From contig JAPLKA010000045.1 in the NCBI GenBank assembly GCA_026388315.1, positions 1 through 64,000 of the forward strand: a stretch of DNA of 64,000 bases, written 5' to 3'. The DNA comes from Pseudomonadota bacterium. GTDB taxonomy: Bacteria; Desulfobacterota; Syntrophorhabdia; Syntrophorhabdales; Syntrophorhabdaceae. Position numbers and translations under genes: made by a program. The notes under the pieces were generated by a model that saw only the letters and a list, made by a program, of their open reading frames with translations, ran no database searches and was not told where the DNA came from. This document shows positions 1 through 64,000 of the stretch, in pieces (the stretch's first letter is position 1; each line of letters starts with the position of its first letter).

Positions 1-1
1 A

Positions 2-3000
2 AATCCGCCAAGGATTGCAGGAAGATGTACGGTATTTGCCAAGTCCGATATGATTCATCTCCAGCAGATTGCAACCCCTGATTATGAGATTGTAGCAGGT
101 CTGTGCTATGCGCTTGCGAGAAATTTCAAGAGTAATATTGCCAAAGGCAAGGACATCCAAAACCCTGTGGCATTCGTAGGAGGTGTTGCGGCAAATGCAG
201 GCATGAAAAGGGCAATCAGAGACGTTTTTGCCTTGCAGGATGGGGAATTTATCGTTCCTGAATATTTTACCTCTATGGGGGCTGTCGGGGCTATATACAC
301 AGTGCTCGATGATCCGACACTGAAACACACATTTACCGGATTCGAAAAACTGAATGACTTCCTGGCAAAGAAAGAAGCCGAAGAAGGGCATGAACCTTTA
401 TCGCTTTCAAAAGAAAACCTCCATGTTTCCTATGAAATGGTGAGCGTCTATACAAAAACAAGGGCATATCTCGGTGTTGATGTGGGATCTATCAGTACAA
501 ACCTTGTTTTGATCGATGAAAACAAAAATGTCCTTGCAAAAAGGTACCTTATGACTGAAGGAAGGCCCCTTGAGGCAGTGAAGAGGGGCTTTGCCGAACT
601 TGGAGAAGAGATAGGCGATTGTGTAGAGATCATCGGCGCCGGAACAACAGGGTCAGGAAGATACCTCACCGCCGATTTTATTGGCGCCGATATCGTGAGG
701 AATGAAATAACTGCCCAGGCAGAGGCAGCAATAAATATTGACCCTGAAGTGGATACGATTTTCGAGATCGGTGGTCAGGATTCAAAATATATAAGCATTG
801 ACAACGGTGTTATTATCGATTTCGAGATGAACAAGGCCTGCGCAGCGGGAACAGGCTCATTCCTCGAGGAACAGGCTGAAAAACTCGGTATTTCAATTAA
901 GGAAGAATTTGGGGAACTTGCCCTCTCATCAAAGAAACCTGTGAAAATGGGTGAGAGATGTACAGTCTTCATAGAGTCAGACCTCGTTCACCACCAGCAA
1001 AAGGGTGCAAGGACCGATGACCTTGTGAGCGGTCTTTCGTATTCCATCGTAACGAACTATTTAAATAAGGTAGTCGGGGACAGGAGGGTAGGGCGGAGGA
1101 TATTTTTTCAGGGAGGTACTGCCTTTAACAAAGGGGTTATAGCGGCGTTTGAAAAGGTGCTCAAAAAACCGATAAAAATCCCTCCTCACCATGACGTGAC
1201 CGGGGCAATAGGCGTTGCAATCCTTGCAATGAAAGAAAAAAACTGGGACAAGAGCAGTTTTAAGGGTTTTGATTTAAGTAAACGGCAATATGAGATCAAT
1301 ACATTTGAATGCAAGGGGTGCGAAAACCTTTGCGAAATAAGGAAAGTAACGGTCGAGGATGAGTCGCCGCTCTTTTACGGAAGCAGATGCGAAAAGTATG
1401 ATGTTGTGAGAAGGGTAGAGAAAAAAGGCATACAGGATCTTTTTAAAATCAGGGACGAAATCCTTCACAGCGTATACGACAAAGAGGTTACAGGCGGTGA
1501 GCCTATAGGCATACCAAGAATTTTGAATATGCTTGATTTTCTCCCTTTCTGGAAGGCATTCCTTTCTGAACTCGGTTTTACTGTAGTTCTTTCTGATGCA
1601 ACTAACAACAAGACGATCAAGGAAGGCGTAGAAAATATCATCGTTGAGTCGTGTTTCCCTATCAAGCTTGCCCATGGACACATTCTCAACCTTATGCGCA
1701 AAGGTGTCAAAAGGATTTTTATCCCCAGCGTAATAAATCTCAAAAGTCCTTCTAAGCATGTTTCGAATACATTTTCGTGCCCTTATGCCCAAACCATCCC
1801 TTATACGGTCAAGGCATCCATTGACTTTGAATCCTCGGGGGTCAAAATAGATTCTCCTATCGTCTATTTCGGAAGGAGCACCGAAGAGGTCTTGAAGAAC
1901 CTCACCAAATACGGCAAGACCCTGAAGAAAAACAAAAAAGAGGTTGAAAAGGCCTTCGACATTGCCATGAAGTGCCAGGAGATGTTTTATGAAAAATGCC
2001 AGGAGGCGGGCCTACAGTACCTTTCAAACCTTACTGAAAATGATAAAGTGATGGTCATAATCGGGAGACCATACAACAGTGTTGATCCTGGTGCCAATCT
2101 GAACATTCACAAAAAATTGATGGACCTCGGTGTAAAACCGATACCATTAGATATGTTGCCCTTAATGGAGGATGTAGAAACCGATGAAGACTTAAAGGAT
2201 ATGTACTGGGGTTATGGGCAGAAGATTTTAAGGGCAGCAAAGCTTTCAAAGAATCGTGATAATTTTTATGGTATATATATTACAAACTTCGGCTGCGGCC
2301 CCGATTCATTCATTACCCACTTCTTCAAAAAGATTATAAAAGGTAAGCCATTCCTCCAGCTTGAGATTGATGAACATAGCGCTGACGCAGGCGTTGTTAC
2401 AAGGCTGGAGGCATTTCTTGACAGCATAAAAAATGCAAAAAACCAAACAATATCCATACGGAAAAAGGTAATAAAATTCAGTACCGATGGTATAGGGAGA
2501 AAAATATACATCCCCCCCATGTGTGATCACTCCCTTACCCTTGCAAGCGCCTTCAGAGCTTGCGGGGTGGATGCCGAGGTTATGGAGGAATCAGATGAGT
2601 CGACCGTCTATTGGGGCAGAAAATTCACAACAGGCAAAGAGTGCTACCCCTGTATACTTACAACAGGTGATATGCTGAAAACCGTTAAGAAAGAGGGTTT
2701 TGACCCTGACAAGAGCGCATTCTTTATGCCATCAGGAGGGGGACCGTGCAGGTTCGGCCAATATCATAGATTCCACAGGTTGGTCCTTGATGAAATGGGT
2801 TTTGAAGGTGTTCCCATATATGCGCCAAATCAGGACTACAGATTCTACAATGAACTCAATATCCTTGGAAATAAATTTCCCAGATTAGCGTGGAGGGCTA
2901 TCGTAGCTACCGATCTCGTTATGAAGATGCTCCATGAAATAAGGCCATGTGAAGAGATTAAAGGAGAAACGGACAGGGTATACAAGGAAGCGCTTGCACA

Positions 3001-3679
3001 GATCACAGAGTCCATAGAGAAAAATGGCAATAGTCTTTTCGAAGTTCTCGAAGGCACAATGAACACATTTATCAACATAAAAAGAGACGATGTGGAAAAA
3101 CCTGTAGTTGGTGTAGTTGGCGAGATTTACATACGATCTAATCGTTTCAGCAACGATGACCTGGTGAGAAAAATTGAGGAATTCGGCGGGCAGGTATGGC
3201 TTGCACCGTTTACCGAATGGATAACCTACGTAAATTATATACACAGGTCAAGGGGCTTGAAGCTTGACAGTTTTAAAAACGTTTTAAAATTTTTCCTTAC
3301 AGAGCATATTCAGAGGAAAGATGAACACAGGATGGAAAAGGTCTTCGAAAAATATTTGAAGTACGGCGAAGAGCCAATGGTAAAAGATATTATTAAAAAG
3401 GCAAGTCCTTACCTCCACGTAAGTTTTGAGGGAGAGGCCATATTAAGTGTTGGAAAATCAGTCGATTTTTTTGATAAAGGTGTTTCAGGCATTGTAAATG
3501 CAATGCCCTTTACCTGTATGCCGGGAACAATATCAAGCGCTCTCATGAAACTGATTCAAAAGAAATATGATGTGCCGGTTATTAATGTGGCCTATGATGG
3601 TCAGGGCACCACAAACATAACTACACGTATAGAGGCATTTATGTATCAGGTAAAAGAACATTTCCAGAAGATGCGTTAA
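2..3679 (+). CDS. Acyl-CoA dehydratase/reductase activase, BadF/BadG/HgdC family (5' partial)
   Basis: ATP-driven activator of 2-hydroxyacyl-CoA dehydratase or benzoyl-CoA reductase-type enzymes. The frame is open to the window edge, and the residues before the first ATG (position 50) read RCTVFAKSDMIH, a conserved motif of the first ASKHA domain, so the gene starts upstream. Counting from that ATG, a second complete ASKHA domain begins at GVDVGS (142-147). Its two expected [4Fe-4S] ligands, Cys264 (NKACAAGTGSF) and Cys304 (GERCTVF), are present. After a Cys-rich linker, the C-terminal half (about 480 onward) resembles DUF2229 and HgdB-type dehydratase subunits. About 1,225 residues are visible; from memory family members reach about 1,400, so roughly 200 are missing. 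These large fused proteins are common in anaerobes and their exact substrate is usually unknown. The stop overlaps the stop of the convergent accA. Confidence 0.9.
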   Translation, partial: NPPRIAGRCTVFAKSDMIHLQQIATPDYEIVAGLCYALARNFKSNIAKGKDIQNPVAFVGGVAANAGMKRAIRDVFALQDGEFIVPEYFTSMGAVGAIYTVLDDPTLKHTFTGFEKLNDFLAKKEAEEGHEPLSLSKENLHVSYEMVSVYTKTRAYLGVDVGSISTNLVLIDENKNVLAKRYLMTEGRPLEAVKRGFAELGEEIGDCVEIIGAGTTGSGRYLTADFIGADIVRNEITAQAEAAINIDPEVDTIFEIGGQDSKYISIDNGVIIDFEMNKACAAGTGSFLEEQAEKLGISIKEEFGELALSSKKPVKMGERCTVFIESDLVHHQQKGARTDDLVSGLSYSIVTNYLNKVVGDRRVGRRIFFQGGTAFNKGVIAAFEKVLKKPIKIPPHHDVTGAIGVAILAMKEKNWDKSSFKGFDLSKRQYEINTFECKGCENLCEIRKVTVEDESPLFYGSRCEKYDVVRRVEKKGIQDLFKIRDEILHSVYDKEVTGGEPIGIPRILNMLDFLPFWKAFLSELGFTVVLSDATNNKTIKEGVENIIVESCFPIKLAHGHILNLMRKGVKRIFIPSVINLKSPSKHVSNTFSCPYAQTIPYTVKASIDFESSGVKIDSPIVYFGRSTEEVLKNLTKYGKTLKKNKKEVEKAFDIAMKCQEMFYEKCQEAGLQYLSNLTENDKVMVIIGRPYNSVDPGANLNIHKKLMDLGVKPIPLDMLPLMEDVETDEDLKDMYWGYGQKILRAAKLSKNRDNFYGIYITNFGCGPDSFITHFFKKIIKGKPFLQLEIDEHSADAGVVTRLEAFLDSIKNAKNQTISIRKKVIKFSTDGIGRKIYIPPMCDHSLTLASAFRACGVDAEVMEESDESTVYWGRKFTTGKECYPCILTTGDMLKTVKKEGFDPDKSAFFMPSGGGPCRFGQYHRFHRLVLDEMGFEGVPIYAPNQDYRFYNELNILGNKFPRLAWRAIVATDLVMKMLHEIRPCEEIKGETDRVYKEALAQITESIEKNGNSLFEVLEGTMNTFINIKRDDVEKPVVGVVGEIYIRSNRFSNDDLVRKIEEFGGQVWLAPFTEWITYVNYIHRSRGLKLDSFKNVLKFFLTEHIQRKDEHRMEKVFEKYLKYGEEPMVKDIIKKASPYLHVSFEGEAILSVGKSVDFFDKGVSGIVNAMPFTCMPGTISSALMKLIQKKYDVPVINVAYDGQGTTNITTRIEAFMYQVKEHFQKMR

Positions 3680-4635
3680 TTTTTATCCTGGAAAATACCC
3701 ATATTCCTGAATTTATCGTATCTTTGCTGCTTTAACTCATCTTGTGAAAAACGCATAAGTTCTTTCAAATGCCTTGATAAAGGCTCTCTTATGTTTGAAA
3801 AAGTCTGTTGCCAGTTCCTGTGGGCTCCCCCAAAAGGTTCTTTGATGACCTCATCTATTACTTTAAGCTTGTGGAGGTCATGTGAAGTCGGTTTAAGCGC
3901 ATCAGCAGCAAGGGACCCCTTTGAACCGTCTCTCCAGAGGATTGCCGCACAGCCTTCGGGTGATATGACCGAATAGGTAGCATTCTCCAACATGAGGATT
4001 TTGTTTCCCACACCTATTGCCAGCGCTCCCCCGCTCCCGCCTTCTCCGATAACAACAGTAATAACAGGAACGGCCAGAGAAAACATAAAAAGAATGCTTG
4101 AGGCAATCGCCTCTGCCTGACCTCTCTCCTCAGCGCCTACACCTGGAAAAGCGCCTGGTGTATCAATGAAGGTTATTACGGGTTTCCCCCATCTGTTGGC
4201 CATATCCATAACCCTCACGGCCTTTCTATAGCCGTCCGGATGGGCCATGCCAAAGTTTCTGTATGCCATTTCCCTTACATTTTTACCCTTCTGTTGTCCC
4301 ACAACGGCAAAGCTTATATCTTCGTAACTCGCAAAACCGGCGACAAGGGCAGGATCATCCTTAAACTTTCTATCCCCGTGAAATTCTGTAAAATCCGTAA
4401 ATATATTAGTGATATAGTCAAGTGTGTGCGGCCTGTCCAGATGTCTTGATACCTGCAATCTTTGCCAGTTTGTCAGATCGCCATATATCTCCTTTTCGAG
4501 TTTGGAGATTCTTTTTGACAATGTGGCAATTTCCTTAGCATAGCGGGGATCGTTGATGCCGTAAAACCTTTCTATCTCAAGCATCCTTCTTTCTAAAGGT
4601 TCAAGTTTCTTCTCAAAATCAAGATAGTATCTCAT
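3676..4635 (-). CDS. accA: Acetyl-CoA carboxylase carboxyltransferase subunit alpha
   Basis: Alpha subunit of the cytoplasmic carboxyltransferase that moves CO2 from carboxybiotin to acetyl-CoA, the first step of fatty-acid synthesis; it pairs with AccD, which is not in the window. The 319 residues match the usual length. The N-terminal region has the helical LEKKI-type segment, and the crotonase-like core carries HPDGYRKA, FIDTPGAFPG and the glycine-rich GEGGSGGALAI oxyanion-hole region. It is the last gene of guaB-guaA-dnaE-accA and its start overlaps the end of dnaE by 17 nt, suggesting translational coupling. It converges on the activase gene with overlapping stop codons. Confidence 0.96.
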   Translation of the reverse strand: MRYYLDFEKKLEPLERRMLEIERFYGINDPRYAKEIATLSKRISKLEKEIYGDLTNWQRLQVSRHLDRPHTLDYITNIFTDFTEFHGDRKFKDDPALVAGFASYEDISFAVVGQQKGKNVREMAYRNFGMAHPDGYRKAVRVMDMANRWGKPVITFIDTPGAFPGVGAEERGQAEAIASSILFMFSLAVPVITVVIGEGGSGGALAIGVGNKILMLENATYSVISPEGCAAILWRDGSKGSLAADALKPTSHDLHKLKVIDEVIKEPFGGAHRNWQQTFSNIREPLSRHLKELMRFSQDELKQQRYDKFRNMGIFQDKN

Positions 4636-7600
4636 CCGTTACCTCATCATATTCGATTCCTTCAGGGAAATGTTTCAGCAGAATATGCAACTTATTGTGA
4701 TCGATTCTTATATCGTGAACGTGTATCAGACGTTTTTCTCCGTTGAGCCGAAGTTCAATCGATACCTTTGATTTTCCCTTGATACTGAAAAGTACGTCTT
4801 TCAGCTTTTTCAGGTCATCTTTTTTGAAGATTTCGCAGTTGACTTTGATTGTCACCATCTTATCCATTTCACGGGTTATGTCTTCAAGGAGCGTTATATT
4901 TTTTGTCCTTATCTTGGCTGTTCCATCCTCTAATTTTTCCACCGATCCATTCACCACAAGAGGCTTATCGCTTTTGAGAATAGAAATATTTTTAGATAAC
5001 TGGTCAGGAAAAACAATGGCTTCAATAATCCCTTTCGTATCTTCAAGGGTGATATAGGCCATGCGGTCACCCCTTTTTGTGGTAAGCTCCCTGTAGCCGT
5101 TCACTATCCCTACAAAATCAATGTCATCAATTATATCAGACTCTTTAATCTTCTGGCTGTCATAACGGGTTATCTGTCTTATAATACGTTCATAAGGTTT
5201 CAGGGGGTGCTGGCTGAAATAAAAACCGAAGGCCTCTTTTTCGCCTTTAAGTATTTCATCGTGCGTGAGTTCTTCCATATCAGGTATATTGATTGTATTG
5301 TTGATGGCAAACTGTTCACCGAACATGTCCATCTGATCATAACCATTTTTCCCATCCTTTTTCTGGGGCTTATCAGTTTTTTCACGTATTACATGAAGAG
5401 CCTGGGATCTTTTCAGCCCCATAGCATCAAAACAACCTGACTTTGCAAGGCTTTCAAGCACCTTCTTATTCGCCTTTCTTGAATCGATTACGCTTAAAAA
5501 CTGTGCGAAAGAGCTGAATCCCCCCAACTCTTCCCTTACAGAGAGCATCAGGTCGATAGCTGCATCTCCAACGTTCTTGATACCCGACAAGCCATACCGT
5601 ATCTTTTTGTTACCCAGAATAGAGAATGGTTTATCGCTTTCGTTAATATCCGGCGGCAGTATTTCCACTCCTGATTCCCTGCATTCCGTAATATATTTAA
5701 TCAGTTTGTCGGTGTCATTTACTTCGCCCGTGAGCATTGCAGAGGTATAGTGAGTATAATAATGTGCCTTCAGATAGGCCGTTTGATAGGCGATGAGACC
5801 GTATGCCGTGCTGTGTGATTTGTTAAAGCCATACTCACCAAACCGTAAAATGACACTATAAATCTTTTCAGCCACATTCGGGGCAACATCGTTAGAAACG
5901 GCGCCGCTTACGAACTGTTCCTTGTATTTCTGAAGCACTTCCGGGGTCTTTTTACTCATTGCCTTTCTCAGGGCATCGGCATCTTTTAAAGAGAAGCCGG
6001 CAAGTTTTGATGCAATTTTCATAATCTGTTCCTGGTAAATAATGACACCATAGGTATCTTTCAATATTTCCTCAAGCATCGGGGTTTCGTATTTTACCAG
6101 AGAGGGATTATCCTTTCTCTTTATAAAGTCTTCTACCATCCCGCTCTTTAACGGTCCAGGCCTGTAAAGTGCTATGAGGGGCATGATATCTTCAAACTTT
6201 GATGGTTTGAGTTTTGTGAGCAAATCTTTCATCCCTCTGCTTTCAAGCTGGAATACACCTGATGTATCGCCCGAAGAAAGCAGCTCGTATGTTTTCGTGT
6301 CGTCTAAGGGGATATTTGTGATATCAATATCTATACCTTCAGATTTTAACAGTTTGTGCACATTGTCTATAAGTGTAAGGGTTTCCAATCCAAGAAAGTC
6401 AATCTTAATAAGCCCTATTTTTTCAATGGTCTTCATTGGATACTGGGTGACTGTTTCACCCTTCTGCCCTTTGTATAAAGGAAGGTACTCGGTGAGGGGT
6501 TTGTTTGAAATGACTATCCCTGCTGCATGGGTTGATGCGTGACGCGCAAGACCTTCGAGTACGATGGCATTATCGAGAAGTTCTTTGATTTTATCATCAT
6601 TCAGGTATAGTTCTTTGAGTTGCGGTTCTTCTTCTATAGAGCTTTTGATCCCCGTATTTGCATCAGGGATCAGTTTTGCAATCTTGTCTACCTCGGCATA
6701 AGGCATTCCCAGCGCCCTTCCTACATCTCTTACAGCGGCCTTCGATTTCATAGTTCCAAAGGTAATGATCTGGGCCACATTGTCTTTCCCGTATTTTTCT
6801 GTCACATACCTGATTACATCATCTCTGCCGTCCTTACAGAAATCAATGTCAATGTCGGGCATGCTGATTCTCTCCGGATTCAGGAACCTCTCGAAGATCA
6901 GGTCATATTTTATGGGGTCAATATCGGTTATGCAGAGGCAATATGCTATAAGGCTCCCGGCAGCAGAACCCCGTCCAGGTCCCACAGGGACACCGTGCGT
7001 TTTCGCATAGTTGATAAAATCTGCCACAATCAAAAAATAGCCGGCAAAGCCTGTCTTTTTGATTACATCAATCTCGTAATGGAGCCTCTCCCTGTACTTT
7101 TCAGATAAATCCCCGGAAAAACCAGGATAGGATGCTTTGATGGTATCGATTCTCTTATTGAAACCATCTACACATAACTCCTCAAAATAGTCATTCAATT
7201 CCAAGTTATTTGGTGGCGTAAATTCAGGGAAATGATATGTGCCTGTACTCATACTAACGTTACACATCTCTGCAATTTTTACCGTGTTGGAGAGGGCTTC
7301 GGGATATTGTGAAAAGGCACGTTCAAATTCATCGGGTGATTTAAAATAAAATTCTTCAGTCTTGAAGCTGAGCCTGTTCTGATCGTTTATCGTTTTCCCT
7401 GTTTGTATGCAAAGGAGCAGTTCGTGTGCCTTTGCTTCTTCCTTCCTCAAATAATGGCAATCATTCGTAGCTACGATTGGGATTCCGTAATGCTTCGATA
7501 AGCCGATAAGACCCTCATTTATCTTTTTCTGTTCAACAAGACCGTTGTCCTGGAGTTCAAAGAAGAGGCGGTCTCCAAACATGGAATAGTATTCCTCTAT

Positions 7601-8077
7601 TGTATCTCTTGTTTTCTTCTCATCACCCTTAAGGATCGAGTTTGGAATCTCACCTTTGATGCAGGCAGTCAAACAGATAAGACCCTCGTTATATGTTCTC
7701 AACAACTCCTTATCAATCCTTGGAACATAGTAAAAACCTTCAAGCTGGGCAAGGCTCATAAGTTTTATCAGGTTTTTGTATCCCTGGTTGTTCATGGAAA
7801 GGAGTATCACGTGATAGGCATTATCCACGCCTCTTATTCCTTTTTTATCAAAACGGGATTTTGGTGCAATATAGGCTTCACAACCAAGTATGGGCTTCAT
7901 ACCGAATTCTTTAGCTGCAAAGTAAAAATCAGCAACACCGAACATGTTGCCATGGTCTGTAATGGCACAGGCATTCATCTTATAAGAACTGGCAAGGTCA
8001 AAAAGCTGATCGAACCGTATAGCGCCGTCTAAAAGGCTGAACTGTGTATGTAAATGCAAATGGACAAATTCTTTCAT
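4619..8077 (-). CDS. dnaE: DNA polymerase III subunit alpha
   Basis: Replicative DNA polymerase catalytic subunit of 1,152 residues, the usual DnaE1 size. The N-terminal PHP domain opens with VHLHLHTQFSLLDGA and continues through ITDHGNM. The C-family polymerase active site includes GPGRGSAAGSL (about 367-377) and the aspartate motif PDIDIDF (407-413). The HSTAYGLIAYQTAYLKAHY helix follows, then a helix-hairpin-helix region and a C-terminal OB fold (FVGIVNGYRELTTKRGDRMAY). The start codon abuts the guaA stop with no spacer, so it is probably cotranscribed and coupled. Nothing is missing. Confidence 0.97.
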   Translation of the reverse strand: MKEFVHLHLHTQFSLLDGAIRFDQLFDLASSYKMNACAITDHGNMFGVADFYFAAKEFGMKPILGCEAYIAPKSRFDKKGIRGVDNAYHVILLSMNNQGYKNLIKLMSLAQLEGFYYVPRIDKELLRTYNEGLICLTACIKGEIPNSILKGDEKKTRDTIEEYYSMFGDRLFFELQDNGLVEQKKINEGLIGLSKHYGIPIVATNDCHYLRKEEAKAHELLLCIQTGKTINDQNRLSFKTEEFYFKSPDEFERAFSQYPEALSNTVKIAEMCNVSMSTGTYHFPEFTPPNNLELNDYFEELCVDGFNKRIDTIKASYPGFSGDLSEKYRERLHYEIDVIKKTGFAGYFLIVADFINYAKTHGVPVGPGRGSAAGSLIAYCLCITDIDPIKYDLIFERFLNPERISMPDIDIDFCKDGRDDVIRYVTEKYGKDNVAQIITFGTMKSKAAVRDVGRALGMPYAEVDKIAKLIPDANTGIKSSIEEEPQLKELYLNDDKIKELLDNAIVLEGLARHASTHAAGIVISNKPLTEYLPLYKGQKGETVTQYPMKTIEKIGLIKIDFLGLETLTLIDNVHKLLKSEGIDIDITNIPLDDTKTYELLSSGDTSGVFQLESRGMKDLLTKLKPSKFEDIMPLIALYRPGPLKSGMVEDFIKRKDNPSLVKYETPMLEEILKDTYGVIIYQEQIMKIASKLAGFSLKDADALRKAMSKKTPEVLQKYKEQFVSGAVSNDVAPNVAEKIYSVILRFGEYGFNKSHSTAYGLIAYQTAYLKAHYYTHYTSAMLTGEVNDTDKLIKYITECRESGVEILPPDINESDKPFSILGNKKIRYGLSGIKNVGDAAIDLMLSVREELGGFSSFAQFLSVIDSRKANKKVLESLAKSGCFDAMGLKRSQALHVIREKTDKPQKKDGKNGYDQMDMFGEQFAINNTINIPDMEELTHDEILKGEKEAFGFYFSQHPLKPYERIIRQITRYDSQKIKESDIIDDIDFVGIVNGYRELTTKRGDRMAYITLEDTKGIIEAIVFPDQLSKNISILKSDKPLVVNGSVEKLEDGTAKIRTKNITLLEDITREMDKMVTIKVNCEIFKKDDLKKLKDVLFSIKGKSKVSIELRLNGEKRLIHVHDIRIDHNKLHILLKHFPEGIEYDEVTDEILS

Positions 8078-9622
8078 CTATTCCCACTCGATTGTGCTTG
8101 GTGGTTTTGAGGATATATCATAGACTACCCTGTTGACCCCCGGCACCTCGTTAATGATCCTCCGTGCTACCGTATCAAGCACTTCATAAGGGATTCTTGC
8201 CCAGTCAGCGGTCATTGCATCTTCACTCTCAACGATCCTCAATGCAACCACATTGGCATATGTCCGTTCGTCACCCATGACCCCAACGGTATTTACCGGT
8301 ATCAATATGGCGAACGATTGCCAGATATGACGGAATTTCTCGTTTCTTTCCACTTCTTCTCTTACAATATTGTCAGCATCTTTCAGGATAGCAAGCCTCT
8401 CCCTGGTCACGTCACCGATAATCCTGATAGCAAGTCCCGGACCCGGGAAAGGTTGTCTGTAAACGATATTGTCGGTCAACCCAAGCTCTTTTCCCACGAT
8501 TCTCACTTCATCTTTAAAGAGTTCCCTTAAAGGTTCCAGAAGTTTCATCTTCATCTTCTTGGGAAGTCCGCCAACATTGTGATGGCTCTTGATTGTTGCA
8601 GAGGGACCCTTAAAAGAGGTACTTTCAATAACATCGGGGTATAAAGTCCCCTGGGCAAGGTATTGCATGTTTCCGATTCCAGACGCCTCTTGTTCGAATA
8701 TTTTGATAAAGAGTCTTCCGATGATCTTTCTTTTCTTTTCCGGGTCTCTCACCCCTTTGAGGGTTGCAAGAAATTTTTCTTCTGCATCTACATATTTTAA
8801 ATTGATATGAAGCTTACCTTTAAAGATATCAAGGACCTCTTCGGCCTCATTCTTCCTCAGTACCCCGTTATTCACAAAGACGCAGAGAAGATTGTCTCCA
8901 ATCGCCTTGTGGATGAGGGTTGCAACAACAGAGGAATCCACGCCGCCGCTCAATGCACAGAGCACCTTATTATTTCCGACTTCTGCACGGATTTTCTCAA
9001 TGGCCAATTCCACAAAAGACCTGGGTGAAAATAGCCCCTTTACCTTACAAATGTTATACAGGAAATTTTTTAATATCCGCTTTCCCTTCAGGGTATGATG
9101 TACTTCCGGATGGAACTGGACACCGTAAATTTTACTATCTGTTTTTTTGATTGCAGCATAGGGAGAATTATCTGAATGTGCCAGGATCTTAAACCCTTCA
9201 GGCATGTGGAAGATCCTGTCCTGATGGCTCATCCATATAATATCGCCATCCTTGACACCTTTAAAAAGCCCGTCCGGATCATCGAGGAAAATGTGTGCCT
9301 TCCCGTACTCCCTCTTTATTGATTTGTCGATCTCACCGCCGAAAAACTTTGTCATCAATTGCAAGCCATAGCATATACCGAGAATAGGTACCCTTAAAGC
9401 AAATATCTCCTCTTCACAGACGGGTGCATCCATTTCGGTGACGCTTCGCGGCCCGCCGGAAAGGATAATGCCTTTGGGGTTGAAAGCGTTTATCTTTTCA
9501 AGACTCATATTGTATGGATATATTTCACAATAAACACCGAGTTCACGCACCTTTCTTGCTATTAATTGCGTATATTGTGAGCCGAAATCCAGAATAAGAA
9601 CCGTTTCCTTATGGTAATCCAT
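8078..9622 (-). CDS. guaA: GMP synthase (glutamine-hydrolysing)
   Basis: Converts XMP to GMP with glutamine and ATP. The N-terminal class I amidotransferase domain has the nucleophile Cys84 in [10 protein letters not shown] and the histidine/glutamate pair in [11 protein letters not shown]. The central ATP-pyrophosphatase domain has the PP-loop [12 protein letters not shown]. The C-terminal dimerisation domain ends in the characteristic [11 protein letters not shown]. At 514 residues it is full length. It lies 76 bp downstream of guaB, which supplies its substrate, and directly abuts dnaE. Confidence 0.97.
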
Positions 9623-9642
9623 TATAAGAACCCCCGATAATT

Positions 9643-9670
9643 AAATTACAATAACCAAATTACAAATTCC
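9643..9670. repeat. Heptanucleotide tandem repeat in the guaB-guaA gap
   Basis: Four degenerate 7-nt units in register on the plus strand: AAATTAC, AATAACC, AAATTAC, AAATTCC. They fill the gap between the guaB stop and the guaA start. The 7-nt phasing matches that of other gap tracts in this window, although the unit sequence differs at each site. Function is unknown. Confidence 0.7.
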
Positions 9671-9698
9671 AAACAGTCGGATTAGCGGTATGAATATT

Positions 9699-11165
9699 TC
9701 ATTCAATTCTGTAATTAGGCGCTTCCTTGGTGATGATAACATCGTGGACATGGCTTTCCCTTAAACCGGCAGATGTTATCCTGATAAACCGGCCATTCTC
9801 CTGAAGCTCTTTGAGGTTCTGACAGCCCACATATCCCATTCCAGCCTTAATCCCGCCTATAAGCTGGTTGATGCATATCGAGAGGGAGCCCCTGTATGGA
9901 ACCCTGCCTTCTATGCCCTCCGGCACAATCTTTGATTCAATTTCGTTTTCATCAATGCAATATCTGTCTCTTGTTTTGCCTTCCTTCATTGCCTCAAGAG
10001 AACCCATCCCTCTGTAAACTTTATATGTCCTGCCCTGATACAGAACCATTTCACCGGGTGATTCATCGGCGCCTGCAAAGAGGTTTCCTATCATGACCGT
10101 GTCAGCGCCTGCAGCAAGGGCCTTTGTTATATCGCCGGAAAATTTTATGCCGCCGTCGGCAATGATAGGGATTCCATGTTTTTTAGCAGATTTTGAAACT
10201 TCAAATATTGCGGTTATCTGGGGCACTCCGATTCCTGCAATGATCCTGGTGGTGCATATTGAGCCTGGTCCAACCCCGATCTTCACCCCGTCACATCCGG
10301 CCTTTATGAGGGCCTCGCAACCCTCTTTTGTTGCAATATTTCCAGCAATTAATTGCACATCTTTAAAGTTTTTCTTTATCTCTCTCACAGATTCAATCAC
10401 ATTTTCTGAATGACCATGCGCCGTGTCAATGGCAATCACATCACAACCGGCTCTCAACAGTGCTTCAACCCTTGCATCCCTGTCTTTCGCTACACCAACC
10501 GCTGCACCAACACGGAGTCTACCAAAATGATCTTTACACGAGTAAGGGAATTTTCTCATCTTTTCAATATCTTTGATTGTTATTAATCCCCTGAGATTAA
10601 AGTCTTCGTCAACTACGAGCAGTTTCTCTATCTTGTGTTTATGGAGCATCTTTTTTGATTCTTCGAGACTGATTCCTTCTTTAACGGTGACAAGATTTTC
10701 CTTTGTCATCACATTCTCGACTTTCTCTTCAAAATTCGTCTCAAACCGTAAATCCCTGTTTGTTATGATACCTGCAAGCTTTTTCCCCCTTGTTACCGGT
10801 ATACCTGAAATCCTGTATCTCGCCATCAGGTCAAGCACATCCTTTATCTTGCGATCAGGAGATATTGTTATGGGATCAACAATCATACCGCTCTCAGATT
10901 TTTTAACCTTTTCCACCTCCTGGGCCTGCTCCTCAATGCCCATATTCCTGTGGATAATCCCTATGCCTCCCTCCTGGGCGATGCATATTGCAGTTTTAGC
11001 CTCGGTGACCGTATCCATAGCTGCGCTGAGAAGGGGTATATTCAATTTTATGCTGTTCGTAAGGTATGTCGATACATCGATATCCTTAGGCATTATCCTG
11101 CTGAGGGATGGAAGCAGAAGAACATCATCAAATGTAAGTCCTTCCCCAATATTGTTCTCTACCAT
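9699..11165 (-). CDS. guaB: IMP dehydrogenase
   Basis: NAD-dependent oxidation of IMP to XMP, the committed step of GMP synthesis. The 488 residues show the TIM barrel start ([10 protein letters not shown]) and a tandem CBS-domain insert at about residues 95-205. The catalytic loop is [18 protein letters not shown] with its nucleophilic Cys, and the mobile flap region carries YRGMGS. The start at 11165 is supported by AGGAG eight bases upstream. It is first in the guaB-guaA-dnaE-accA operon, so its promoter should lie in the 11166-11250 gap; I see no convincing sigma-70 hexamer pair there on this strand. Confidence 0.97.
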
Positions 11166-11266
11166 AGTATACTCCTTTTAATGTTCTAAAATATTAAATG
11201 TAGACCTCTTTTTTTACACGCGGATTCAGGTAGTTATAATAAATTCATTGCTTGTATACTGTTGGC

Positions 11267-11294
11267 TTGCCATTTTATATTGGATTAGTATAAT
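11267..11294 (+). promoter_or_regulatory. Sigma-70-type promoter for oppDF
   Basis: TTGCCA (11267-11272), a 16-nt spacer, then a perfect TATAAT (11289-11294). Transcription would start near 11301, upstream of the ATG at 11326. The promoter lies inside the longest possible oppD reading frame (from 11248), which argues that the 26 extra N-terminal codons are not translated. Confidence 0.65.
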
Positions 11295-11325
11295 GCATAG
11301 GGTTAAAATAATCAAAGAGATTTTC

Positions 11326-12294
11326 ATGGATGAACCAACAGTCATAGTAAGCAGCCTTAGCACCTCAATTGCTACAGATACCGGTACCATTCATGCAGTC
11401 TGCGACGTCGATTTTGACATTAAAAAAGGTGAAATATTTGGTCTTGTCGGGGAGAGCGGTTGCGGAAAGACAATGACAGCCCTCTCGATAATGAGGCTTG
11501 TTCCGCCTCCGGGTAGAATTATGAATGGGGAGATAATCTTTGAAGGCCATAATCTCGTCGGGTTCTCTGAAGAAAAGATGGAACAGGTCAGGGGCAACAA
11601 GATAGGAATGATATTTCAGGAACCCATGACTGCGTTGAATCCCGTTATAAGGGTAGGGGAACAGATTGCTGAAACAATAAGAATCCACCGCGATATAAGT
11701 AATAAGGAAGTAAAGGACAGGACGTTAAAGCTTTTAAAACAGGTCGGGTTTGACGAGCCGGAAAAGAAATACACCCAGTATCCTCATCAGTTGAGTGGCG
11801 GCCAACGACAAAGGGTGCTCATTGCCATAGCGATATCGTGTAATCCTTCGCTGGTTATTGCCGATGAACCCACAACAGCCCTGGATGTTGCTACAGAGTC
11901 GCAGATACTTTGTCTGCTCAATGAATTGATCGCCCAATATGGTATGTCCATGCTTTTTATTACCCACAACCTTAATATTATCAAAAAATTAGCCCGGAGG
12001 ATCGGTATCATGTATGCGGGGAGGTTGTTGGAGCAAAATTGTGTAGATGACTTCTTTGAGAAGCCCCTCCACCCCTACAGTAAGGGACTGGTAGATGCTA
12101 TATTCGGACTTTCGGGGACGGAAAAACGACTCAAGACTATACCGGGCTTTGTTCCGAGATTATCGGAAATGCCGGAGGGATGTAAATTTCACCCGCGATG
12201 TACTCAGGTGATGCCTCAATGTAAGGAAAATGAACCGCCAATGTTTAATACAGGAAATGAGAAATGGGTGAAGTGCTTTCTGTATCAGGGCTGA
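11326..12294 (+). CDS. oppD: Oligopeptide/dipeptide ABC transporter ATPase (OppD/DppD-like)
   Basis: One of the two ATPases that power an Opp/Dpp peptide (or nickel) importer on the inner membrane face. The Walker A is GESGCGKTM, the signature LSGGQRQR and the Walker B LVIADEPTTALD. The C-terminal oligo_HPY extension carries the PLHPYSKGL and Cys-containing CKFHPRC segments. I chose ATG 11326 because a good promoter ends at 11294 and family members begin just before the first strand. It overlaps oppF by 31 nt. No permease or binding-protein gene is in the window, so the partners must be elsewhere. Confidence 0.88.
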   Translation: MDEPTVIVSSLSTSIATDTGTIHAVCDVDFDIKKGEIFGLVGESGCGKTMTALSIMRLVPPPGRIMNGEIIFEGHNLVGFSEEKMEQVRGNKIGMIFQEPMTALNPVIRVGEQIAETIRIHRDISNKEVKDRTLKLLKQVGFDEPEKKYTQYPHQLSGGQRQRVLIAIAISCNPSLVIADEPTTALDVATESQILCLLNELIAQYGMSMLFITHNLNIIKKLARRIGIMYAGRLLEQNCVDDFFEKPLHPYSKGLVDAIFGLSGTEKRLKTIPGFVPRLSEMPEGCKFHPRCTQVMPQCKENEPPMFNTGNEKWVKCFLYQG

Positions 12295-13190
12295 AGAAGA
12301 TATATGAAGTAAAGAAATCGGCCTTTTCGTACAAAAAAGAGGTTGTCAATGCGGTAAACGGTGTCTCTTTTACATTAGAGCGGGGGCAGACACTGGGTAT
12401 TGTAGGTGAAAGCGGCTCAGGGAAGAGCACGCTTGCGAGGTGTATACTGCTCCTCGAAAAACCCGACTATGGCAATATTGTTTTTTCAGGTGTCAATCTC
12501 GCCGAGATAACTCACAAACAGTTGAAGAAACTGAGGAAGGATATGCAGATAATCTTTCAGGACCCTTATTCGTCACTGAATCCAAGGATAAAAGTCTACG
12601 ATGCCATAGCCGAACCCGTTTTATTCCATAAAATTGCTGAGAATAATCAGGCAGAAGACCTTGTTACAGAAATCTTAAAAAGTGTCGGTATCAGTGAAGA
12701 CTTCTTTCATAAATATCCCCATGAAATGAGCGGCGGTCAAAGACAGAGAGTAGCCATCGGGAGGGCCCTTGCCGTAAATCCTGCACTTATCGTAGCTGAC
12801 GAGCCCGTGTCTTCCCTTGATGTATCTATTCAGGCCCAGATTATCAATCTTTTCATGGACATTAAGGAGAGCACAAAAATCTCAATGCTCTTCGTGTCCC
12901 ATGACCTTAATGTGGTGAGGTTCATATCAGATGAAATCATTGTCATGTATAAAGGGAGAGTGGTTGAAGCCGGAAAAACGGATGAAGTCTTTTACCAACC
13001 TGTGCATCCTTACACACAGATGCTCATTGATTCAATAAAGGGAGGGTTTTTAAACAGGGCAGGGGACGATGCACAGGCAACAGGGGGGTGTGCGTATTAC
13101 CCAAGATGCGACAAAAGACAAAGCATATGTTCAGGAGAGATGCCTGAACTGAGGGGCGACACAGAGCATATGGTTGCCTGCCTGTTTTAA
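12264..13190 (+). CDS. oppF: Oligopeptide/dipeptide ABC transporter ATPase (OppF/DppF-like)
   Basis: Second ATPase of the peptide transporter pair, 308 residues. Walker A is GESGSGKSTLAR, Q-loop FQDPYSSLNPR, signature MSGGQRQR and Walker B LIVADEPVSSLD. The C-terminal HPYTQML segment and CAYYPRC motif are typical of OppF. The ATG has AGGAAA six bases upstream, inside the end of oppD, so the two are translationally coupled. It ends 4 nt inside the convergent pilB gene. Confidence 0.9.
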   Translation: MGEVLSVSGLKKIYEVKKSAFSYKKEVVNAVNGVSFTLERGQTLGIVGESGSGKSTLARCILLLEKPDYGNIVFSGVNLAEITHKQLKKLRKDMQIIFQDPYSSLNPRIKVYDAIAEPVLFHKIAENNQAEDLVTEILKSVGISEDFFHKYPHEMSGGQRQRVAIGRALAVNPALIVADEPVSSLDVSIQAQIINLFMDIKESTKISMLFVSHDLNVVRFISDEIIVMYKGRVVEAGKTDEVFYQPVHPYTQMLIDSIKGGFLNRAGDDAQATGGCAYYPRCDKRQSICSGEMPELRGDTEHMVACLF

Positions 13191-14917
13191 ATACCTTTTA
13201 TTATTTTGGCTGTCTCTTCAATGGTTGTTATGCCGTTGAATAGTTTCTTCAGCGCATTTTCGCGAAGTGTAACCATGCCGGCCCTTATTGCTGCATTGTG
13301 GATTTCGACAGAAGACGCCTTGTTTTTTGTTAATTCACGTATCTCATCATTAATTTTCATAATTTCAAAAACAGCCGTTCTACCGAAGTAGCCGGTTCCC
13401 CTGCATTCCAAACAGCCTTCCCCTCTTTGCAAAGCAATATGCTTTTTCTTGCTCAAATCAATTTCCAATTCCTTCTTCAGGTCTTCTTCTTTTACTTCAA
13501 ATGATGTTTTGCAATGCGGACATATTTTACGGACAAGACGTTGAGCCACTACCCCTATTAAAGTAGAAGCGATTAAAAAAGGTTGTCCGCCCATATCAAT
13601 GAGGCGTGTAATTGCCGTGGGGGCGTCATTTGTGTGAAGCGTGCTGAGCACAAGATGGCCGGTAAGCGCTGCCTGTATTGCGTTCTGAACAGTTTCTGTA
13701 TCGCGGATTTCACCGACCATAATGATATCAGGATCCTGACGTAACATTGTTCGCAAAACTTTGCCAAAAGTCAAATCAATCTGAGGGTTTACAGCAACCT
13801 GGTTAAACATATCATGTACAAGCTCAATCGGGTCTTCAATAGTGCATATATTCAACTCTGTGCTGCTGATTTTATTTAAAGCCGAATACAACGTTGTTGT
13901 TTTGCCGCTGCCGGTAGGTCCCGTTACAAGGATTATCCCATAGGGGTGTCGGATAAATTCATTGAATAATGCAGAATCGTTATGTGAAAAGCCCAATGCG
14001 TCAATGTCTTGCAGGAGAATGTCAGGATCGAATATTCTCAGGACTACCTTTTCACCAAAGGCCGTAGAGACGGTAGAAACACGAAGTTCTATTTCCTGTT
14101 CCTTATGAATAATCTTTATCCTGCCGTCCTGCGGGCGTCGTTTTTCTGCGATATTCATGCCTGCCATTGTTTTAATCCTGGAAACAATCGCGTTGTAAAC
14201 CACTTTTTTCAGTATATATACATTATGTAAAATTCCGTCTATTCTGAAACGAACAATACTGATATCCCTTTTCGGTTCAAGGTGAATGTCGCTCGCCCTT
14301 TGGTCAAACGCATAATAGAAAAGATTATTTACCGATTGAACGATTGGCCGCGAGGCATGATCCTGAGTCCCTGAAATTTGCAGTCCCTTATGCAGGCGCT
14401 CTAAATTACCCAGGTCTACGGTACTGATTTTTCCATGAAGAATCATTTCCTGTTCTGCGGCGGACAATGAATCCATCAGGCCGTAAGTCATATTGAAAAC
14501 ACTGTTTATATTCTGTTTTGTGCAAAGCACTATTTCGACCTTCAATCCTGTCATTTTTGCGATATCATCAAAGGGATAATGCGAAAACGGGTTAGAGATG
14601 GCAAGGGTCAGGGTATCGTTCTGTTTTTTTATAGGGATTAATCCATAGGCTTTGGCAAATTTACCGGGTATCATTTCTGTGATCGCGCGCGAATCAAGTT
14701 CCAAAGGATCGATTTTAATAAATTCAATCTTCATATGGTCTGCTAAAGCTTTTAAAAATACCTCTTCCTGTAAAATATGCATATCCAGTATTATATCTTC
14801 TATCTCCTTTTTGGAAGAGGTTCTGGCTTGTTCGATTTCAATGTTTTGTTTTTCAGAGATGAGGTGATTTTTGGCTAAAATTGTGTATAAATCTTTTCTA
14901 TTGATGTTTTTTAACAT
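13187..14917 (-). CDS. pilB: Type IV pilus assembly ATPase PilB (GspE family)
   Basis: Cytoplasmic hexameric ATPase that drives pilus extension, 576 residues. The N-terminal GspE_N/MshEN-like domain covers about residues 1-150. The motor has Walker A GPTGSGKTTTLYSAL near residue 333 and the Walker B/Asp box IIMVGEIRD near 399. A zinc-binding four-Cys module runs from CPHC (about 464) to CLEC and separates PilB/GspE from retraction ATPases such as PilT. It is transcribed away from the other pilus genes. The inner-membrane platform gene pilC and the retraction gene pilT are not in the window. Confidence 0.92.
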   Translation of the reverse strand: MLKNINRKDLYTILAKNHLISEKQNIEIEQARTSSKKEIEDIILDMHILQEEVFLKALADHMKIEFIKIDPLELDSRAITEMIPGKFAKAYGLIPIKKQNDTLTLAISNPFSHYPFDDIAKMTGLKVEIVLCTKQNINSVFNMTYGLMDSLSAAEQEMILHGKISTVDLGNLERLHKGLQISGTQDHASRPIVQSVNNLFYYAFDQRASDIHLEPKRDISIVRFRIDGILHNVYILKKVVYNAIVSRIKTMAGMNIAEKRRPQDGRIKIIHKEQEIELRVSTVSTAFGEKVVLRIFDPDILLQDIDALGFSHNDSALFNEFIRHPYGIILVTGPTGSGKTTTLYSALNKISSTELNICTIEDPIELVHDMFNQVAVNPQIDLTFGKVLRTMLRQDPDIIMVGEIRDTETVQNAIQAALTGHLVLSTLHTNDAPTAITRLIDMGGQPFLIASTLIGVVAQRLVRKICPHCKTSFEVKEEDLKKELEIDLSKKKHIALQRGEGCLECRGTGYFGRTAVFEIMKINDEIRELTKNKASSVEIHNAAIRAGMVTLRENALKKLFNGITTIEETAKIIKGI

Positions 14918-15035
14918 GGTATAATGGCCTTCATACTTATAGTTTTACAATGTCACTTCAGGATATTTAAAACATAATTATATCACATGAGCCTCTTGAA
15001 AAAGTACAAAATAAGGTAGTATTTACTGAAGGCAA

Positions 15036-15063
15036 GGAAGGCTGAAGGAGGGAAGGCTGAAGG
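15036..15063. repeat. 15-bp tandem repeat upstream of the GT-C/TPR gene
   Basis: Two copies of GGAAGGCTGAAGG spaced 15 bp apart (15036-15048 and 15051-15063). The same AGGCTGAAGG core, again with a 15-bp period, recurs at 17359-17383 across the stop codon of the gene that follows. The 313-bp gap 14918-15230 holds this and two heptad tracts and no gene I can support. Confidence 0.65.
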
Positions 15064-15075
15064 GAGCGCAGAGCA

Positions 15076-15168
15076 GAGGGCGGAGGGCGGAATCCGCATT
15101 CTTTCCGGGTTTTCATTCCGTACGGTTTAATCCCGACAGCGGAGGGACAATCCGATATCCGATATCCG
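15076..15168. repeat. Two heptanucleotide repeat tracts in the pilB-15231 gap
   Basis: At 15076-15096 the units are GAGGGCG, GAGGGCG, GAATCCG. At 15148-15168 they are CAATCCG, ATATCCG, ATATCCG. Both tracts keep a strict 7-nt phase. The sequence between them is unremarkable. Confidence 0.65.
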
Positions 15169-15230
15169 AAATGGAATCTCCTTGAACAAACAAGATGAGT
15201 TATAGTAGTGTTTAATGCCATTCAACAATC

Positions 15231-17375
15231 ATGAAGAGATTCAACTACAAAGAGTTCTTTAAGGATCAGAATAATTATTATCTCCTCTACATTCTATTTC
15301 TTTACGCTTGTGTCATGTACTACCTTGTTCAGTGGCCTATTTTTGCAGGAGACACCGATTTATGGTACCACCTGAATGGAGGCAGGTACATCCTCGAACA
15401 CGGCGTCATACCGAAAGACAGCAGCTTTTTTTCCTTTATGTTGCCGCCGCGTGAATGGGTTGATTATTACTGGTTGTTTCAGGTCATTGTATATAAGATA
15501 TATTCCTTCTCAGGTTATTATGGCCTTGTTTTTTTGAGGGCTTTATTGTTCCTTGCCCTGGTATCGCTGATACTTGCATTTTTGCTGAAAAAGAACCAGG
15601 GCAATAAACCATACCTGTATATTATGGTTTTATTTTCTCTCTTTGTTCTGTTACTTTTGCCCAGGTATTTCCTTATCAGACCGCATATATTCTCTTATCT
15701 CTTCATATGCCTTTTTATATATATTATTGAGTTAAAACCGGAAAAAGCAATCTACCTGCCCGTGTTTGCTGTCTTATGGACAAATATACACGGGATTGAA
15801 TATCCTGTGATGCTCTTGATAGCATTATCCTATTTGACTGAATTCTTCATCAACCATATAAGAAACAAAACACATGTTAACAAGAAAGAGCTATTTTTTA
15901 TTGTTCCACTAATTCTGTCAGTAGCTGCCGTTTTTTGTACGCCCCACGGTGCCCAACTTACGTGGGTTCCCTTTCTCCCCACAGGGTTTGCAGCGCTATA
16001 CATTCAGGAAATTAAGCATATAAAACCGGAGGAATTCTTTTCATTTCAAATTATAAAAATGACCATATCGTACGGAACGGTATTTAATCTCCTGTTTTTC
16101 GCTTCATGTATAGCCGCCATAGTTACCCTTTTCAGCAAGAATAAAAGAATAGGGCACCTGCTCATGTTCGCAGGGGGGATTGTCCTTCTTGCAAAGGCAA
16201 ACCGTCTCCGGTATGAATGTGCATTGCTTTCACTGCCTGTTCTCAAGGATTTCCTGGCACTACTTCCGACAGTTTCTATTAAAAGGAAAATCCTCAAACT
16301 ACTCGGGATAATCCTGATTGCTTTAATCATGATGATTCCCGCTATAAGCATAAAAGACTCATTTATCAATCTCCCGCGATATCCATTTTCTCATAAAAAC
16401 CTTCCGGAAGGAATCTGTACCTTTTTAAATAAGATACCTGCTGGTGGCACAGTTTTTAATCATCCCAATCACGGCGGTTACCTCCAATGGATGCTCTATC
16501 CAAAGTACAAGATATTTATGGATATGGAGATACCATTTCTTTTTTTAAATGAGGATATTTTTACTGCAAATAATGTTTTTTCTATAGGGAAAGGGTTGAG
16601 TGACATTATTGAAACATATCATCCCTCCTTTATCATCGTGCCTCTCGGAAATCGCGGTTTCAAAGGGTTGATCACAAAACATCCTGAATACAGGGTCGTA
16701 TTTTTCGACGAAACCGGCGTTTTGTATGTCGATAAAAAACAGTTTCCTGAGGTTGCAGATGCGTATGAATTGAAAGAGATGGACCCCTATACAATCATGC
16801 ATATGAACATTAACACAATCATATCTGAAAAAAGAGATGGACCTGTATTGCAGGAATTATTAAAACTGACCGAAATATATCCCGGATGTGGTCTTACAAA
16901 CCAGTTAATGGCACACCTATACAAGAAAAAAGGGGATTATAATAAATCGATACAATATACTGAAAATATTATAAAAAATTATCCGGAGACGCCGGTTGGT
17001 TATAAACTAAAAGGTGATGCGCTAAAAGACCTGGGGGAATATGAGAATGCCCTTTCAGAATATAATAAGGCATTAGACAGGGCGGTCAATAAGGTTGAGA
17101 TATACAGGGAAATCGGTAATATCTACATGAAGCAGCAAAAATATGCCAAGGCTTACAAAACCTTTAAGATAATTACGGATCCATTTTCTGGAACAGATTA
17201 TAAATATATGTATGATGTCTGTCTTTCTGCAGCTTTATCAGGTAACCGCAGGGATGCGGAAATTCTCTTCAGATATGCGTATGCACTTGTTCCGCCGGAA
17301 GATAAGGAATGGAACGCAAAGTATGCCAAACTCGCGGAGATGGTGAAGGAAAAGAGGCAGGCTGAAGGTAGATAG
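15231..17375 (+). CDS. Polytopic membrane protein with C-terminal TPR repeats, GT-C-like
   Basis: The N-terminal ~400 residues contain about ten hydrophobic segments. Early in the protein comes GDTDLWYHLNGGRYILEHG, a pattern known from GT-C-fold membrane proteins and uncharacterised bacterial homologues. A soluble region containing FNHPNHGGYLQW and YKIFMDMEIPF follows. The last ~180 residues form TPR-like helices (KSIQYTENIIKNYPETPVGY and repeats). A GT-C protein next to pilA could glycosylate pilin or a surface polymer, but no substrate can be read from sequence. The final codons (RQAEGR, stop) are made of the 15-bp AGGCTGAAGG repeat. Function is not established. Confidence 0.7.
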   Translation: MKRFNYKEFFKDQNNYYLLYILFLYACVMYYLVQWPIFAGDTDLWYHLNGGRYILEHGVIPKDSSFFSFMLPPREWVDYYWLFQVIVYKIYSFSGYYGLVFLRALLFLALVSLILAFLLKKNQGNKPYLYIMVLFSLFVLLLLPRYFLIRPHIFSYLFICLFIYIIELKPEKAIYLPVFAVLWTNIHGIEYPVMLLIALSYLTEFFINHIRNKTHVNKKELFFIVPLILSVAAVFCTPHGAQLTWVPFLPTGFAALYIQEIKHIKPEEFFSFQIIKMTISYGTVFNLLFFASCIAAIVTLFSKNKRIGHLLMFAGGIVLLAKANRLRYECALLSLPVLKDFLALLPTVSIKRKILKLLGIILIALIMMIPAISIKDSFINLPRYPFSHKNLPEGICTFLNKIPAGGTVFNHPNHGGYLQWMLYPKYKIFMDMEIPFLFLNEDIFTANNVFSIGKGLSDIIETYHPSFIIVPLGNRGFKGLITKHPEYRVVFFDETGVLYVDKKQFPEVADAYELKEMDPYTIMHMNINTIISEKRDGPVLQELLKLTEIYPGCGLTNQLMAHLYKKKGDYNKSIQYTENIIKNYPETPVGYKLKGDALKDLGEYENALSEYNKALDRAVNKVEIYREIGNIYMKQQKYAKAYKTFKIITDPFSGTDYKYMYDVCLSAALSGNRRDAEILFRYAYALVPPEDKEWNAKYAKLAEMVKEKRQAEGR

Positions 17376-17388
17376 GCTGAAGGCATAG
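17359..17388. repeat. 15-bp AGGCTGAAGG repeat spanning a stop codon
   Basis: Two units, AGGCTGAAGGTAGAT and AGGCTGAAGGCATAG, in tandem. The first encodes the last residues and stop of the membrane/TPR protein. The same core is present upstream of that gene at 15036-15063, so the gene is bracketed by direct repeats. Confidence 0.65.
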
Positions 17389-17454
17389 CCCACACAGTGG
17401 GCGAGAAGGGGAGGCTCCGGCAACTTGGTTGCCGGAGGGGGCGACGCAAGCCCC
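17388..17454. repeat. GC-rich hairpin element, copy 1
   Basis: A perfect 10-bp stem with 3-nt loop, CTCCGGCAAC-TTG-GTTGCCGGAG (17415-17437), is flanked by GGGGC(N7)GCCCC (17438-17454) and GCCCAC-ACA-GTGGGC (17388-17402). Reverse-complemented, it aligns over about 67 bp with copies at 51966-52032, 61038-61105 and 62754-62824. It lies between the TPR gene and the pilA promoter. Confidence 0.8.
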
Positions 17455-17476
17455 AATAAAAGTGTGACAAATATCA

Positions 17477-17505
17477 TTGACAAAAAAATATATTAAGACT
17501 ATAAA
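17477..17505 (+). promoter_or_regulatory. Sigma-70 promoter of pilA
   Basis: Consensus TTGACA (17477-17482), exactly 17 nt, then TATAAA (17500-17505). The predicted start near 17512 leaves a ~35-nt leader with AGGAGG at 17535-17540. No sigma-54 -24/-12 element is visible here, although many pilA genes use one. Confidence 0.8.
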
Positions 17506-17546
17506 GTAGATTGCAATACATATTAAAATATTTCAGGAGGTGTTTT

Positions 17547-17993
17547 ATGATTAAGGTTCACAGAAATAGTAAAGGTTTTACATTAATTGAGTTGTTGATC
17601 GTTATCGCGATCATCGGTATCCTCGCTGCAATTGCAATCCCTGCATACACTGGATACACGAAAAAGGCAAAGATGGCAGGTGTGACAAGTGCACTGGGCG
17701 CGCTTAAAAATGGCATAATGGCATATTATACGGAAAAGGGAAGTATACCAGCTGGACCGATTGCTATGGCCGATATTAATGCCAATTTTGGCATTGCGCT
17801 GCCCGGACAGTATATTAGTGACGCAAATGTTACCAATGCTTCCGACATTGTTACTGTCAATGTCGTGCTCGCTAATATAGGTGGTGACGTTAATGGTGGT
17901 GTTGCGAATTTAGTGTCAACCAATGTTACAGGGACTCCTACATGGACATTCGGATCGGCTAACGCTAATGTTTCTCCTCTTCTTCCCAAATAA
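17547..17993 (+). CDS. pilA: Type IVa major pilin PilA
   Basis: Structural pilin of 148 residues. A short leader ([10 protein letters not shown]) is followed by [20 protein letters not shown], the conserved N-terminal helix. PilD would cut after the Gly and methylate the Phe; the invariant Glu5 is present. The globular part is rich in Ala, Asn and Val and contains no cysteine, so the usual disulfide loop is missing. At about 138 mature residues it is not the very short Geobacter-type pilin. ATG 17547 is chosen over an upstream ATG at 17511 because it has AGGAGG six bases before it and gives a normal leader. It is probably strongly expressed: good promoter, good RBS and its own terminator. Confidence 0.95.
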
Positions 17994-18008
17994 CAGCATA
18001 TAACAGTC

Positions 18009-18043
18009 AAAAATGGGGGGCGTTTGTTGCCTCCCATTTTTTT
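18009..18043 (+). terminator. Rho-independent terminator after pilA
   Basis: A 13-bp stem (AAAAATGGGGGGC / GCCTCCCATTTTT, one G:U) with a 7-nt loop is followed by a T run. It starts 16 nt after the pilA stop and would limit read-through into pilD. Confidence 0.85.
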
Positions 18044-18110
18044 GTAAAAAATTGTAAAAATATTGATAATTATCACAGATTTATTTTGAGTTAGGGTTTA
18101 TAATGCATTT

Positions 18111-18878
18111 ATGGGATATGTAATTTTTATTTTTGGTTTGATTGTCGGCAGTTTTATTAATGTATGCATCTACCGCCTTCCGAGAAGCAAATCAATTATA
18201 TTGCCCCGGTCGTTTTGCCCCTCCTGTGAAAAATCCATTAAATTTTATGACAATATACCCATTGTAAGCTACATATTCCTCAGAGGCAAATGTCGTCACT
18301 GCGGCGCAAAAATATCCATTAAGTATCCGGTTGTGGAGTTTATAACGGCCTTTTTATTCCTATTATTTTATAAAAAGTATGGCCTTTCTTATGAGTTTTT
18401 GATCAATATACTTTTCGTCTCCCTTATTATTACCATTTCCTTTATTGATTTAGAATTTCAGATTATCCCTGATGTTTTAAGCATAGGGGGGCTGTTTGCC
18501 GGTTTTGCTTTAGCTTTTTTTAGAAAACCCATTTTCTTTTACCATGACGCATTGTATGGGATTTTGATAGGTGGAGGGATCCTTTTCGCCATAGCCTATG
18601 GCTACCAGCTAATCACAAAGAGAGAAGGCATGGGCGGCGGAGACATTAAGCTGCTTGGCATGATAGGGGCTTTTTGCGGGCTTAAAGGTGTTATATTCAG
18701 CCTCATGTCCGGTTCTGTCATCGGCACTCTCGTTGGCATACCGCTTATGCTTATTAAAGGAAAAGATACAAAGTATGCCATTCCATTCGGCCCGTTTTTG
18801 TCCCTGGGGGCATTGCTTTTTTTGATCATGGGAGATAGATTTATATATGGTTTTATCAACATTATATCGGGAAGATAA
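18111..18878 (+). CDS. pilD: Prepilin peptidase / N-methyltransferase PilD
   Basis: Integral membrane aspartic protease that cleaves and N-methylates PilA and the minor pilins. The 255 residues include the GSFINVCIYRLPR N-terminal signature and a cytoplasmic zinc site made of CPSC and CRHC. The two catalytic aspartates sit in FIDLEFQIIPD and GGGDIKL. About seven or eight membrane segments follow the usual plan. All substrates it would need (PilA, FimT, PilV, PilW) lie within 6 kb. Confidence 0.95.
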   Translation: MGYVIFIFGLIVGSFINVCIYRLPRSKSIILPRSFCPSCEKSIKFYDNIPIVSYIFLRGKCRHCGAKISIKYPVVEFITAFLFLLFYKKYGLSYEFLINILFVSLIITISFIDLEFQIIPDVLSIGGLFAGFALAFFRKPIFFYHDALYGILIGGGILFAIAYGYQLITKREGMGGGDIKLLGMIGAFCGLKGVIFSLMSGSVIGTLVGIPLMLIKGKDTKYAIPFGPFLSLGALLFLIMGDRFIYGFINIISGR

Positions 18879-18900
18879 TATAAAGGATGGTGTTTGTGCC

Positions 18901-21900
18901 ATGAAAAAAATAATTTTACTTTTTCTATTCATTTTCATCTGCCGGTTCGGGGTTGCAGGGGCGGCAATGAATGATTATTGTGTTACCCCCACATTCACCT
19001 CAACCACAACAAAGCCGAACATACTGATTCTTATGGATTATTCCGGCAGCATGCAGTTCCCCGCTAATATAACATGCGATTATAACACAAGCGATCCTTA
19101 TGACGGCCAGGTTGTAAATTGCCAGACGCCCAGTTCATCTACCACGGATAACTACAGTACAACTAAAACCTATTATGGATATTTCGATACATCCAAATAT
19201 TATCAATATACATCGGGCTTATTTAGAGTCAATACCACCTGCACGAATACCGACAAGATCGGAAACAGCAATACCTGCATATCCGGCAATCTTTTGAACT
19301 GGATCGCCTCGACAAGGATAGACGTTTCGAGAAAGGTATTGACAGGCGGCAGGACAAGCACCGGCGCTTCGGATATTTATCAAAGCGAAGGGGCGAGGGT
19401 AGTTTACACGGATACGGGCATAAACTGTAAATTTACTATTACCACTACAAGCACTTCAGGCGCCGGGAGCACCAAAGCAAGGACGCTTGCAATCGCCAAT
19501 CGAAGCGGCTATACATGTCCATTGGGCACCTTAAGCGCCAGCGATATTGATGTCGAACCGCAAAACCCCAGCGCCGATACAGGGATAGTTCAGGATTTTT
19601 ACGACAAGGTTACTTTTGAATTCATGATTTTTAATACGGCATATAAGGGGAAGTTGCTCTCGGCTAAAGATGCGACACAAAGCTCCCTGATTGCCGCAAC
19701 AATCAATGAACAGCCATATGACGGAACCCCCACGGGAGAAGGGCTCTGGGAGGCATATGATTTTTTTAAGCAGAGCAACGACCATTCATATTCTTCCAAT
19801 ACAAGCGATATCAATGCAGGCAACGGCAACAAAGATCCTTATTATGACGGGAGCGGCGCCAGTTCAACGGCAGTCCCATGCAGGAAATCTTTTGTTTTGC
19901 TCATATCCGACGGTGTCTGGAACGATAGCATTGACCCTGTCACGCCTGCGAGGACGATGCGCACGACTGACATGAGAAGCGATCTTACGGGAACGCAAAA
20001 TGTTATAACATACGTGGTCTATGCATTCGGTGATAAGGATCCAACGACGAAGCTGCAGGGACGGCAGGCCATGAAAACGACTGCCATGTTCGGGGGTTTT
20101 GACGACAGCGACTCCAACACCTGGCCTTACCCCTTCACGGCTTATCCTTCCAGCAGCAAAACCGTAACCTACCCGATAACCGGATGCAATCCGGCTACGG
20201 GTGGCACATGGAGTTCCAGTTGTAAGGAATGGGATAAAAACAAAACCGGTGAGCCCTATAATTTTTTTGAAGCCGACGACGGCGATGCATTGGCTACAGC
20301 ATTGATAAATGCCTTAAATGACATGCTGCGCCGGGCATCATCAGGAACTGCCGCATCGGTCCTTGCTTCGAGTGAAGGCAGTGGCGCAAACCTTCTGCAG
20401 TCTGTTTTTTATCCAAAAAGGCTCTTCACCGATACTGAAATTGAATGGACAGGCGAAATCCAGAATCTCTGGTATTATATCGACCCCTACCTTCAGAGTA
20501 CATCAATACGGGAAGACACAAACATTGCAGGTACAAGCGGTGCAAGCATACTCAATCTCGCGGATGACTACCAGATAGAATTTTATTTTGACACAACCGA
20601 TAACAAAACAAAAGCAAAAAGGTATTCTACCGCCGCTGATGGCACAAGTAAAACATATGTTGATACGGTATTTCTTGAGGATATAAAAAACCTCTGGGAG
20701 GCAGGCACAGTGCTATTTCAAAGAAACCTTACAACCTCGCCCAGAACAATTTACACAACCATAAATGGAAGTTCCTTTTTAGCGAATAACTTTTCAATTA
20801 CAAACAAAACCACTTTGAGCACATACTTACAGGCTGCTGATGCTACCGAAGCTGAGAAGATTATAAACTATGTGCACGGTACGGATCAGACAGGATATCG
20901 AAGCAGAACCGTAACAGTATCAGGCACAACAGGGGTGTGGAAGTTGGGAGACATAGTAGCATCAACACCGCGCCTGCAATCTTCAATACCGGCGGCCAGC
21001 TTTAATAAACCCCCGCCGGATGGCTATTCGGATTCAACATATCTTGCATATACTCAGACCAGCAGTTACCTGAGTCGCGGGATGGCATACACCGGTGCCA
21101 ATGACGGGATGCTCCATGCCTTCAAACTTGGCAAACTGGAGCAAACCTGGAGCGGCCAGGGAACCAGCGATAAAGCGAAGCTGACAAATCTTGATACAGC
21201 TACCGCCCTCGGGTCGGAGGTCTGGTCTTTTATTCCCAAAAACTCCCTGCCTTACCTTAAATATACGGCTGATACAAACTACTGCCATCTATATTTTGTG
21301 GATTTACCTCCATCAATAATTGATACGAGCGCTCCATCGGGAACGGGAAGCGAAATCTCAACCGCAACAAAAACAACAGCCAGTTGGAAGACGATTCTGG
21401 TAGGCGGTATGGGGTTAGGAGGCGCAAACAAGATTACAAGTTATTCCTGTACAACCGGCGCTTCCGGCACCTGCGTTAAAACCCCGATCACAGACCCGTC
21501 GGATACAACAAAAGGTCTGGGCTATTCTTCTTACTTTGCCCTTAACATTACCGACCCGAGCAGCCCTTCATTGCTATGGGAATTTTCGGACCCTGCCCTC
21601 GGTTTTTCCACATCAGGGCCTGCTATTATCCGTATCGGAGCTGCCGACAAAAACGGAAAATGGTTTGCTGTCTTCGCATCAGGTCCGACAGGCTCTATAG
21701 ATACAACAAATCACCAGTTTCTGGGCAAGTCGGATCAAAACCTGAAGCTCTTTGTCCTTGATCTGTATACAGGCTCTCTTCTCAGGACAATTGATACGGG
21801 CGTCAGCAATGCCTTTGGCGGTTCTCTCTATGGTGCAGTCATTGACACCGATAAGGGAGATGCCGCTTCTTCCGGCCACTACAGCGATGATGCGTTTTAC

Positions 21901-22689
21901 CTTGGTTATACAAAGAAAGATACAGCAACATCCACATGGACAAAGGGAGGGGTGTTAAGGATCATAACAAAGGAGGATGCGGATCCTGCAAACTGGGTTG
22001 CAAGCACCGTGATTGATAATATCGGTCCGATTACAAGCGCTGTTGCGAAACTTCAGGACAGAACAAATAAGAATTTATGGCTCTATTTCGGAACGGGCAG
22101 ATTTTTTTACAGATATGGCACTACAATAGATGATGCAAGCGGGCAGCAGGCGCTTTATGGACTGAAAGACCCCTGTTACAGCAATACAACTGCTATACCG
22201 CCCGGACCAATTAATGACATTGACAATGCCTGTACAAGCACCTTGACAACTACAGGGCTCGATAATCAGTCCGGCAATACTCCAAGCTCTTCACTTTCCT
22301 CGGGGGCAACGGGCTGGTATATCAATCTTGACGCTGCAAGCGGAAATGTTGGAGCGGAAAGGGTTATCACGGACCCTCTCGCTGCATTTTTCGGCACTGT
22401 TTTCTTTACCACGTATACCCCCTCAATCGATATATGTTCATTGGGCGGGAACACGAATATCTGGGCTGTAAAATATGATGTGGGGGGTGCAGTTGGAGGG
22501 CTACAGGGCCAAGCGCTTACACAGGTGTCCACCGGGGCTATTCATGAATTGCCCCTGGCAACGGCATTCACAGAAAAAGGAGGCAGGAGGACTGCTGCTA
22601 TAACGGGTATGCCTCCTAAAGGACAGGGCCTTGCGATTCTTGTCGGCCCTAAACCACTGAGGAAAATTTTACACATAAAAGAACGATGA
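18901..22689 (+). CDS. pilY1: PilY1-like pilus tip protein with vWA domain
   Basis: Large secreted pilus-associated adhesin, 1,262 residues. ATG 18901 is chosen because it opens a clear signal peptide (MKKIILLFLFIFICRFG...); the longer frame from 18847 overlaps pilD. The N-terminal von Willebrand A-like domain carries the MIDAS motif DYSGS near residue 46 (ILILMDYSGSMQF), and SFVLLISDGVW matches its later strand. The C-terminal half (about 650 onward) matches the PilC/PilY1 beta-propeller family, with repeated GANDGMLHAF and GSEVWSFIP motifs. Near the C terminus a palindromic repeat is translated as STGAIHELPL, so the tail after about residue 1,210 may be altered. The gene heads a minor-pilin operon. 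Confidence 0.9.
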   Translation: MKKIILLFLFIFICRFGVAGAAMNDYCVTPTFTSTTTKPNILILMDYSGSMQFPANITCDYNTSDPYDGQVVNCQTPSSSTTDNYSTTKTYYGYFDTSKYYQYTSGLFRVNTTCTNTDKIGNSNTCISGNLLNWIASTRIDVSRKVLTGGRTSTGASDIYQSEGARVVYTDTGINCKFTITTTSTSGAGSTKARTLAIANRSGYTCPLGTLSASDIDVEPQNPSADTGIVQDFYDKVTFEFMIFNTAYKGKLLSAKDATQSSLIAATINEQPYDGTPTGEGLWEAYDFFKQSNDHSYSSNTSDINAGNGNKDPYYDGSGASSTAVPCRKSFVLLISDGVWNDSIDPVTPARTMRTTDMRSDLTGTQNVITYVVYAFGDKDPTTKLQGRQAMKTTAMFGGFDDSDSNTWPYPFTAYPSSSKTVTYPITGCNPATGGTWSSSCKEWDKNKTGEPYNFFEADDGDALATALINALNDMLRRASSGTAASVLASSEGSGANLLQSVFYPKRLFTDTEIEWTGEIQNLWYYIDPYLQSTSIREDTNIAGTSGASILNLADDYQIEFYFDTTDNKTKAKRYSTAADGTSKTYVDTVFLEDIKNLWEAGTVLFQRNLTTSPRTIYTTINGSSFLANNFSITNKTTLSTYLQAADATEAEKIINYVHGTDQTGYRSRTVTVSGTTGVWKLGDIVASTPRLQSSIPAASFNKPPPDGYSDSTYLAYTQTSSYLSRGMAYTGANDGMLHAFKLGKLEQTWSGQGTSDKAKLTNLDTATALGSEVWSFIPKNSLPYLKYTADTNYCHLYFVDLPPSIIDTSAPSGTGSEISTATKTTASWKTILVGGMGLGGANKITSYSCTTGASGTCVKTPITDPSDTTKGLGYSSYFALNITDPSSPSLLWEFSDPALGFSTSGPAIIRIGAADKNGKWFAVFASGPTGSIDTTNHQFLGKSDQNLKLFVLDLYTGSLLRTIDTGVSNAFGGSLYGAVIDTDKGDAASSGHYSDDAFYLGYTKKDTATSTWTKGGVLRIITKEDADPANWVASTVIDNIGPITSAVAKLQDRTNKNLWLYFGTGRFFYRYGTTIDDASGQQALYGLKDPCYSNTTAIPPGPINDIDNACTSTLTTTGLDNQSGNTPSSSLSSGATGWYINLDAASGNVGAERVITDPLAAFFGTVFFTTYTPSIDICSLGGNTNIWAVKYDVGGAVGGLQGQALTQVSTGAIHELPLATAFTEKGGRRTAAITGMPPKGQGLAILVGPKPLRKILHIKER
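22534..22555. repeat. Palindrome inside pilY1
   Basis: GGGGCTATTCATGAATTGCCCC differs by one base from a perfect 22-bp palindrome. It is translated in frame as GAIHELPL. From memory, GAIHELPL-type peptides recur as translated repeat elements in deltaproteobacterial proteins; this was not checked. Confidence 0.55.
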
Positions 22690-22704
22690 AAAAAGAACGA
22701 TGAA
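22677..22704. repeat. 14-bp perfect tandem duplication at the pilY1/fimT junction
   Basis: AAAAGAACGATGAA occurs twice in tandem (22677-22690, 22691-22704). The first copy holds the pilY1 stop TGA and the second holds the fimT start ATG. Confidence 0.9.
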
Positions 22705-23203
22705 ACGGAAGAACGGGTTCACACTCATTGAAATACTTGTTGCCATCGCCATTATCGGGATACTTGCCGCTATTGGCACTGCCAGCTTTACGGGATTAGT
22801 AGGAAAATATAATGTAAATAACCAGATAAAAACAATGTATACAGATATAATGACTGCACGGGCAATGGCGGCAATGAAAAACAGGGCGCATTTTGTAAGC
22901 TTGTCGGCAAATCAATACAGTATCTACGACGACACCAACACATCGCCGAACGGAAACGGAACGCTGGAAACTTCAAGCGATACGCTGATATTACAAAAAA
23001 CTCTGGACTATGCCATTACCTGGAACAGTACGGCCACAATAGAATTCAATGTGAGGGGCCTTTGCAATACACCCAGGACAATCTGTATTTATTCCACCGT
23101 AAGTCCTGAATATGATTGTATAAAAGCCTCACGTACACGGATTACGCTTGGAAAATTAATAACACAGGGGACGTGCAGTGAAAGTAATTGTGCAACGAAA
23201 TAA
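22700..23203 (+). CDS. fimT: Minor pseudopilin FimT/GspH-like
   Basis: Minor pilin, 167 residues. The leader MKRKNG is followed by [20 protein letters not shown], a type IV pilin helix with Glu5. The next segment (MYTDIMTARAMAAMKNRAHF) matches the GspH/FimT pattern, and Cys residues near the C terminus may form disulfides. It starts 10 nt after pilY1 and overlaps pilV by 26 nt. With PilV, PilW, PilX and PilY1 it should form the priming complex at the pilus tip. Confidence 0.82.
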   Translation: MKRKNGFTLIEILVAIAIIGILAAIGTASFTGLVGKYNVNNQIKTMYTDIMTARAMAAMKNRAHFVSLSANQYSIYDDTNTSPNGNGTLETSSDTLILQKTLDYAITWNSTATIEFNVRGLCNTPRTICIYSTVSPEYDCIKASRTRITLGKLITQGTCSESNCATK

Positions 23204-23576
23204 AAAGGGCTTTACGCTTATAGAAACCCTCATCGCTGTCTCCATATTAACGATAGCAATGTTAGCGATGCTGAATACCATAGTCATATCCTTCCAATAC
23301 GGCTTGAGAAACAGTATAAGAAATGAGGCAGTAAAGATGGCCGAAAAGAAGATGAATGAGCTGAGAAACACCACATTCTCTTCTCTGGTAAGCAGCACTT
23401 CCACAGAGACACGGACTTTTAGAAATTTAACCGTAACGTATACACAGCAATGGACGGTAAGCACTTTGTCAACTACCAGCGTGGCTATTGATGTAAAGGT
23501 TTCATGGTTCTATCCGCCGGATTCGGGAAAACAGTACGACCATAGCACAGCGTCGATTGTGAGTCAGGATACTTGA
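23178..23576 (+). CDS. pilV: Minor pilin PilV-like
   Basis: Minor pilin of 132 residues. The leader MKVIVQRNKKG precedes FTLIETLIAVSILTIAMLAML, where Glu5 is kept. The AVKMAEKKMNELRNTTF helix is typical of PilV, whose members carry a membrane helix followed by a short globular part. The start is a GTG inside the end of fimT, so translation is coupled. It overlaps the next gene at its stop codon. Confidence 0.8.
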   Translation: MKVIVQRNKKGFTLIETLIAVSILTIAMLAMLNTIVISFQYGLRNSIRNEAVKMAEKKMNELRNTTFSSLVSSTSTETRTFRNLTVTYTQQWTVSTLSTTSVAIDVKVSWFYPPDSGKQYDHSTASIVSQDT

Positions 23577-24676
23577 GGTATATTTTGATTAAATACAACA
23601 AACAGCATGGATTTTCCTTGATCGAACTTCTGATAGTCATGGGCTTGCTTGCGATTGTGGCTGTTATGACTATGGACGCCTTTAATATGGTTTTAAAACA
23701 ATCCGGCCAAACGATGAAGACTGTGACAACGGAGATCGACCAAACCATCGGCCTTGATATACTCCGTTCTGATATCGAGCAGGCAGGTTTCGGTTTGCCA
23801 TGGACTTTTAAGAATTCAATCACGTATAACGAAGCTGCCTCATCGCCTGGCTCCACCTATAATGATTCGCCATCGAACGCCCCGCGTGCCATTTTAAGCG
23901 GCAACAATGTGGGATATAACAGCTCAGATTATCTTGTAATCAAGTCTACCGTGGTTGCCGGGAGTGATACAGCCAATAAATGGACTTATATTTCAAAGGA
24001 TACAAGCGCCGCACCAACCCCGAAGTCCTGGACGTCAACGTCAAGCAATCTTAATACCAATGACAAGGTAATAGTAATTAAGCCGCGGTACGATGCAACG
24101 GGGAATAACGAGCTGGTGATGAATTCGGGAACGTTTTATACAACATATAGCAGCAGTAGCTTTGCCTCTGCCTTTTCTCCGGCGACTATAGGAGAGAGAT
24201 TTCTCATTTACGGTGTTAGTGCCGTTGATACCAGCCTGGCCAACTTGCGGATGCCCTTCAACAGGGCAGACTATTACATTGCCAGACCATCAACCGGTAT
24301 GCCTTCGGATTGTGCACCCAATACGGGAATCCTTTATAAATCTACCGTTAATCACAGCGATGGCGCACTCACCGAGATGCCCGTACTTGACTGTGTTGCG
24401 GATATGCAGGTTGTATTTCGTCTCGGCACAGATAGCAACGACATAACCGCTCTCACGGCACAGCAGATCCGTGAACAGGTGAAAGAGGTGAGGGTATATA
24501 TACTTTTTCATGAAGGCTCAATGGACAGAAATTACACGCATGAGACTTCGACGGTAACGGTCGGTGAATTCAGCCTTGGAAGCACCTTTAATTTAGCGAC
24601 TACTATCGGGACAAACTGGAACAGGTACCGGTGGAGGACCATCACTCTGGCCGTAAAGCCAAAAAATATTTTATGA
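23573..24676 (+). CDS. pilW: Minor pilin PilW-like
   Basis: Minor pilin of up to 367 residues. The prepilin motif is HG|FSLIELLIVMGLLAIVAVM, followed by the PilW pattern TIGLDILRSDIEQAGFGL. A long beta-rich domain with two Cys near residues 245 and 265 makes up the rest. The start is not an ATG. TTG 23573 overlaps the pilV stop, but TTG 23585 has GAGGT (23576-23580) close upstream and gives a shorter leader, so either is possible. Confidence 0.82.
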   Translation: MRYILIKYNKQHGFSLIELLIVMGLLAIVAVMTMDAFNMVLKQSGQTMKTVTTEIDQTIGLDILRSDIEQAGFGLPWTFKNSITYNEAASSPGSTYNDSPSNAPRAILSGNNVGYNSSDYLVIKSTVVAGSDTANKWTYISKDTSAAPTPKSWTSTSSNLNTNDKVIVIKPRYDATGNNELVMNSGTFYTTYSSSSFASAFSPATIGERFLIYGVSAVDTSLANLRMPFNRADYYIARPSTGMPSDCAPNTGILYKSTVNHSDGALTEMPVLDCVADMQVVFRLGTDSNDITALTAQQIREQVKEVRVYILFHEGSMDRNYTHETSTVTVGEFSLGSTFNLATTIGTNWNRYRWRTITLAVKPKNIL

Positions 24677-24691
24677 TATCGGGGAAATCTT

Positions 24692-25333
24692 ATGTCCTGT
24701 TTTGACAGAGAAAAAGGTATGGCGCTCCTGGTTGTTTTGGCAATAATTGTGATTACTTCCGGTTTGGCTGTGACTGTTTTGTATTTTATAACAAAACAGA
24801 CAGAGGTTTCAGGGCTTCAAAAAAGATATCAGACTGCAAAAGAAGCCTCTCTGGGGGCCGTTGAAGTCTTCACGAAAGAGGTTATTCCTGCCACAATTTC
24901 CGGCACTACCCTGTCGGCAAAAGTTACGGGCTTTAGTACAATATCAACTGCTTCTGTCACCGTTGCTCTACCATCCACCTGTGATTTCAGTAGTGACAAA
25001 TTAAAAAAATCAACTGCAAACTGGAGCAGCAACTGTTCCACTGCACCAGTCAGTGCGCCAGTCGGTTCGACACCAGCCGATGCCGATTTGAAATTCACCT
25101 TAAAAAGCGCCTCAGGACAACCTTTTGATGTCTATGCCAAGATAGTTGACACAGTTGCTGGCAATTCAAGTACCGGCGGGGTATCTCTTGAAGGCGGCGG
25201 AGGTTCAGGAGATGCCGGATCGGGAGTAATATCGACTCAACATTTTCCCTATATGTACACGATTGAAGTACTGGGACAGCGACAGCAAAACCCAAGCGAG
25301 AGAGCATATTTTGAAGTCCTTTACGCCTATTAA
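24692..25333 (+). CDS. pilX: Minor pilin/assembly protein PilX-like
   Basis: 213 residues. The N terminus FDREKGMALLVVLAIIVITSGLAVTVLYF lacks the usual FTLIE but fits the PilX N-terminal domain (GxALLVVL), as does the later EASLGAVEVFTKEV. Ala/Thr/Ser-rich sequence with one Cys pair and a Gly-rich stretch (GGVSLEGGGGSGDAGSG) follows. By position it is the fourth minor-pilin gene of the pilY1 operon. The PilX call rests on the N-terminal segment and on context. Confidence 0.7.
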   Translation: MSCFDREKGMALLVVLAIIVITSGLAVTVLYFITKQTEVSGLQKRYQTAKEASLGAVEVFTKEVIPATISGTTLSAKVTGFSTISTASVTVALPSTCDFSSDKLKKSTANWSSNCSTAPVSAPVGSTPADADLKFTLKSASGQPFDVYAKIVDTVAGNSSTGGVSLEGGGGSGDAGSGVISTQHFPYMYTIEVLGQRQQNPSERAYFEVLYAY

Positions 25334-26114
25334 TAAGAAGGGCGTCAAAAAGAAAAGAATTTCAGAAGCCGTTAAACGTAATAAAGAAATACCGTTTTTG
25401 CTGCTTGGCGCCGTCATTACAATGCTTCTGTTCATATTCCTGAGCATTAAAGCATGCAGGCATACCCAAGACATAACACCAGCATGGCAGCATATTATGC
25501 AAGGGATAGTGTCAAAACCAACAATTGAGGACAAGGTTGGCCGAATGCCCGAAATGGTGAAGGCCAGATTACAGCTTGAATCAATAAACAACACGGATGT
25601 TTTAAAAGTCATCCCCGAAGGAAGCGAAAAGAAAGGCAGTGCCATTACATACATATATGAGTGGATAAAAAATGATGAACCTTTGGGGGGGAATACTAAC
25701 AGCATTAGCGGCTTCAAAAAAGGGGATAAGATAGAAGTAATAATTACACCGTTCGATGGTAAAAAATACGGGCAACCCAGGACTCTATCAACAGAAATTA
25801 TGAAAACAACCCCTAAGATCATTGAAAATAAAGAAATAAAATTTGATGGTAATGTATTATCGCATAAAGTTAAAGCAATTGATCCTGACAACGGCACACT
25901 TTCATATTCATTAATAGAAGCACCAAAAGATATGACTATTGATAAGACGAATGGGACGATCAACTGGCAGGTAAAACCGGATGAATTCGGGGTATTCAAT
26001 ATAAGGGTTAAGATTTCAAACGACCAGGGAGGAGAAATTGTCTATCAGTTAAATATCAATCTTAACAAAGCCGAAGGCGAACCCAAAAAAGATGCGACCA
26101 TACTTCCACAATGA
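25311..26114 (+). CDS. Membrane-anchored protein with Ig/cadherin-like (He_PIG) domain
   Basis: Not a recognised named gene. A basic N terminus is followed by one membrane segment (IPFLLLGAVITMLLFIFLS), then a ~200-residue extracytoplasmic part. The C-terminal ~70 residues (DPDNGTLSYSL, TIDKTNGTINWQ, GVFNIRVKISNDQGG) match the putative-Ig fold found in bacterial surface proteins. No ATG is available. The frame opens at TTG 25263, but TTG 25311, with GAGAG upstream and only a 23-nt overlap with pilX, gives a more normal membrane-anchor start. As the last gene of the minor-pilin run it may be a pilus accessory or adhesion factor; this is inference. Confidence 0.6.
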   Translation: MKSFTPINKKGVKKKRISEAVKRNKEIPFLLLGAVITMLLFIFLSIKACRHTQDITPAWQHIMQGIVSKPTIEDKVGRMPEMVKARLQLESINNTDVLKVIPEGSEKKGSAITYIYEWIKNDEPLGGNTNSISGFKKGDKIEVIITPFDGKKYGQPRTLSTEIMKTTPKIIENKEIKFDGNVLSHKVKAIDPDNGTLSYSLIEAPKDMTIDKTNGTINWQVKPDEFGVFNIRVKISNDQGGEIVYQLNINLNKAEGEPKKDATILPQ

Positions 26115-26118
26115 TATA

Positions 26119-26200
26119 GGATAAGAGTTGGGATAAGAGTCCGATTGGTTTTATTGGTTGGGGGAAGAGGATAAGAGTTGAGAGAAGAGTTTGATTGGTT
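26119..26200. repeat. Degenerate repeat tract upstream of the S23 gene
   Basis: GGATAAGAGTTG occurs at 26119-26130 and 26169-26180, with a near copy GGATAAGAGTCC at 26131-26142. GATTGGTT occurs at 26143-26150 and 26193-26200, and ATTGGTTTT/ATTGGTTGG (26144-26161) show a 9-nt period. The reverse complement of this vocabulary (AACCAATTA, AACTCTTAT) lies on the other side of the gene at 26622-26648. Confidence 0.75.
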
Positions 26201-26207
26201 AAATTCA

Positions 26208-26579
26208 ATGGCTACTATTAATAGGTTTGAAGAACTTGAATGCTGGCAAGAGGCAAGAAAATTAGTGCGTTTAATTTATGTTCTCATAAAAAAAGATAAA
26301 TTCAGAATGGATAAAGATTTAATCGGGCAGATAAAGCGTAGCTTGATATCTTCTATGGCAAATATTGCTGAAGGCTTTCACAGAAGTAGCAATAAAGATT
26401 TTATGAAGTTTCTCGATTACTCAAGATCATCAGTTGCAGAAACAGTAAGCCATGGTTATGTCGCTCTTGATCAGGGATATATTACCGGCAGTGAGATGGA
26501 ACAGGTAAACGATCAGGCAAATATTGTATGGAAAAAAGTAAATAATTTCATTACATATCTAAACAAATCCAACCAATGA
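26208..26579 (+). CDS. Four-helix-bundle protein, S23/Avd-like (23S rRNA intervening-sequence protein family)
   Basis: About 123 residues matching the four-helix-bundle family known from proteins encoded in 23S rRNA intervening sequences and from Avd accessory proteins of diversity-generating retroelements. Visible family motifs are FEELECWQEARKLV, QIKRSLISSMANIAEGFHR, SNKDFMKFLDYSRSSVAE and a final amphipathic helix. ATG 26208 gives the usual N terminus. A TTG at 26178 with AGAGGA six bases upstream would add ten residues, but it lies inside the repeat tract. There is no rRNA gene or reverse transcriptase nearby, so this is a stand-alone member whose function is unknown. It overlaps the next gene as ATGA and is bracketed by inverted repeats. 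Confidence 0.8.
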   Translation: MATINRFEELECWQEARKLVRLIYVLIKKDKFRMDKDLIGQIKRSLISSMANIAEGFHRSSNKDFMKFLDYSRSSVAETVSHGYVALDQGYITGSEMEQVNDQANIVWKKVNNFITYLNKSNQ

Positions 26580-28648
26580 AACAGTTTGAACCGTTTAAGC
26601 TGTTTTCCCTCACCCCCTTTCAACCAATTAAACCAATTAAACTCTTATACCTATTCCCCTTCTTCCTCATACCCTTCCTCGGCGGTAATCATCTTTCCCT
26701 TTTTTATGTAACGATTGATAAGTTTTGGATAGAAACAACATTTATCCTGTTTTTGATTATTGCCATTGCCATAAACCATCTAAGTAAAAAGGGAAGCTCC
26801 CCGCAAGGCTTTTCAAGGTTTCTTGTCTTTTTTATGCCATTTGCAGCAGTGAATGCCATCAGCCTTGTCTATACATGGAACAGGTTCAGCACGTTAAATG
26901 AATTGAATATTCTGGTTTGGATTCTTGGATCGGTCTATCTTTTTTCGATCACAGACAAAAATGAGGCGCTTCTCAAGGCGCTCGTGATTGGTGCTGCTTT
27001 ATCTGCTATTTGTGCAGTGGTGCAGTCCAAAGTGTTATTTCCCAATTTTATCGAAGTTTTTCAAGGCGGAAGATATGCTGAGATAGCAAAGGGGCAGGCA
27101 ATACCATTTTCTTCTTTCCTTTACCACAATGTTTTTGGTGGTTACATGTGTTTTGTTCTCCCTTTGGCGATATATTTCGGCGTGTACCAGGGGAAATGGT
27201 TATATAAGATTGCAACTCCCTGTATTATCGCCGGAATTATCCTCTCTACATCACGAATTGCCATGGGAATTTCCTTTTTGTTTGTGCTGTGCTTTATCGC
27301 TGTAATGATAAAAAGAAGGGACATAAAAAGCGCTTTGATTATGGTGGCAATTGCTGCTACCAGTATAGTCATGATCTTTACGCTTTTGCACACAGGGAAG
27401 GGGGGCGAATTTAAAGGATTGACAGCCGAACTTGGGAAGAAGACACAGATAACAAAGTCTGAAGTTACTACGCTGAATACAAGGACTGAAATATGGAATA
27501 ACGGTATTAATGCCTTTGTTGCAAAACCGGTGATTGGATATGGAGCAGGGGCATTTGAATATGGCTATAGAAAATATTTTGATGGCGGGATTTACACAAG
27601 ATATGCCCATAGTACATTGCTGAAGATAGGTGTAGAGCTTGGTTTAATTGGCATATTGTGTTTTTTGTTTTACATTGCAGGATTCTTTTCCTGTCTGAAG
27701 GGCAGATTAAAGGAACCGGAATATCTGTTCATCTTAGCCTCAACCGGCTGCGGTCTACTTTTTGGACTACTGGATTTTTCCTTTGATATGCCTGCCCATA
27801 TCATAACCTTCTTTGTCTTATCTTCCGCTGTTTTTGTTAATGAGGAAAGCAAGGCCAGGGTAGCCGCAGGCTTCCCCGCCTGTCTCATGGCCCTGGCGGA
27901 CAGGAGCCTGCGCATTGTGTCATATATAATAATTATATGTCTTTTAGGTTCGTTCCTCTTTACCGTAAAGGCAAATTTGTCGGGTAAATCCATAGAAAAT
28001 GGCATCGCATGTGAGGATGGCGGATTTATGTTTAACGCCTACAATTCATACGTTGACGCAATTTACGATATGCCTATAGATAATGATGGATATATAAAGG
28101 TTGTCGGTGTTTTAAAAAGGCTTTATGAAGGGGAGGGTGACCCAGGGAAAAAGGAGAATATTAAAAGTAGTTTAAAAATGTATCTCAACAATATAGAGGA
28201 GAAGGAGGATTTAGACTCCGGTCTGTTTTTTGTTGCCGGCATGAGCTATACAACATTAAAAGAAACACATAAGGCTGAAAGCTACCTGTTGAAGGCGATA
28301 TCCTACTACCCTTCATCGGCGTACTATATCTATGAAATTGTCAGGTTTTATATATCAATTGGTGATTTGCAAAAGGCACTTCTCTGGACTCACGCAATTG
28401 ATCCTTATCTGGATAAATACCGGACTTCAAAAAACCCTAAAGGATTCTACGTATACAAAATTAGGGATATGGAAGCAGAAATGGAGTATAAGCAAGGCAA
28501 TGTTGCCACTGCATTATCAATAGCCAAAAATAACCTGAAGGATGCAAAAGAAGGGAAATTTATAATAACAAGCGTTAAGACAGGTGAATATATCTCAACG
28601 GAACCTTTTTTGAATTATTTGAAGGATAGAGTAAATTTCTTCGAATAA
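26576..28648 (+). CDS. O-antigen ligase/polymerase-like membrane protein (Wzy_C) with C-terminal TPR region
   Basis: 690 residues with about ten to twelve membrane segments. The central Wzy_C region includes NTRTEIWNNGINAF, GYGAGAFEYGY and AHSTLLKIGVELGLIG, the conserved periplasmic His/Glu neighbourhood of WaaL, Wzy and PglL/TfpO enzymes. The C-terminal ~200 residues are TPR-like helices. Such enzymes transfer lipid-linked glycans to lipid A, polymer or pilin. Placement between pilus and polysaccharide genes allows either role. The start ATG overlaps the S23 stop, and residues ~16-30 (QPIKPIKLLYLFPFF) are encoded by the 9-nt repeat tract, so the native start is uncertain. A palindromic insertion lies at 27855-27912. 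Confidence 0.75.
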   Translation: MKQFEPFKLFSLTPFQPIKPIKLLYLFPFFLIPFLGGNHLSLFYVTIDKFWIETTFILFLIIAIAINHLSKKGSSPQGFSRFLVFFMPFAAVNAISLVYTWNRFSTLNELNILVWILGSVYLFSITDKNEALLKALVIGAALSAICAVVQSKVLFPNFIEVFQGGRYAEIAKGQAIPFSSFLYHNVFGGYMCFVLPLAIYFGVYQGKWLYKIATPCIIAGIILSTSRIAMGISFLFVLCFIAVMIKRRDIKSALIMVAIAATSIVMIFTLLHTGKGGEFKGLTAELGKKTQITKSEVTTLNTRTEIWNNGINAFVAKPVIGYGAGAFEYGYRKYFDGGIYTRYAHSTLLKIGVELGLIGILCFLFYIAGFFSCLKGRLKEPEYLFILASTGCGLLFGLLDFSFDMPAHIITFFVLSSAVFVNEESKARVAAGFPACLMALADRSLRIVSYIIIICLLGSFLFTVKANLSGKSIENGIACEDGGFMFNAYNSYVDAIYDMPIDNDGYIKVVGVLKRLYEGEGDPGKKENIKSSLKMYLNNIEEKEDLDSGLFFVAGMSYTTLKETHKAESYLLKAISYYPSSAYYIYEIVRFYISIGDLQKALLWTHAIDPYLDKYRTSKNPKGFYVYKIRDMEAEMEYKQGNVATALSIAKNNLKDAKEGKFIITSVKTGEYISTEPFLNYLKDRVNFFE
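26622..26666. repeat. Nonanucleotide repeat tract downstream of the S23 gene
   Basis: Nine-nt units in register: AACCAATTA, AACCAATTA, AACTCTTAT, ACCTATTCC, CCTTCTTCC. The complement reads GGAATAGGTATAAGAGTT... and TAATTGGTT, the same words as the tract upstream of the S23 gene in inverted orientation. The tract is translated as part of the ligase-like protein's N terminus. Confidence 0.75.
27855..27912. repeat. Nested palindrome inside the ligase-like gene
   Basis: CGCAGGCT (27865-27872) pairs with AGCCTGCG (27905-27912), and CCTGTC (27879-27884) with GACAGG (27899-27904). An alternative pair is CCAGGG (27855-27860) with CCCTGG (27891-27896). It is more GC-rich than its surroundings and is translated as ARVAAGFPACLMALADRSLR between two membrane segments. 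Confidence 0.6.
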
Positions 28649-28681
28649 GACCCCTTTTGCCATCATATAAGAACTTCCAGG

Positions 28682-29017
28682 TTAAGAAATAATTTCGTTT
28701 AGTCCCTCAACCACTTGATCTAACTCCTCCAGAGATGCCCTACCAATCAATTTCCCAATCCTCTCCACCGAGAGTGTCCGAATTTGGCTGATCTTTACCC
28801 ATGATTGTTTTGGCAAATCCTTTGTCTTTAATTCGAGTGTCAAGGGAAATCCCGCCTTCTGCGGTTGGCTCGTAATTACCACAGCTATGACCGTACCTGA
28901 GCGTTCATTAAAAACATCATGACTCAGAATCAAAACAGGACGCAATCCCGACTGTTCGCGGCCCTTGGTGGGGTTAAGGTCCGCCCATCGGATCTCCCCC
29001 CTCAGTATTGCGGCCAT
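28682..29017 (-). CDS. MazF/PemK-family toxin (mRNA interferase)
   Basis: 111 residues with the CcdB/PemK fold: RGEIRWADLNPTKGREQSGLRPVLIL at the N terminus, then TVIAVVITSQ and SWVKISQIRTLSVERIGK. Family members cleave mRNA at short sequence motifs in the cytoplasm. It overlaps the upstream antitoxin gene by 16 nt, the normal order for a toxin-antitoxin pair. It is antisense to the polysaccharide genes around it and ends 33 bp after the ligase-like gene, suggesting it was inserted there. Confidence 0.9.
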   Translation of the reverse strand: MAAILRGEIRWADLNPTKGREQSGLRPVLILSHDVFNERSGTVIAVVITSQPQKAGFPLTLELKTKDLPKQSWVKISQIRTLSVERIGKLIGRASLEELDQVVEGLNEIIS

Positions 29018-29244
29018 TGGCTCACGTCCTCAACTAATCCTTCATCGGCCATTGCCTTTTCAAACGCCGGTTCAAGTTTCGCACACTCTATTGTCAGCCT
29101 GCTTCGCTTCATGCGTAGCAGTTTCTCACTCACAGCTTCCTGGATTGCCTGACTCCGGTTTTGAAAAATATGATTATTGACAAGTCTGTCCAGTTCGCCA
29201 ACGAATTCCTCATCCAGTGTAATTGCTATTTTTTCTTTGCCCAT
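29002..29244 (-). CDS. Ribbon-helix-helix antitoxin (MazE/CopG-like)
   Basis: 80 residues. The N-terminal half is a ribbon-helix-helix DNA-binding domain (KIAITLDEEFVGELDRLVNN, then NRSQAIQEAVSEKL). The acidic, tryptophan-containing C terminus (EDVSQWPQY) would wrap around the toxin. It should neutralise MazF and repress the shared promoter. The RBS is AGGAGG about six bases before the ATG, with an extended -10 (TGATATAAT) just upstream. Confidence 0.88.
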   Translation of the reverse strand: MGKEKIAITLDEEFVGELDRLVNNHIFQNRSQAIQEAVSEKLLRMKRSRLTIECAKLEPAFEKAMADEGLVEDVSQWPQY

Positions 29245-29264
29245 TGTATCCTCCTAAGTATTAC

Positions 29265-29273
29265 ATTATATCA
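29265..29273 (-). promoter_or_regulatory. Extended -10 promoter of the toxin-antitoxin pair
   Basis: On the minus strand the sequence reads TGATATAAT, an extended -10 element about 20 bases before the antitoxin ATG. No good -35 hexamer is present, as is usual for extended -10 promoters. The antitoxin probably binds here. Confidence 0.55.
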
Positions 29274-29326
29274 TACCAATTACGGGTAATGCGAGTTTTT
29301 TTCGCTTTAAGGAAACTTGGTCTTTT

Positions 29327-29460
29327 GCATAAACAAAAGTTCCGAAGCCGAACGCGAGTGAATGAAGCCGCCGGAGCGTAATGAGTGTGTTTGCGGGGAA
29401 TAGCCCGACACAGATGCTCATCCTAATGGAAAATCTGGGATGAACACTTTTTGTTTATGC
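29327..29460. mobile_element. Small inverted-repeat element (MITE-like)
   Basis: GCATAAACAAAAGT (29327-29340) and its near-perfect complement ACTTTTTGTTTATGC (29446-29460) bound a ~134-bp GC-richer segment without an ORF. Inside, TCATCC and GGATGA form a second inverted pair. No clear target-site duplication was found, so mobility is a guess. The gap 29245-29484 holds only this and the antitoxin promoter. Confidence 0.5.
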
Positions 29461-29484
29461 TGTGTTTCATTGTTGTCATGTTGA

Positions 29485-29733
29485 AAAAAGGCTCTCATAG
29501 CAAAGTCTGAATACGTTGAATTACTTGACGATATGCTGGTAAACATGGTGGAGTATAGACAGGACAATATTGCCGATGCATTATCAATAGCCAAAAATAA
29601 CCTGCGTGACGCAAGGGAAGAGAGGTTTGTTATTTCAAGCATCAGATTGGGGAAAAACGTCTCCAAATCATCAATGGTTAATTATCTGAAAACAAAACAT
29701 GAATACTACGAACACCTTTCAACAGGAAAATAA
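29485..29733 (+). pseudogene. Truncated duplicate of the ligase-like gene's C terminus
   Basis: The frame is open from 29485, with an ATG at 29533. It encodes EYRQDNIADALSIAKNNLRD..., almost the same as EYKQGNVATALSIAKNNLKD near the end of the ligase-like protein. The DNA shares a 22-bp identical core (the codons for ALSIAKN), at 28510-28531 and 29578-29599. Only about the last 60 codons survive. The toxin-antitoxin pair and the MITE-like element lie between the two copies, so a second ligase-like gene was probably deleted or invaded. Confidence 0.75.
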
Positions 29734-29751
29734 ATCAAAGGCTGGGATCTT

Positions 29752-30687
29752 ATGTCTAACGTAAGCGTGATAATGAATTGTTATAATGGAGAGAGATTTT
29801 TACGTGAAGCAATTGATAGTGTTTATGCACAAACATACAGAGACTGGGAAATAATTCTTTGGGATGATGAATCGATGGATAATACCCAGGAAATCGCCAT
29901 TAGCTATGATGATAGACTGAAATATTTTAGGGGCAAGAAGAGTGTTTCGCTTGGGCAAGCGAGGAATTGGGCATTAGATAAGGCGTCGTGCGAATATATT
30001 GCTTTCTTGGATCAAGATGATATTTGGCTGCCACAGAAACTTGAAAAACAGATTTATGTTATAGAAAACACGCCCGATATAGATTTTGTCTATTCAAATT
30101 ACTTTACAAGAAAAAACAACAGGGAATGGTTGAATTTCAGAACAAGACAACCAACTGGTTATGTCTTTGAACAATTTCTACATTTCTATCCCGTTGGAAT
30201 CTTAACAGCACTTGTAAGAAAAAACGTTCTCAACCGTCTGGAATCGTATTTTGACGAAAATCTCCATATTTGTGAAGAGTTTGATTTATTTATGCGAATC
30301 CTGTATAAATCGAAGGCTATGTATATAGAAGAACCCTTAGCGATATACAGAATACATCATGACATGAGCAGCATTAAAATTATAGACAGATATTATGATG
30401 AATGGAATTATTCAATGGAAAAGCTGAAGAGATCATATCCGTTTTTAGAAAACGAATATAGCAATGCAATGAATCATTTTTATATTAATATTGCCTATCA
30501 TCAAGCAAAGATTGCGATGTTTACAAATAACCCGAAATCAGCAAGGAAATATCTGGATCAATATAAATTTGTTCGTTTTAAAGTTTTCATATATTATCTG
30601 TTAACCTTTTTTCCGGCAAGGGTTCTTAATTTTTTAGTTAGTGTAAAAGATAAATTTCGTCCGGAACCCCTGTTTGTAAAGCCATAA
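29752..30687 (+). CDS. Glycosyltransferase family 2
   Basis: 311 residues, GT-A fold. The N terminus SVIMNCYNGERFLREAIDSV and the nucleotide-sugar motifs WDDESMDNT and FLDQDDIW (DxD metal site) are clear. ICEEFDLFMRI gives the acceptor-side ED motif. It would add one sugar to a lipid-linked glycan on the cytoplasmic membrane face. It begins the surface-polysaccharide block. Donor and acceptor cannot be read from sequence. Confidence 0.88.
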   Translation: MSNVSVIMNCYNGERFLREAIDSVYAQTYRDWEIILWDDESMDNTQEIAISYDDRLKYFRGKKSVSLGQARNWALDKASCEYIAFLDQDDIWLPQKLEKQIYVIENTPDIDFVYSNYFTRKNNREWLNFRTRQPTGYVFEQFLHFYPVGILTALVRKNVLNRLESYFDENLHICEEFDLFMRILYKSKAMYIEEPLAIYRIHHDMSSIKIIDRYYDEWNYSMEKLKRSYPFLENEYSNAMNHFYINIAYHQAKIAMFTNNPKSARKYLDQYKFVRFKVFIYYLLTFFPARVLNFLVSVKDKFRPEPLFVKP

Positions 30688-30704
30688 GTGAGATACTAAT
30701 ATTT

Positions 30705-31958
30705 GTGAAAGATAAAAATATAATGCGTGAAAATAATTGCAAATCTATTCGTGTAGCCTTCGTATCCCATCGTTCCGATCTTACCGGTGCTCCAAGATGC
30801 CTTTTGCTTATACTAAAATTACTCGACCGTGATCACTTTGAACCAATTGTCATATGTCCTGGCCCGGGAACTTTAGTAAAAAAAATAATGGATTTAGGCA
30901 TACCGGTTATAATGATAAACAAATTTCCTCCTGTTCATCGGCTGGCTGCAACCCTTAACCCTCTTCGCCTTTTATTGAAGGCTCTATACCGAACATCTTA
31001 CATGGTTCGTCTTTTCTTTGTTTTAAAAAAGTCTGATGTCGATGTTGTGTTTTTAAACACATTGCTCAGCAGTGGAGCAACAATCGCCGCGTGGTTGAAT
31101 GGTTTACCTGTAATCACATATATACATGAATATTATGAGCGATTTCTGCTCACTTCGCCAATCAGGAGATGGGCGGTCCTCCACAATGCTCAACAGATTG
31201 TCGCGGTTTCAAAAGCTACTCAGGGTATGGCTATACAATATGGTGCAAACCCTAATAACACTTCTGTGGTCTATCCAAGCATAGACGAAACAGAACTAAT
31301 GTCTAATGGGCCCTTCAATATTGAGGCGATCAAGGAAAGTTGGGGGGCAAAACAAAATGATGTTGTGTTTGGAGCTGTCGGTGTTTTGGTTGAAGGTAAG
31401 GGTTTTCTTGACCTTGTGAACGCTATACCAAAAGTTCTACTAGAAATTGATAACTGTTTTTTTGCAATAGCCGGGGGATTGCCATCGCCCGAAGATAAAT
31501 CCCCAGATTACCTGGCTAAGCTCATGGATTGTGTGATAAAACTGGGAATAGAAAAAAGGATAAAGTTTTTGGGCTATATGGAAGATATGTCTATATTTTA
31601 TCAGGTTATCGATGTGCTCGTCATACCTTCTCACGAAGAATCGTTTTCTCTTGTTGCATTAGAAGGGATGTATATGAGAAAACCGATAATTGCTTCTATG
31701 GTAGGTGGGTTACAGGAAATTATCAATCCTGGAATGAACGGAATTTTAATTCATTCTCAAAGTATAGGCGAGCTTGCAAGTGCAGTGATAAAATTGGGAA
31801 GCGAAGAAGATTTACGCAGATCCATGGGGACAGACGGAAAAAAACGTATGGAAGAGTCCTTCTCAAAGACAGTGTTTGTCTCAAAGATTCAAGAGATAAT
31901 ACGATCAACCGTAAAAGAATATCATGATGACATTTTTAAAATCACAATATCACGTTAA
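30705..31958 (+). CDS. Glycosyltransferase family 4 (GT-B)
   Basis: Up to 417 residues. The N-terminal Rossmann domain has SHRSDLTGAPRCLL, where family members usually have GGAE/GGVE, and the C-terminal domain has the family motifs VFGAVGVLVEGKGFLDLV, KFLGYMED and PSHEESFSLVALEGMYMRKPIIAS with the EX7E pattern. The frame opens with GTG 30705, but ATG 30723 gives a more usual N terminus. It overlaps the methyltransferase gene by 35 nt, so the two are cotranslated. Confidence 0.88.
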   Translation: MKDKNIMRENNCKSIRVAFVSHRSDLTGAPRCLLLILKLLDRDHFEPIVICPGPGTLVKKIMDLGIPVIMINKFPPVHRLAATLNPLRLLLKALYRTSYMVRLFFVLKKSDVDVVFLNTLLSSGATIAAWLNGLPVITYIHEYYERFLLTSPIRRWAVLHNAQQIVAVSKATQGMAIQYGANPNNTSVVYPSIDETELMSNGPFNIEAIKESWGAKQNDVVFGAVGVLVEGKGFLDLVNAIPKVLLEIDNCFFAIAGGLPSPEDKSPDYLAKLMDCVIKLGIEKRIKFLGYMEDMSIFYQVIDVLVIPSHEESFSLVALEGMYMRKPIIASMVGGLQEIINPGMNGILIHSQSIGELASAVIKLGSEEDLRRSMGTDGKKRMEESFSKTVFVSKIQEIIRSTVKEYHDDIFKITISR

Positions 31959-32952
31959 CGAAGAGGGTATATTTTTTTCTGATAACAATGGTTATTGGTC
32001 TAATTTAAATAAAGAAGAAAACAAAGTCTTGATTGAATCATTGCAACATAGCTCAGCAAGAGAAGCATTGGTAAAGCATCAAGCATGGTTAGAGGACGTG
32101 ATCTATTCTCCTAAACGGCAAGCAGGGCTTGAGCTTCTTCAATTGAGTGGTGATGAATTTTGTATTGATTATGGATGTATGTGGGGGGCATTAACCATTC
32201 CCTTAGCCAAAAGAGCTAAATTTGTTCTTGGGATAGATCAAACTTTAAACTCTTTGAGGTTTTTAAAGGCACGAACGATAGAAGAAGGGTTGTCCAATAT
32301 TGCATTATTATGTCATGATATCAGGAAAATGCCAGTGTTGCAATATAATGCAAGAGCTGATATAGCAATTGTTAATGGAGTACTTGAATGGGTACCAGAG
32401 GAAGGACCAATTGAATTAAAAAACTACTACGGGAAATATAATAATAAAAAATATTCAAATCACCCTGGTTCTCAACAGGAAATGTTTTTAAGACAGATTT
32501 ACCTGAATCTTCAAAGTAATGGCAAACTATATCTTGCTATAGAAAATAGATTTGATTTTAAAATGTTTTTGGGCGTTAAAGACCCTCATGTGAATATTCC
32601 ATTTGTGTCTATTCTCCCAAGAAAATTAGCTAATTTGGTATCTTGGCTCAGATTGGGCAGGCCTTATATAAACTGGCTTTATTCGTTTAATGGAATTAAT
32701 TCTCTATTAAAAAAGATAGGGTTTTCAAAGATAGACTTGTATATGTGTTTTCCAGATTATCGTTTCACTGAAAGGATAATACCTTATGAAAATTCATTGG
32801 ATAATGATTCTGCTTTAATAATTTCAACAAGAAATGCTAAGGGGAAAAGGACTTTTAAAAGAGTTTTGGGAAGAATGTTGCAAATAATGACTTATATGTT
32901 ATTAAAGAAGAATTTTTTTTCACCGTCAATCATTGCTATAGGTCACAAATGA
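31924..32952 (+). CDS. SAM-dependent class I methyltransferase
   Basis: 342 residues. SAM-binding motif I is FCIDYGCMWGALTIPLAK, followed by the acidic loop LGIDQTLNSL and motif IV IAIVNGVLEWVPEE; a helical C-terminal part follows. It is visibly more A+T-rich than the pilus and redox genes, as is the next gene, suggesting separate acquisition. It starts inside the GT4 gene and overlaps the kinase-like gene as ATGA. A methyltransferase next to a kinase recalls the O-antigen chain terminator WbdD, in which both activities sit in one protein. Confidence 0.8.
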   Translation: MMTFLKSQYHVNEEGIFFSDNNGYWSNLNKEENKVLIESLQHSSAREALVKHQAWLEDVIYSPKRQAGLELLQLSGDEFCIDYGCMWGALTIPLAKRAKFVLGIDQTLNSLRFLKARTIEEGLSNIALLCHDIRKMPVLQYNARADIAIVNGVLEWVPEEGPIELKNYYGKYNNKKYSNHPGSQQEMFLRQIYLNLQSNGKLYLAIENRFDFKMFLGVKDPHVNIPFVSILPRKLANLVSWLRLGRPYINWLYSFNGINSLLKKIGFSKIDLYMCFPDYRFTERIIPYENSLDNDSALIISTRNAKGKRTFKRVLGRMLQIMTYMLLKKNFFSPSIIAIGHK

Positions 32953-33695
32953 TTGAATTACTAAACAATTGTTTACACGGCAGCGAAATTGCTACATATT
33001 TAGTGAATGATGGAGTTTTGGGAAAATGCATAGTAAAAGCTTCAACAACGCCAAGCGGTATTAAGAATTTATACAATGAAATAGCTGGATGGCATTGGTA
33101 TCAAAAGATTAGATACCCCCAAAAGAAAATGGATGTTTGTAATATAATTCAAAAGAAGGATAGCTATCTTAAAATAAGTATAGAATTTATAGAAGGTTTC
33201 AAGGATGATTACAATAAAGGATTAGAAGAAAATGCCGATGTAATAACAAAAGTCATAGATCATTATTGCAAGGTATGGCCATATTATTCAAACAATACAT
33301 CACCAATACATGGTGATCTGTCAATAGACAATATTATTTATAATCCTGATGGTATTCATATTATTGACTGGGAGCATTTTAGCAGGACTGGAGGGTTTTG
33401 GGGATTTGATGCAATTTATATAATATTCGAAACTTTGTGGTTTAGTCTAAGAGGAAAACGCCTTCCGACGGAAAATGAGATAAATATTATTAGGAAAAAT
33501 ATGCAAATATTAAATACTGATACTAAATTGGATAGTAAATTACTTAAGCATCCTCTCAGAAGTATAATAAATTTTATAGTTGAAAATGAAAAAATATGGG
33601 GGGCACAACTGTTGAAATATCCAGATAAATTTCCAGTTTTGAAATTTAGCGATGAACAAATATTATATATAGAGCCGTTGCTTAGGTTTATTTAA
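32949..33695 (+). CDS. APH/choline-kinase-like phosphotransferase
   Basis: 248 residues with the protein-kinase-like fold. The catalytic loop is HGDLSIDNII (Asp base and metal-binding Asn), followed by the DFG equivalent HIIDWEHFSRTGG. The N-lobe is short and lacks an obvious P-loop glycine string. In a polysaccharide cluster the likely substrate is a sugar or glycan end rather than an antibiotic, but this is inference. Its ATG overlaps the methyltransferase stop. A+T-rich like its neighbour. Confidence 0.75.
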   Translation: MIELLNNCLHGSEIATYLVNDGVLGKCIVKASTTPSGIKNLYNEIAGWHWYQKIRYPQKKMDVCNIIQKKDSYLKISIEFIEGFKDDYNKGLEENADVITKVIDHYCKVWPYYSNNTSPIHGDLSIDNIIYNPDGIHIIDWEHFSRTGGFWGFDAIYIIFETLWFSLRGKRLPTENEINIIRKNMQILNTDTKLDSKLLKHPLRSIINFIVENEKIWGAQLLKYPDKFPVLKFSDEQILYIEPLLRFI

Positions 33696-33703
33696 CAAAA
33701 CAT

Positions 33704-34702
33704 ATGGTTAGCGTAATTATTGTTAATTATAATGGGATTGATGTTATTCAGGATTGTATGCGTGCCCTTGAAAGACAGACCTTTAAGGATTTTGAAACTA
33801 TTATTGTGGATAACGGCTCCACAGATGGTTCTCTTGAGCAATTAAACAGTTTTTTAACCGGCAATTCATTTTCCTACCCTGTTAAAGTAATCCCCCTTTC
33901 AAATAACGTAGGTTTTTCAGATGGAAATCGACAGGGATTAAGGCACGTAAATGGTGAATTTGTAGCGCTTCTTAACAACGACACAGAACCCGATAAGAGT
34001 TGGCTTGAAGAACTTGTAAAAGGAATAAACGGCAACCCGGAAATAGGGATATGCGCATCCAAACTTATTGCATATCATTCCGATATAATTGACAGTGCAG
34101 GAGATGGATACTCAATGGTTCTCAGGGGATTCAAAAGGGGAGAAGGGGAAAATAAAAACGCATATAGCAATAAGGAATTTGTTTTTGGAGCATGTGCGGG
34201 GGCCGCAATGTATCGAAAAAAGATGCTCGATGAAACAGGTTTTTTTGATGAAAACTTTTTTCTGATATATGAGGATACTGATCTCAATTTCAGGGCACAA
34301 CTTGCAGGATGGAAAGTCCTGTATGTTTCCACAGCCATAGTTCACCACAAAGTTCGTTCATCAATAGGCAATATGAGTGATACAGCAATATATTATTCTC
34401 TCAGAAACAGCGAATTGGTGCGTATTAAAAATGTCCCTGCGGGTATATTTTTCAGGTGCCTGCCTGAATACATAATAAGTGTTTTTGCCGAATTCGTTTA
34501 TTTTGCAATCAAACATAAAAAAATCAGGCTATATTTCAAGGCAAAACGTGATGCACTGAGGATGTTTCCGCTAATGTTGAAAAAGCGTAAGGCGACAATG
34601 AAGGCAAAAAAGGTAAGCAATGAACATTTATTGGGTATGATGACGCCGGTATGGCAGAAAGATTTTTTTAAAACAAAAGCAAAGAAGTTTTTCCATGGTT
34701 AG
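33704..34702 (+). CDS. Glycosyltransferase family 2, rhamnosyltransferase-like
   Basis: 332 residues. SVIIVNYNGIDVIQDCMRAL, VDNGSTDGS, LNNDTEPDKSWL (DxD) and FLIYEDTDLNFRAQLAGWKV mark the WbbL-like branch of GT2, many of which transfer rhamnose. The C-terminal ~90 residues contain hydrophobic and basic helices that probably bind the membrane. It overlaps the next gene by 8 nt. Confidence 0.88.
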   Translation: MVSVIIVNYNGIDVIQDCMRALERQTFKDFETIIVDNGSTDGSLEQLNSFLTGNSFSYPVKVIPLSNNVGFSDGNRQGLRHVNGEFVALLNNDTEPDKSWLEELVKGINGNPEIGICASKLIAYHSDIIDSAGDGYSMVLRGFKRGEGENKNAYSNKEFVFGACAGAAMYRKKMLDETGFFDENFFLIYEDTDLNFRAQLAGWKVLYVSTAIVHHKVRSSIGNMSDTAIYYSLRNSELVRIKNVPAGIFFRCLPEYIISVFAEFVYFAIKHKKIRLYFKAKRDALRMFPLMLKKRKATMKAKKVSNEHLLGMMTPVWQKDFFKTKAKKFFHG

Positions 34703-35582
34703 CGGAATTAGTGTTGTAATCCCAACCTTCAATGCAGACAGGTATATCCATAAACTTCTCGCATCAATTAAGTCACAGACGATCCCCTGCGAGGTTGTTG
34801 TTATAGATTCATCTTCTACAGACAATACCGTATCTATTTCAAAATCCTTTGGGGTAAAAATCATATCCATAAAAAAGGAGGACTTTAACCACGGCAGAGC
34901 AAGAAATTTGGCAGCCCTGCAAACCAACGGGGACATTATTGTTTTCCTGACGCAGGATGCATTGCCTTTTGATGCTTACTCCATCGAAAGGGTTGTGGCA
35001 CCAATAGAAAACGATGTGGCAGCAAGTTACGGGAAACAGATCCCTGAAGACATTGCAAAACCCACTGAAAAGTTTGCAAGATACTTCAATTATCCTGAAA
35101 CGCCGGTTGTCAGAGGGATTGAAGATGCAACAAAGTCCGGCATTAAGACGTTTTTTTTCAGCAATGTGTTTTCAGCTGTGAGAAGACATGAGTTTGAAAT
35201 GATGGGTGGGTTTCCTGAGGATTTAATCATGTTTGAGGATATGATTTTTGCTGCTAAGTTAATGCTGAAAGGTTACAGAATAGCATACACTCCGGATGCA
35301 AAAGTTATTCATTCGCACGATTATTCGTGGGGTGAACAGTTTCAGAGGTATCTCCGGGCAGGAGTTTCTTTTAAGAAAAATTCATGGTTTTTGGAATTTG
35401 CCAGGTCTGACAGCGAAGGGATTAAATTTTTAATGGAAGAAGTTAAATACCTGCTGCAAAGTAATTCTTACCGCTGGGCTATGTACGCTATGATTGAGGC
35501 TATGTTTAAATATTCAGGATATAAGATTGGTTTAAATTACGATAAAATTCCATATCTAAGAAAAAAACATCGAAATGAATAA
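34695..35582 (+). CDS. Glycosyltransferase family 2
   Basis: 295 residues, GT-A fold. Motifs are SVVIPTFNADRYIHKLLASI, VIDSSSTDNT, DIIVFLTQDALP (the metal-binding position) and MFEDMIFAAKLMLKGY. The SSSTDNT and FLTQDA pattern resembles RfbF/RgpF-type rhamnosyltransferases, but donor specificity is uncertain. It starts inside the previous GT2 gene and overlaps the sugar-phosphate transferase by 8 nt, so the polysaccharide genes form one operon. Confidence 0.87.
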   Translation: MVSGISVVIPTFNADRYIHKLLASIKSQTIPCEVVVIDSSSTDNTVSISKSFGVKIISIKKEDFNHGRARNLAALQTNGDIIVFLTQDALPFDAYSIERVVAPIENDVAASYGKQIPEDIAKPTEKFARYFNYPETPVVRGIEDATKSGIKTFFFSNVFSAVRRHEFEMMGGFPEDLIMFEDMIFAAKLMLKGYRIAYTPDAKVIHSHDYSWGEQFQRYLRAGVSFKKNSWFLEFARSDSEGIKFLMEEVKYLLQSNSYRWAMYAMIEAMFKYSGYKIGLNYDKIPYLRKKHRNE

Positions 35583-36933
35583 AAAAAACCATTTGCAGAA
35601 CATATTAATATTGTTAACAGACGTATCAGCAATATATCTGTCAATTATTCTTGCCTTTTATACGAGGCCGCTAATAGGTAGTTTTTTTTCATTAGTCCAA
35701 CTCAGTCATGGACTATCCATATACCTTTATAAATGGTGGGCAATATGTATAATTATTGCTTTTATCGCCTACTATAGGGGCTATAGCATGGTAATAAATG
35801 CATGGGATGAGCTTTTAGTTCTTTCAAAGAGCTTATTTATATCTTTTTTAATAGTATGGGTGATTATTTCACTTCAAAAGGAAGGGGAAACGGTATCGAG
35901 AATTATAATAACCTTAAGTTTTGCCTACATGCTTTTTTTTATGTTTTTATTCAGGTTTATTTTAAAATATATCCTCTATAAGTTGGTGGATGTACGCAGG
36001 CCTGCATATATAATAAATTCAAAAAATAATGAGGAAACAAAAGAGATAGAGTTCTTGTTAAACAGCGAGTGGTACACTGGTTACAAAATAGTTGGTTATT
36101 TAGGTCGGGAACCTGCAACAAAGGAAGAACAAATAGACATTTGTTTTGTCCCCATTGAATACACAGATGAAGATACCATTAAATCAATAAAGCCTTATGT
36201 TCAAAATCTTATCATAGTTTCTAAAATGCCCGGCCTTTCTTTTATGAATACAGAAATTAAAACCTTTTTAAGTAAAAATATTGCATTAATAACTGCATCT
36301 AATGGTTTATTGACTACACAAAAAATCTATATAAAAAGGATTTTTGATATTTTGCTTTCGATTTGCGGGTTAATTGTTTTCTCGCCCTTATTTTTAATAA
36401 TACCCCTTAGTATAAAGATTGATTCGAGAGGGCCTGCTATTTTTAAACATAGGAGGTGCGGTAAAACCCTTATTGAATTTGACATGTTTAAGTTTAGAAC
36501 CATGCATACAGACGGCGGCTCGTTGCTTGATAATTACTTGAATGAAAACCCGGAGGCCCTTGCTGACCTGGAAGAAAGAAATAAAATTGAAAATGATCCA
36601 AGGGTTACAAGAATAGGATGGATATTAAGGAAAACCTCTCTTGATGAACTGCCTCAACTCTTTAATGTTATAAGGGGAGATATGTCTATCACCGGTCCAA
36701 GGCCGGATTCAAGAAATGTGATTGAAAAGTATTACAAAGAGTATAAAGAAATTTACGAACATGTGCGGCCCGGGATAACCGGACTATGGCAGGTAAGCGG
36801 GAGAAGCGAGATCAAATACGATGAAAGGGTCAAATTGGACTATTTTTACACTTTAAATTGGTCAATGTGGCTCGATATTGTGATAATCATCAAAACCTTT
36901 AAAGCACTGCTAAGCGGCAAAGGCGCATATTGA
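35575..36933 (+). CDS. Undecaprenyl-phosphate sugar-phosphate transferase (WbaP/WcaJ type)
   Basis: 452 residues. Four N-terminal membrane helices are followed by a cytoplasmic CoA-binding-like region and the C-terminal bacterial sugar transferase domain: KRIFDILLSICGLIVFSPLF, then KHRRCGKTLIEFDMFKFRTM, the DE pair in LRKTSLDELPQLFNV and GPRPDSRNV. It loads the first sugar-1-phosphate onto undecaprenyl phosphate, starting the glycan that the preceding glycosyltransferases extend. No flippase (wzx) or ABC exporter is in the window. Confidence 0.92.
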   Translation: MNKKNHLQNILILLTDVSAIYLSIILAFYTRPLIGSFFSLVQLSHGLSIYLYKWWAICIIIAFIAYYRGYSMVINAWDELLVLSKSLFISFLIVWVIISLQKEGETVSRIIITLSFAYMLFFMFLFRFILKYILYKLVDVRRPAYIINSKNNEETKEIEFLLNSEWYTGYKIVGYLGREPATKEEQIDICFVPIEYTDEDTIKSIKPYVQNLIIVSKMPGLSFMNTEIKTFLSKNIALITASNGLLTTQKIYIKRIFDILLSICGLIVFSPLFLIIPLSIKIDSRGPAIFKHRRCGKTLIEFDMFKFRTMHTDGGSLLDNYLNENPEALADLEERNKIENDPRVTRIGWILRKTSLDELPQLFNVIRGDMSITGPRPDSRNVIEKYYKEYKEIYEHVRPGITGLWQVSGRSEIKYDERVKLDYFYTLNWSMWLDIVIIIKTFKALLSGKGAY

Positions 36934-36997
36934 TGGTCAATCAATTGCTCCAATGGAAAATAAATTAAATTTTTTAGTTAATATTTTAAATAATGAA

Positions 36998-37026
36998 TTG
37001 ACATAAATTCGCATTTTTGCTAAAGT
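36998..37026 (+). promoter_or_regulatory. Sigma-70 promoter of the pilMNOPQ operon
   Basis: Consensus TTGACA (36998-37003), 17 nt, TAAAGT (37021-37026). It lies 36 bp before the pilM ATG in a 128-bp A+T-rich gap after the polysaccharide operon. Confidence 0.7.
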
Positions 37027-37061
37027 TTTTTACTAATGAGGGGGTTTGACCATAGTCAATA

Positions 37062-38210
37062 ATGTTTGATAAATTAATCGAAAAAATCGGTTATCAAAGC
37101 ATTAATGAACTGGTAGGGGTGGATATAGGGACAGCCTCAATCAAAATCTGCGTGTTAGAAAAAACAAAAAAAGGTCTTAAATTATCACATCTTGCAAAGA
37201 AAACTTATACAGAGAGCCTGCTCAGCGATGGCCATATCATAGACAATGATTTAGTTGCCCATGAATTGAAAAATTTACTGATCGAAAACAAAATCAAAAG
37301 TAAATATGCAGCATGTGCATTATCAAGCTACTGCGTTATTACAAAAAAGGTTACCATGCCTCTGTTAGAAGAAAAGGCATCGGAAAGATCAGTTAAAGTC
37401 AGCTCCAACGAAAGCCTTATCACAAAAAAGTCTTCATTGCCTTTGTTTGAGGATGAAAAAATTATCGAGGCTGAAGTAGAAAATATCATTCCCTTTCCCC
37501 TGAAAGAAATTAATTATAGCTATCAGATGATGGGGTTAGGCGAAGAAGACGAAAACACTGTAAATGTTATTATAGTCGCTGCGAAAAAGGAAATTGTCGA
37601 TGGATTTGTTAATACATTTCAGGCTGCCGGCTTGAATCTGGTGATTCTTGATGTCGATATTTTTGCCCTTACAAACATTGTTGAACAGATAAATAACCCG
37701 GAAGATTCATCTGTTGTGGTTGTCGATATAGGTGCATCTGTAACTAATATGGCAATTGTCAAAGGAGAGAATATAGGATTTACACGAGAGATACTTCTGG
37801 GAGGCAGATACTTAACAAACCAGATTGAAAAATCTTTAAAACTTTCCTTTGAAGATGCTGAACAAAAAAAGATCAAGGGGGATGATGAGGTCTTGTATCT
37901 GTTCGAGGATTTTATATTCAATATAGCCTCGGAAATAAATAAGACCATTAATTTCTATATATCCACAAACCCCAATGAAATATTAGGAAAAGTATATCTT
38001 TCAGGCGGCACATCATTACTTCGTGGATTAAAGGAAAAGATTGGAGAATATACAAATATTGAGGTTGAATACCTCAATCCTTTTGCTATGCTCAGTGGGA
38101 ACCCACAATTTTTTAATGAGGATTTGAGCCAGTTCGATATCTATGAAGATTATAAAGAATTCAATGCTATTGCATTGCAACTGTCTTCAAGGATTTTGGA
38201 ATTAGAATGA
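37062..38210 (+). CDS. pilM: Type IV pilus inner-membrane platform protein PilM
   Basis: Cytoplasmic actin-like (ASKHA) protein, 382 residues, that binds the N-terminal tail of PilN. Nucleotide-fold motifs are VGVDIGTASIKICVLE, VVVVDIGASVTNMAIV and VYLSGGTSLLRGL. The 1B-type subdomain contains the conserved MPLLEEKASE and the glutamate-rich EAEVENIIPFPLKEINYSYQ segment. It is first in pilMNOPQ and overlaps pilN by 4 nt. No strong RBS is close to the ATG. Confidence 0.93.
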   Translation: MFDKLIEKIGYQSINELVGVDIGTASIKICVLEKTKKGLKLSHLAKKTYTESLLSDGHIIDNDLVAHELKNLLIENKIKSKYAACALSSYCVITKKVTMPLLEEKASERSVKVSSNESLITKKSSLPLFEDEKIIEAEVENIIPFPLKEINYSYQMMGLGEEDENTVNVIIVAAKKEIVDGFVNTFQAAGLNLVILDVDIFALTNIVEQINNPEDSSVVVVDIGASVTNMAIVKGENIGFTREILLGGRYLTNQIEKSLKLSFEDAEQKKIKGDDEVLYLFEDFIFNIASEINKTINFYISTNPNEILGKVYLSGGTSLLRGLKEKIGEYTNIEVEYLNPFAMLSGNPQFFNEDLSQFDIYEDYKEFNAIALQLSSRILELE

Positions 38211-38740
38211 TAAGGATAAACTTACTACCCGCAAAGGCAAAAAAAGATTTATTCAAGTATGATTTATTTATGTTTTTTTCTGTTATGGCAATAGCACTTC
38301 TGGCTTTTGGAGGGTTCTATTACTACAACATGAATGAAATAGCAAAACGCAAAACCATGATAGAAAATACAAAAAAGGAGATTCAGAATTTACAGCATAT
38401 TTATAAAGAATACCTCGCCATGGAGCAGGAGAAAAAGGAGATTCAACGAAGAATCAAGGCGATAGACAGCATTAAAGAGGGTAGGGGGCTTGCAGCCAGA
38501 ACCCTTTATGACTTTTCAGGCATTATTAAGGATAATGTCTGGATTAAAAACTTTAAGAAAACAGAAGATAAATTTGAGTTAGAAGGACGCTCTCTGGAAA
38601 ACGAATCAATTTCAATGTTTGTTGAGGCGCTGTCTAAAGTTCCGTACATCAGAAATGTCGAATTAAAAGAGGTGAAAGATGTTAAGGAACAAAATGTTGA
38701 TGTAAAAATGTTTGTAGTTTCCGGTGATATATCCTTATGA
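38207..38740 (+). CDS. pilN: Type IV pilus alignment protein PilN
   Basis: 177 residues. The N terminus MIRINLLPAKAKKD is the conserved INLLP motif that inserts into PilM. One membrane helix (FFSVMAIALLAFGGFYYY) is followed by a coiled coil and a small periplasmic ferredoxin-like domain. It forms a heterodimer with PilO and links the cytoplasmic motor to the PilP/PilQ channel. It overlaps pilM and pilO by 4 nt each. Confidence 0.92.
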   Translation: MIRINLLPAKAKKDLFKYDLFMFFSVMAIALLAFGGFYYYNMNEIAKRKTMIENTKKEIQNLQHIYKEYLAMEQEKKEIQRRIKAIDSIKEGRGLAARTLYDFSGIIKDNVWIKNFKKTEDKFELEGRSLENESISMFVEALSKVPYIRNVELKEVKDVKEQNVDVKMFVVSGDISL

Positions 38741-39402
38741 TGAAATTATCGCTTGACCCGACAGAGATAAAAAATAAAATTATCAAGATTCCAATGACTT
38801 ACAAGCTTATCTTTTGCTTGTTTTTTAATGGTTTAATCTTTGCTGCACTTTTCTATTATTTTGTTATGCCTCAGCTTGAAACGAAAAGACTATTGAATGA
38901 AGAGCATGCAAAGCTGAAACAGGAACTCGTTAATATGGTGGCAATAAAAAACAATATGGAAAAATTTCGTAAGGAATATGCTCAATTGCAGGAACTTTTG
39001 CAACAGATGTTGAAACAGTTGCCTGAGACAAAAGATATCCCCAACCTGCTGAGAAATGTATCAACCGTTGGCACGGAAACACGGTTAAAAATCACCGGTT
39101 TTGAACCTAAGGCAGTGCAAAATAAGGAATTTTATGCGGAATTGCCTTTTGTGATTAAATATAGCGGTCCCTTTCACCATATAGGGTATTTCTTTGATGG
39201 TATCAGAAAATTGGAGAGAATTATAAATGTGACAAGTTTTTCTCTTGCTCCGGACTCAAAAATCGTACCGGGAAAACTGAACCTTACCGGGGAATGCACA
39301 GCAAAAACATATGTATACTTAAAACAGCAACCAAAACAGGATAAAAAAGAAGGCAAAAAAGAAGAAAAGAAGGATGGCAAAAGTGAAGCGCCTAAGAAGT
39401 AA
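38737..39402 (+). CDS. pilO: Type IV pilus alignment protein PilO
   Basis: 221 residues. A short cytoplasmic tail precedes one membrane helix (LIFCLFFNGLIFAALFYYFV), then a coiled coil and the PilO fold (LLRNVSTVGTETRLKITGFEPK, FHHIGYFFDGIRKLERIINV). The C terminus is a Lys/Glu-rich tail (KQDKKEGKKEEKKDGK). It partners PilN in the periplasm. It overlaps the possible pilP start, and a heptanucleotide repeat starts 3 bases after its stop codon. Confidence 0.92.
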   Translation: MMKLSLDPTEIKNKIIKIPMTYKLIFCLFFNGLIFAALFYYFVMPQLETKRLLNEEHAKLKQELVNMVAIKNNMEKFRKEYAQLQELLQQMLKQLPETKDIPNLLRNVSTVGTETRLKITGFEPKAVQNKEFYAELPFVIKYSGPFHHIGYFFDGIRKLERIINVTSFSLAPDSKIVPGKLNLTGECTAKTYVYLKQQPKQDKKEGKKEEKKDGKSEAPKK

Positions 39403-39940
39403 ATGGGGTCAGGGGTCAGAAGTCAGAAGTCAGAAGGTAATTTCAGACCTGCCTTTCCATAATGCAGGGCTTGCTTATATTGTATGCATTTTAGCGGCAT
39501 TTTTATTGATTACTGTATGTCAGGGTGTTGCCTTTGCACAGGCAAAGCCGGAACAGAAAAAGCCTGAAGCGAAAAAGGCCGAGCCCGCACCGCCGAAATT
39601 TAACGTAGGTGATTTTACTTATACCTCTTCTAACAGGAGAGACCCTTTTGAACCGATATTTCTGACAAATCCAAAGCAGCCGGGCCAGGCTAATGCTTTA
39701 AGGAAAGGTTATGAACTGGAGGAGCTAAAGCTTGTAGGGATTATGAAGACCGGTAATAAGAATCTTGCCATGATGGAGGATATGCAGGGTAGGGGTATGC
39801 TTTTTAAAAAGAACGATTATCTGAACAAGAATCTTTGGATTGTTGATATTCTTACAGAAAAGGTTGAGTTTGGCTATAAAATAAAAGGGGAGATCAAGAC
39901 GTTTACCATAGATATCCCAAGAAAAAAGGAAGGGATGTGA
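39374..39940 (+). CDS. pilP: Type IV pilus assembly lipoprotein/pilotin-like PilP
   Basis: 188 residues; connects the PilNO complex to the secretin PilQ. The hydrophobic export segment (LAYIVCILAAFLLITVCQGVAFA) starts only at about residue 33. It is followed by a Pro/Lys-rich linker and the PilP beta domain (SSNRRDPFEPIFL, YELEELKLVGIM). The start is uncertain: ATG 39374 lies in the end of pilO, and the first ~30 codons are partly made from the heptanucleotide repeat 39405-39432 (SKWGQGSEVRSQKV). No better in-frame ATG follows. The unusually long basic pre-segment looks like a repeat-driven extension. I do not see a convincing lipobox. Confidence 0.85.
   Translation: MAKVKRLRSKWGQGSEVRSQKVISDLPFHNAGLAYIVCILAAFLLITVCQGVAFAQAKPEQKKPEAKKAEPAPPKFNVGDFTYTSSNRRDPFEPIFLTNPKQPGQANALRKGYELEELKLVGIMKTGNKNLAMMEDMQGRGMLFKKNDYLNKNLWIVDILTEKVEFGYKIKGEIKTFTIDIPRKKEGM
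39405..39432. repeat. Heptanucleotide tandem repeat in the 5' part of pilP
   Basis: Four 7-nt units in register: GGGGTCA, GGGGTCA, GAAGTCA, GAAGTCA. It starts three bases after the pilO stop and is translated as part of the PilP N-terminal extension. Confidence 0.8.
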
Positions 39941-39942
39941 TT

Positions 39943-41301
39943 ATGATTAAAAAAACATTGATTCTATTGTTTATGGTCTTTGCAATCCCGCTTCTGTGTT
40001 TCAGCCAAACCCAGGGGAAGAAGGTCCAGAAGATGTCTTTTGATTTTGTTGATGCGGATGTTCGGAATGTCCTCAGGGGGTTGGCCGATGTAATGGGGAA
40101 AAATATCATAATAGGAGATGATGTTAAAGAACTGAAAGACAAGACAATAACTATGAAGCTTGATAATGTCTCTATGGAAGAGGCTCTGGATGTTATTATT
40201 AAAAGCAAGGACCTGTCAAAATTTGAAGAAGGGGACCTCATCAGGGTAATTACTATTAAGAAGTTTGATGATGAAAAAAAACGTGATGTCGAAAATAAGG
40301 CAGCCTTTCAGAGGGAAATACTTGAAAAACTGAAACAGGGCGAGGAGTTTGTTACAGAGACATTCTTCGTGAATTATACAAAAGCGGATAATGTCGCTAA
40401 AGTAATAAAAGGCGATACCACTGCTGGCGCAACCCCTGGGGGGAAAAAGGGCTTGCTGTCTGAATACGGTGTGGTTACAGTGGTTGAATGGACCAATGCT
40501 ATAATAGTTAAAGATACAAGGGATAATATTGCAACGATTAAGAAGATTATCGGTGAACACGATTTCCCTCCTGCTCAGATTCAGATTCATGCAAGGATCG
40601 TTATAGCTGACTCTGAGTTTGCAAGAGACCTTGGCATCAAATGGAATGCTGTCATGGCAGGGTCAAGTAACTTTTTAAACAGGGACATGACCGTAGCGCC
40701 AGGCGTCTCCGCACTTCCCGCTTCTCAAGCCGGCGCACTTCAGCTCCTTGTAGGAAATGCTGCGGCAAGTTTCTTCCTTGATGCGACCATCGCAGCAGCA
40801 GAAAAGGATAATGTTGCAAAAACAATAGCCAGTCCGAAGGTAGTAACATCTGACAATATGGTAGCAAAAATATCAAAAGGTGATGAAATACCATATCAGA
40901 TTATTGCAATGGCTGGTGCTACACCAAGTATTGATTTTAAAAAGGCCGAATTAAGTCTTGAGGTCACTCCCCATGTAACGAAAGATGGAAGAATAAAGAT
41001 GAAAATCATTGCAACTAAAGACGAACCCTATACCTATCTTATACCAGGCGGGACAAGCCAGATAGCAATGAGAAGAAAAGGGGCAACTACAGATGTTATT
41101 ATCAAAGACGGGGAGACGGTTGTTATAGGGGGCATCTATGAGACAACAAACACAGACAATGAGACCGGTATACCCCTGCTCATGAAGATACCCATACTGG
41201 GCTGGCTCTTTAAACAAGAGTACAAACAGGATAAAAAAAGTGAACTTCTTATATTTGTAACACCCACAGTTCTAAAAACTATTTATAAAGATGAGGGATA
41301 G
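39943..41301 (+). CDS. pilQ: Type IV pilus secretin PilQ (short form)
   Basis: Outer-membrane channel for the pilus. ATG 39943 has AGGAAGG about ten bases upstream; a GTG at 39937 is also possible. A signal peptide (IKKTLILLFMVFAIPLLCFS) is followed by the N0/STN-like domain (MSFDFVDADVRNVLRGLADVMG), one N1/NolW-like domain and the secretin beta domain (VAKTIASPKVVTSDN, GETVVIGGIYE, GIPLLMKIPILGWLFK). At ~452 residues it is shorter than most PilQ proteins and lacks N-terminal AMIN domains, so peptidoglycan anchoring may depend on another protein. Confidence 0.92.
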   Translation: MIKKTLILLFMVFAIPLLCFSQTQGKKVQKMSFDFVDADVRNVLRGLADVMGKNIIIGDDVKELKDKTITMKLDNVSMEEALDVIIKSKDLSKFEEGDLIRVITIKKFDDEKKRDVENKAAFQREILEKLKQGEEFVTETFFVNYTKADNVAKVIKGDTTAGATPGGKKGLLSEYGVVTVVEWTNAIIVKDTRDNIATIKKIIGEHDFPPAQIQIHARIVIADSEFARDLGIKWNAVMAGSSNFLNRDMTVAPGVSALPASQAGALQLLVGNAAASFFLDATIAAAEKDNVAKTIASPKVVTSDNMVAKISKGDEIPYQIIAMAGATPSIDFKKAELSLEVTPHVTKDGRIKMKIIATKDEPYTYLIPGGTSQIAMRRKGATTDVIIKDGETVVIGGIYETTNTDNETGIPLLMKIPILGWLFKQEYKQDKKSELLIFVTPTVLKTIYKDEG

Positions 41302-41305
41302 ATAA

Positions 41306-42631
41306 ATGAAGATTAAAATTATTCATCTGTTTTTGATGGTTTTTTGTTTAATCTTTGCCACCGAGTCTTTCAGCAAAGAGATGGTTAAAGGAGCTATTAT
41401 TGCAACACCTCAGAATGTTATCAGTGTTGGGACGGGTGAAAAGGTAATTATAAATCTTGGGAAGAATGATGGCGTTATAGTGGGTGATATTTTAAAAGTT
41501 TTTGAAAGTGATGACGATTTCTTAATTGGAGAAATTGGAAGGTGTGCTGTAACAAAGATAGAAGACTCAACAAGCGTGTGTGAGGTTATAAAATTAAGCG
41601 CTGAGGCAGGGAAGGGCGACTACGTGGAGATCAATAAATTAGAATATACGGACCCTCGGATTTATCCTCTGGTTTTTACGCTTTTAAATGAGATAGTTAC
41701 ACCATATGAACCTCAAAAGGACATCAGGGTCTATGTTCATAATATATATGACGAAAAGTATAACATAACAGGTCTTTCTGAAAAAATAAGGTCAGAGATA
41801 ATAAACATATTTTCGCAGAAAAACAGGATTATCGTTAATCCCTATGACCTGTCAGGTTATATTACATATCCTGATAAATATTTCTATATTGATACGGGCA
41901 GATCAAGAAAAGAGACGATAGGTATTGTTAAAGAGGTTATGAAAAGGACAGATACTAATGTTGTAATAATGGGCATATACAACACAAATGGAGCGAATAT
42001 TAATGTAACACTCTATATAGTTGACAAGAACCGGCTTGATAAAGAAATGAATTTAACCTTAAACGCAAAAGAATATTCAAATATTATGAATGATATAGTT
42101 GTTCCGTATAAACCCATTAAAGAAAAGGAATATGTTACATATAATATTACATATATTAAAAAGGATTATTTTCCTTCAAGGGATGAAAAGAGAGACATAA
42201 TCAAATCTGAGTCGGGAAAAGATTTAAACTTTAGATACAAAGTATCGGAAAAGAAGATGGATTTCAACAGGATAGGTGTAGGAAACTTCACATTAAAGAT
42301 AAATGGGGAGCCTATAAGCGTTGTTCCTGGCAAGGTCTATAGCATAAAATTTGAAAAAGGCATGAAGAGAATATGGTTATCTTTTCAGACGAGCTTTTTT
42401 ATGAATGAAGAACATTTATACTCATCACAGGCAAAGCCCATTGAGAAAGAGATAATTTTAGATTTAACCCGTGAAGACAACCTTAATATTGAATTGACAC
42501 TTGACCCTACCTATGGCAAAGAGAAGGCGGATATCAGAGTTTTCAGAAAAATATCTGATGACCCGTTTATTGCAAAGCCGATTTTTACAGAGGTCGATAA
42601 AAGACCTGCCGTAGACGTATATAAAGATTGA
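41306..42631 (+). CDS. Secreted protein of unknown function in the pilMNOPQ operon, FlgT-like region
   Basis: 441 residues, not recognised as a named family. A signal peptide (MKIKIIHLFLMVFCLIFATESFS) precedes a beta-rich segment with GEKVIINLGKNDGVIVGDILKVF and IGRCAVTKIEDSTSVCEVI. This pattern is known from the C-terminal domain of FlgT and similar envelope proteins. The middle (SEKIRSEIINIFSQKNRIIVN, TNVVIMGIYNTNGANINVTLY) resembles a TolB-N/CsgG-like fold. It starts 5 bp after pilQ with GAGGGA upstream, so it is probably made with the secretin. A role at the outer-membrane end of the pilus machine is inference. Confidence 0.6.
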   Translation: MKIKIIHLFLMVFCLIFATESFSKEMVKGAIIATPQNVISVGTGEKVIINLGKNDGVIVGDILKVFESDDDFLIGEIGRCAVTKIEDSTSVCEVIKLSAEAGKGDYVEINKLEYTDPRIYPLVFTLLNEIVTPYEPQKDIRVYVHNIYDEKYNITGLSEKIRSEIINIFSQKNRIIVNPYDLSGYITYPDKYFYIDTGRSRKETIGIVKEVMKRTDTNVVIMGIYNTNGANINVTLYIVDKNRLDKEMNLTLNAKEYSNIMNDIVVPYKPIKEKEYVTYNITYIKKDYFPSRDEKRDIIKSESGKDLNFRYKVSEKKMDFNRIGVGNFTLKINGEPISVVPGKVYSIKFEKGMKRIWLSFQTSFFMNEEHLYSSQAKPIEKEIILDLTREDNLNIELTLDPTYGKEKADIRVFRKISDDPFIAKPIFTEVDKRPAVDVYKD

Positions 42632-42647
42632 TTGACCGGAGGTTAGC

Positions 42648-43088
42648 ATGAATTATTTTCTTTATGCGCTGGCTTTTTTAATTTTATTACCATTTTATGC
42701 TTTTACACAGGACAGACAAGGCACTATATCTGGAAGTGATGCGGCTAAGTATAGAAGTTTTTTAAATGAGCAGAGAGGCAGTGAAAAAAGCGATACCGGT
42801 AATATTCAGGGTTATGGAGATGACAGGAATACAAAGGTTCGGAAGTTGTCCGAATCGATCCAATACCAGGAAAAAGAGGCAAGGATCGCAAAACAACAGG
42901 CCAGAGACGAAAGGGCAATAGAGAGGGAAGACCTTAAAATTTCAAGAGAAAGAAAGATTAATGAACTGGTTGATAAAGGTGTAAGCGCCGAAACCGATAA
43001 AGAAGCAGACAGGTATTACAAGGGCGCCAGACAATTAAAGGAACCGTCAACAAAATCAAAGTCTAACGTAGGGGTTAGTTACAGATAA
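42648..43088 (+). CDS. Small secreted charged protein, hypothetical
   Basis: 146 residues, not recognised. A signal peptide (YFLYALAFLILLPFYAFTQ) is followed by a strongly charged, probably helical or coiled-coil region (YQEKEARIAKQQARDERAIERE and on) and a Lys/Ser-rich tail. No cysteine, no known domain. It has a good RBS (GGAGG), lies 17 bp after the previous gene and 5 bp before the pseudouridine synthase gene. It is probably a periplasmic accessory of the pilus operon, but nothing in the sequence shows its role. Confidence 0.5.
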   Translation: MNYFLYALAFLILLPFYAFTQDRQGTISGSDAAKYRSFLNEQRGSEKSDTGNIQGYGDDRNTKVRKLSESIQYQEKEARIAKQQARDERAIEREDLKISRERKINELVDKGVSAETDKEADRYYKGARQLKEPSTKSKSNVGVSYR

Positions 43089-43092
43089 AGCC

Positions 43093-43818
43093 ATGCCTGT
43101 TGCTTCACAAAGGCTGTCCAAGTTTCTTTCACATTCAGGGATAGATTCAAGGCGAAAATCTGAGGAAATAATAAAATCAGGTAGGGTTTTTGTTAATAAT
43201 ATCAATATCTTAGAGCCTCAATATCAGGTTAATCCAAATGACGATATTGTAACCGTAGACAACAAAGTTATAACCAATGTAAAACGCTATGACTATATTG
43301 CATTATATAAACCTGTTGGATACATGTCTGACTTAAAAGACCCGGCAGGCCGAAAATTAGCGCGCGATCTAATTAAAACCAAGACAAAAATTTATCCAGT
43401 CGGCAGATTGGATTATAATTCGGAAGGATTAATAATTTTTACGAATGATGGTTATGTTGCAAATTGTATTATGCATCCGAAATTTGATGTTGAAAAAGAA
43501 TATCACGTAAAATTTAAAGGCAGATTAGATGAAGAGGATTTTATAAAGATAAAAAAGGGGTTGCTTATAGACGGAGTTCTCTGCAGAATAAAAGCAATCA
43601 AATTTCTAAAGTCATCCATTAAAAATAATTGGTACAGAATTATTATTTCAGAAGGTCGTAACAGGATTATCAGAAAAATTGGCGAGCACATTGACCATAA
43701 TGTTCTCAAATTGAAGAGAGTCAGGATAGGAAATATCAAATTGGGTGATCTTGAGCCAGGGCAATACAGATTCCTTACTGAGAGCGAAATCAGACCCTTT
43801 AAAATGCGCTCAGATTGA
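43093..43818 (+). CDS. rluB: 23S/16S rRNA pseudouridine synthase, RsuA/RluB family
   Basis: 241 residues. An N-terminal S4 RNA-binding domain (QRLSKFLSHSGIDSRRKSEEIIKSG) is followed by the synthase domain with the catalytic aspartate in VGRLDYNSEGLIIFTNDG. KEYHVKF and the later SEGRNRIIRKIGEHIDHNVLKLKRVRIG are typical of RluB/RsuA enzymes. It isomerises a uridine in rRNA; whether 23S (RluB) or 16S (RsuA) cannot be settled here. It ends the pilus operon and converges on the Hdr operon. Confidence 0.9.
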   Translation: MPVASQRLSKFLSHSGIDSRRKSEEIIKSGRVFVNNINILEPQYQVNPNDDIVTVDNKVITNVKRYDYIALYKPVGYMSDLKDPAGRKLARDLIKTKTKIYPVGRLDYNSEGLIIFTNDGYVANCIMHPKFDVEKEYHVKFKGRLDEEDFIKIKKGLLIDGVLCRIKAIKFLKSSIKNNWYRIIISEGRNRIIRKIGEHIDHNVLKLKRVRIGNIKLGDLEPGQYRFLTESEIRPFKMRSD

Positions 43819-43881
43819 TTTCAAGGGTTGAAGTAAGGGTTTTATACGTCTCAATGCATTTAAAACGATTGTATGGCAATA

Positions 43882-43962
43882 TTGACCTGTTTTATTTGTT
43901 TGATTTGTTTAATTGGTTTTATTAGTTAAACCAATAAGACTAATGAGACAAATAGGACACAT
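43882..43962. repeat. Nonanucleotide repeat array forming a large imperfect hairpin
   Basis: Nine 9-nt units in register: TTGACCTGT, TTTATTTGT, TTGATTTGT, TTAATTGGT, TTTATTAGT, TAAACCAAT, AAGACTAAT, GAGACAAAT, AGGACACAT. The second half is the degenerate complement of the first. It fills the gap between convergent genes (43819-44069) and may end transcription from both sides. The rest of that gap shows no gene. Confidence 0.8.
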
Positions 43963-44069
43963 GTAGTTAGAAACTGGTCTTAATAGTTAACATAATATCT
44001 CTTATCAGTACTAATAGATTTTACCTATATCATATGGTGATTGCCCCGCGTGGCTTACCGCAGGGTATC

Positions 44070-45842
44070 TCATTTCCCGGAAGCTACTCCCCCACTTAGT
44101 AAAGCTGCCGGAAAGCTGATTACATCAGACGGGCAAACCGATGCGCATAAACCGCAACTTACACACGTATCATCTTTCACATGTGCTATCGGCGTACCAG
44201 ATGAATCGATGGGACCAAAGACTGAAATTTGTTTATCAATTATTTTTATCTCAATTGCGCTTTGCGGACAAGCATCTTTACATGAGCCGCAACCGCTGCA
44301 TCTCTCTTCATTGACTTCCGGTAATACGCGCTCTTCTTCCGCATCAAGAAGTATTTCACCAAGGGCTCCAAGTAATTCTCTTGCTTCCCATCTTGGGTCT
44401 CTCGGATGGCGAATAAAACCAACATGAAATTTTTTCCTGCCCCATTTTGTTGGTGACCATCTAAGCTGTGGCTCAGAGCGGTAAAGAGAAAGAAACTCCC
44501 TGTCTTTCAAGAGTTCTATGTAATCATCAAAACGTATTATTTTACCTGTATCAATAAAAGATTCTTTCTTTGGCCCGGAAATACAAGCTTGTTTATCACT
44601 AAAGCTAACCGTCTCATCTTCTTCCAGATGAATAAACACGATTCCTTCGCGGCGTGCCTTTTCATACACAAGCTCAGCATATGAAGGCATCACCATATTT
44701 TTCGTGAGCACATAGACTGTCTTGCCTGCCTTTTTCAGCTCTCTTGCCAGTGAAATAAATTTTGATGAAATATATTCGTAAAATACTCTTGCCACTGCAT
44801 CTTCAGTTCCGAGGTAAAAAAGACATGAATCAAAACTACCGTTTACAGAATCCATTTCGGGCTCTGGCTCCACATAAAGTCTTGCATCATTTTTTATCGC
44901 TATATTAGAAAAACCATCATTTTTTATTGCGAGAAGACCTGCGCCAAAGCCAGTCAGTATAGAATCTTTAATGTTCATGGGTTCAAGGGCGCCACCTGAC
45001 ACGTATACCCCTTTTACATCGGTTGTTAATGGTTCAGATTCTTTCACAAAACCAAATTCATTAAGTGAAAATCCAAAAGATTTACTTAAAGCAAGGAGTT
45101 GTGGATTTGGACGCAAACCTGTAGCAAGCACAACATAGTTAAAACGTTCTTCCTGCAACTCACCATTGACAAAATATCGTACTGAGACGCCTGTTTCGTC
45201 TTCTTCAAAATATCGTGAATTGGCTCGGACAAAAGTAACGCCAGCGTCTCGGTATAGCTTCTCCATGAAAAATTCCTGACCAAAAAATCTGAGGTCGTTA
45301 TAAAAAACCTTGATCTCTGGTTTGGCTCGTTGCAAGGTCCACTTTATCTCGCGCAAGCTATAAGAACAACAGACAGACGAACAGAGCGGATATTCCTTCG
45401 ATCGCGACCCAACACACAATACAAATGCTATCTTATTGAAATCACTCGGAAGTTCTCCGTTTCGCTGATCTATGATAGCATCATACTCAAGGCTCGCGAG
45501 AACCCTCTTCCCCTTATATTCGATTGGGTCATACGGTGATAGGCCTGTTGCGATTACTATTTTATCTGCCGTTAATGACTGTCCGTCTTTAAGGGTGAGA
45601 TAAAACTGACTGTTGCTCTTGTCAACAGAAACAATTTTTGTATCTTTTACCACAACGAGACGGGGGTTACCTGCAATTTCATCAAAAAAAGTTTTAAAGC
45701 CTACCCTGCAGTTTGCAATACGAGCCATGAGGCCACCCGGCTCAGCAGCAGATTCAAGGATTGTCACACTGTGGCCTTCTTTAAGGGCAACCTTTGCTGC
45801 AGATATTCCACTTATGCCGCCGCCGATGATCAATATATTCAT
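44070..45842 (-). CDS. hdrA: HdrA-like FAD/iron-sulfur oxidoreductase
   Basis: 590 residues from ATG 45842, chosen because it overlaps the hdrB stop as ATGA and directly opens the FAD motif NILIIGGGISGISAAK; the frame continues upstream inside hdrB. The flavin domain includes AEPGG and VVLATGLRPNPQ. The HdrA cysteine region is CVGSRSKEYPLCSSVCCSYS. An extra ~150-residue domain sits before the C-terminal pair of [4Fe-4S] motifs (CSGCGSCKDACP, CVSCGLCASVCP). HdrA flavins split or join electrons of two potentials. It is the last gene of the 12-kb redox operon and lacks the long N-terminal domain of the second HdrA. Confidence 0.88.
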   Translation of the reverse strand: MNILIIGGGISGISAAKVALKEGHSVTILESAAEPGGLMARIANCRVGFKTFFDEIAGNPRLVVVKDTKIVSVDKSNSQFYLTLKDGQSLTADKIVIATGLSPYDPIEYKGKRVLASLEYDAIIDQRNGELPSDFNKIAFVLCVGSRSKEYPLCSSVCCSYSLREIKWTLQRAKPEIKVFYNDLRFFGQEFFMEKLYRDAGVTFVRANSRYFEEDETGVSVRYFVNGELQEERFNYVVLATGLRPNPQLLALSKSFGFSLNEFGFVKESEPLTTDVKGVYVSGGALEPMNIKDSILTGFGAGLLAIKNDGFSNIAIKNDARLYVEPEPEMDSVNGSFDSCLFYLGTEDAVARVFYEYISSKFISLARELKKAGKTVYVLTKNMVMPSYAELVYEKARREGIVFIHLEEDETVSFSDKQACISGPKKESFIDTGKIIRFDDYIELLKDREFLSLYRSEPQLRWSPTKWGRKKFHVGFIRHPRDPRWEARELLGALGEILLDAEEERVLPEVNEERCSGCGSCKDACPQSAIEIKIIDKQISVFGPIDSSGTPIAHVKDDTCVSCGLCASVCPSDVISFPAALLSGGVASGK

Positions 45843-46519
45843 AAAGATTTGTTTTCTCCCATGACGTAAAGTAGAAGATCCGTCAGATAGATAACCTTCC
45901 TGCCCACAGCAAAGGTTTTCATTGCCATGTGGCAGAAGGGGCAGAAGACGACGACGGTTCCTTTGGATTTGCCAAGAATCAGGGTTGAAAGCTTCTCGGT
46001 TACCCATTTGTTCAGGAAAAGCTGGTTACCTCCACAGCAACGGTCCTTCATTTTCTCACCGTCAACATCGCCACCGAAGGCGCTTATGGTATCTTCCATA
46101 ATGTTCTTGTTCTTTATGGCGCTTCCCTCAGGCCTCATAAGCAGACAGCCATAATAGGGAAAGAAAACCTTATCCTTGAGATCTCTTTTTTGTTCTATTT
46201 GTGAAAGATTTTCGGCATTGAGGAGCTCCAGGGGGCTCAGGATATTAAAAGACTTGTCCGAATCTGCATCTTTCAGGTTTTTATAACAGGCGGGACAGGG
46301 CACAACGATCTCTTTACACATAGCTTGGGCTTTTGTCAGGTTCTCCCCGGAAATGCTCAGCAGCTCATTTCTGTTTCCGTATTCCAACGCACCACAGCAG
46401 TTCCAGTCAGGTATTTCCGTGAGGCTATGGCCAAGTTTTTTACAAACCTGTCTCACTCCACGATCGAGTCTCTTTGCTGAACCGGTGAGAGAACACCCCG
46501 GATAATATCCGTATTCCAT
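45839..46519 (-). CDS. hdrB: HdrB-like heterodisulfide reductase subunit (CCG domains)
   Basis: 226 residues with two cysteine-rich CCG domains. The first runs from GYYPGCSLTGS through DWNCCGALEY to CPACYKN, and the second from YYGCLLMR through DRCCGGNQLF to CPFCHMA. In methanogen HdrB these hold non-cubane [4Fe-4S] clusters that reduce the heterodisulfide. In bacteria the substrate is unknown. The start overlaps the hdrC stop and the stop overlaps the hdrA start, so HdrA, B and C are probably made in equal amounts. It is shorter than the ~290 residues typical of methanogens. Confidence 0.9.
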   Translation of the reverse strand: MEYGYYPGCSLTGSAKRLDRGVRQVCKKLGHSLTEIPDWNCCGALEYGNRNELLSISGENLTKAQAMCKEIVVPCPACYKNLKDADSDKSFNILSPLELLNAENLSQIEQKRDLKDKVFFPYYGCLLMRPEGSAIKNKNIMEDTISAFGGDVDGEKMKDRCCGGNQLFLNKWVTEKLSTLILGKSKGTVVVFCPFCHMAMKTFAVGRKVIYLTDLLLYVMGENKSL

Positions 46520-47034
46520 TACGACCTGCCTTCTTCGGTAGGGTTCAAACCCTTTGAAGTCTTCGATGAACTCACTCTTTTGACTTTATGCGGGAGGTGA
46601 AAACCTGCATACTCCATCCATTTTGGCATGTACTTTATATAACCGCCCTTCAGCAGATCAGGCGCTGCCATGACCACCACGAAAGGCTCGTACACCCTGC
46701 CCCAGATGTTGATGCACTTCTTGAATGCCTTTTCAAAGCGGGCCTCTATGCCAAGCGATTCCTTGAGGGCTCGAACCACTTCAGGGATCCTGATCTGCCA
46801 GGGACAGGCACTGGCGCAGCGATAGCAACTCGTGCAGTAACGCACGAGAGGATGATCACCTTCGATTATTTCTCCGACAAAGAGCTTCATAAGGAGTTCC
46901 TGGGGGTTGACATTGAGCTCGAGGTCGTTGACAGTACAGACTGACGCACAGATCTTGCAACCCAGACAGACTGAAAAATCAGCCCGCCGATAACCGGTAT
47001 ACTTGAAAATTATTTCATGATCTATTTCATTCAT
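46519..47034 (-). CDS. hdrC: HdrC-like [4Fe-4S] subunit
   Basis: 171 residues. Two [4Fe-4S] motifs, CLGCKICASVC (near residue 23) and CTSCYRCASACPW (near residue 67), carry electrons between HdrA and HdrB. A helical C-terminal part follows. No membrane segments are visible, so the HdrABC unit is soluble. It lies downstream of the FrhB-like gene with an 88-bp gap that holds a direct repeat of TGCCCTACG. Confidence 0.9.
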   Translation of the reverse strand: MNEIDHEIIFKYTGYRRADFSVCLGCKICASVCTVNDLELNVNPQELLMKLFVGEIIEGDHPLVRYCTSCYRCASACPWQIRIPEVVRALKESLGIEARFEKAFKKCINIWGRVYEPFVVVMAAPDLLKGGYIKYMPKWMEYAGFHLPHKVKRVSSSKTSKGLNPTEEGRS

Positions 47035-47122
47035 TTTTCATCACTTCTTCTAATTTTTTTAAGCATCTTATGCCCTACGTCAAGGCCCCGGAGAGATGTA
47101 CATCCTTTGCCCTACGTTTTTT

Positions 47123-48133
47123 TCAATCTTCTGCATTTTTCAGCTCATCCTCGAGAAATGTGAGATACGGTATAGTTTCATCAAAACTCTTGCCCGACAT
47201 ATAGGAGTACATGCCCTGGAGCCTCTCGGATACGCCTTTAAAATATTTTGTGAGCGGGATACCCTGGGGGCATGCTTCTTCACAGGCTCCGCACCCGACG
47301 CAGGTCTGTGAAACATGGTACATCCGTATAAAATGAAAGAGTTCTTTTCCCTGCGGTAATTGCACAGGACCTGATCGTAGTATTTTATTCAATAGGGCAT
47401 CACCTTTGGGAAGATACTCGTCACCGTTAAAAACACAATCAATACAATAACATACAGGACACATGTCCCTGCAGTTCATGCACATGATACATTTTGTGAA
47501 GTCTTTTGCAAACGTTTTCATATCGTTCTGGAACTTATCTGTTTTTTCGCTTCCGCTCATGAGCATTTCCGTTTTGTTTTCTTCTGATTCACCCTCTATG
47601 AGCGTAAGGAATGTTTCTCCCTTTTCGGTGTAAGGAAACGCCCAGAAAAGGCCGTCCTTATCAATCCTGATACCAGCATCTCCCACAACCCCTCTTTTTT
47701 CCCTACATACTTTACAAGCCCAGCGCATTGTATCGGAGTTTTTAAAATAATCCTTTAATTGACCTGCCTCTACTGGTATATCGTCAGCCTTTTCTTTTGA
47801 AGATACAGTCCCGAGACAATCAATCGATACAGCGATTATATCTTCGCGCTCAATCTGGTTTAACTTGATCAATTCAATATATGCCCTTATCTCGCAGGGC
47901 CTCAGCATAAGAATAATCTTTGTCCCCTTTGAAAATAAACGGCGTAAATGCAATGCCCCGTTTGTGCTGAATATGGGATTCAAAAATGAATAATGATCAA
48001 GATGATTTTTGAATGCCCGGAGGCTGACACCATTTTCATCCTTTTCAAACCCTAAAACAAGATGCTGATCATCTTTTAAAAAACGGTTGAGGGTATCTTC
48101 GATACTGCCATTTTTAATTTTCTTTCCTAACAT
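47123..48133 (-). CDS. FrhB/FdhB-like iron-sulfur flavoprotein subunit
   Basis: 336 residues. The central region (KIILMLRPCEIRAYIELIKL, IIAVSIDCLG) matches the FrhB/FdhB C-terminal domain of F420 hydrogenase and formate dehydrogenase beta subunits. Cysteine motifs include CKVC, CIMCMNCRDMCPVCYCIDC and a final CVGCGACEEACPQG. In related bacterial clusters such a protein links an FlpD/HdrA unit to NAD(P), F420 or formate. The actual partner cannot be read here, because no catalytic formate dehydrogenase or hydrogenase subunit lies in the window. It overlaps flpD by 20 nt. Confidence 0.82.
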   Translation of the reverse strand: MLGKKIKNGSIEDTLNRFLKDDQHLVLGFEKDENGVSLRAFKNHLDHYSFLNPIFSTNGALHLRRLFSKGTKIILMLRPCEIRAYIELIKLNQIEREDIIAVSIDCLGTVSSKEKADDIPVEAGQLKDYFKNSDTMRWACKVCREKRGVVGDAGIRIDKDGLFWAFPYTEKGETFLTLIEGESEENKTEMLMSGSEKTDKFQNDMKTFAKDFTKCIMCMNCRDMCPVCYCIDCVFNGDEYLPKGDALLNKILRSGPVQLPQGKELFHFIRMYHVSQTCVGCGACEEACPQGIPLTKYFKGVSERLQGMYSYMSGKSFDETIPYLTFLEDELKNAED

Positions 48134-48533
48134 TTTTCCTTTCCTTTATCTCGTTATACATGCCTGTGACTTTTTCTACAAAACGCCGCGCCTCGGCGGC
48201 ACTCACCCAGAAAAGTCGGAGCTTGTCATTCATTGAAAATGCATCGAACATTTCTTTCAAGGCAGCAATCTTTCTCCGTGTAAAGTAATTTCCTTTTATA
48301 AAATGGCAATCGCCCGGATGGCATCCGGCGACAAAGACCCCGTCCGCTCCTTCGAATATTGCTTTAATAACAAAGGCAGGATCGACTCTGCTTGAACAGG
48401 GCACCTGAACCAGCTTCACTCCGTCAGGGTATTTCAGCCTCAAGCTTCCTGCCATTTCAGAAGCTTTAAATGTACAGTAAGAACAGGCAAACCCGATTAT
48501 TTCCGGGTTCTTTTCAGCTTTATCTTGTGACAT
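48114..48533 (-). CDS. FlpD/MvhD-like hydrogenase iron-sulfur subunit
   Basis: 139 residues. The MvhD domain is recognised by FACSYCTFKASEMAG, VQVPCSSRVDPAFVIKAIFEGADGVFVAGCHPGDCHF and a final helix. Its cysteines hold a [2Fe-2S] cluster that passes electrons between a dehydrogenase and HdrA. A strong RBS (GGAGG) precedes the ATG. Together with the downstream FrhB-like gene and the HdrA upstream, it makes an HdrA-FlpD-FrhB electron-transfer unit. Confidence 0.88.
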   Translation of the reverse strand: MSQDKAEKNPEIIGFACSYCTFKASEMAGSLRLKYPDGVKLVQVPCSSRVDPAFVIKAIFEGADGVFVAGCHPGDCHFIKGNYFTRRKIAALKEMFDAFSMNDKLRLFWVSAAEARRFVEKVTGMYNEIKERKNVRKEN

Positions 48534-48594
48534 ATTACCTCCAGCACTTCAGTAAATAGTTGTTTAAAATCAGTCGTTATTAGTTTTGCCTTTG

Positions 48595-48615
48595 CTATTC
48601 ACTATCGACTATTCA
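48595..48615. repeat. Heptanucleotide repeat downstream of the second hdrA
   Basis: Units CTATTCA, CTATCGA, CTATTCA in register. The same CTATTCA unit recurs on the other side of this hdrA gene at 50365-50392. Confidence 0.7.
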
Positions 48616-48621
48616 CTGTCT

Positions 48622-50295
48622 TTATATTGCCTCCAATAGCGCGCCGATCTCATCATCGATGATCGCATCGACATATCCTCTCAGACTTATAGCAGACGAG
48701 GGGCAGGTAGCGTTACAGAGTCCGCAACCCATACAAGCTGCCTCCTCCACATGGACTACCCTTTTCTCCTCATTAAACTTTATGGCATTTGCAACACACG
48801 CCGTTTCACACATTCTGCATCCGCTGCATCTCTTCGGATCAACAGAGGAGACGAAGGGATCTACGATGGCATACCCCAGGTTCAGGAACGCATAGAGCTT
48901 GAGCGCCGATGCCCTGCCGTGGTTGATGGACTCCTCTACATCCTTCGGCCCCGAACAGGACCCTGCGATAAGTATCCCCTTTACCGCCGTATCAAAAGGT
49001 CTCAGCTTGATGTGGGCTTCAAGAAAGAACTTATCCTTATCGAGGGTAATCTTGAGGAGTGATGCGATTAACTTGCTGTCCTCAGGGGAAGACATGCCTA
49101 TGGAAAGGACGGCAAGATCAAACTCCCGCTCAAAGGTCTCGCCGAAAAGCGTATCCTCGCCCCGTATGATCAGTCCTTTAGGTGTCGGTATAATCTCGGC
49201 GATGTTACTCCTCGTAAAGAGTACACCTTTTTCCTGGGTATCCTCATAGAACTCCTCTCCGCCTTTCGGATGAGCCCTCACGTCCATATAAAAGGATTCC
49301 ACGTATGAATCCTTGTACTTATCCTTTATCGCATCCCCCACACGGAGTGCATTGATACAGCAGACCCTTGAACAGTATGCCTTTCCAATTTGCTCATCCC
49401 TCGAACCCACGCAATGAAGGATAGCAATTCTCGGTTTCTCAGGCAGGACCAAAATATCTTTACTTTGCTCAAATTCGAGGGTCGTCACGATCCTCTCATC
49501 CTTACCATAGTTAAGCTCAGGCTTAAGTCGGGGATCAAAAGGCGAAAAACCTATGGCTGCAACAACCCCGCCTACAATGATCTTTGTCTCACCTGCCGGC
49601 GTTTTGAGCATTGCTTCATAATTTCCAAAGAACCCTACAAACGATTCGATCGTCGCTGAGGTAAATATTTCCACATTTTCCGATGACTCAAGGTCCTTTA
49701 CCATGTTCGCCACGATCGTCGAACCGTCTTGCCCGATGGGCCACACATTCTTTAAACTTCTTACGTGACCGCCCAGCTCCGCCTCCTTCTCCACCAGATA
49801 GACATGCATGCCCATCCTGGAGAGAAATGTTGCTGCGCTGAGACCTGAAACGCCACCTCCTATGATAAGGGCCGACTTGGTTACATCGACAACTTTCTCC
49901 TCGAGTGGCACATAGTGCGACGCACCGTATAGGGCCGAAAGAATAAGTCTTCTTGCCTTCTCCGTATTCTCCTCTATATCATCACCGACCCACGAGCAAT
50001 GCTCTCTGATGCTCACCCTCCTCAGGAGAAAGGGATTGAGATTCGATTTCCTGAGCACGTCTTTAAAGAGCTCTCCATGAAGCCCAGGGGTGCATGACGC
50101 GACAACAACTCTATTGAGGTCATGCTTTTCTATGCTCTCCTTGATCAGGTCCTGACCCGGTTCTGAACAGACAAAAGCATAATCCTCAGAAACGGTGACT
50201 CCTGAGATTTTCCTGAAATAGGCACTTAGTTTCTTTACGTCTACTGTATGTTTGATATTGTGACCGCAATGACAGATAAAGATGCCCGTCTTCAT
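48622..50295 (-). CDS. hdrA: HdrA-like flavin/iron-sulfur oxidoreductase
   Basis: 557 residues with the classic HdrA plan. An N-terminal ~130-residue domain has FICHCGHNI and VASCTPGLHGELF. The FAD domain opens at SALIIGGGVSGLSAATFL (about 142) with AELGGHVR. The central cysteine region is HCVGSRDEQIGKAYCSRVCC. A C-terminal ferredoxin-like pair carries CSGCRMCETAC and CMGCGLCNATCP. It probably branches electrons between FlpD and other carriers. It is flanked on both sides by the CTATTCA heptanucleotide repeat. Confidence 0.9.
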   Translation of the reverse strand: MKTGIFICHCGHNIKHTVDVKKLSAYFRKISGVTVSEDYAFVCSEPGQDLIKESIEKHDLNRVVVASCTPGLHGELFKDVLRKSNLNPFLLRRVSIREHCSWVGDDIEENTEKARRLILSALYGASHYVPLEEKVVDVTKSALIIGGGVSGLSAATFLSRMGMHVYLVEKEAELGGHVRSLKNVWPIGQDGSTIVANMVKDLESSENVEIFTSATIESFVGFFGNYEAMLKTPAGETKIIVGGVVAAIGFSPFDPRLKPELNYGKDERIVTTLEFEQSKDILVLPEKPRIAILHCVGSRDEQIGKAYCSRVCCINALRVGDAIKDKYKDSYVESFYMDVRAHPKGGEEFYEDTQEKGVLFTRSNIAEIIPTPKGLIIRGEDTLFGETFEREFDLAVLSIGMSSPEDSKLIASLLKITLDKDKFFLEAHIKLRPFDTAVKGILIAGSCSGPKDVEESINHGRASALKLYAFLNLGYAIVDPFVSSVDPKRCSGCRMCETACVANAIKFNEEKRVVHVEEAACMGCGLCNATCPSSAISLRGYVDAIIDDEIGALLEAI

Positions 50296-50307
50296 AAACT
50301 GACCCCA

Positions 50308-50335
50308 GTGGGACGTGGGACGTGGGACGTGGGAC
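50308..50335. repeat. Perfect (GTGGGAC)4 repeat
   Basis: Four identical 7-nt units in tandem, just upstream of the second hdrA gene's start. This is the cleanest heptad array of the window and lies in the 94-bp gap between two Hdr genes. Confidence 0.95.
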
Positions 50336-50364
50336 GAAGAATTAGGGGGAACTGTATGCTCTTA

Positions 50365-50392
50365 CTATTCACTATTCACCATCCGCTATTCA
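50365..50392. repeat. CTATTCA heptanucleotide repeat upstream of the second hdrA
   Basis: Units CTATTCA, CTATTCA, CCATCCG, CTATTCA in register. The last base pairs overlap the stop codon of the HdrA/GltD gene. Confidence 0.85.
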
Positions 50393-53164
50393 CTGGTTTA
50401 TATACTCCATGCATCTCGATGCCGCTTCCCCGCTGGACGCGACGGTATCAGGCACGTCTTTCGGTCCTGACCCCATGCCACAGACGAATATACCGTCCAC
50501 ATTTGTAATCGATTGGGCCACTGAATTTGCTTTGATAAATCCATATTCATCTCTGTCGATGGACATGATCTTGCAGAGCTCTTCCGTTCCTTTCCGCGGT
50601 CTCACCCCTGTGGCAAGGATGACAAGATCTACCTCAACCTCCCGCATCTCTCCGCTCAGCATATCCTCAACCCTTACGAGGAGCCCGTTCTCCCCCTGCA
50701 CTACCTCTCCGGGAATACCTCTCATATAAAGAATCCCGTTCTCCTGGGTACTCTTATAAAACTCCTCGTAGTTCTTGCCGTAAGCCCTTACATCGATATA
50801 GGAAATATAAATCTGTGCGTCCCGTATCCTGTCCTTCACAATGCTCGCATGTTTTGCCGTATACATACAGCAGACTCGCGAGCAATAACGGGCACCGCTC
50901 TGTCTGTCCCTCGACCCGACGCACTGAATAAAGTAGAACCGTTTCGGCACCCGCCCGTTTAGCAGTATATCACCAGCGGTAGGCCCCGTCACCGAGCAAA
51001 TCCTCTCAAACTCAATGCCCGTTATCACCCCTTCCAAGGTGCCATACCCATATTCCCGTTTCTCTGTGGGGTCATAGAGGTCAAATCCCGGGGCGAGAAC
51101 TATGCTATCAACGTCCAAATCAACGATTTCATCTTTCAGACTATGATCAACAGCCCCCACCTCACAACGCCTCTCACATTCCCCGCACTGGATACATCCC
51201 TCAATCTGACCGGCCAAACACCGGCCGGCTTCAGTCATGGCCTCTTCTGCGCTGTAACCAAGGGCTACTTCACGAAAATTGGTCACTCTCTGATTAATCT
51301 CTTCCTCAGGCATGGGAATACGGTCTGCCTTAGTTACCCATGTCGAAAGTTTTTTCACTTCATCTTCGGATAATTTTTCCGGCTTCGCATCTATGCTCTC
51401 AGCGACTATTGCCTCTCCCTTCAGAAACTTAATAATGGAGCGAGCCGCTTTCTTGCCTGCTGCAATAGCGTCAACCACATAGGCGGGCCCTGTCGTAACA
51501 TCACCACCGGCAAATACGCCTTCTACGCTGGTTGTACAGGTAACAGGATCAGCCTCAACCGTTCCGTTCTTCCTCAATTTGACCCCAAGGGGATTAAGGA
51601 AATCGGTCTCTGTTGCCTGCCCGAGAGCAGTAATTACCGTATCAACAGGCACTGAAAATTCAGAACCTTTTATCTCTACCGGCCGTCTCCGTCCGCTTGC
51701 ATCAGGTTCGCCAAGCTCCATACGGATACACTCTGCTGCCGATACTTTTCCGTTGCTGCCATTAAACCGCACGGGTGTTGCAAGAAACTCTATTATAATC
51801 CCTTCATGTATAAGTGCCTCAACTTCTTCATCGGCCGCTGGCATCTCCTGACGGGTTCTACGATAGATCAACGTCACCTCTTCACTTCCAAGACGTTTGG
51901 CCGTTCTCGCACAATCAACCGCCGTATTGCCGCCCCCTATCACAGCCACCTTTTTTCCAATTAAAGGGACTCGCGTCGCCCCCTCCACCAGCAAAGCTGG
52001 CAGAGCCACCCCCTCTCGCTCGCCGTGCGATCTAAGAGATTCCTTTTCAAGGGATTCCCCCTTATTGACAGCCCGCAGAAACCTGAGTCCGTCCATAATG
52101 CCGGAAAGGTCTTCCCCTTCCACACCAAGCCGAATTCCTACGGGGGCACCGGTACCGACAAAAATGGCCTCATACTCATTCTTCAGAGTTTCGGCATCCA
52201 TATTTTTGCCGATCTCAATACCGCACTCAATTTTTACACCCATCCGCCTTATATATCCGATCTCTTTATCAAGCTCCGCCTTCGGCAAACGGTATTCCGG
52301 TATTGCATACCGCAACATGCCGCCCGGCTCGGGAAGGGTCTCAAAGACCGTCACAGCGTGCCCCTCCATGGCAAGATCATGGGCACAGGAAAGCCCTGCC
52401 GGTCCGGCGCCGATGACCGCCACTTTCCTCTCCGTCGTCTGTACCTGGGGCGGCTCAAGGGTATCGAGATCAAAACGGTCAACAGCAGACCGCTTCAGAT
52501 CACGGATCGCCAGAGGAGAATCAAGTTGTCCTCTGTTACAGACACCCTCGCAGGGCGCGTAACAGACCCTCCCGCATGAGGAGGGAAACGGGTTCGTCTC
52601 CCTGATGAGCATGTAGGCATCCTCAAACCTCCCCTCGCTGATATGCTTCAGGTAGCCGAGCACGTTCGTGTGAATCGGACATGCGTCAACACATGCCGCC
52701 TTACAGGGACGGTCCGCCCGTTTATCGATGCTTGCCTTATTCGGTATTGCCTGGGGAAATGGTATGTATATGGCCTTCCGAGGTCCGGTACCCATATTGA
52801 ATTCGCTCTTCATCACTACAGGACAGCCGGGGGAGCAACTCCCACAGGCCGTACATTTTTTAATATCCACGTAACGGGTTTTCTTTAATATGGTAACAGT
52901 GAAACCCGTCCCGTTCTTCTTAATTGCCACGGGTTTTGCCCATGAGAGAAGGTCAATCCTCTTCTCAAGGGCCACCTCCACCATCTTGGGCGAAAGGGTG
53001 CACGTTGAACAATCGAGAGTAGGGAAGGTTTTGTCCAATTGAATCATCCTTCCCCCGATGGAAGGACCCTCTTCGAGCATAGTTACCTTCACCCCGCATG
53101 AAGCGAGTTCAAGGCCCGCTGTAATGCCGCCTATACCTCCACCAACGACAAGAACGTGTTTCAT
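50390..53164 (-). CDS. HdrA/GltD chimeric flavin oxidoreductase
   Basis: 924 residues. The first ~125 are the N-terminal FAD part of HdrA (HVLVVGGGIGGITAGLEL, then LDCSTCTLSPKM and CTACGSCSPGCP). A complete GltD/NfnB-like module follows at about 150-620: an N-terminal Fe-S region (CVDACPIHTNVLGYL, SSCGRVCYAPCEGVCNR), a first dinucleotide site AVIGAGPAGLSCAH and a second VAVIGGGNTAVDCAR. The rest returns to HdrA sequence (CIQCGECERRC, CVGSRDRQSGARYCSRVCC). So a GltD module is inserted inside HdrA, giving two flavin systems and a probable NAD(P)H site in one chain. Residues ~378-400 are encoded by hairpin element copy 2. Confidence 0.9.
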   Translation of the reverse strand: MKHVLVVGGGIGGITAGLELASCGVKVTMLEEGPSIGGRMIQLDKTFPTLDCSTCTLSPKMVEVALEKRIDLLSWAKPVAIKKNGTGFTVTILKKTRYVDIKKCTACGSCSPGCPVVMKSEFNMGTGPRKAIYIPFPQAIPNKASIDKRADRPCKAACVDACPIHTNVLGYLKHISEGRFEDAYMLIRETNPFPSSCGRVCYAPCEGVCNRGQLDSPLAIRDLKRSAVDRFDLDTLEPPQVQTTERKVAVIGAGPAGLSCAHDLAMEGHAVTVFETLPEPGGMLRYAIPEYRLPKAELDKEIGYIRRMGVKIECGIEIGKNMDAETLKNEYEAIFVGTGAPVGIRLGVEGEDLSGIMDGLRFLRAVNKGESLEKESLRSHGEREGVALPALLVEGATRVPLIGKKVAVIGGGNTAVDCARTAKRLGSEEVTLIYRRTRQEMPAADEEVEALIHEGIIIEFLATPVRFNGSNGKVSAAECIRMELGEPDASGRRRPVEIKGSEFSVPVDTVITALGQATETDFLNPLGVKLRKNGTVEADPVTCTTSVEGVFAGGDVTTGPAYVVDAIAAGKKAARSIIKFLKGEAIVAESIDAKPEKLSEDEVKKLSTWVTKADRIPMPEEEINQRVTNFREVALGYSAEEAMTEAGRCLAGQIEGCIQCGECERRCEVGAVDHSLKDEIVDLDVDSIVLAPGFDLYDPTEKREYGYGTLEGVITGIEFERICSVTGPTAGDILLNGRVPKRFYFIQCVGSRDRQSGARYCSRVCCMYTAKHASIVKDRIRDAQIYISYIDVRAYGKNYEEFYKSTQENGILYMRGIPGEVVQGENGLLVRVEDMLSGEMREVEVDLVILATGVRPRKGTEELCKIMSIDRDEYGFIKANSVAQSITNVDGIFVCGMGSGPKDVPDTVASSGEAASRCMEYINQ
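51966..52032. repeat. GC-rich hairpin element, copy 2, inside a coding sequence
   Basis: Aligned with copies 3 and 4 in the same orientation: GGGACTCGCGTCGCCCCCTCC, then a stem CACCAGC-AAA-GCTGGC and CCCCCTCTCGCTCGCC. It is translated without frameshift or stop as about 22 residues (RSHGEREGVALPALLVEGAT) between FLRAVN and GKKVAVIGGG of the GltD module, where homologues have a short loop. Confidence 0.8.
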
Positions 53165-53188
53165 TTAAAAGCCTCAAAGATATTTTCG

Positions 53189-53216
53189 TAATGTCTAACA
53201 CGTAACACGTAACAGA
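53189..53216. repeat. Heptanucleotide repeat upstream of the HdrA/GltD gene
   Basis: Units TAATGTC, TAACACG, TAACACG, TAACAGA in register, between the zinc-ribbon gene and the HdrA/GltD start. Confidence 0.75.
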
Positions 53217-53218
53217 AT

Positions 53219-53380
53219 TTAACCTTCATTGCTCGAATCTTCTTTCTGCTTCTCGTCTGTCTGATATATTATTTTGGTACAGTTATAAGCAACTCTACCG
53301 CAGCATATCCCGACCCATCCACTACCATACCGGACGGGCTTCACTTCTTTGCCGCAGTAAGGACACTTGATCATATCCAT
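53219..53380 (-). CDS. 53-residue zinc-ribbon-like protein
   Basis: A short gene in the 255-bp gap between etfA and the HdrA/GltD gene. It encodes MDMIKCPYCGKEVKPVRYGS, then GWVGICCG and a polar tail (QTDEKQKEDSSNEG). CPYCG and the CC pair could form one zinc or iron-sulfur site. An in-frame stop lies two codons before the ATG, so it is not part of a longer frame; the second Met (53374) is an alternative start. No strong RBS is visible. Same strand and position as the rest of the redox operon. Confidence 0.55.
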   Translation of the reverse strand: MDMIKCPYCGKEVKPVRYGSGWVGICCGRVAYNCTKIIYQTDEKQKEDSSNEG

Positions 53381-53419
53381 AGTTCATTTATTCCCAATAC
53401 CATATGATACCATGATGTA

Positions 53420-54361
53420 TTAACCCTTAATAATGTTTCTCAGTTTATCCCTTACCTTATGGATGTCTGCAATGATACCGAAATGTGCATACTGAAAAAT
53501 GGGTGCTTCCGGGTCTTTATTCACCGCAATTATGCAATCTGAGTCTTTCATGCCTGCAATGTGCTGAAATGCACCGCTTATGCCCATAGCGAGGTATACC
53601 TTAGGCTTGACTGTTTTCCCAGAAGTACCAACCTGTCGCGGCTTGGGAAGCCACTGCTTGTCAATTACCGGTCTTGAACCGGAAAGGACTGCCTTCAGCA
53701 TTCCAGCAAGTTCTTCATAGTCAGGTATCTCATCCTTATTCCCGACCCCTCTTCCTACCGAGAGGAGGAATTCTGCCTTCGTAATATCTATCTCTGCCGT
53801 CTCTTCTTCCACATATTCTATGAAACTTCTCCCTTCAGCGGCAGGGGTACCTTCAATTGTCTCAGTAATAGGAGACGATGCCTTTTCAACAGCATACTCT
53901 TTAAAACTGCCGCTTCGTACCGTGATGACGCAAGTCCCCTCCCCTGTCTGTCTAAATTCTCCAAAAAGCTTATCCGAATAATAGCTTTTGTAGAAAAAAT
54001 TCTTCTCTTTATTGAACCCGCTTACGTCGGTAATGAGGGGCAAATTGAAATATCCCGCCACATACGAAGCAAGCTCTGTTCCTGAAGATGAGTGAGTAAA
54101 TACTATCGTATCGGGATTACCCCTGTAATCAATCACTGCCTGTACCACCTTTACCATATTTAAGGGGTTGAGGAAAGTTGCTTCTTCCAGTTTTACTTTT
54201 ATAATGGTATTGACCAGTTTTTCATTTATTAAATATGAGTTGTCATCAGGAACGAGAAGCGAAACATCCTTTCCCATGAGAGCGCAGATACCTATGGAAT
54301 CGAGGTTTCTCTCCTCAAAAACACCTCGTCTTACTTCAGCCACAACCAGTGCGTAACTCAT
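53420..54361 (-). CDS. etfA: Electron transfer flavoprotein subunit alpha
   Basis: 313 residues from ATG 54361, chosen because it overlaps the etfB stop by one base (TAATG) and gives the normal N terminus MSYALVVAEVRRGVFEERNL. The C-terminal FAD domain is clear: SVGRGVGNKDEI, GSRPVIDKQWLP, RQVGTSGKTVKPKVYLAMGISGAFQH and the final CIIAVNKDPEAPIFQYAHFGI. With EtfB it takes electrons from acyl-CoA dehydrogenases. Its partner in the reverse direction is likely the HdrD-like protein encoded just upstream. Confidence 0.95.
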   Translation of the reverse strand: MSYALVVAEVRRGVFEERNLDSIGICALMGKDVSLLVPDDNSYLINEKLVNTIIKVKLEEATFLNPLNMVKVVQAVIDYRGNPDTIVFTHSSSGTELASYVAGYFNLPLITDVSGFNKEKNFFYKSYYSDKLFGEFRQTGEGTCVITVRSGSFKEYAVEKASSPITETIEGTPAAEGRSFIEYVEEETAEIDITKAEFLLSVGRGVGNKDEIPDYEELAGMLKAVLSGSRPVIDKQWLPKPRQVGTSGKTVKPKVYLAMGISGAFQHIAGMKDSDCIIAVNKDPEAPIFQYAHFGIIADIHKVRDKLRNIIKG

Positions 54362-55137
54362 TAATATACCCCCTTTTCTTTTAAGATTCCAAGAAGGTCT
54401 TTGCATACGCCTTCGAGCTCACCGGAGAGTATTGTTGCCCCTCCCTTCTTTGGCGGATAGACCCATTTTACAACCTCTATCATGCTGTTCAGATTTTCGT
54501 CGTATGCTTTCGCTTTAAAAAGCTTACGTTCCACCTTGGAAGCCTTTCTTATACCCATAATGGATACATATCTGGGCTCATTGATTCCACTCTGTATAGA
54601 AAGAACACAGGGCAATATTATCTTTATCCTTTCCTGGAGACCACCCTCGAGCTCTCTTTGAACAATCATATGGCCTTGTTCGAGACTATCTATGCCTATT
54701 ATCATCGATGCATAGGGAAGACCCAATTTTGCAGCAAGGATACCACCAACTGCAGCAAACTGGTCATCCTCGGACTGCACGCCTGTAAAGATTGCATCAT
54801 ATGGAATACCTTCTTTTTTTAAGAAATTGAATATAAGTGTGGCCCGCGCATTGGGGTCGTGGAGAATTTGCTCAGTCTCGATAAGGAAACCGTCCTTTAT
54901 GCCCATGGCAATGGCCCTTCTCAAGACCTCGTCAGATTCTGCATCTCCAATGGAAATTGCCGTTGCAGACCCGCCGGTTTTCTCGGCAATTTGCACCGCT
55001 TCTTCAACGGCATAATTATCCCAGTCATTCACTTTGAAAGGCACTTTTGAGAAGTCAATCCCCTGCCCTTCATCAATAATGCGTAATTCTTCTTCCTGTG
55101 TTGCAGGTACCCTTTTCGTGAAAACCAATATATTCAT
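54361..55137 (-). CDS. etfB: Electron transfer flavoprotein subunit beta
   Basis: 258 residues. NILVFTKRVPATQEE and NDWDNYAVEEAVQIAE form the N-terminal fold. GVQSEDDQFAAVGGILAAKLG is the nucleotide-binding stretch, and ELEGGLQERIKIILPCVLSIQSGINEPRY is the conserved C-terminal signature. Whether the beta subunit binds FAD (bifurcating type) or AMP cannot be decided by eye. It starts 1 bp after the HdrD-like gene. Confidence 0.95.
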   Translation of the reverse strand: MNILVFTKRVPATQEEELRIIDEGQGIDFSKVPFKVNDWDNYAVEEAVQIAEKTGGSATAISIGDAESDEVLRRAIAMGIKDGFLIETEQILHDPNARATLIFNFLKKEGIPYDAIFTGVQSEDDQFAAVGGILAAKLGLPYASMIIGIDSLEQGHMIVQRELEGGLQERIKIILPCVLSIQSGINEPRYVSIMGIRKASKVERKLFKAKAYDENLNSMIEVVKWVYPPKKGGATILSGELEGVCKDLLGILKEKGVY

Positions 55138-55138
55138 C

Positions 55139-56233
55139 TTATAACACCTCCATCAAAATCTCGGATAGCTCTTTCACCGTTATCCCTTTTTCCGTTGCAG
55201 GGTCTTCAAGGGTCATAACGCAAAAAGGACAGCTCGTCGCAATCACTTCTGCTTTTTTTTCAACTGCCTCCCGGACTCGCACCTCGGCATTTCTCTGATA
55301 TGTAGCCTCCACCTCAAAAAGCATTCTTCCGCCACCGCCTTCGCAACACATCGAGTTCTCTCTGGACCTCGAAAATTCCAGAAGCTCAAGACCATCTATA
55401 GAATTGAGTATGCTTCTTGGTTCATCAAAGATGCCATTTTGTTTCCCCAAGAAACACGGATCATGGTAGATAACCTTTTTGTTGAACGACCCTTTTGGGA
55501 CGATAGAGCTTTCTTTGATCATTGCCGCTAAAACCTCTGTGTAATGTACAATCTTAATACCAAGGTCACCATACTCCTTCTTGAGTGCATTCATGCAATG
55601 GGGGGAGAGCGCGATAATCTCCTTTACCCCATATTCTTCGAATGCAGCCTTGTTCTCTTCCTGGAGCTCCTCAAAAAGACCCGACTCCCCTATCCTTCGT
55701 ATTTCATTACCGCAACAAGCCTCTTCTTCACCGAGCACACCAAACTCTATACCGCCCTTATTAAGTATCTTCGCCACGTTTTGCGGTATAACCATACATC
55801 TGGGATCATAAGCCTGGATGCAGCAGGTGAAAAGCAGCCTCTTCGATTCTGTTTCGCTTACATGTGGAACCTCAATATCGAGCTTTTCAAACCATGCCCC
55901 TCTCTTTGCTCGCGAACGGCCCCACGGGTTCTTCTGAACAAACGTGTTCTCAAGGGCTTTCTGGATAGCCAAAGGGATCGCTCCGTTTTCCACTAAAGCA
56001 GACCTCATTTCGATGATCACTTCGGAAGGCTTTACATCCCGTGGACATCTGAGGGTACAGGCACCGCATGACGTGCAGTACCAAGGAATTGATTCTTCGA
56101 CCACGCTCTGGAATTGTTTTTTTCTCATGAGCATGCGGATATTGAAGGGGGTTCTCCCTGCTTCAGGGCAACTTCCTGTACATTTACCGCATTGGATACA
56201 GGTTAATACCCTGGTCTGGGTCTGACTAACCAT
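55139..56233 (-). CDS. HdrD/GlpC-like iron-sulfur oxidoreductase
   Basis: 364 residues; an HdrC-HdrB fusion. The N-terminal ferredoxin-like part has CIQCGKCTGSCPEAG and CTSCGACTLRCPRD. Two CCG domains follow (FTCCIQAYDPRC ... ACCGNE, then HDPCFLGKQNG ... SMCCEGGGGRM and SCPFCVMTL). No membrane segment is present, unlike the membrane-bound FeS oxidoreductases next to etf genes in some syntrophs. It is first in the operon, 31 nt downstream of a predicted sigma-54 transcription start, and adjacent to etfBA, suggesting it is the electron partner of EtfAB. Confidence 0.87.
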   Translation of the reverse strand: MVSQTQTRVLTCIQCGKCTGSCPEAGRTPFNIRMLMRKKQFQSVVEESIPWYCTSCGACTLRCPRDVKPSEVIIEMRSALVENGAIPLAIQKALENTFVQKNPWGRSRAKRGAWFEKLDIEVPHVSETESKRLLFTCCIQAYDPRCMVIPQNVAKILNKGGIEFGVLGEEEACCGNEIRRIGESGLFEELQEENKAAFEEYGVKEIIALSPHCMNALKKEYGDLGIKIVHYTEVLAAMIKESSIVPKGSFNKKVIYHDPCFLGKQNGIFDEPRSILNSIDGLELLEFSRSRENSMCCEGGGGRMLFEVEATYQRNAEVRVREAVEKKAEVIATSCPFCVMTLEDPATEKGITVKELSEILMEVL

Positions 56234-56274
56234 ATATGTATACCTCGCTGTTCATTCTCATCATATAATATTTT

Positions 56275-56290
56275 TGCAATTTATGTACCA
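56275..56290 (-). promoter_or_regulatory. Sigma-54 promoter of the HdrD-like/etf/hdr operon
   Basis: On the minus strand TGGTACATAAATTGCA, matching TGGCAC-N5-TTGCA with one mismatch and correct GG/GC spacing. The predicted start near 56264 leaves a ~31-nt leader. Confidence 0.75.
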
Positions 56291-56353
56291 TGAAAAAATC
56301 TATAAAAACAAAGCATATTCAAGGGAATACCGAACCTTCCTTTTTCATTGTGT

Positions 56354-56399
56354 GTATAATTATGATACATCTGGTTCTTTTCAGTACATCATTGTACTG
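56354..56399. promoter_or_regulatory. Candidate activator-binding inverted repeats
   Basis: GTAT-N7-ATAC (56354-56368) and a perfect CAGTAC-N6-GTACTG (56382-56399). They lie about 90-135 bp upstream of the predicted sigma-54 start, where enhancer-binding proteins usually bind. Confidence 0.45.
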
Positions 56400-56470
56400 C
56401 CGGCTGTAGAGCAAATACTGAACGCTACACGGCGATTCTCTCTGGCATGGCAATTGCTAAATAAGGATAC

Positions 56471-56728
56471 ATGATCATAAGCGGAGGAAAAAAGATTAAT
56501 CCCCGGGAGATAGAAAAAGTCCTCTATACGTTCCCAGGCGTCATCAAGGCCACAGTGATTGGGATACCTGACGATCGCCTGGGAGAGACAGTAAAAGCCC
56601 TCGTTGTTATGAGAGAAGGGATAACCGTCTCTGAGGCTGATATTGTAAATTTTTGCGGCGACTATCTTGCAGATTACAAAAAACCTAAATTAATTGAGTT
56701 CTGTAAAGAGTATCCCGAAAATCAATAA
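56471..56728 (+). pseudogene. Remnant of an acyl-CoA ligase (C-terminal domain)
   Basis: 85 codons match only the C-terminal domain of an AMP-dependent ligase: MIISGGKKINPREIEKVLYTFPG, VIGIPDDRLGETVKALVV, DYKKPKLIEF. Normally ~430 residues with the ATP-binding core precede this. Just upstream, AAATAAGGATAC puts a stop in frame where relatives have the RKKD hinge. No ligase core is seen further upstream, so the gene is a decayed fragment. A separately expressed domain is possible but less likely. Confidence 0.65.
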
Positions 56729-56745
56729 CAGGATATCCCGGGAGA

Positions 56746-56813
56746 AAAACCCGTCCTGTCCCCTCTCAGGATGGGGGTATGAGGGAAAAACATATGGGAA
56801 CAGGACAGGTTTT
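56746..56813 (-). terminator. Terminator-like hairpin after dctM
   Basis: A ~16-bp imperfect stem (AAAACCCGTCCTGTCCC / GGGAACAGGACAGGTTTT) with a ~33-nt loop, followed on the minus strand by TTTTT. It lies 13-80 bp after the dctM stop. The long loop makes it less certain than a standard terminator. Confidence 0.5.
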
Positions 56814-56825
56814 GGAGGGTTATTA

Positions 56826-58127
56826 TTACTTCATGAACACAGAAGGCAGGTATAATACCAAGTCAGGGAATATGAAAAGCAGTACAACGCAGAGCACCAA
56901 AGCAATCAGGAACGGGTATACACCACTGTAAATCACACTCATGGGCACTTTGGTGATATTTTTCACTACAAAGACACACATGGCAACAGGAGGGATAACA
57001 GAGCCGATACACACAGTAAGAGAAACCATTATACAGGCCCATATGGGATCATAACCTAACTTTACGATTGCCGGAAAAAATATCGGCGTTGCAAGTATCA
57101 TGAATGCAAGGTCATCAATGAATGATCCGCCTATGAGATACACGATAAATATAATGCTCATGGTAAAATGACGATGTATAGGCAGACTTACTATCCATGA
57201 AGCCGCATCGTCAGGTATATTTGTTACCGCAATAAAATGACCAAGGACTGTAGAGGAAGCAACAATAAGGAGAACCATGCAGGAAGTTCGCAAGGCTTCT
57301 TTAATTGACTGTTTTATCCCGCCGAACTTTATGTCTCCTTTTACGACACATAATACAAGCACAGCAAATGTTCCCACACTACCCGCTTCCGTGGGCGTAA
57401 AGAACCCATTCATCAATCCGCCTATGATGATAAAAAAGATTATTATGGGCCACATGACATCGGGAAGAGATTTTGCGCGGGCCTTCCATGAATATTTTTC
57501 GCTTGCCGGCCCTATCTCTGGATTTATACGAGCCCACCCGAAGATAATAACCGCAAAAAAGAAGGAAATCATAAGTCCGGGGATGATTCCCGCCATAAAC
57601 AGCTTGCCTATGGATTGCTGTGTAATGAGTCCGAGAAGGATGAGTGTTACACTCGGCGGGATGAGCACTCCAAGCGTTCCTACCGTGGCAACAATGCCGG
57701 TGGATAATTTTTTACTGTAATTATACCTGTCCATTTCAGGAACTGCAACACTCGCGAAAGTCGCACACGTGGCAACGATAGACCCGCAGATCGCTTTAAA
57801 AATCGTTGCTCCTGCGACTGTCGCCATGGCTAATCCTCCGGGGATATGACCAAGGAATTTATGGGCACTGTCAAACAGCCTTTTAGCTATTCCGGCGTTG
57901 AATGCAATCTGGCCCATCAACACAAAAAGTGGTACAACGGTTAACCCGTACGATTCAAGGGAATCGTAGAAGTCATTTGCCAATATACTCATAGCTGCGC
58001 CTGGTGAAACTATGATTGCATACCCTGCAACACCTATAATAGCCATAGCAAAAGCCAGTTCTATACCCGTGAGGAACAAACCCAGTAAAAGAATAAGGCC
58101 GATAATACCGATGGTCATTTCATTCAT
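56826..58127 (-). CDS. dctM: TRAP transporter large permease (DctM)
   Basis: 433 residues, about twelve membrane helices. Family motifs include LFVLMGQIAFNAGIAKRLFD, GLAMATVAGATIFKAICGS, TLGVLIPPSVTLILLG and GFFTPTEAGSVG, with GSFIDDLAFMILATPIFFP later. It couples uptake to the sodium or proton gradient together with DctQ and the periplasmic DctP. It overlaps dctQ by 4 nt. Substrate class: organic acids, as for most TRAP systems. It is the last gene of its operon. Confidence 0.93.
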   Translation of the reverse strand: MNEMTIGIIGLILLLGLFLTGIELAFAMAIIGVAGYAIIVSPGAAMSILANDFYDSLESYGLTVVPLFVLMGQIAFNAGIAKRLFDSAHKFLGHIPGGLAMATVAGATIFKAICGSIVATCATFASVAVPEMDRYNYSKKLSTGIVATVGTLGVLIPPSVTLILLGLITQQSIGKLFMAGIIPGLMISFFFAVIIFGWARINPEIGPASEKYSWKARAKSLPDVMWPIIIFFIIIGGLMNGFFTPTEAGSVGTFAVLVLCVVKGDIKFGGIKQSIKEALRTSCMVLLIVASSTVLGHFIAVTNIPDDAASWIVSLPIHRHFTMSIIFIVYLIGGSFIDDLAFMILATPIFFPAIVKLGYDPIWACIMVSLTVCIGSVIPPVAMCVFVVKNITKVPMSVIYSGVYPFLIALVLCVVLLFIFPDLVLYLPSVFMK

Positions 58128-58609
58128 TTTTTCTCTCCACTATCAAATATCTTAAACATATCGGCGACAAGAACAAAGCATTCTATAAGACTGCAAAATG
58201 CTAAGCCGTAAGCTGCAGGATAATACGGTATCTGGAGGGTCAACGAAACATCGCCGGCCTTATATAGGTGGTTAGCCTTTAAAAAAAGGTTCCATGCAAG
58301 AAGCGCAAATAAAGCAATACCCAACAACCTCGTGAAAACTAAAAAAGCCTTTTTGATAGTCTCCGCACGATTCTCTATAAGGAAATCAACAAAGATGTGT
58401 CCTTTGTCCAATGAGGTTTGAGGAATAGCAAACCCTACCACTATCGCACCCGCAACGGCTACCAGTTCGTATGTTCCTATCAGGGGTTTACCAAAGACCC
58501 TCAGTATGACATCTACCACCGTAAGCATCATCATGAGAAAAAGGACAATCCCTCCCAGTGTATTCATCCAGGAGCTCAGTCTTTTAAAGGCTTCTGTAAA
58601 CGCTCTCAT
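58124..58609 (-). CDS. dctQ: TRAP transporter small permease (DctQ)
   Basis: 161 residues with four membrane helices, the DctQ plan: LGGIVLFLMMMLTVVDVILRVFGKPL, TYELVAVAGAIVVGFAIPQTSLDKGHIFVDFL, then two further helices. It has a strong RBS (GGAGGGTAA before the ATG). It is separated from dctP by 67 bp holding a GC-rich hairpin, while dctM overlaps it, an arrangement that would give more binding protein than permease. Confidence 0.92.
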   Translation of the reverse strand: MRAFTEAFKRLSSWMNTLGGIVLFLMMMLTVVDVILRVFGKPLIGTYELVAVAGAIVVGFAIPQTSLDKGHIFVDFLIENRAETIKKAFLVFTRLLGIALFALLAWNLFLKANHLYKAGDVSLTLQIPYYPAAYGLAFCSLIECFVLVADMFKIFDSGEKK

Positions 58610-58626
58610 TTACCCTCCTATTGCGA

Positions 58627-58652
58627 TGCCGGGGATGTAACCACCCCCGGCA
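58627..58652 (-). promoter_or_regulatory. Intergenic hairpin between dctP and dctQ
   Basis: A perfect 8-bp GC-rich stem TGCCGGGG / CCCCGGCA with a 10-nt loop. There is no T run, so it is more likely an mRNA-stabilising or attenuating structure for dctP than a terminator. Confidence 0.6.
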
Positions 58653-58676
58653 GTCCCGCATGTTAAGCGTCTGTTG

Positions 58677-59702
58677 CTATTTTGCCTGTGCCTTGAGATA
58701 ACCGCGGATAAACTTCAATGCCTCTTCTCCCGGCAAGTTTTTCTCTTTCGATTTCTTTACATATTCATCGAAGAGGGGCTGTGCCTTGGCTGCCCACCGC
58801 GCATTTTCTTCCGCTGAAAGTTTTATGCTCTTGTTGCCTCTTTTATGAGAATATTCCATCCCTTCACTATCCATCGTATCCCAAAGTTTCCCCTGTTTTT
58901 CAATATATTCAAGATTTATCTGCTCGATTATTTTCTGAAGATTCGGTGGAATGCTGTTCCATTTATCCTTGTTCATGGCGACGATAAAGGTAGCAGTATA
59001 GGCAGATCCATAGTTTTCGGTCGTGTACTTGATTACTTCTCCAAGTTTCCAGCCTTTCAGGGCTTCATATCCACACATGAGTCCATCAGCAACACCTTTC
59101 GAAAGGGCATCATATGCGTCTCCCATAGGCATTGCAACCGGTGTTCCGCCAAGTAGCGACATAAATTTTGCGTTCGACCCGAAGGTCCTGATTTTCATAC
59201 CCTTCAAATCTTCAAGTTTGTTTACAGGTTTTTTGGTATGCAAAATGCCGGGACCCTGGGCATGAAAATACATTACCTTCACATCATTAAATTCTTTAGG
59301 CTTGAACTTGTTATAATATTCGTTTACCAGTCTTGTCGCAACAACACCGCTCGGATAACCGAGTGGATAGTCCAGGACTTCCGAAAGAGGGAATTTCCCC
59401 ATGGTATAACCGAGAACACAGTTACCTATATCGACAACACCAGTGAGAATACTGTCATATGTCTGGGGCGGTGATGTCAGCGTTGCTCCTGCAAAGTGGC
59501 GGACTTTTACCTTGCCGTTTGTCCTTTTCTCAACTTCCTTACACCACTGGTCCGAGATAACAGCGTTCTGATGACTTACCGGGAAAAAGGTTGAGTACCT
59601 GAGTGTAATGACCTTTTCCTGAGCAAAACTGACCGTGGCGACCATGCATGTGACCACAAAAAACAAAAGTACAAAAAAATGGAAAACACGAAACCGTTTC
59701 AT
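58677..59702 (-). CDS. dctP: TRAP transporter periplasmic binding protein (DctP)
   Basis: 341 residues with a signal peptide (FVLLFFVVTCMVATVSFA, cleavage before QEKV). The DctP fold shows ITLRYSTFFP, ADG/VDIGNCVLGYTMGKFPL and KLEDLKGMKIRTFGS, where the Arg is the conserved carboxylate-binding residue. A second ligand stretch is ADGLMCGYEALKGWKLGEV. It delivers a carboxylic acid to DctQM. It lies 41 bp downstream of a sigma-54 promoter, with AAGGGGG as RBS. Clustering with acyl-CoA ligase suggests the imported acid is then activated to a CoA ester. Confidence 0.93.
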   Translation of the reverse strand: MKRFRVFHFFVLLFFVVTCMVATVSFAQEKVITLRYSTFFPVSHQNAVISDQWCKEVEKRTNGKVKVRHFAGATLTSPPQTYDSILTGVVDIGNCVLGYTMGKFPLSEVLDYPLGYPSGVVATRLVNEYYNKFKPKEFNDVKVMYFHAQGPGILHTKKPVNKLEDLKGMKIRTFGSNAKFMSLLGGTPVAMPMGDAYDALSKGVADGLMCGYEALKGWKLGEVIKYTTENYGSAYTATFIVAMNKDKWNSIPPNLQKIIEQINLEYIEKQGKLWDTMDSEGMEYSHKRGNKSIKLSAEENARWAAKAQPLFDEYVKKSKEKNLPGEEALKFIRGYLKAQAK

Positions 59703-59742
59703 AAAGCCCCCTTATGAATTTATTTTAACTTCTTTGTTATGA

Positions 59743-59758
59743 AGCAATTTTAATGCCA
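59743..59758 (-). promoter_or_regulatory. Sigma-54 promoter of the TRAP operon
   Basis: On the minus strand TGGCATTAAAATTGCT: TGGCA-N6-TTGCT with exact GG/GC spacing. The predicted start near 59732 gives a ~30-nt leader before dctP. Confidence 0.82.
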
Positions 59759-59817
59759 TAACACTGAACCTCTGAAATCTGGAAGTCCACATAAAAAAAC
59801 GTGGTTTCAGGATGTGC

Positions 59818-59849
59818 GTATTGGATACACCACTGTATCGTATGGATAC
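59818..59849. promoter_or_regulatory. Candidate binding sites for the sigma-54 activator
   Basis: GTAT-TGG-ATAC (59818-59828) and GTATC-N5-GATAC (59835-59849); both contain TGGATAC. They are about 85-117 bp upstream of the predicted sigma-54 start of dctP. A related TTGGATACAA lies upstream of the ligase promoter. Confidence 0.55.
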
Positions 59850-59868
59850 GTCTCCAACTGTAAAACAC

Positions 59869-61014
59869 CTAAAAAACCTTTTTAAGCAGTTCGCTCGCTA
59901 TAACAGCCTTTTCAACCTCTTTGGAACCTTCGTAGATTTCTATGATTTTTGCATCCCTGTAAAACCTTTGAATGTCGTACTCGGAAATATAACCATAACC
60001 TCCATGGAGTTGTAATGCTTCGTTTGCAACATATACTGCTGTTTCTCCGGCATACCATTTTGCCATTGAGACCAGGGCAGGATCGAGTTTGCCGTTATCG
60101 AGAAGGTAGGCTGCTCTCCAGTAAAGACTTCGCGCCGCCTCAATTCTTGTTGCCATCTCAGCGATCTTGAACTGGACGCCCTGAAGCCTGGACAGAGTTC
60201 CCCCAAAGGCCTTCCTTTTCTTGACATGAGAAATGGCCATCTCAAGTGCTCCCTGGGCAAGACCAACACCTTCAGCCGCCACATGGTTCCTCGTTTTGTT
60301 GAAAAAATCCATTAGCTGATAAAAACCTCGCCCCTCCTTCCCTATAATGTTATCTACCGGCACTTCCACATTGCTGAAACTGACTTCTGCCGTATTTGAT
60401 GCCCTGATTCCCATCTTGCCATGAATCTTTACGGCCTCAAAGCCCGGAGAATCAGTATTTACCAGTATTACACTGCACCTCTTGTGAACGTCCCTTTCAT
60501 CTGGCGCTGTGATAGCATATACGAGAAGGTAATGTGCAATGCAGCCATTCGTTATAAACATCTTTGATCCATTAACGATATACGTATCACCTTTCTTTTC
60601 TGCCCGCGTCTTGACCATGGTTATGTCACTGCCCGCATCCGGTTCAGTAACAGCAGTGCCGATTATAGCTTCTCCTGCAATAATCGGCGGTAGATATTTC
60701 TTTTTTTGTGTTTCAGTCCCGAAAGATTGTATCATTTCTGAACCAAAGCTGCAGGAAACAAGAGCCTGTCCGCAGCCCGGGTCAACACGCCAGAACTCCT
60801 CAGTTATAAGGGAGTGTTCGAGGAAACCTAAACCGGCACCTCCATATTCTTCCTTGATGAATGTGCCAATAAAACCGTTTTCTGCCGCGCGCTTCCATAT
60901 AGCCGGATCGAACTCTTCCTTTTCATCGAATTCTTTCGCCCGATCTCTGAATTCCTTTTCTGCGAATTCCCGTGCAGCTTTTGCTATGTCTTTCTGTTCT
61001 GTTGTAAGTTCCAT
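59869..61014 (-). CDS. Acyl-CoA dehydrogenase
   Basis: 381 residues; oxidises an acyl-CoA to the enoyl-CoA with FAD and passes electrons to EtfAB. Domain plan is normal: N-terminal helices, the FAD-contacting ITNG region with TAVTEPDAGSDI, and the C-terminal RKAFGGTLSRLQGVQFKIAEM. The catalytic glutamate is in IIEIYEGSKEV, the position used by medium/short-chain enzymes. ATG 61014 is chosen over TTG 61017 because GGAGG lies seven bases upstream. It is probably cotranscribed with the ligase gene through hairpin copy 3. Chain length and substrate cannot be told by eye. Confidence 0.93.
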   Translation of the reverse strand: MELTTEQKDIAKAAREFAEKEFRDRAKEFDEKEEFDPAIWKRAAENGFIGTFIKEEYGGAGLGFLEHSLITEEFWRVDPGCGQALVSCSFGSEMIQSFGTETQKKKYLPPIIAGEAIIGTAVTEPDAGSDITMVKTRAEKKGDTYIVNGSKMFITNGCIAHYLLVYAITAPDERDVHKRCSVILVNTDSPGFEAVKIHGKMGIRASNTAEVSFSNVEVPVDNIIGKEGRGFYQLMDFFNKTRNHVAAEGVGLAQGALEMAISHVKKRKAFGGTLSRLQGVQFKIAEMATRIEAARSLYWRAAYLLDNGKLDPALVSMAKWYAGETAVYVANEALQLHGGYGYISEYDIQRFYRDAKIIEIYEGSKEVEKAVIASELLKKVF

Positions 61015-61037
61015 CAACTACCTCCATACAATTTTCT

Positions 61038-61105
61038 GGGGCTCACGTCGCCCCCTCCACCAGCAAAGCTGTCGGAGCCTCCCCCTCGCGCCTACCGTGC
61101 GGGCT
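61038..61105. repeat. GC-rich hairpin element, copy 3
   Basis: Begins TTTCTGGGGCTCACGTCGCC; the stem region on the minus strand is CTCCGACAGC-TTT-GCTGGTGGAG with two mismatches. It fills most of the gap between ligase and acyl-CoA dehydrogenase. Confidence 0.8.
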
Positions 61106-61152
61106 ATTCCACTTGACACTTTCTTTATGCGCAAAATGGTGCTCTCGTTGTC

Positions 61153-62730
61153 TCATTTTGAAGCAAATTGCTTCCGTAATTCAGGTTTTGAGATTTTACC
61201 GGCAGGATTACGGGGCATTTCAGGCAGATAATAGACTAATTTAGGTACCTTGTAACCGGCAATCTTCCCTTTACAATACTGAATTATATCTTCTTCAGTT
61301 GTTTCTTTATCATTTTTTAATACCACAACAGCCGCAATAGCCTCCCCCCATACAGGGTGCGGAACGCCTATTGCGGATGATTCCAGAACAGATGGATGTT
61401 CGTTCAGGACTCGTTCAATCTCCGCCGGGTAAACATTTTCACCGCCAGTAATGATCATATCCTTTTTACGGTCAATCACATAAACATATCCCTTTTCATC
61501 GATGGCACAGATATCTTCAGTGTAGAACCATCCATCCCTGAAGGCTTTCTTTGTTTGTTCTTCCTTTCGCCAGTACCCGCGAGAGGTGCCCAGTCCTCTT
61601 GCTTTCATTTCGCCTGTGCCCGGCGGAACAACCGGTTTGTCGTTCTCATCCACAATAACTATTTCACAGTCATAAGCATCTCTGCCACACGACTCGAGTA
61701 TTTTTAGATTTCCTCTGGCAAGCTCCCCGGCAATATCCTTTGCTGACAGATTTGTCGTAACACCGGTTGTCTCAGTTGTTCCGTGATGCTCGCCAAGTAT
61801 ACACCCGAAGGTATCAATAAACTGTTTATAAACAGAAGGTATGATGCCGGCTCCGGCAAACCATAGTTTTTTCATGCTTGAAATATCGTATGTATCTTTG
61901 AACGTTTGCCAGGTATCGAGCAACATCCTCACCATAGGCGTCGCAAGCATGCCGGCTACCAGTCGTTCTTCCTGTGCTGCCCTGAAAAAGGTTTCAGCAT
62001 CCCACTTCTGGAATAAGATGCTCGTAGCTCCTTTATAAAAAGGCCCGAAAAATGAACTTGTTGCCGTTACATGGTACATGGGGCAGATTGTAAAACCTAC
62101 ATCACCTGTTTCGATGTGATTATTAAATGCACAGGTACGGCCCTGATGGTAAATATTCAGATGTGTTTGCATCACGCCTTTTGGCAGTCCTGTTGTCCCG
62201 CTGGTATACATAAGCATGGCAATATCATCCTCAAACACATCGGCGTTTTCTTCGGCAGATGAAGCATTTTTTATAAGTTCTTCATAGTCGTACCAGCCCT
62301 CAGGTTTCTCTTCTTTTGGCCCTATGTAAACAAACTTCACAAAAGAAATAGAATTTTTTATCTGTTCAACGGTCTTGATGTACTGATGGTCAACAAATAA
62401 AACAAGAGGCATTGCATCGGACAATACGCCCGTCATCTCTCTTGCCGCAAGCCGGAAATTGACAGGTACAAAAATGAAACCAGCGCTCGGTACGCTGAGG
62501 ATAGCTTCCATGTACTCAAAACTGTTCTGGCTTAATATCCCGACGCGGTCACCTTTTTTTAATCCCATGGCGCACAATGCATTACCCGTTCTGTTTGCCC
62601 TGTCTTTTAACGCTTTAAACGTGCAAGCTTTGCCTGTCTCAAATTCTTTCATAGCTATCTTGTCCGGATACAGTGCGGCGTTTCTATTGATTAAAGTTTT
62701 TATTGTGCAAAACGATCTTTCTCCAACCAT
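61153..62730 (-). CDS. Acyl-CoA ligase (AMP-dependent synthetase)
   Basis: 525 residues. The P-loop-like motif is MYTSGTTGLPKGVM, followed by HHGTTETTGV (A5), DGWFYTEDICA (A7 region), DRKKDMIITGGENVYPAEIE (hinge) and the acylation lysine in NPAGKISKPELRK. It makes acyl-CoA from a free acid, ATP and CoA. The aromatic- and fatty-acid ligases of this family cannot be separated by eye. GGAGGAG precedes the ATG. Its 5' leader, from the sigma-54 start at about 62941, contains hairpin copy 4. It would provide the substrate for the acyl-CoA dehydrogenase encoded next. Confidence 0.92.
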   Translation of the reverse strand: MVGERSFCTIKTLINRNAALYPDKIAMKEFETGKACTFKALKDRANRTGNALCAMGLKKGDRVGILSQNSFEYMEAILSVPSAGFIFVPVNFRLAAREMTGVLSDAMPLVLFVDHQYIKTVEQIKNSISFVKFVYIGPKEEKPEGWYDYEELIKNASSAEENADVFEDDIAMLMYTSGTTGLPKGVMQTHLNIYHQGRTCAFNNHIETGDVGFTICPMYHVTATSSFFGPFYKGATSILFQKWDAETFFRAAQEERLVAGMLATPMVRMLLDTWQTFKDTYDISSMKKLWFAGAGIIPSVYKQFIDTFGCILGEHHGTTETTGVTTNLSAKDIAGELARGNLKILESCGRDAYDCEIVIVDENDKPVVPPGTGEMKARGLGTSRGYWRKEEQTKKAFRDGWFYTEDICAIDEKGYVYVIDRKKDMIITGGENVYPAEIERVLNEHPSVLESSAIGVPHPVWGEAIAAVVVLKNDKETTEEDIIQYCKGKIAGYKVPKLVYYLPEMPRNPAGKISKPELRKQFASK

Positions 62731-62753
62731 GTTGGCTCCTCCTGCTATTTTCT

Positions 62754-62824
62754 GGGGCTCACGTCGCCCCCTCCAACGGCAAAGCCGTTTGGAGTCTTCC
62801 CCTCTCGCTCGCGAGACTCGCTGC
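62754..62824. repeat. GC-rich hairpin element, copy 4, in the ligase leader
   Basis: TTTCTGGGGCTCACGTCGCC as in copy 3. On the mRNA strand the stem is CTCCAAACGGC-TTT-GCCGTTGGAG (one bulged A), about 20 bases upstream of the ligase RBS. The 357-bp gap 62731-63087 otherwise holds the sigma-54 promoter and no gene. Confidence 0.8.
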
Positions 62825-62951
62825 TTCGTTAATTACTCTCGATGTGCCCGTTTCTATGCTTGACCCATCGCTTTCATACAACTCCTGACAAATAGCTAAC
62901 TGCTTGTTTTGTGTATAGTGATTGTAAGCTGGGTTCACGAATAACTAGGAA

Positions 62952-62967
62952 TGCAATTGTGGTGCCA
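62952..62967 (-). promoter_or_regulatory. Sigma-54 promoter of the ligase/acyl-CoA dehydrogenase genes
   Basis: On the minus strand TGGCACCACAATTGCA, a perfect TGGCAC-N5-TTGCA. The predicted start near 62941 gives a ~210-nt leader to the ligase ATG. Confidence 0.88.
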
Positions 62968-63072
62968 ACTGGAAATATCGCTCCGCTAAATCATTAGAGA
63001 CGTGTATATTGCTTATATTTTAATGGGTACGAGAAAAACTGGATTCAGAAATGATGACGAAAAAGGTAACAA

Positions 63073-63085
63073 TTGTATCCAAACG
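63073..63085. promoter_or_regulatory. Possible activator half-site upstream of the ligase promoter
   Basis: Minus-strand CGTTTGGATACAA, close to CGTATTGGATACAC upstream of dctP, about 130-145 bp upstream of the predicted start and just after the regulator stop codon. Confidence 0.4.
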
Positions 63086-63087
63086 GG

Positions 63088-64000
63088 TCACTTCAAATCA
63101 TTTCCTATCTTCTGGTAAAGTTTTTTTCGGCTGATGCCGAGCAGTCTGGCGGCTTTGCTCTTGTTGCCATCTGCAAACATGAGGACCCTTTCTATATGTT
63201 CCTTTTCTATATTGTCCAGTCGTAAAGTGTTTTGATTCAATCTCTGTTTTCTGTTCTTTGAGGCGGCCACCGGCATGGTATGCACCATACTGTGGGGCAG
63301 GTCATCGGTTAATATCTCTCCTCTGTCCACAGAAACAAGGACGGCTCGCTCAAGCACATTAGCCAGTTCCCTCACGTTTCCAGGCCAGTTATACTCTACG
63401 AGAAGGTCCATGGCCTGCTTGGAAATTGATTTTTTCTTTCCGCCCATAGCGTGTTTTTCCATAAAATATTCCACCAAAATGGGGATATCATCTCTCCGAT
63501 CATTGAGCGGGGGCACCACAATTACAAATGTATTAAGTCTGTAAAACAGGTCTTTACGAAACCTGTTCGTCTCAATTTCTTCTTCTATGCTCTTGTTTGT
63601 GGCGAATACAAATCTAACATCCACCCTGATCTCTTTTGTATCTCCAAGTTTCCTGAAGACAGCACCCTCAAGAACGCGTAAAAGTTTTGCCTGGATTGCA
63701 GGGCCCATATCTCCCACCTCGTCAACAAAGAACGTACCCTTGTTGGCTATCTCGAGGAGGCCTACTTTATCTGTCTGGGCTCCCGTGAATGCGCCCTTTT
63801 TGTATCCGAATAACTCGCTTTCAAGGATATTTTCTTGCAGACAACTCGCATTAATAGCCACAAAAGGATTTGCAGAACGTGTAGAGAGGGCATGGATTGC
63901 CCTTGCCACCAGTTCTTTTCCGGTGCCGGTTTCCCCGAGGACTAATACGGGAACATTCGAAGTGCTGACCAGTGAGATAAATTTTTTCACTTCTCTCATT
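63088..64000 (-). CDS. Sigma-54-dependent transcriptional activator, AAA+ and Fis-type HTH (5' partial)
   Basis: The visible ~303 residues hold most of the AAA+ domain and the DNA-binding end. Walker A is VLGETGTGKELVARAIH, the sigma-54 contact loop is GAFTGA (KKGAFTGAQTD), Walker B is GTFFVDEVGDM and the R-finger region is RKDLFYRLNTF. The C-terminal Fis-like helix-turn-helix is NKSKAARLLGISRKKLYQKI. The ATG at 63999 is internal to the family's normal fold, so the gene runs past the window end; its sensor domain (PAS, response-regulator or other) is not visible. It lies next to a perfect sigma-54 promoter, the obvious target. Confidence 0.93.
   Translation of the reverse strand, partial: MREVKKFISLVSTSNVPVLVLGETGTGKELVARAIHALSTRSANPFVAINASCLQENILESELFGYKKGAFTGAQTDKVGLLEIANKGTFFVDEVGDMGPAIQAKLLRVLEGAVFRKLGDTKEIRVDVRFVFATNKSIEEEIETNRFRKDLFYRLNTFVIVVPPLNDRRDDIPILVEYFMEKHAMGGKKKSISKQAMDLLVEYNWPGNVRELANVLERAVLVSVDRGEILTDDLPHSMVHTMPVAASKNRKQRLNQNTLRLDNIEKEHIERVLMFADGNKSKAARLLGISRKKLYQKIGNDLK

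Follow-up and report, generated by a model that had tools for sequence, protein, structure and literature searches.

The window analysed in this study, namely the first 64,000 nucleotides of contig JAPLKA010000045.1 (assembly GCA_026388315.1, Syntrophorhabdaceae), carries on its minus strand a gene for a 924-aa HdrA/GltD-type flavoprotein (50390..53164) with Pyr_redox_2, Fer4_20, GltD/NfnL-like, and HdrA-like domains. The frame of this gene stays open through a segment matching positions 1-85 of a dispersed repeat consensus, i.e. an in-frame insert of 84 bp or 28 codons (51962..52045, minus strand; residues 374-401, KESLRSHGEREGVALPALLVEGATRVPL), which includes the central hairpin of the repeat, CTCTGCCAGC-TTT-GCTGGTGGAG (51983..52005, minus strand). 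With E = 4e-15 in a whole-genome search, the match is far beyond chance. The original prediction correctly had the repeat read through in frame, and drew it too short at ~67 bp and ~22 residues (51966-52032). It had also linked the segment to noncoding repeats near 17.4, 61.0, and 62.8 kb, and these indeed align as copies at 17382..17465 (plus strand), 61033..61106 (minus strand), and 62747..62808 (minus strand), the latter two closely preceding an acyl-CoA dehydrogenase-like and an acyl-CoA ligase-like reading frame, respectively. Several noncoding copies, including these two and L020 (G000:C71, in the host genome G000), lie a few tens of bases before the start codons of metabolic genes, probably in 5' leaders.

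Alignment with relatives and named records revealed a clean gap of 28 residues in HdrA homologues between NKGESLE and IGKKVAVIGGG, where proteins lacking the insert read, for instance, NSGEPVK-TGKVVAVIGGG. This places the insert after the last helix before the second Rossmann fold and ahead of the first strand of that fold; the solved NfnA structure (9n5u) aligns ungapped over the site, with residues 323 and 324 adjacent and none missing. Nearly all aligned homologues lack these residues, as had been predicted: among the compared proteins that align over the site, only the one encoded by G011:C32 (PNOM01000032, from a MAG labelled Syntrophus sp. and belonging to another genus) also carries the insert, at the equivalent position in an HdrA that is 94% identical. 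The genome of this sole sharer has at least 19 matches to the repeat, and the same residues were not seen in any homologue from a repeat-free genome. Extra loop residues of unrelated sequence occur at this site in some distant GltD-like proteins only. The DNA match to the repeat consensus spans 84 bp (51960-52043), just as long as the gap, and repeat and insert (51962-52045 by codon alignment) therefore end at the same points, within the 2 bp over which these ends can slide. The gap in homologues and the matching ends, as sequence comparisons, support the proposal that a dispersed hairpin repeat became incorporated into the HdrA/GltD reading frame. Since the named relatives are metagenome assemblies, a sequencing or binning artefact, or a decaying HdrA gene left open by chance, might also be invoked. 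This is extremely unlikely given that the same insert is found at the same codon in a separately deposited MAG, in a gene that outside the insert shows 11% nucleotide divergence and a dN/dS of about 0.06 (G000 vs G011), that the 924-aa frame is open, and that many parallel cases with empty orthologues exist.

The repeat is GC-rich and folds into three hairpins, aligned copies giving GGAATCTATT-TAGCTCGCACAGCGAGCGAGAG-GGGGAGGCTCCGGCAGCTTTGCTGGTGGAGG-GGGCGACGTGAGCCCC-NGTAATAGA. The element measures about 85 bp in the family of the host, and about 115 bp in a sister family in which a fourth, 5' hairpin is kept; this extra hairpin (GATAGATTCC...GGAATCTATC) is often retained in the sister family (G037, G041) and in G010. 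The arms of the 5' hairpin covary, with 110 compensatory positions against a random mean of 22 and maximum of 51 (38 copies, 2000 shuffles), which we take as supportive only, because the arms were located by mutual similarity and the test leans to pairing. In the host genome (3.8 Mb, 131 contigs), 43 copies were detected at E <= 2.1e-9. Across 60 relatives, the family is present in 31, all within two families of a single order (Syntrophorhabdaceae-type Deltaproteobacteria); copies were sampled by place rather than from one whole-genome sequence, and the named genomes are metagenome assemblies. The papers searched contained no mention of repeats of this type in Syntrophorhabdales.

Read in the HdrA frame, the consensus encodes SSHSEREGEAPAALLVEGATQAPVIE, and a search with this peptide recovered many copies in long open frames. 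The element lies in frame in at least 12 unrelated enzyme genes, as extra stretches of about 28-60 aa without counterpart in relatives; the in-frame insertion originally described at HdrA hence stands, and its scale was underestimated, as many other genes across the order have also been hit. Besides HdrA/GltD, the host genome carries gene-internal copies in a HemN-like radical SAM protein and V-ATPase subunit I, and those in relatives affect RecB (two copies; identified from NCBIfam), MtaB, SfsA, alpha-2-macroglobulin (A2M, two copies), a zinc alcohol dehydrogenase (ADH), RNA 2',3'-cyclic phosphodiesterase (ThpR), a PMT_2 glycosyltransferase, and a CdhD-like protein. The two RecB copies occupy different sites (L185:1583-5467, G041:C141), and recB in Xanthomonas is a reported target of REPs (PMC3733652). 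N-terminal "fusions" such as L003, L010, L014, L020, L021, and L091 are probably upstream noncoding copies and were left uncounted.

Most gene-internal copies are absent from orthologues within the same genus, and such comparisons of filled and empty alleles identify these stretches as insertions. Between G037 and G041, two members of one genus, an empty partner orthologue exists for MtaB, SfsA, ADH, both A2M sites, and the RecB sites, with alignments less clean at the first A2M site and the second RecB site. The HemN-like protein of the host has about 52 extra residues, and its same-genus orthologue in G002, 94% identical at the amino acid level, is empty (STAWCFSRNNAMIDEYVV). Because G005 and G016, from another genus (g4), carry a copy at the same place, the HemN site must have been hit at least twice or the copy lost elsewhere, and the other empty relatives favour two hits.

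Several loci display more complex arrangements. A HemN-like protein in G005 (L315/L172, G005:C12) has about 90 extra residues resembling several decayed copies at one site, and at least three tandem copies lie within one 574-codon open frame at G005:C22:6571-6884 (L186). At two loci of the host genome, L099:1533-1650 and L100:2087-2177 (both G000:C110), a second palindrome (CCCCTTACGGGGACAGGCGCAAGCC and CGGGTACCCGCTTGCGGGTG, respectively) is nested in the element within a coding gene, and the composite is still in frame.

Nearly all gene-internal copies are read in one sense frame (SSHSEREGEAPAALLVEGATQAPVI). We examined this bias in 119 copies chosen by DNA similarity alone, in order to avoid selection by frame. 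About 10 of these lie inside genes, as supported by homology or codon scores, nine in the same sense frame and one antisense. Openness fails to explain this preference, since the favoured frame accounts for 32 of the 190 frames open over a 126-nt span and the antisense frames for 131. A simple binomial test gives p of about 1e-6, in a sample that leans on G037 and G041 and whose copies are not fully independent. Given the antisense copy (L271), the frame rule is a strong bias and not an absolute one. This copy, in a SAM hydroxide adenosyltransferase (L271:945-1952, G020:C49), is accompanied by further repeat-like sequence, for a total of about 50-60 extra residues. Antisense frames over the noncoding copies L009, L013, L264, and L270 were rejected as spurious based on poor codon scores or lack of homology. 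The favoured-frame peptide contains neither Cys nor Trp, and for annotators, SSxHGEREGEAPxALxxEGATRAPxID in a deltaproteobacterial protein should be read as repeat-derived and not as a domain.

The structured, palindromic nature of the repeat RNA and its insertion in many genes could also suggest that the insert is removed at the RNA or protein level, as an intron or intein would be, and is absent from the mature protein. However, no Rfam entry, self-splicing introns included, matched anywhere in the window, so the repeat is not a catalogued RNA or intron, and gene-internal copies maintain a multiple-of-three length and an open frame, neither of which would be required of a spliced element. 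To our knowledge, 84-115 bp is also below the size of known self-splicing introns or inteins. We thus regard removal as exceedingly improbable.

The two closest pairs of filled and empty alleles, HemN and SfsA, both have ATAGA exactly at the 3' junction position in the empty allele (ATGATAGACGAA and GCCATAGATGAA, respectively). In the filled SfsA allele, ATAGAGTC-like sequence flanks the element on both sides, as does GATGGA in ADH, and under a strict pattern an ATAGA-like motif follows the element in 104 of 240 copies; the more diverged pairs do not decide the site. At HdrA, alignment with other junctions suggests ATTGG (51957..51961, minus strand) as the equivalent of this ATAGA/ATTGA-like motif, and the copy has neither a recognisable 5' hairpin nor a left target copy. 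Target-site duplication was rejected as a rule for all copies: several of them have a 5' arm resembling the 3' flank, but over the whole set the similarity of left arm and right flank is not significant (p = 0.24). The junction may contribute to the frame bias, as ATAGA in phase 0 encodes Ile-Asp/Glu and phase 2 has an in-frame stop.

The element could not be tied to any transposase. A Y1/RAYT transposase was ruled out, as no copy of the element lies within the retrieved flanks (up to about 1.5 kb) of the seven Y1 loci of the host genome, and Y1 genes were not found in the repeat-rich genomes G005 (99% complete) and G037 (97%). One conceivable though rather unlikely scheme would have the 5' hairpin act as a guide whose inner arm pairs with the ATAGA-like site, such that site and inner arm change together, as in the MtaB, ADH, SfsA, and RecB copies. 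The element would then be a target-programmable single-strand mobile element, and would owe its spread through proteins to its preferred site, whose Ile-Asp/Glu reading puts the copy in an open, hydrophilic frame.

For the HdrA insert, we compared the changed codons between G000 and G011, and found 5 nonsynonymous and 1 synonymous within the insert compared to 55 and 218 in the rest of the gene (Fisher p = 0.002). This difference indicates strong purifying selection on HdrA that does not clearly extend to the insert, which points to relaxed constraint inside it. Taken alone, the amino acid difference rate of the insert is modestly raised (p = 0.03), a level that other windows of the gene also reach. 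Synonymous change is low in the insert too (1 in 28 codons), although other 28-codon windows of the gene match this. In an AlphaFold2 model built with 42 aligned homologues, which has an NfnL/StnB-like fold, pLDDT drops below 50 at fragment residues 224-251, one residue off the insert itself (225-252); the helix before this stretch (210-219) and the strand after it (256-260) are predicted with confidence. The insert is thus predicted to form a disordered, flexible loop, for which EGVALPALLVEGATR would be one expected tryptic peptide.

The insert also appears to have a history that crosses genera. The HdrA proteins of G000 and G011 (C32, L032) are 94% identical, whereas PurF is 79% identical between these genomes and 96-97% identical between G000 and same-genus G002, whose best HdrA relative is 75% identical and without insert. 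This discrepancy indicates that the HdrA locus probably moved between genera by horizontal transfer, already carrying the insert. The inserts in the two genomes share a common ancestry. The persistence of the insert in two genera, in a gene otherwise under purifying selection and in an allele that seems to have been transferred as a unit, could reflect recruitment to HdrA/GltD function, e.g. as a docking or redox-partner loop kept by protein-level selection. This is nonetheless improbable considering the excess of nonsynonymous changes inside the insert, its predicted disorder, and the presence of the same peptide in unrelated enzymes, which argues against an HdrA-specific role.

Taken together, the HdrA segment is very probably one copy of a mobile palindromic element that works like the Rickettsia palindromic elements (RPEs), inserts beside ATAGA-like sites, and is tolerated as a flexible loop, its translation and retention in the protein being predicted. 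This non-autonomous, multi-hairpin element, confined to two families among the genomes searched, has moved repeatedly and mostly into intergenic DNA, also entering genes where the insert length is a multiple of three and the copy is read in an open, mostly hydrophilic frame. Insertion would adjoin an ATAGA-like pentanucleotide, as suggested by the empty alleles of the two closest cases and by its repetition at both ends of some copies. The insert would be translated without disturbing the enzyme, and mobilisation may be provided in trans by another enzyme.

Among known systems, the element most resembles the RPEs, i.e. dispersed palindromes found in noncoding DNA and in frame within unrelated housekeeping proteins, with no known dedicated transposase (Ogata et al. 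2000, 2002, summarised in PMC10969869). The likeness to RPEs in a different phylum, as originally proposed, was borne out: the same palindromic repeat is found inside and outside protein genes, encodes a characteristic peptide, keeps the frame in gene-internal copies whose orthologues lack the insert, and has no known dedicated transposase, a likeness in mechanism. Unlike the obligate intracellular alphaproteobacterial host of RPEs, the host here belongs to a free-living-type anaerobic deltaproteobacterial order and has a 3.8 Mb genome, and its copies comprise three or four hairpins, with an ATAGA-like motif at the junction. GTAG- and CGTC-tagged REPs are similarly palindromic and mostly intergenic. 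In several phyla, some of them lie in frame within genes and contribute 20-30 residues, with recB and other repair genes as frequent targets, and the CGTC REPs, including Rickettsial ones, also lack a linked dedicated transposase (PMC3733652). However, these REPs consist of one hairpin of 20-40 bp (or a dimer) with GTAG or CGTC at the end, whereas the element is a conserved multi-hairpin unit of 85-115 bp. Its GACG/CGTC string lies within the third hairpin, not terminally as in CGTC REPs, and the copy alignment shows conserved sequence beyond GACG and GC-rich stems in place of the defining 8-9 bp stem with A/T at its first two positions and a terminal CGTC. Nor do the aligned copies have the terminal GTAG of GTAG REPs, their ends instead reading GATAGA/TAGC and ATAGA-like, and the Y1 survey likewise revealed no RAYT partner. 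Bacterial MITEs (PMC10969869) are also short non-autonomous repeats with occasional in-frame fusions to host genes, but the element has no clean whole-element terminal inverted repeats, no parent transposon was found, and a repeated target motif occurs only in some copies. Protein-coding palindromes, earlier described as a Rickettsia peculiarity and later extended to some REP families, are now represented by a different element across an order of syntrophic anaerobes; orthologues lacking it are available within one genus and, in the case of the HemN-like protein, at 94% protein identity. Such orthologues make long-open questions testable, namely what moves these elements, what determines the choice of site and frame, and with what frequency small mobile DNA provides enzymes with flexible loops. 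Hence, as it works like RPEs and intragenic REPs and departs from the definitions of both GTAG and CGTC REPs, the repeat represents a new family of this kind, with unusually good filled and empty material and an order-wide spread.
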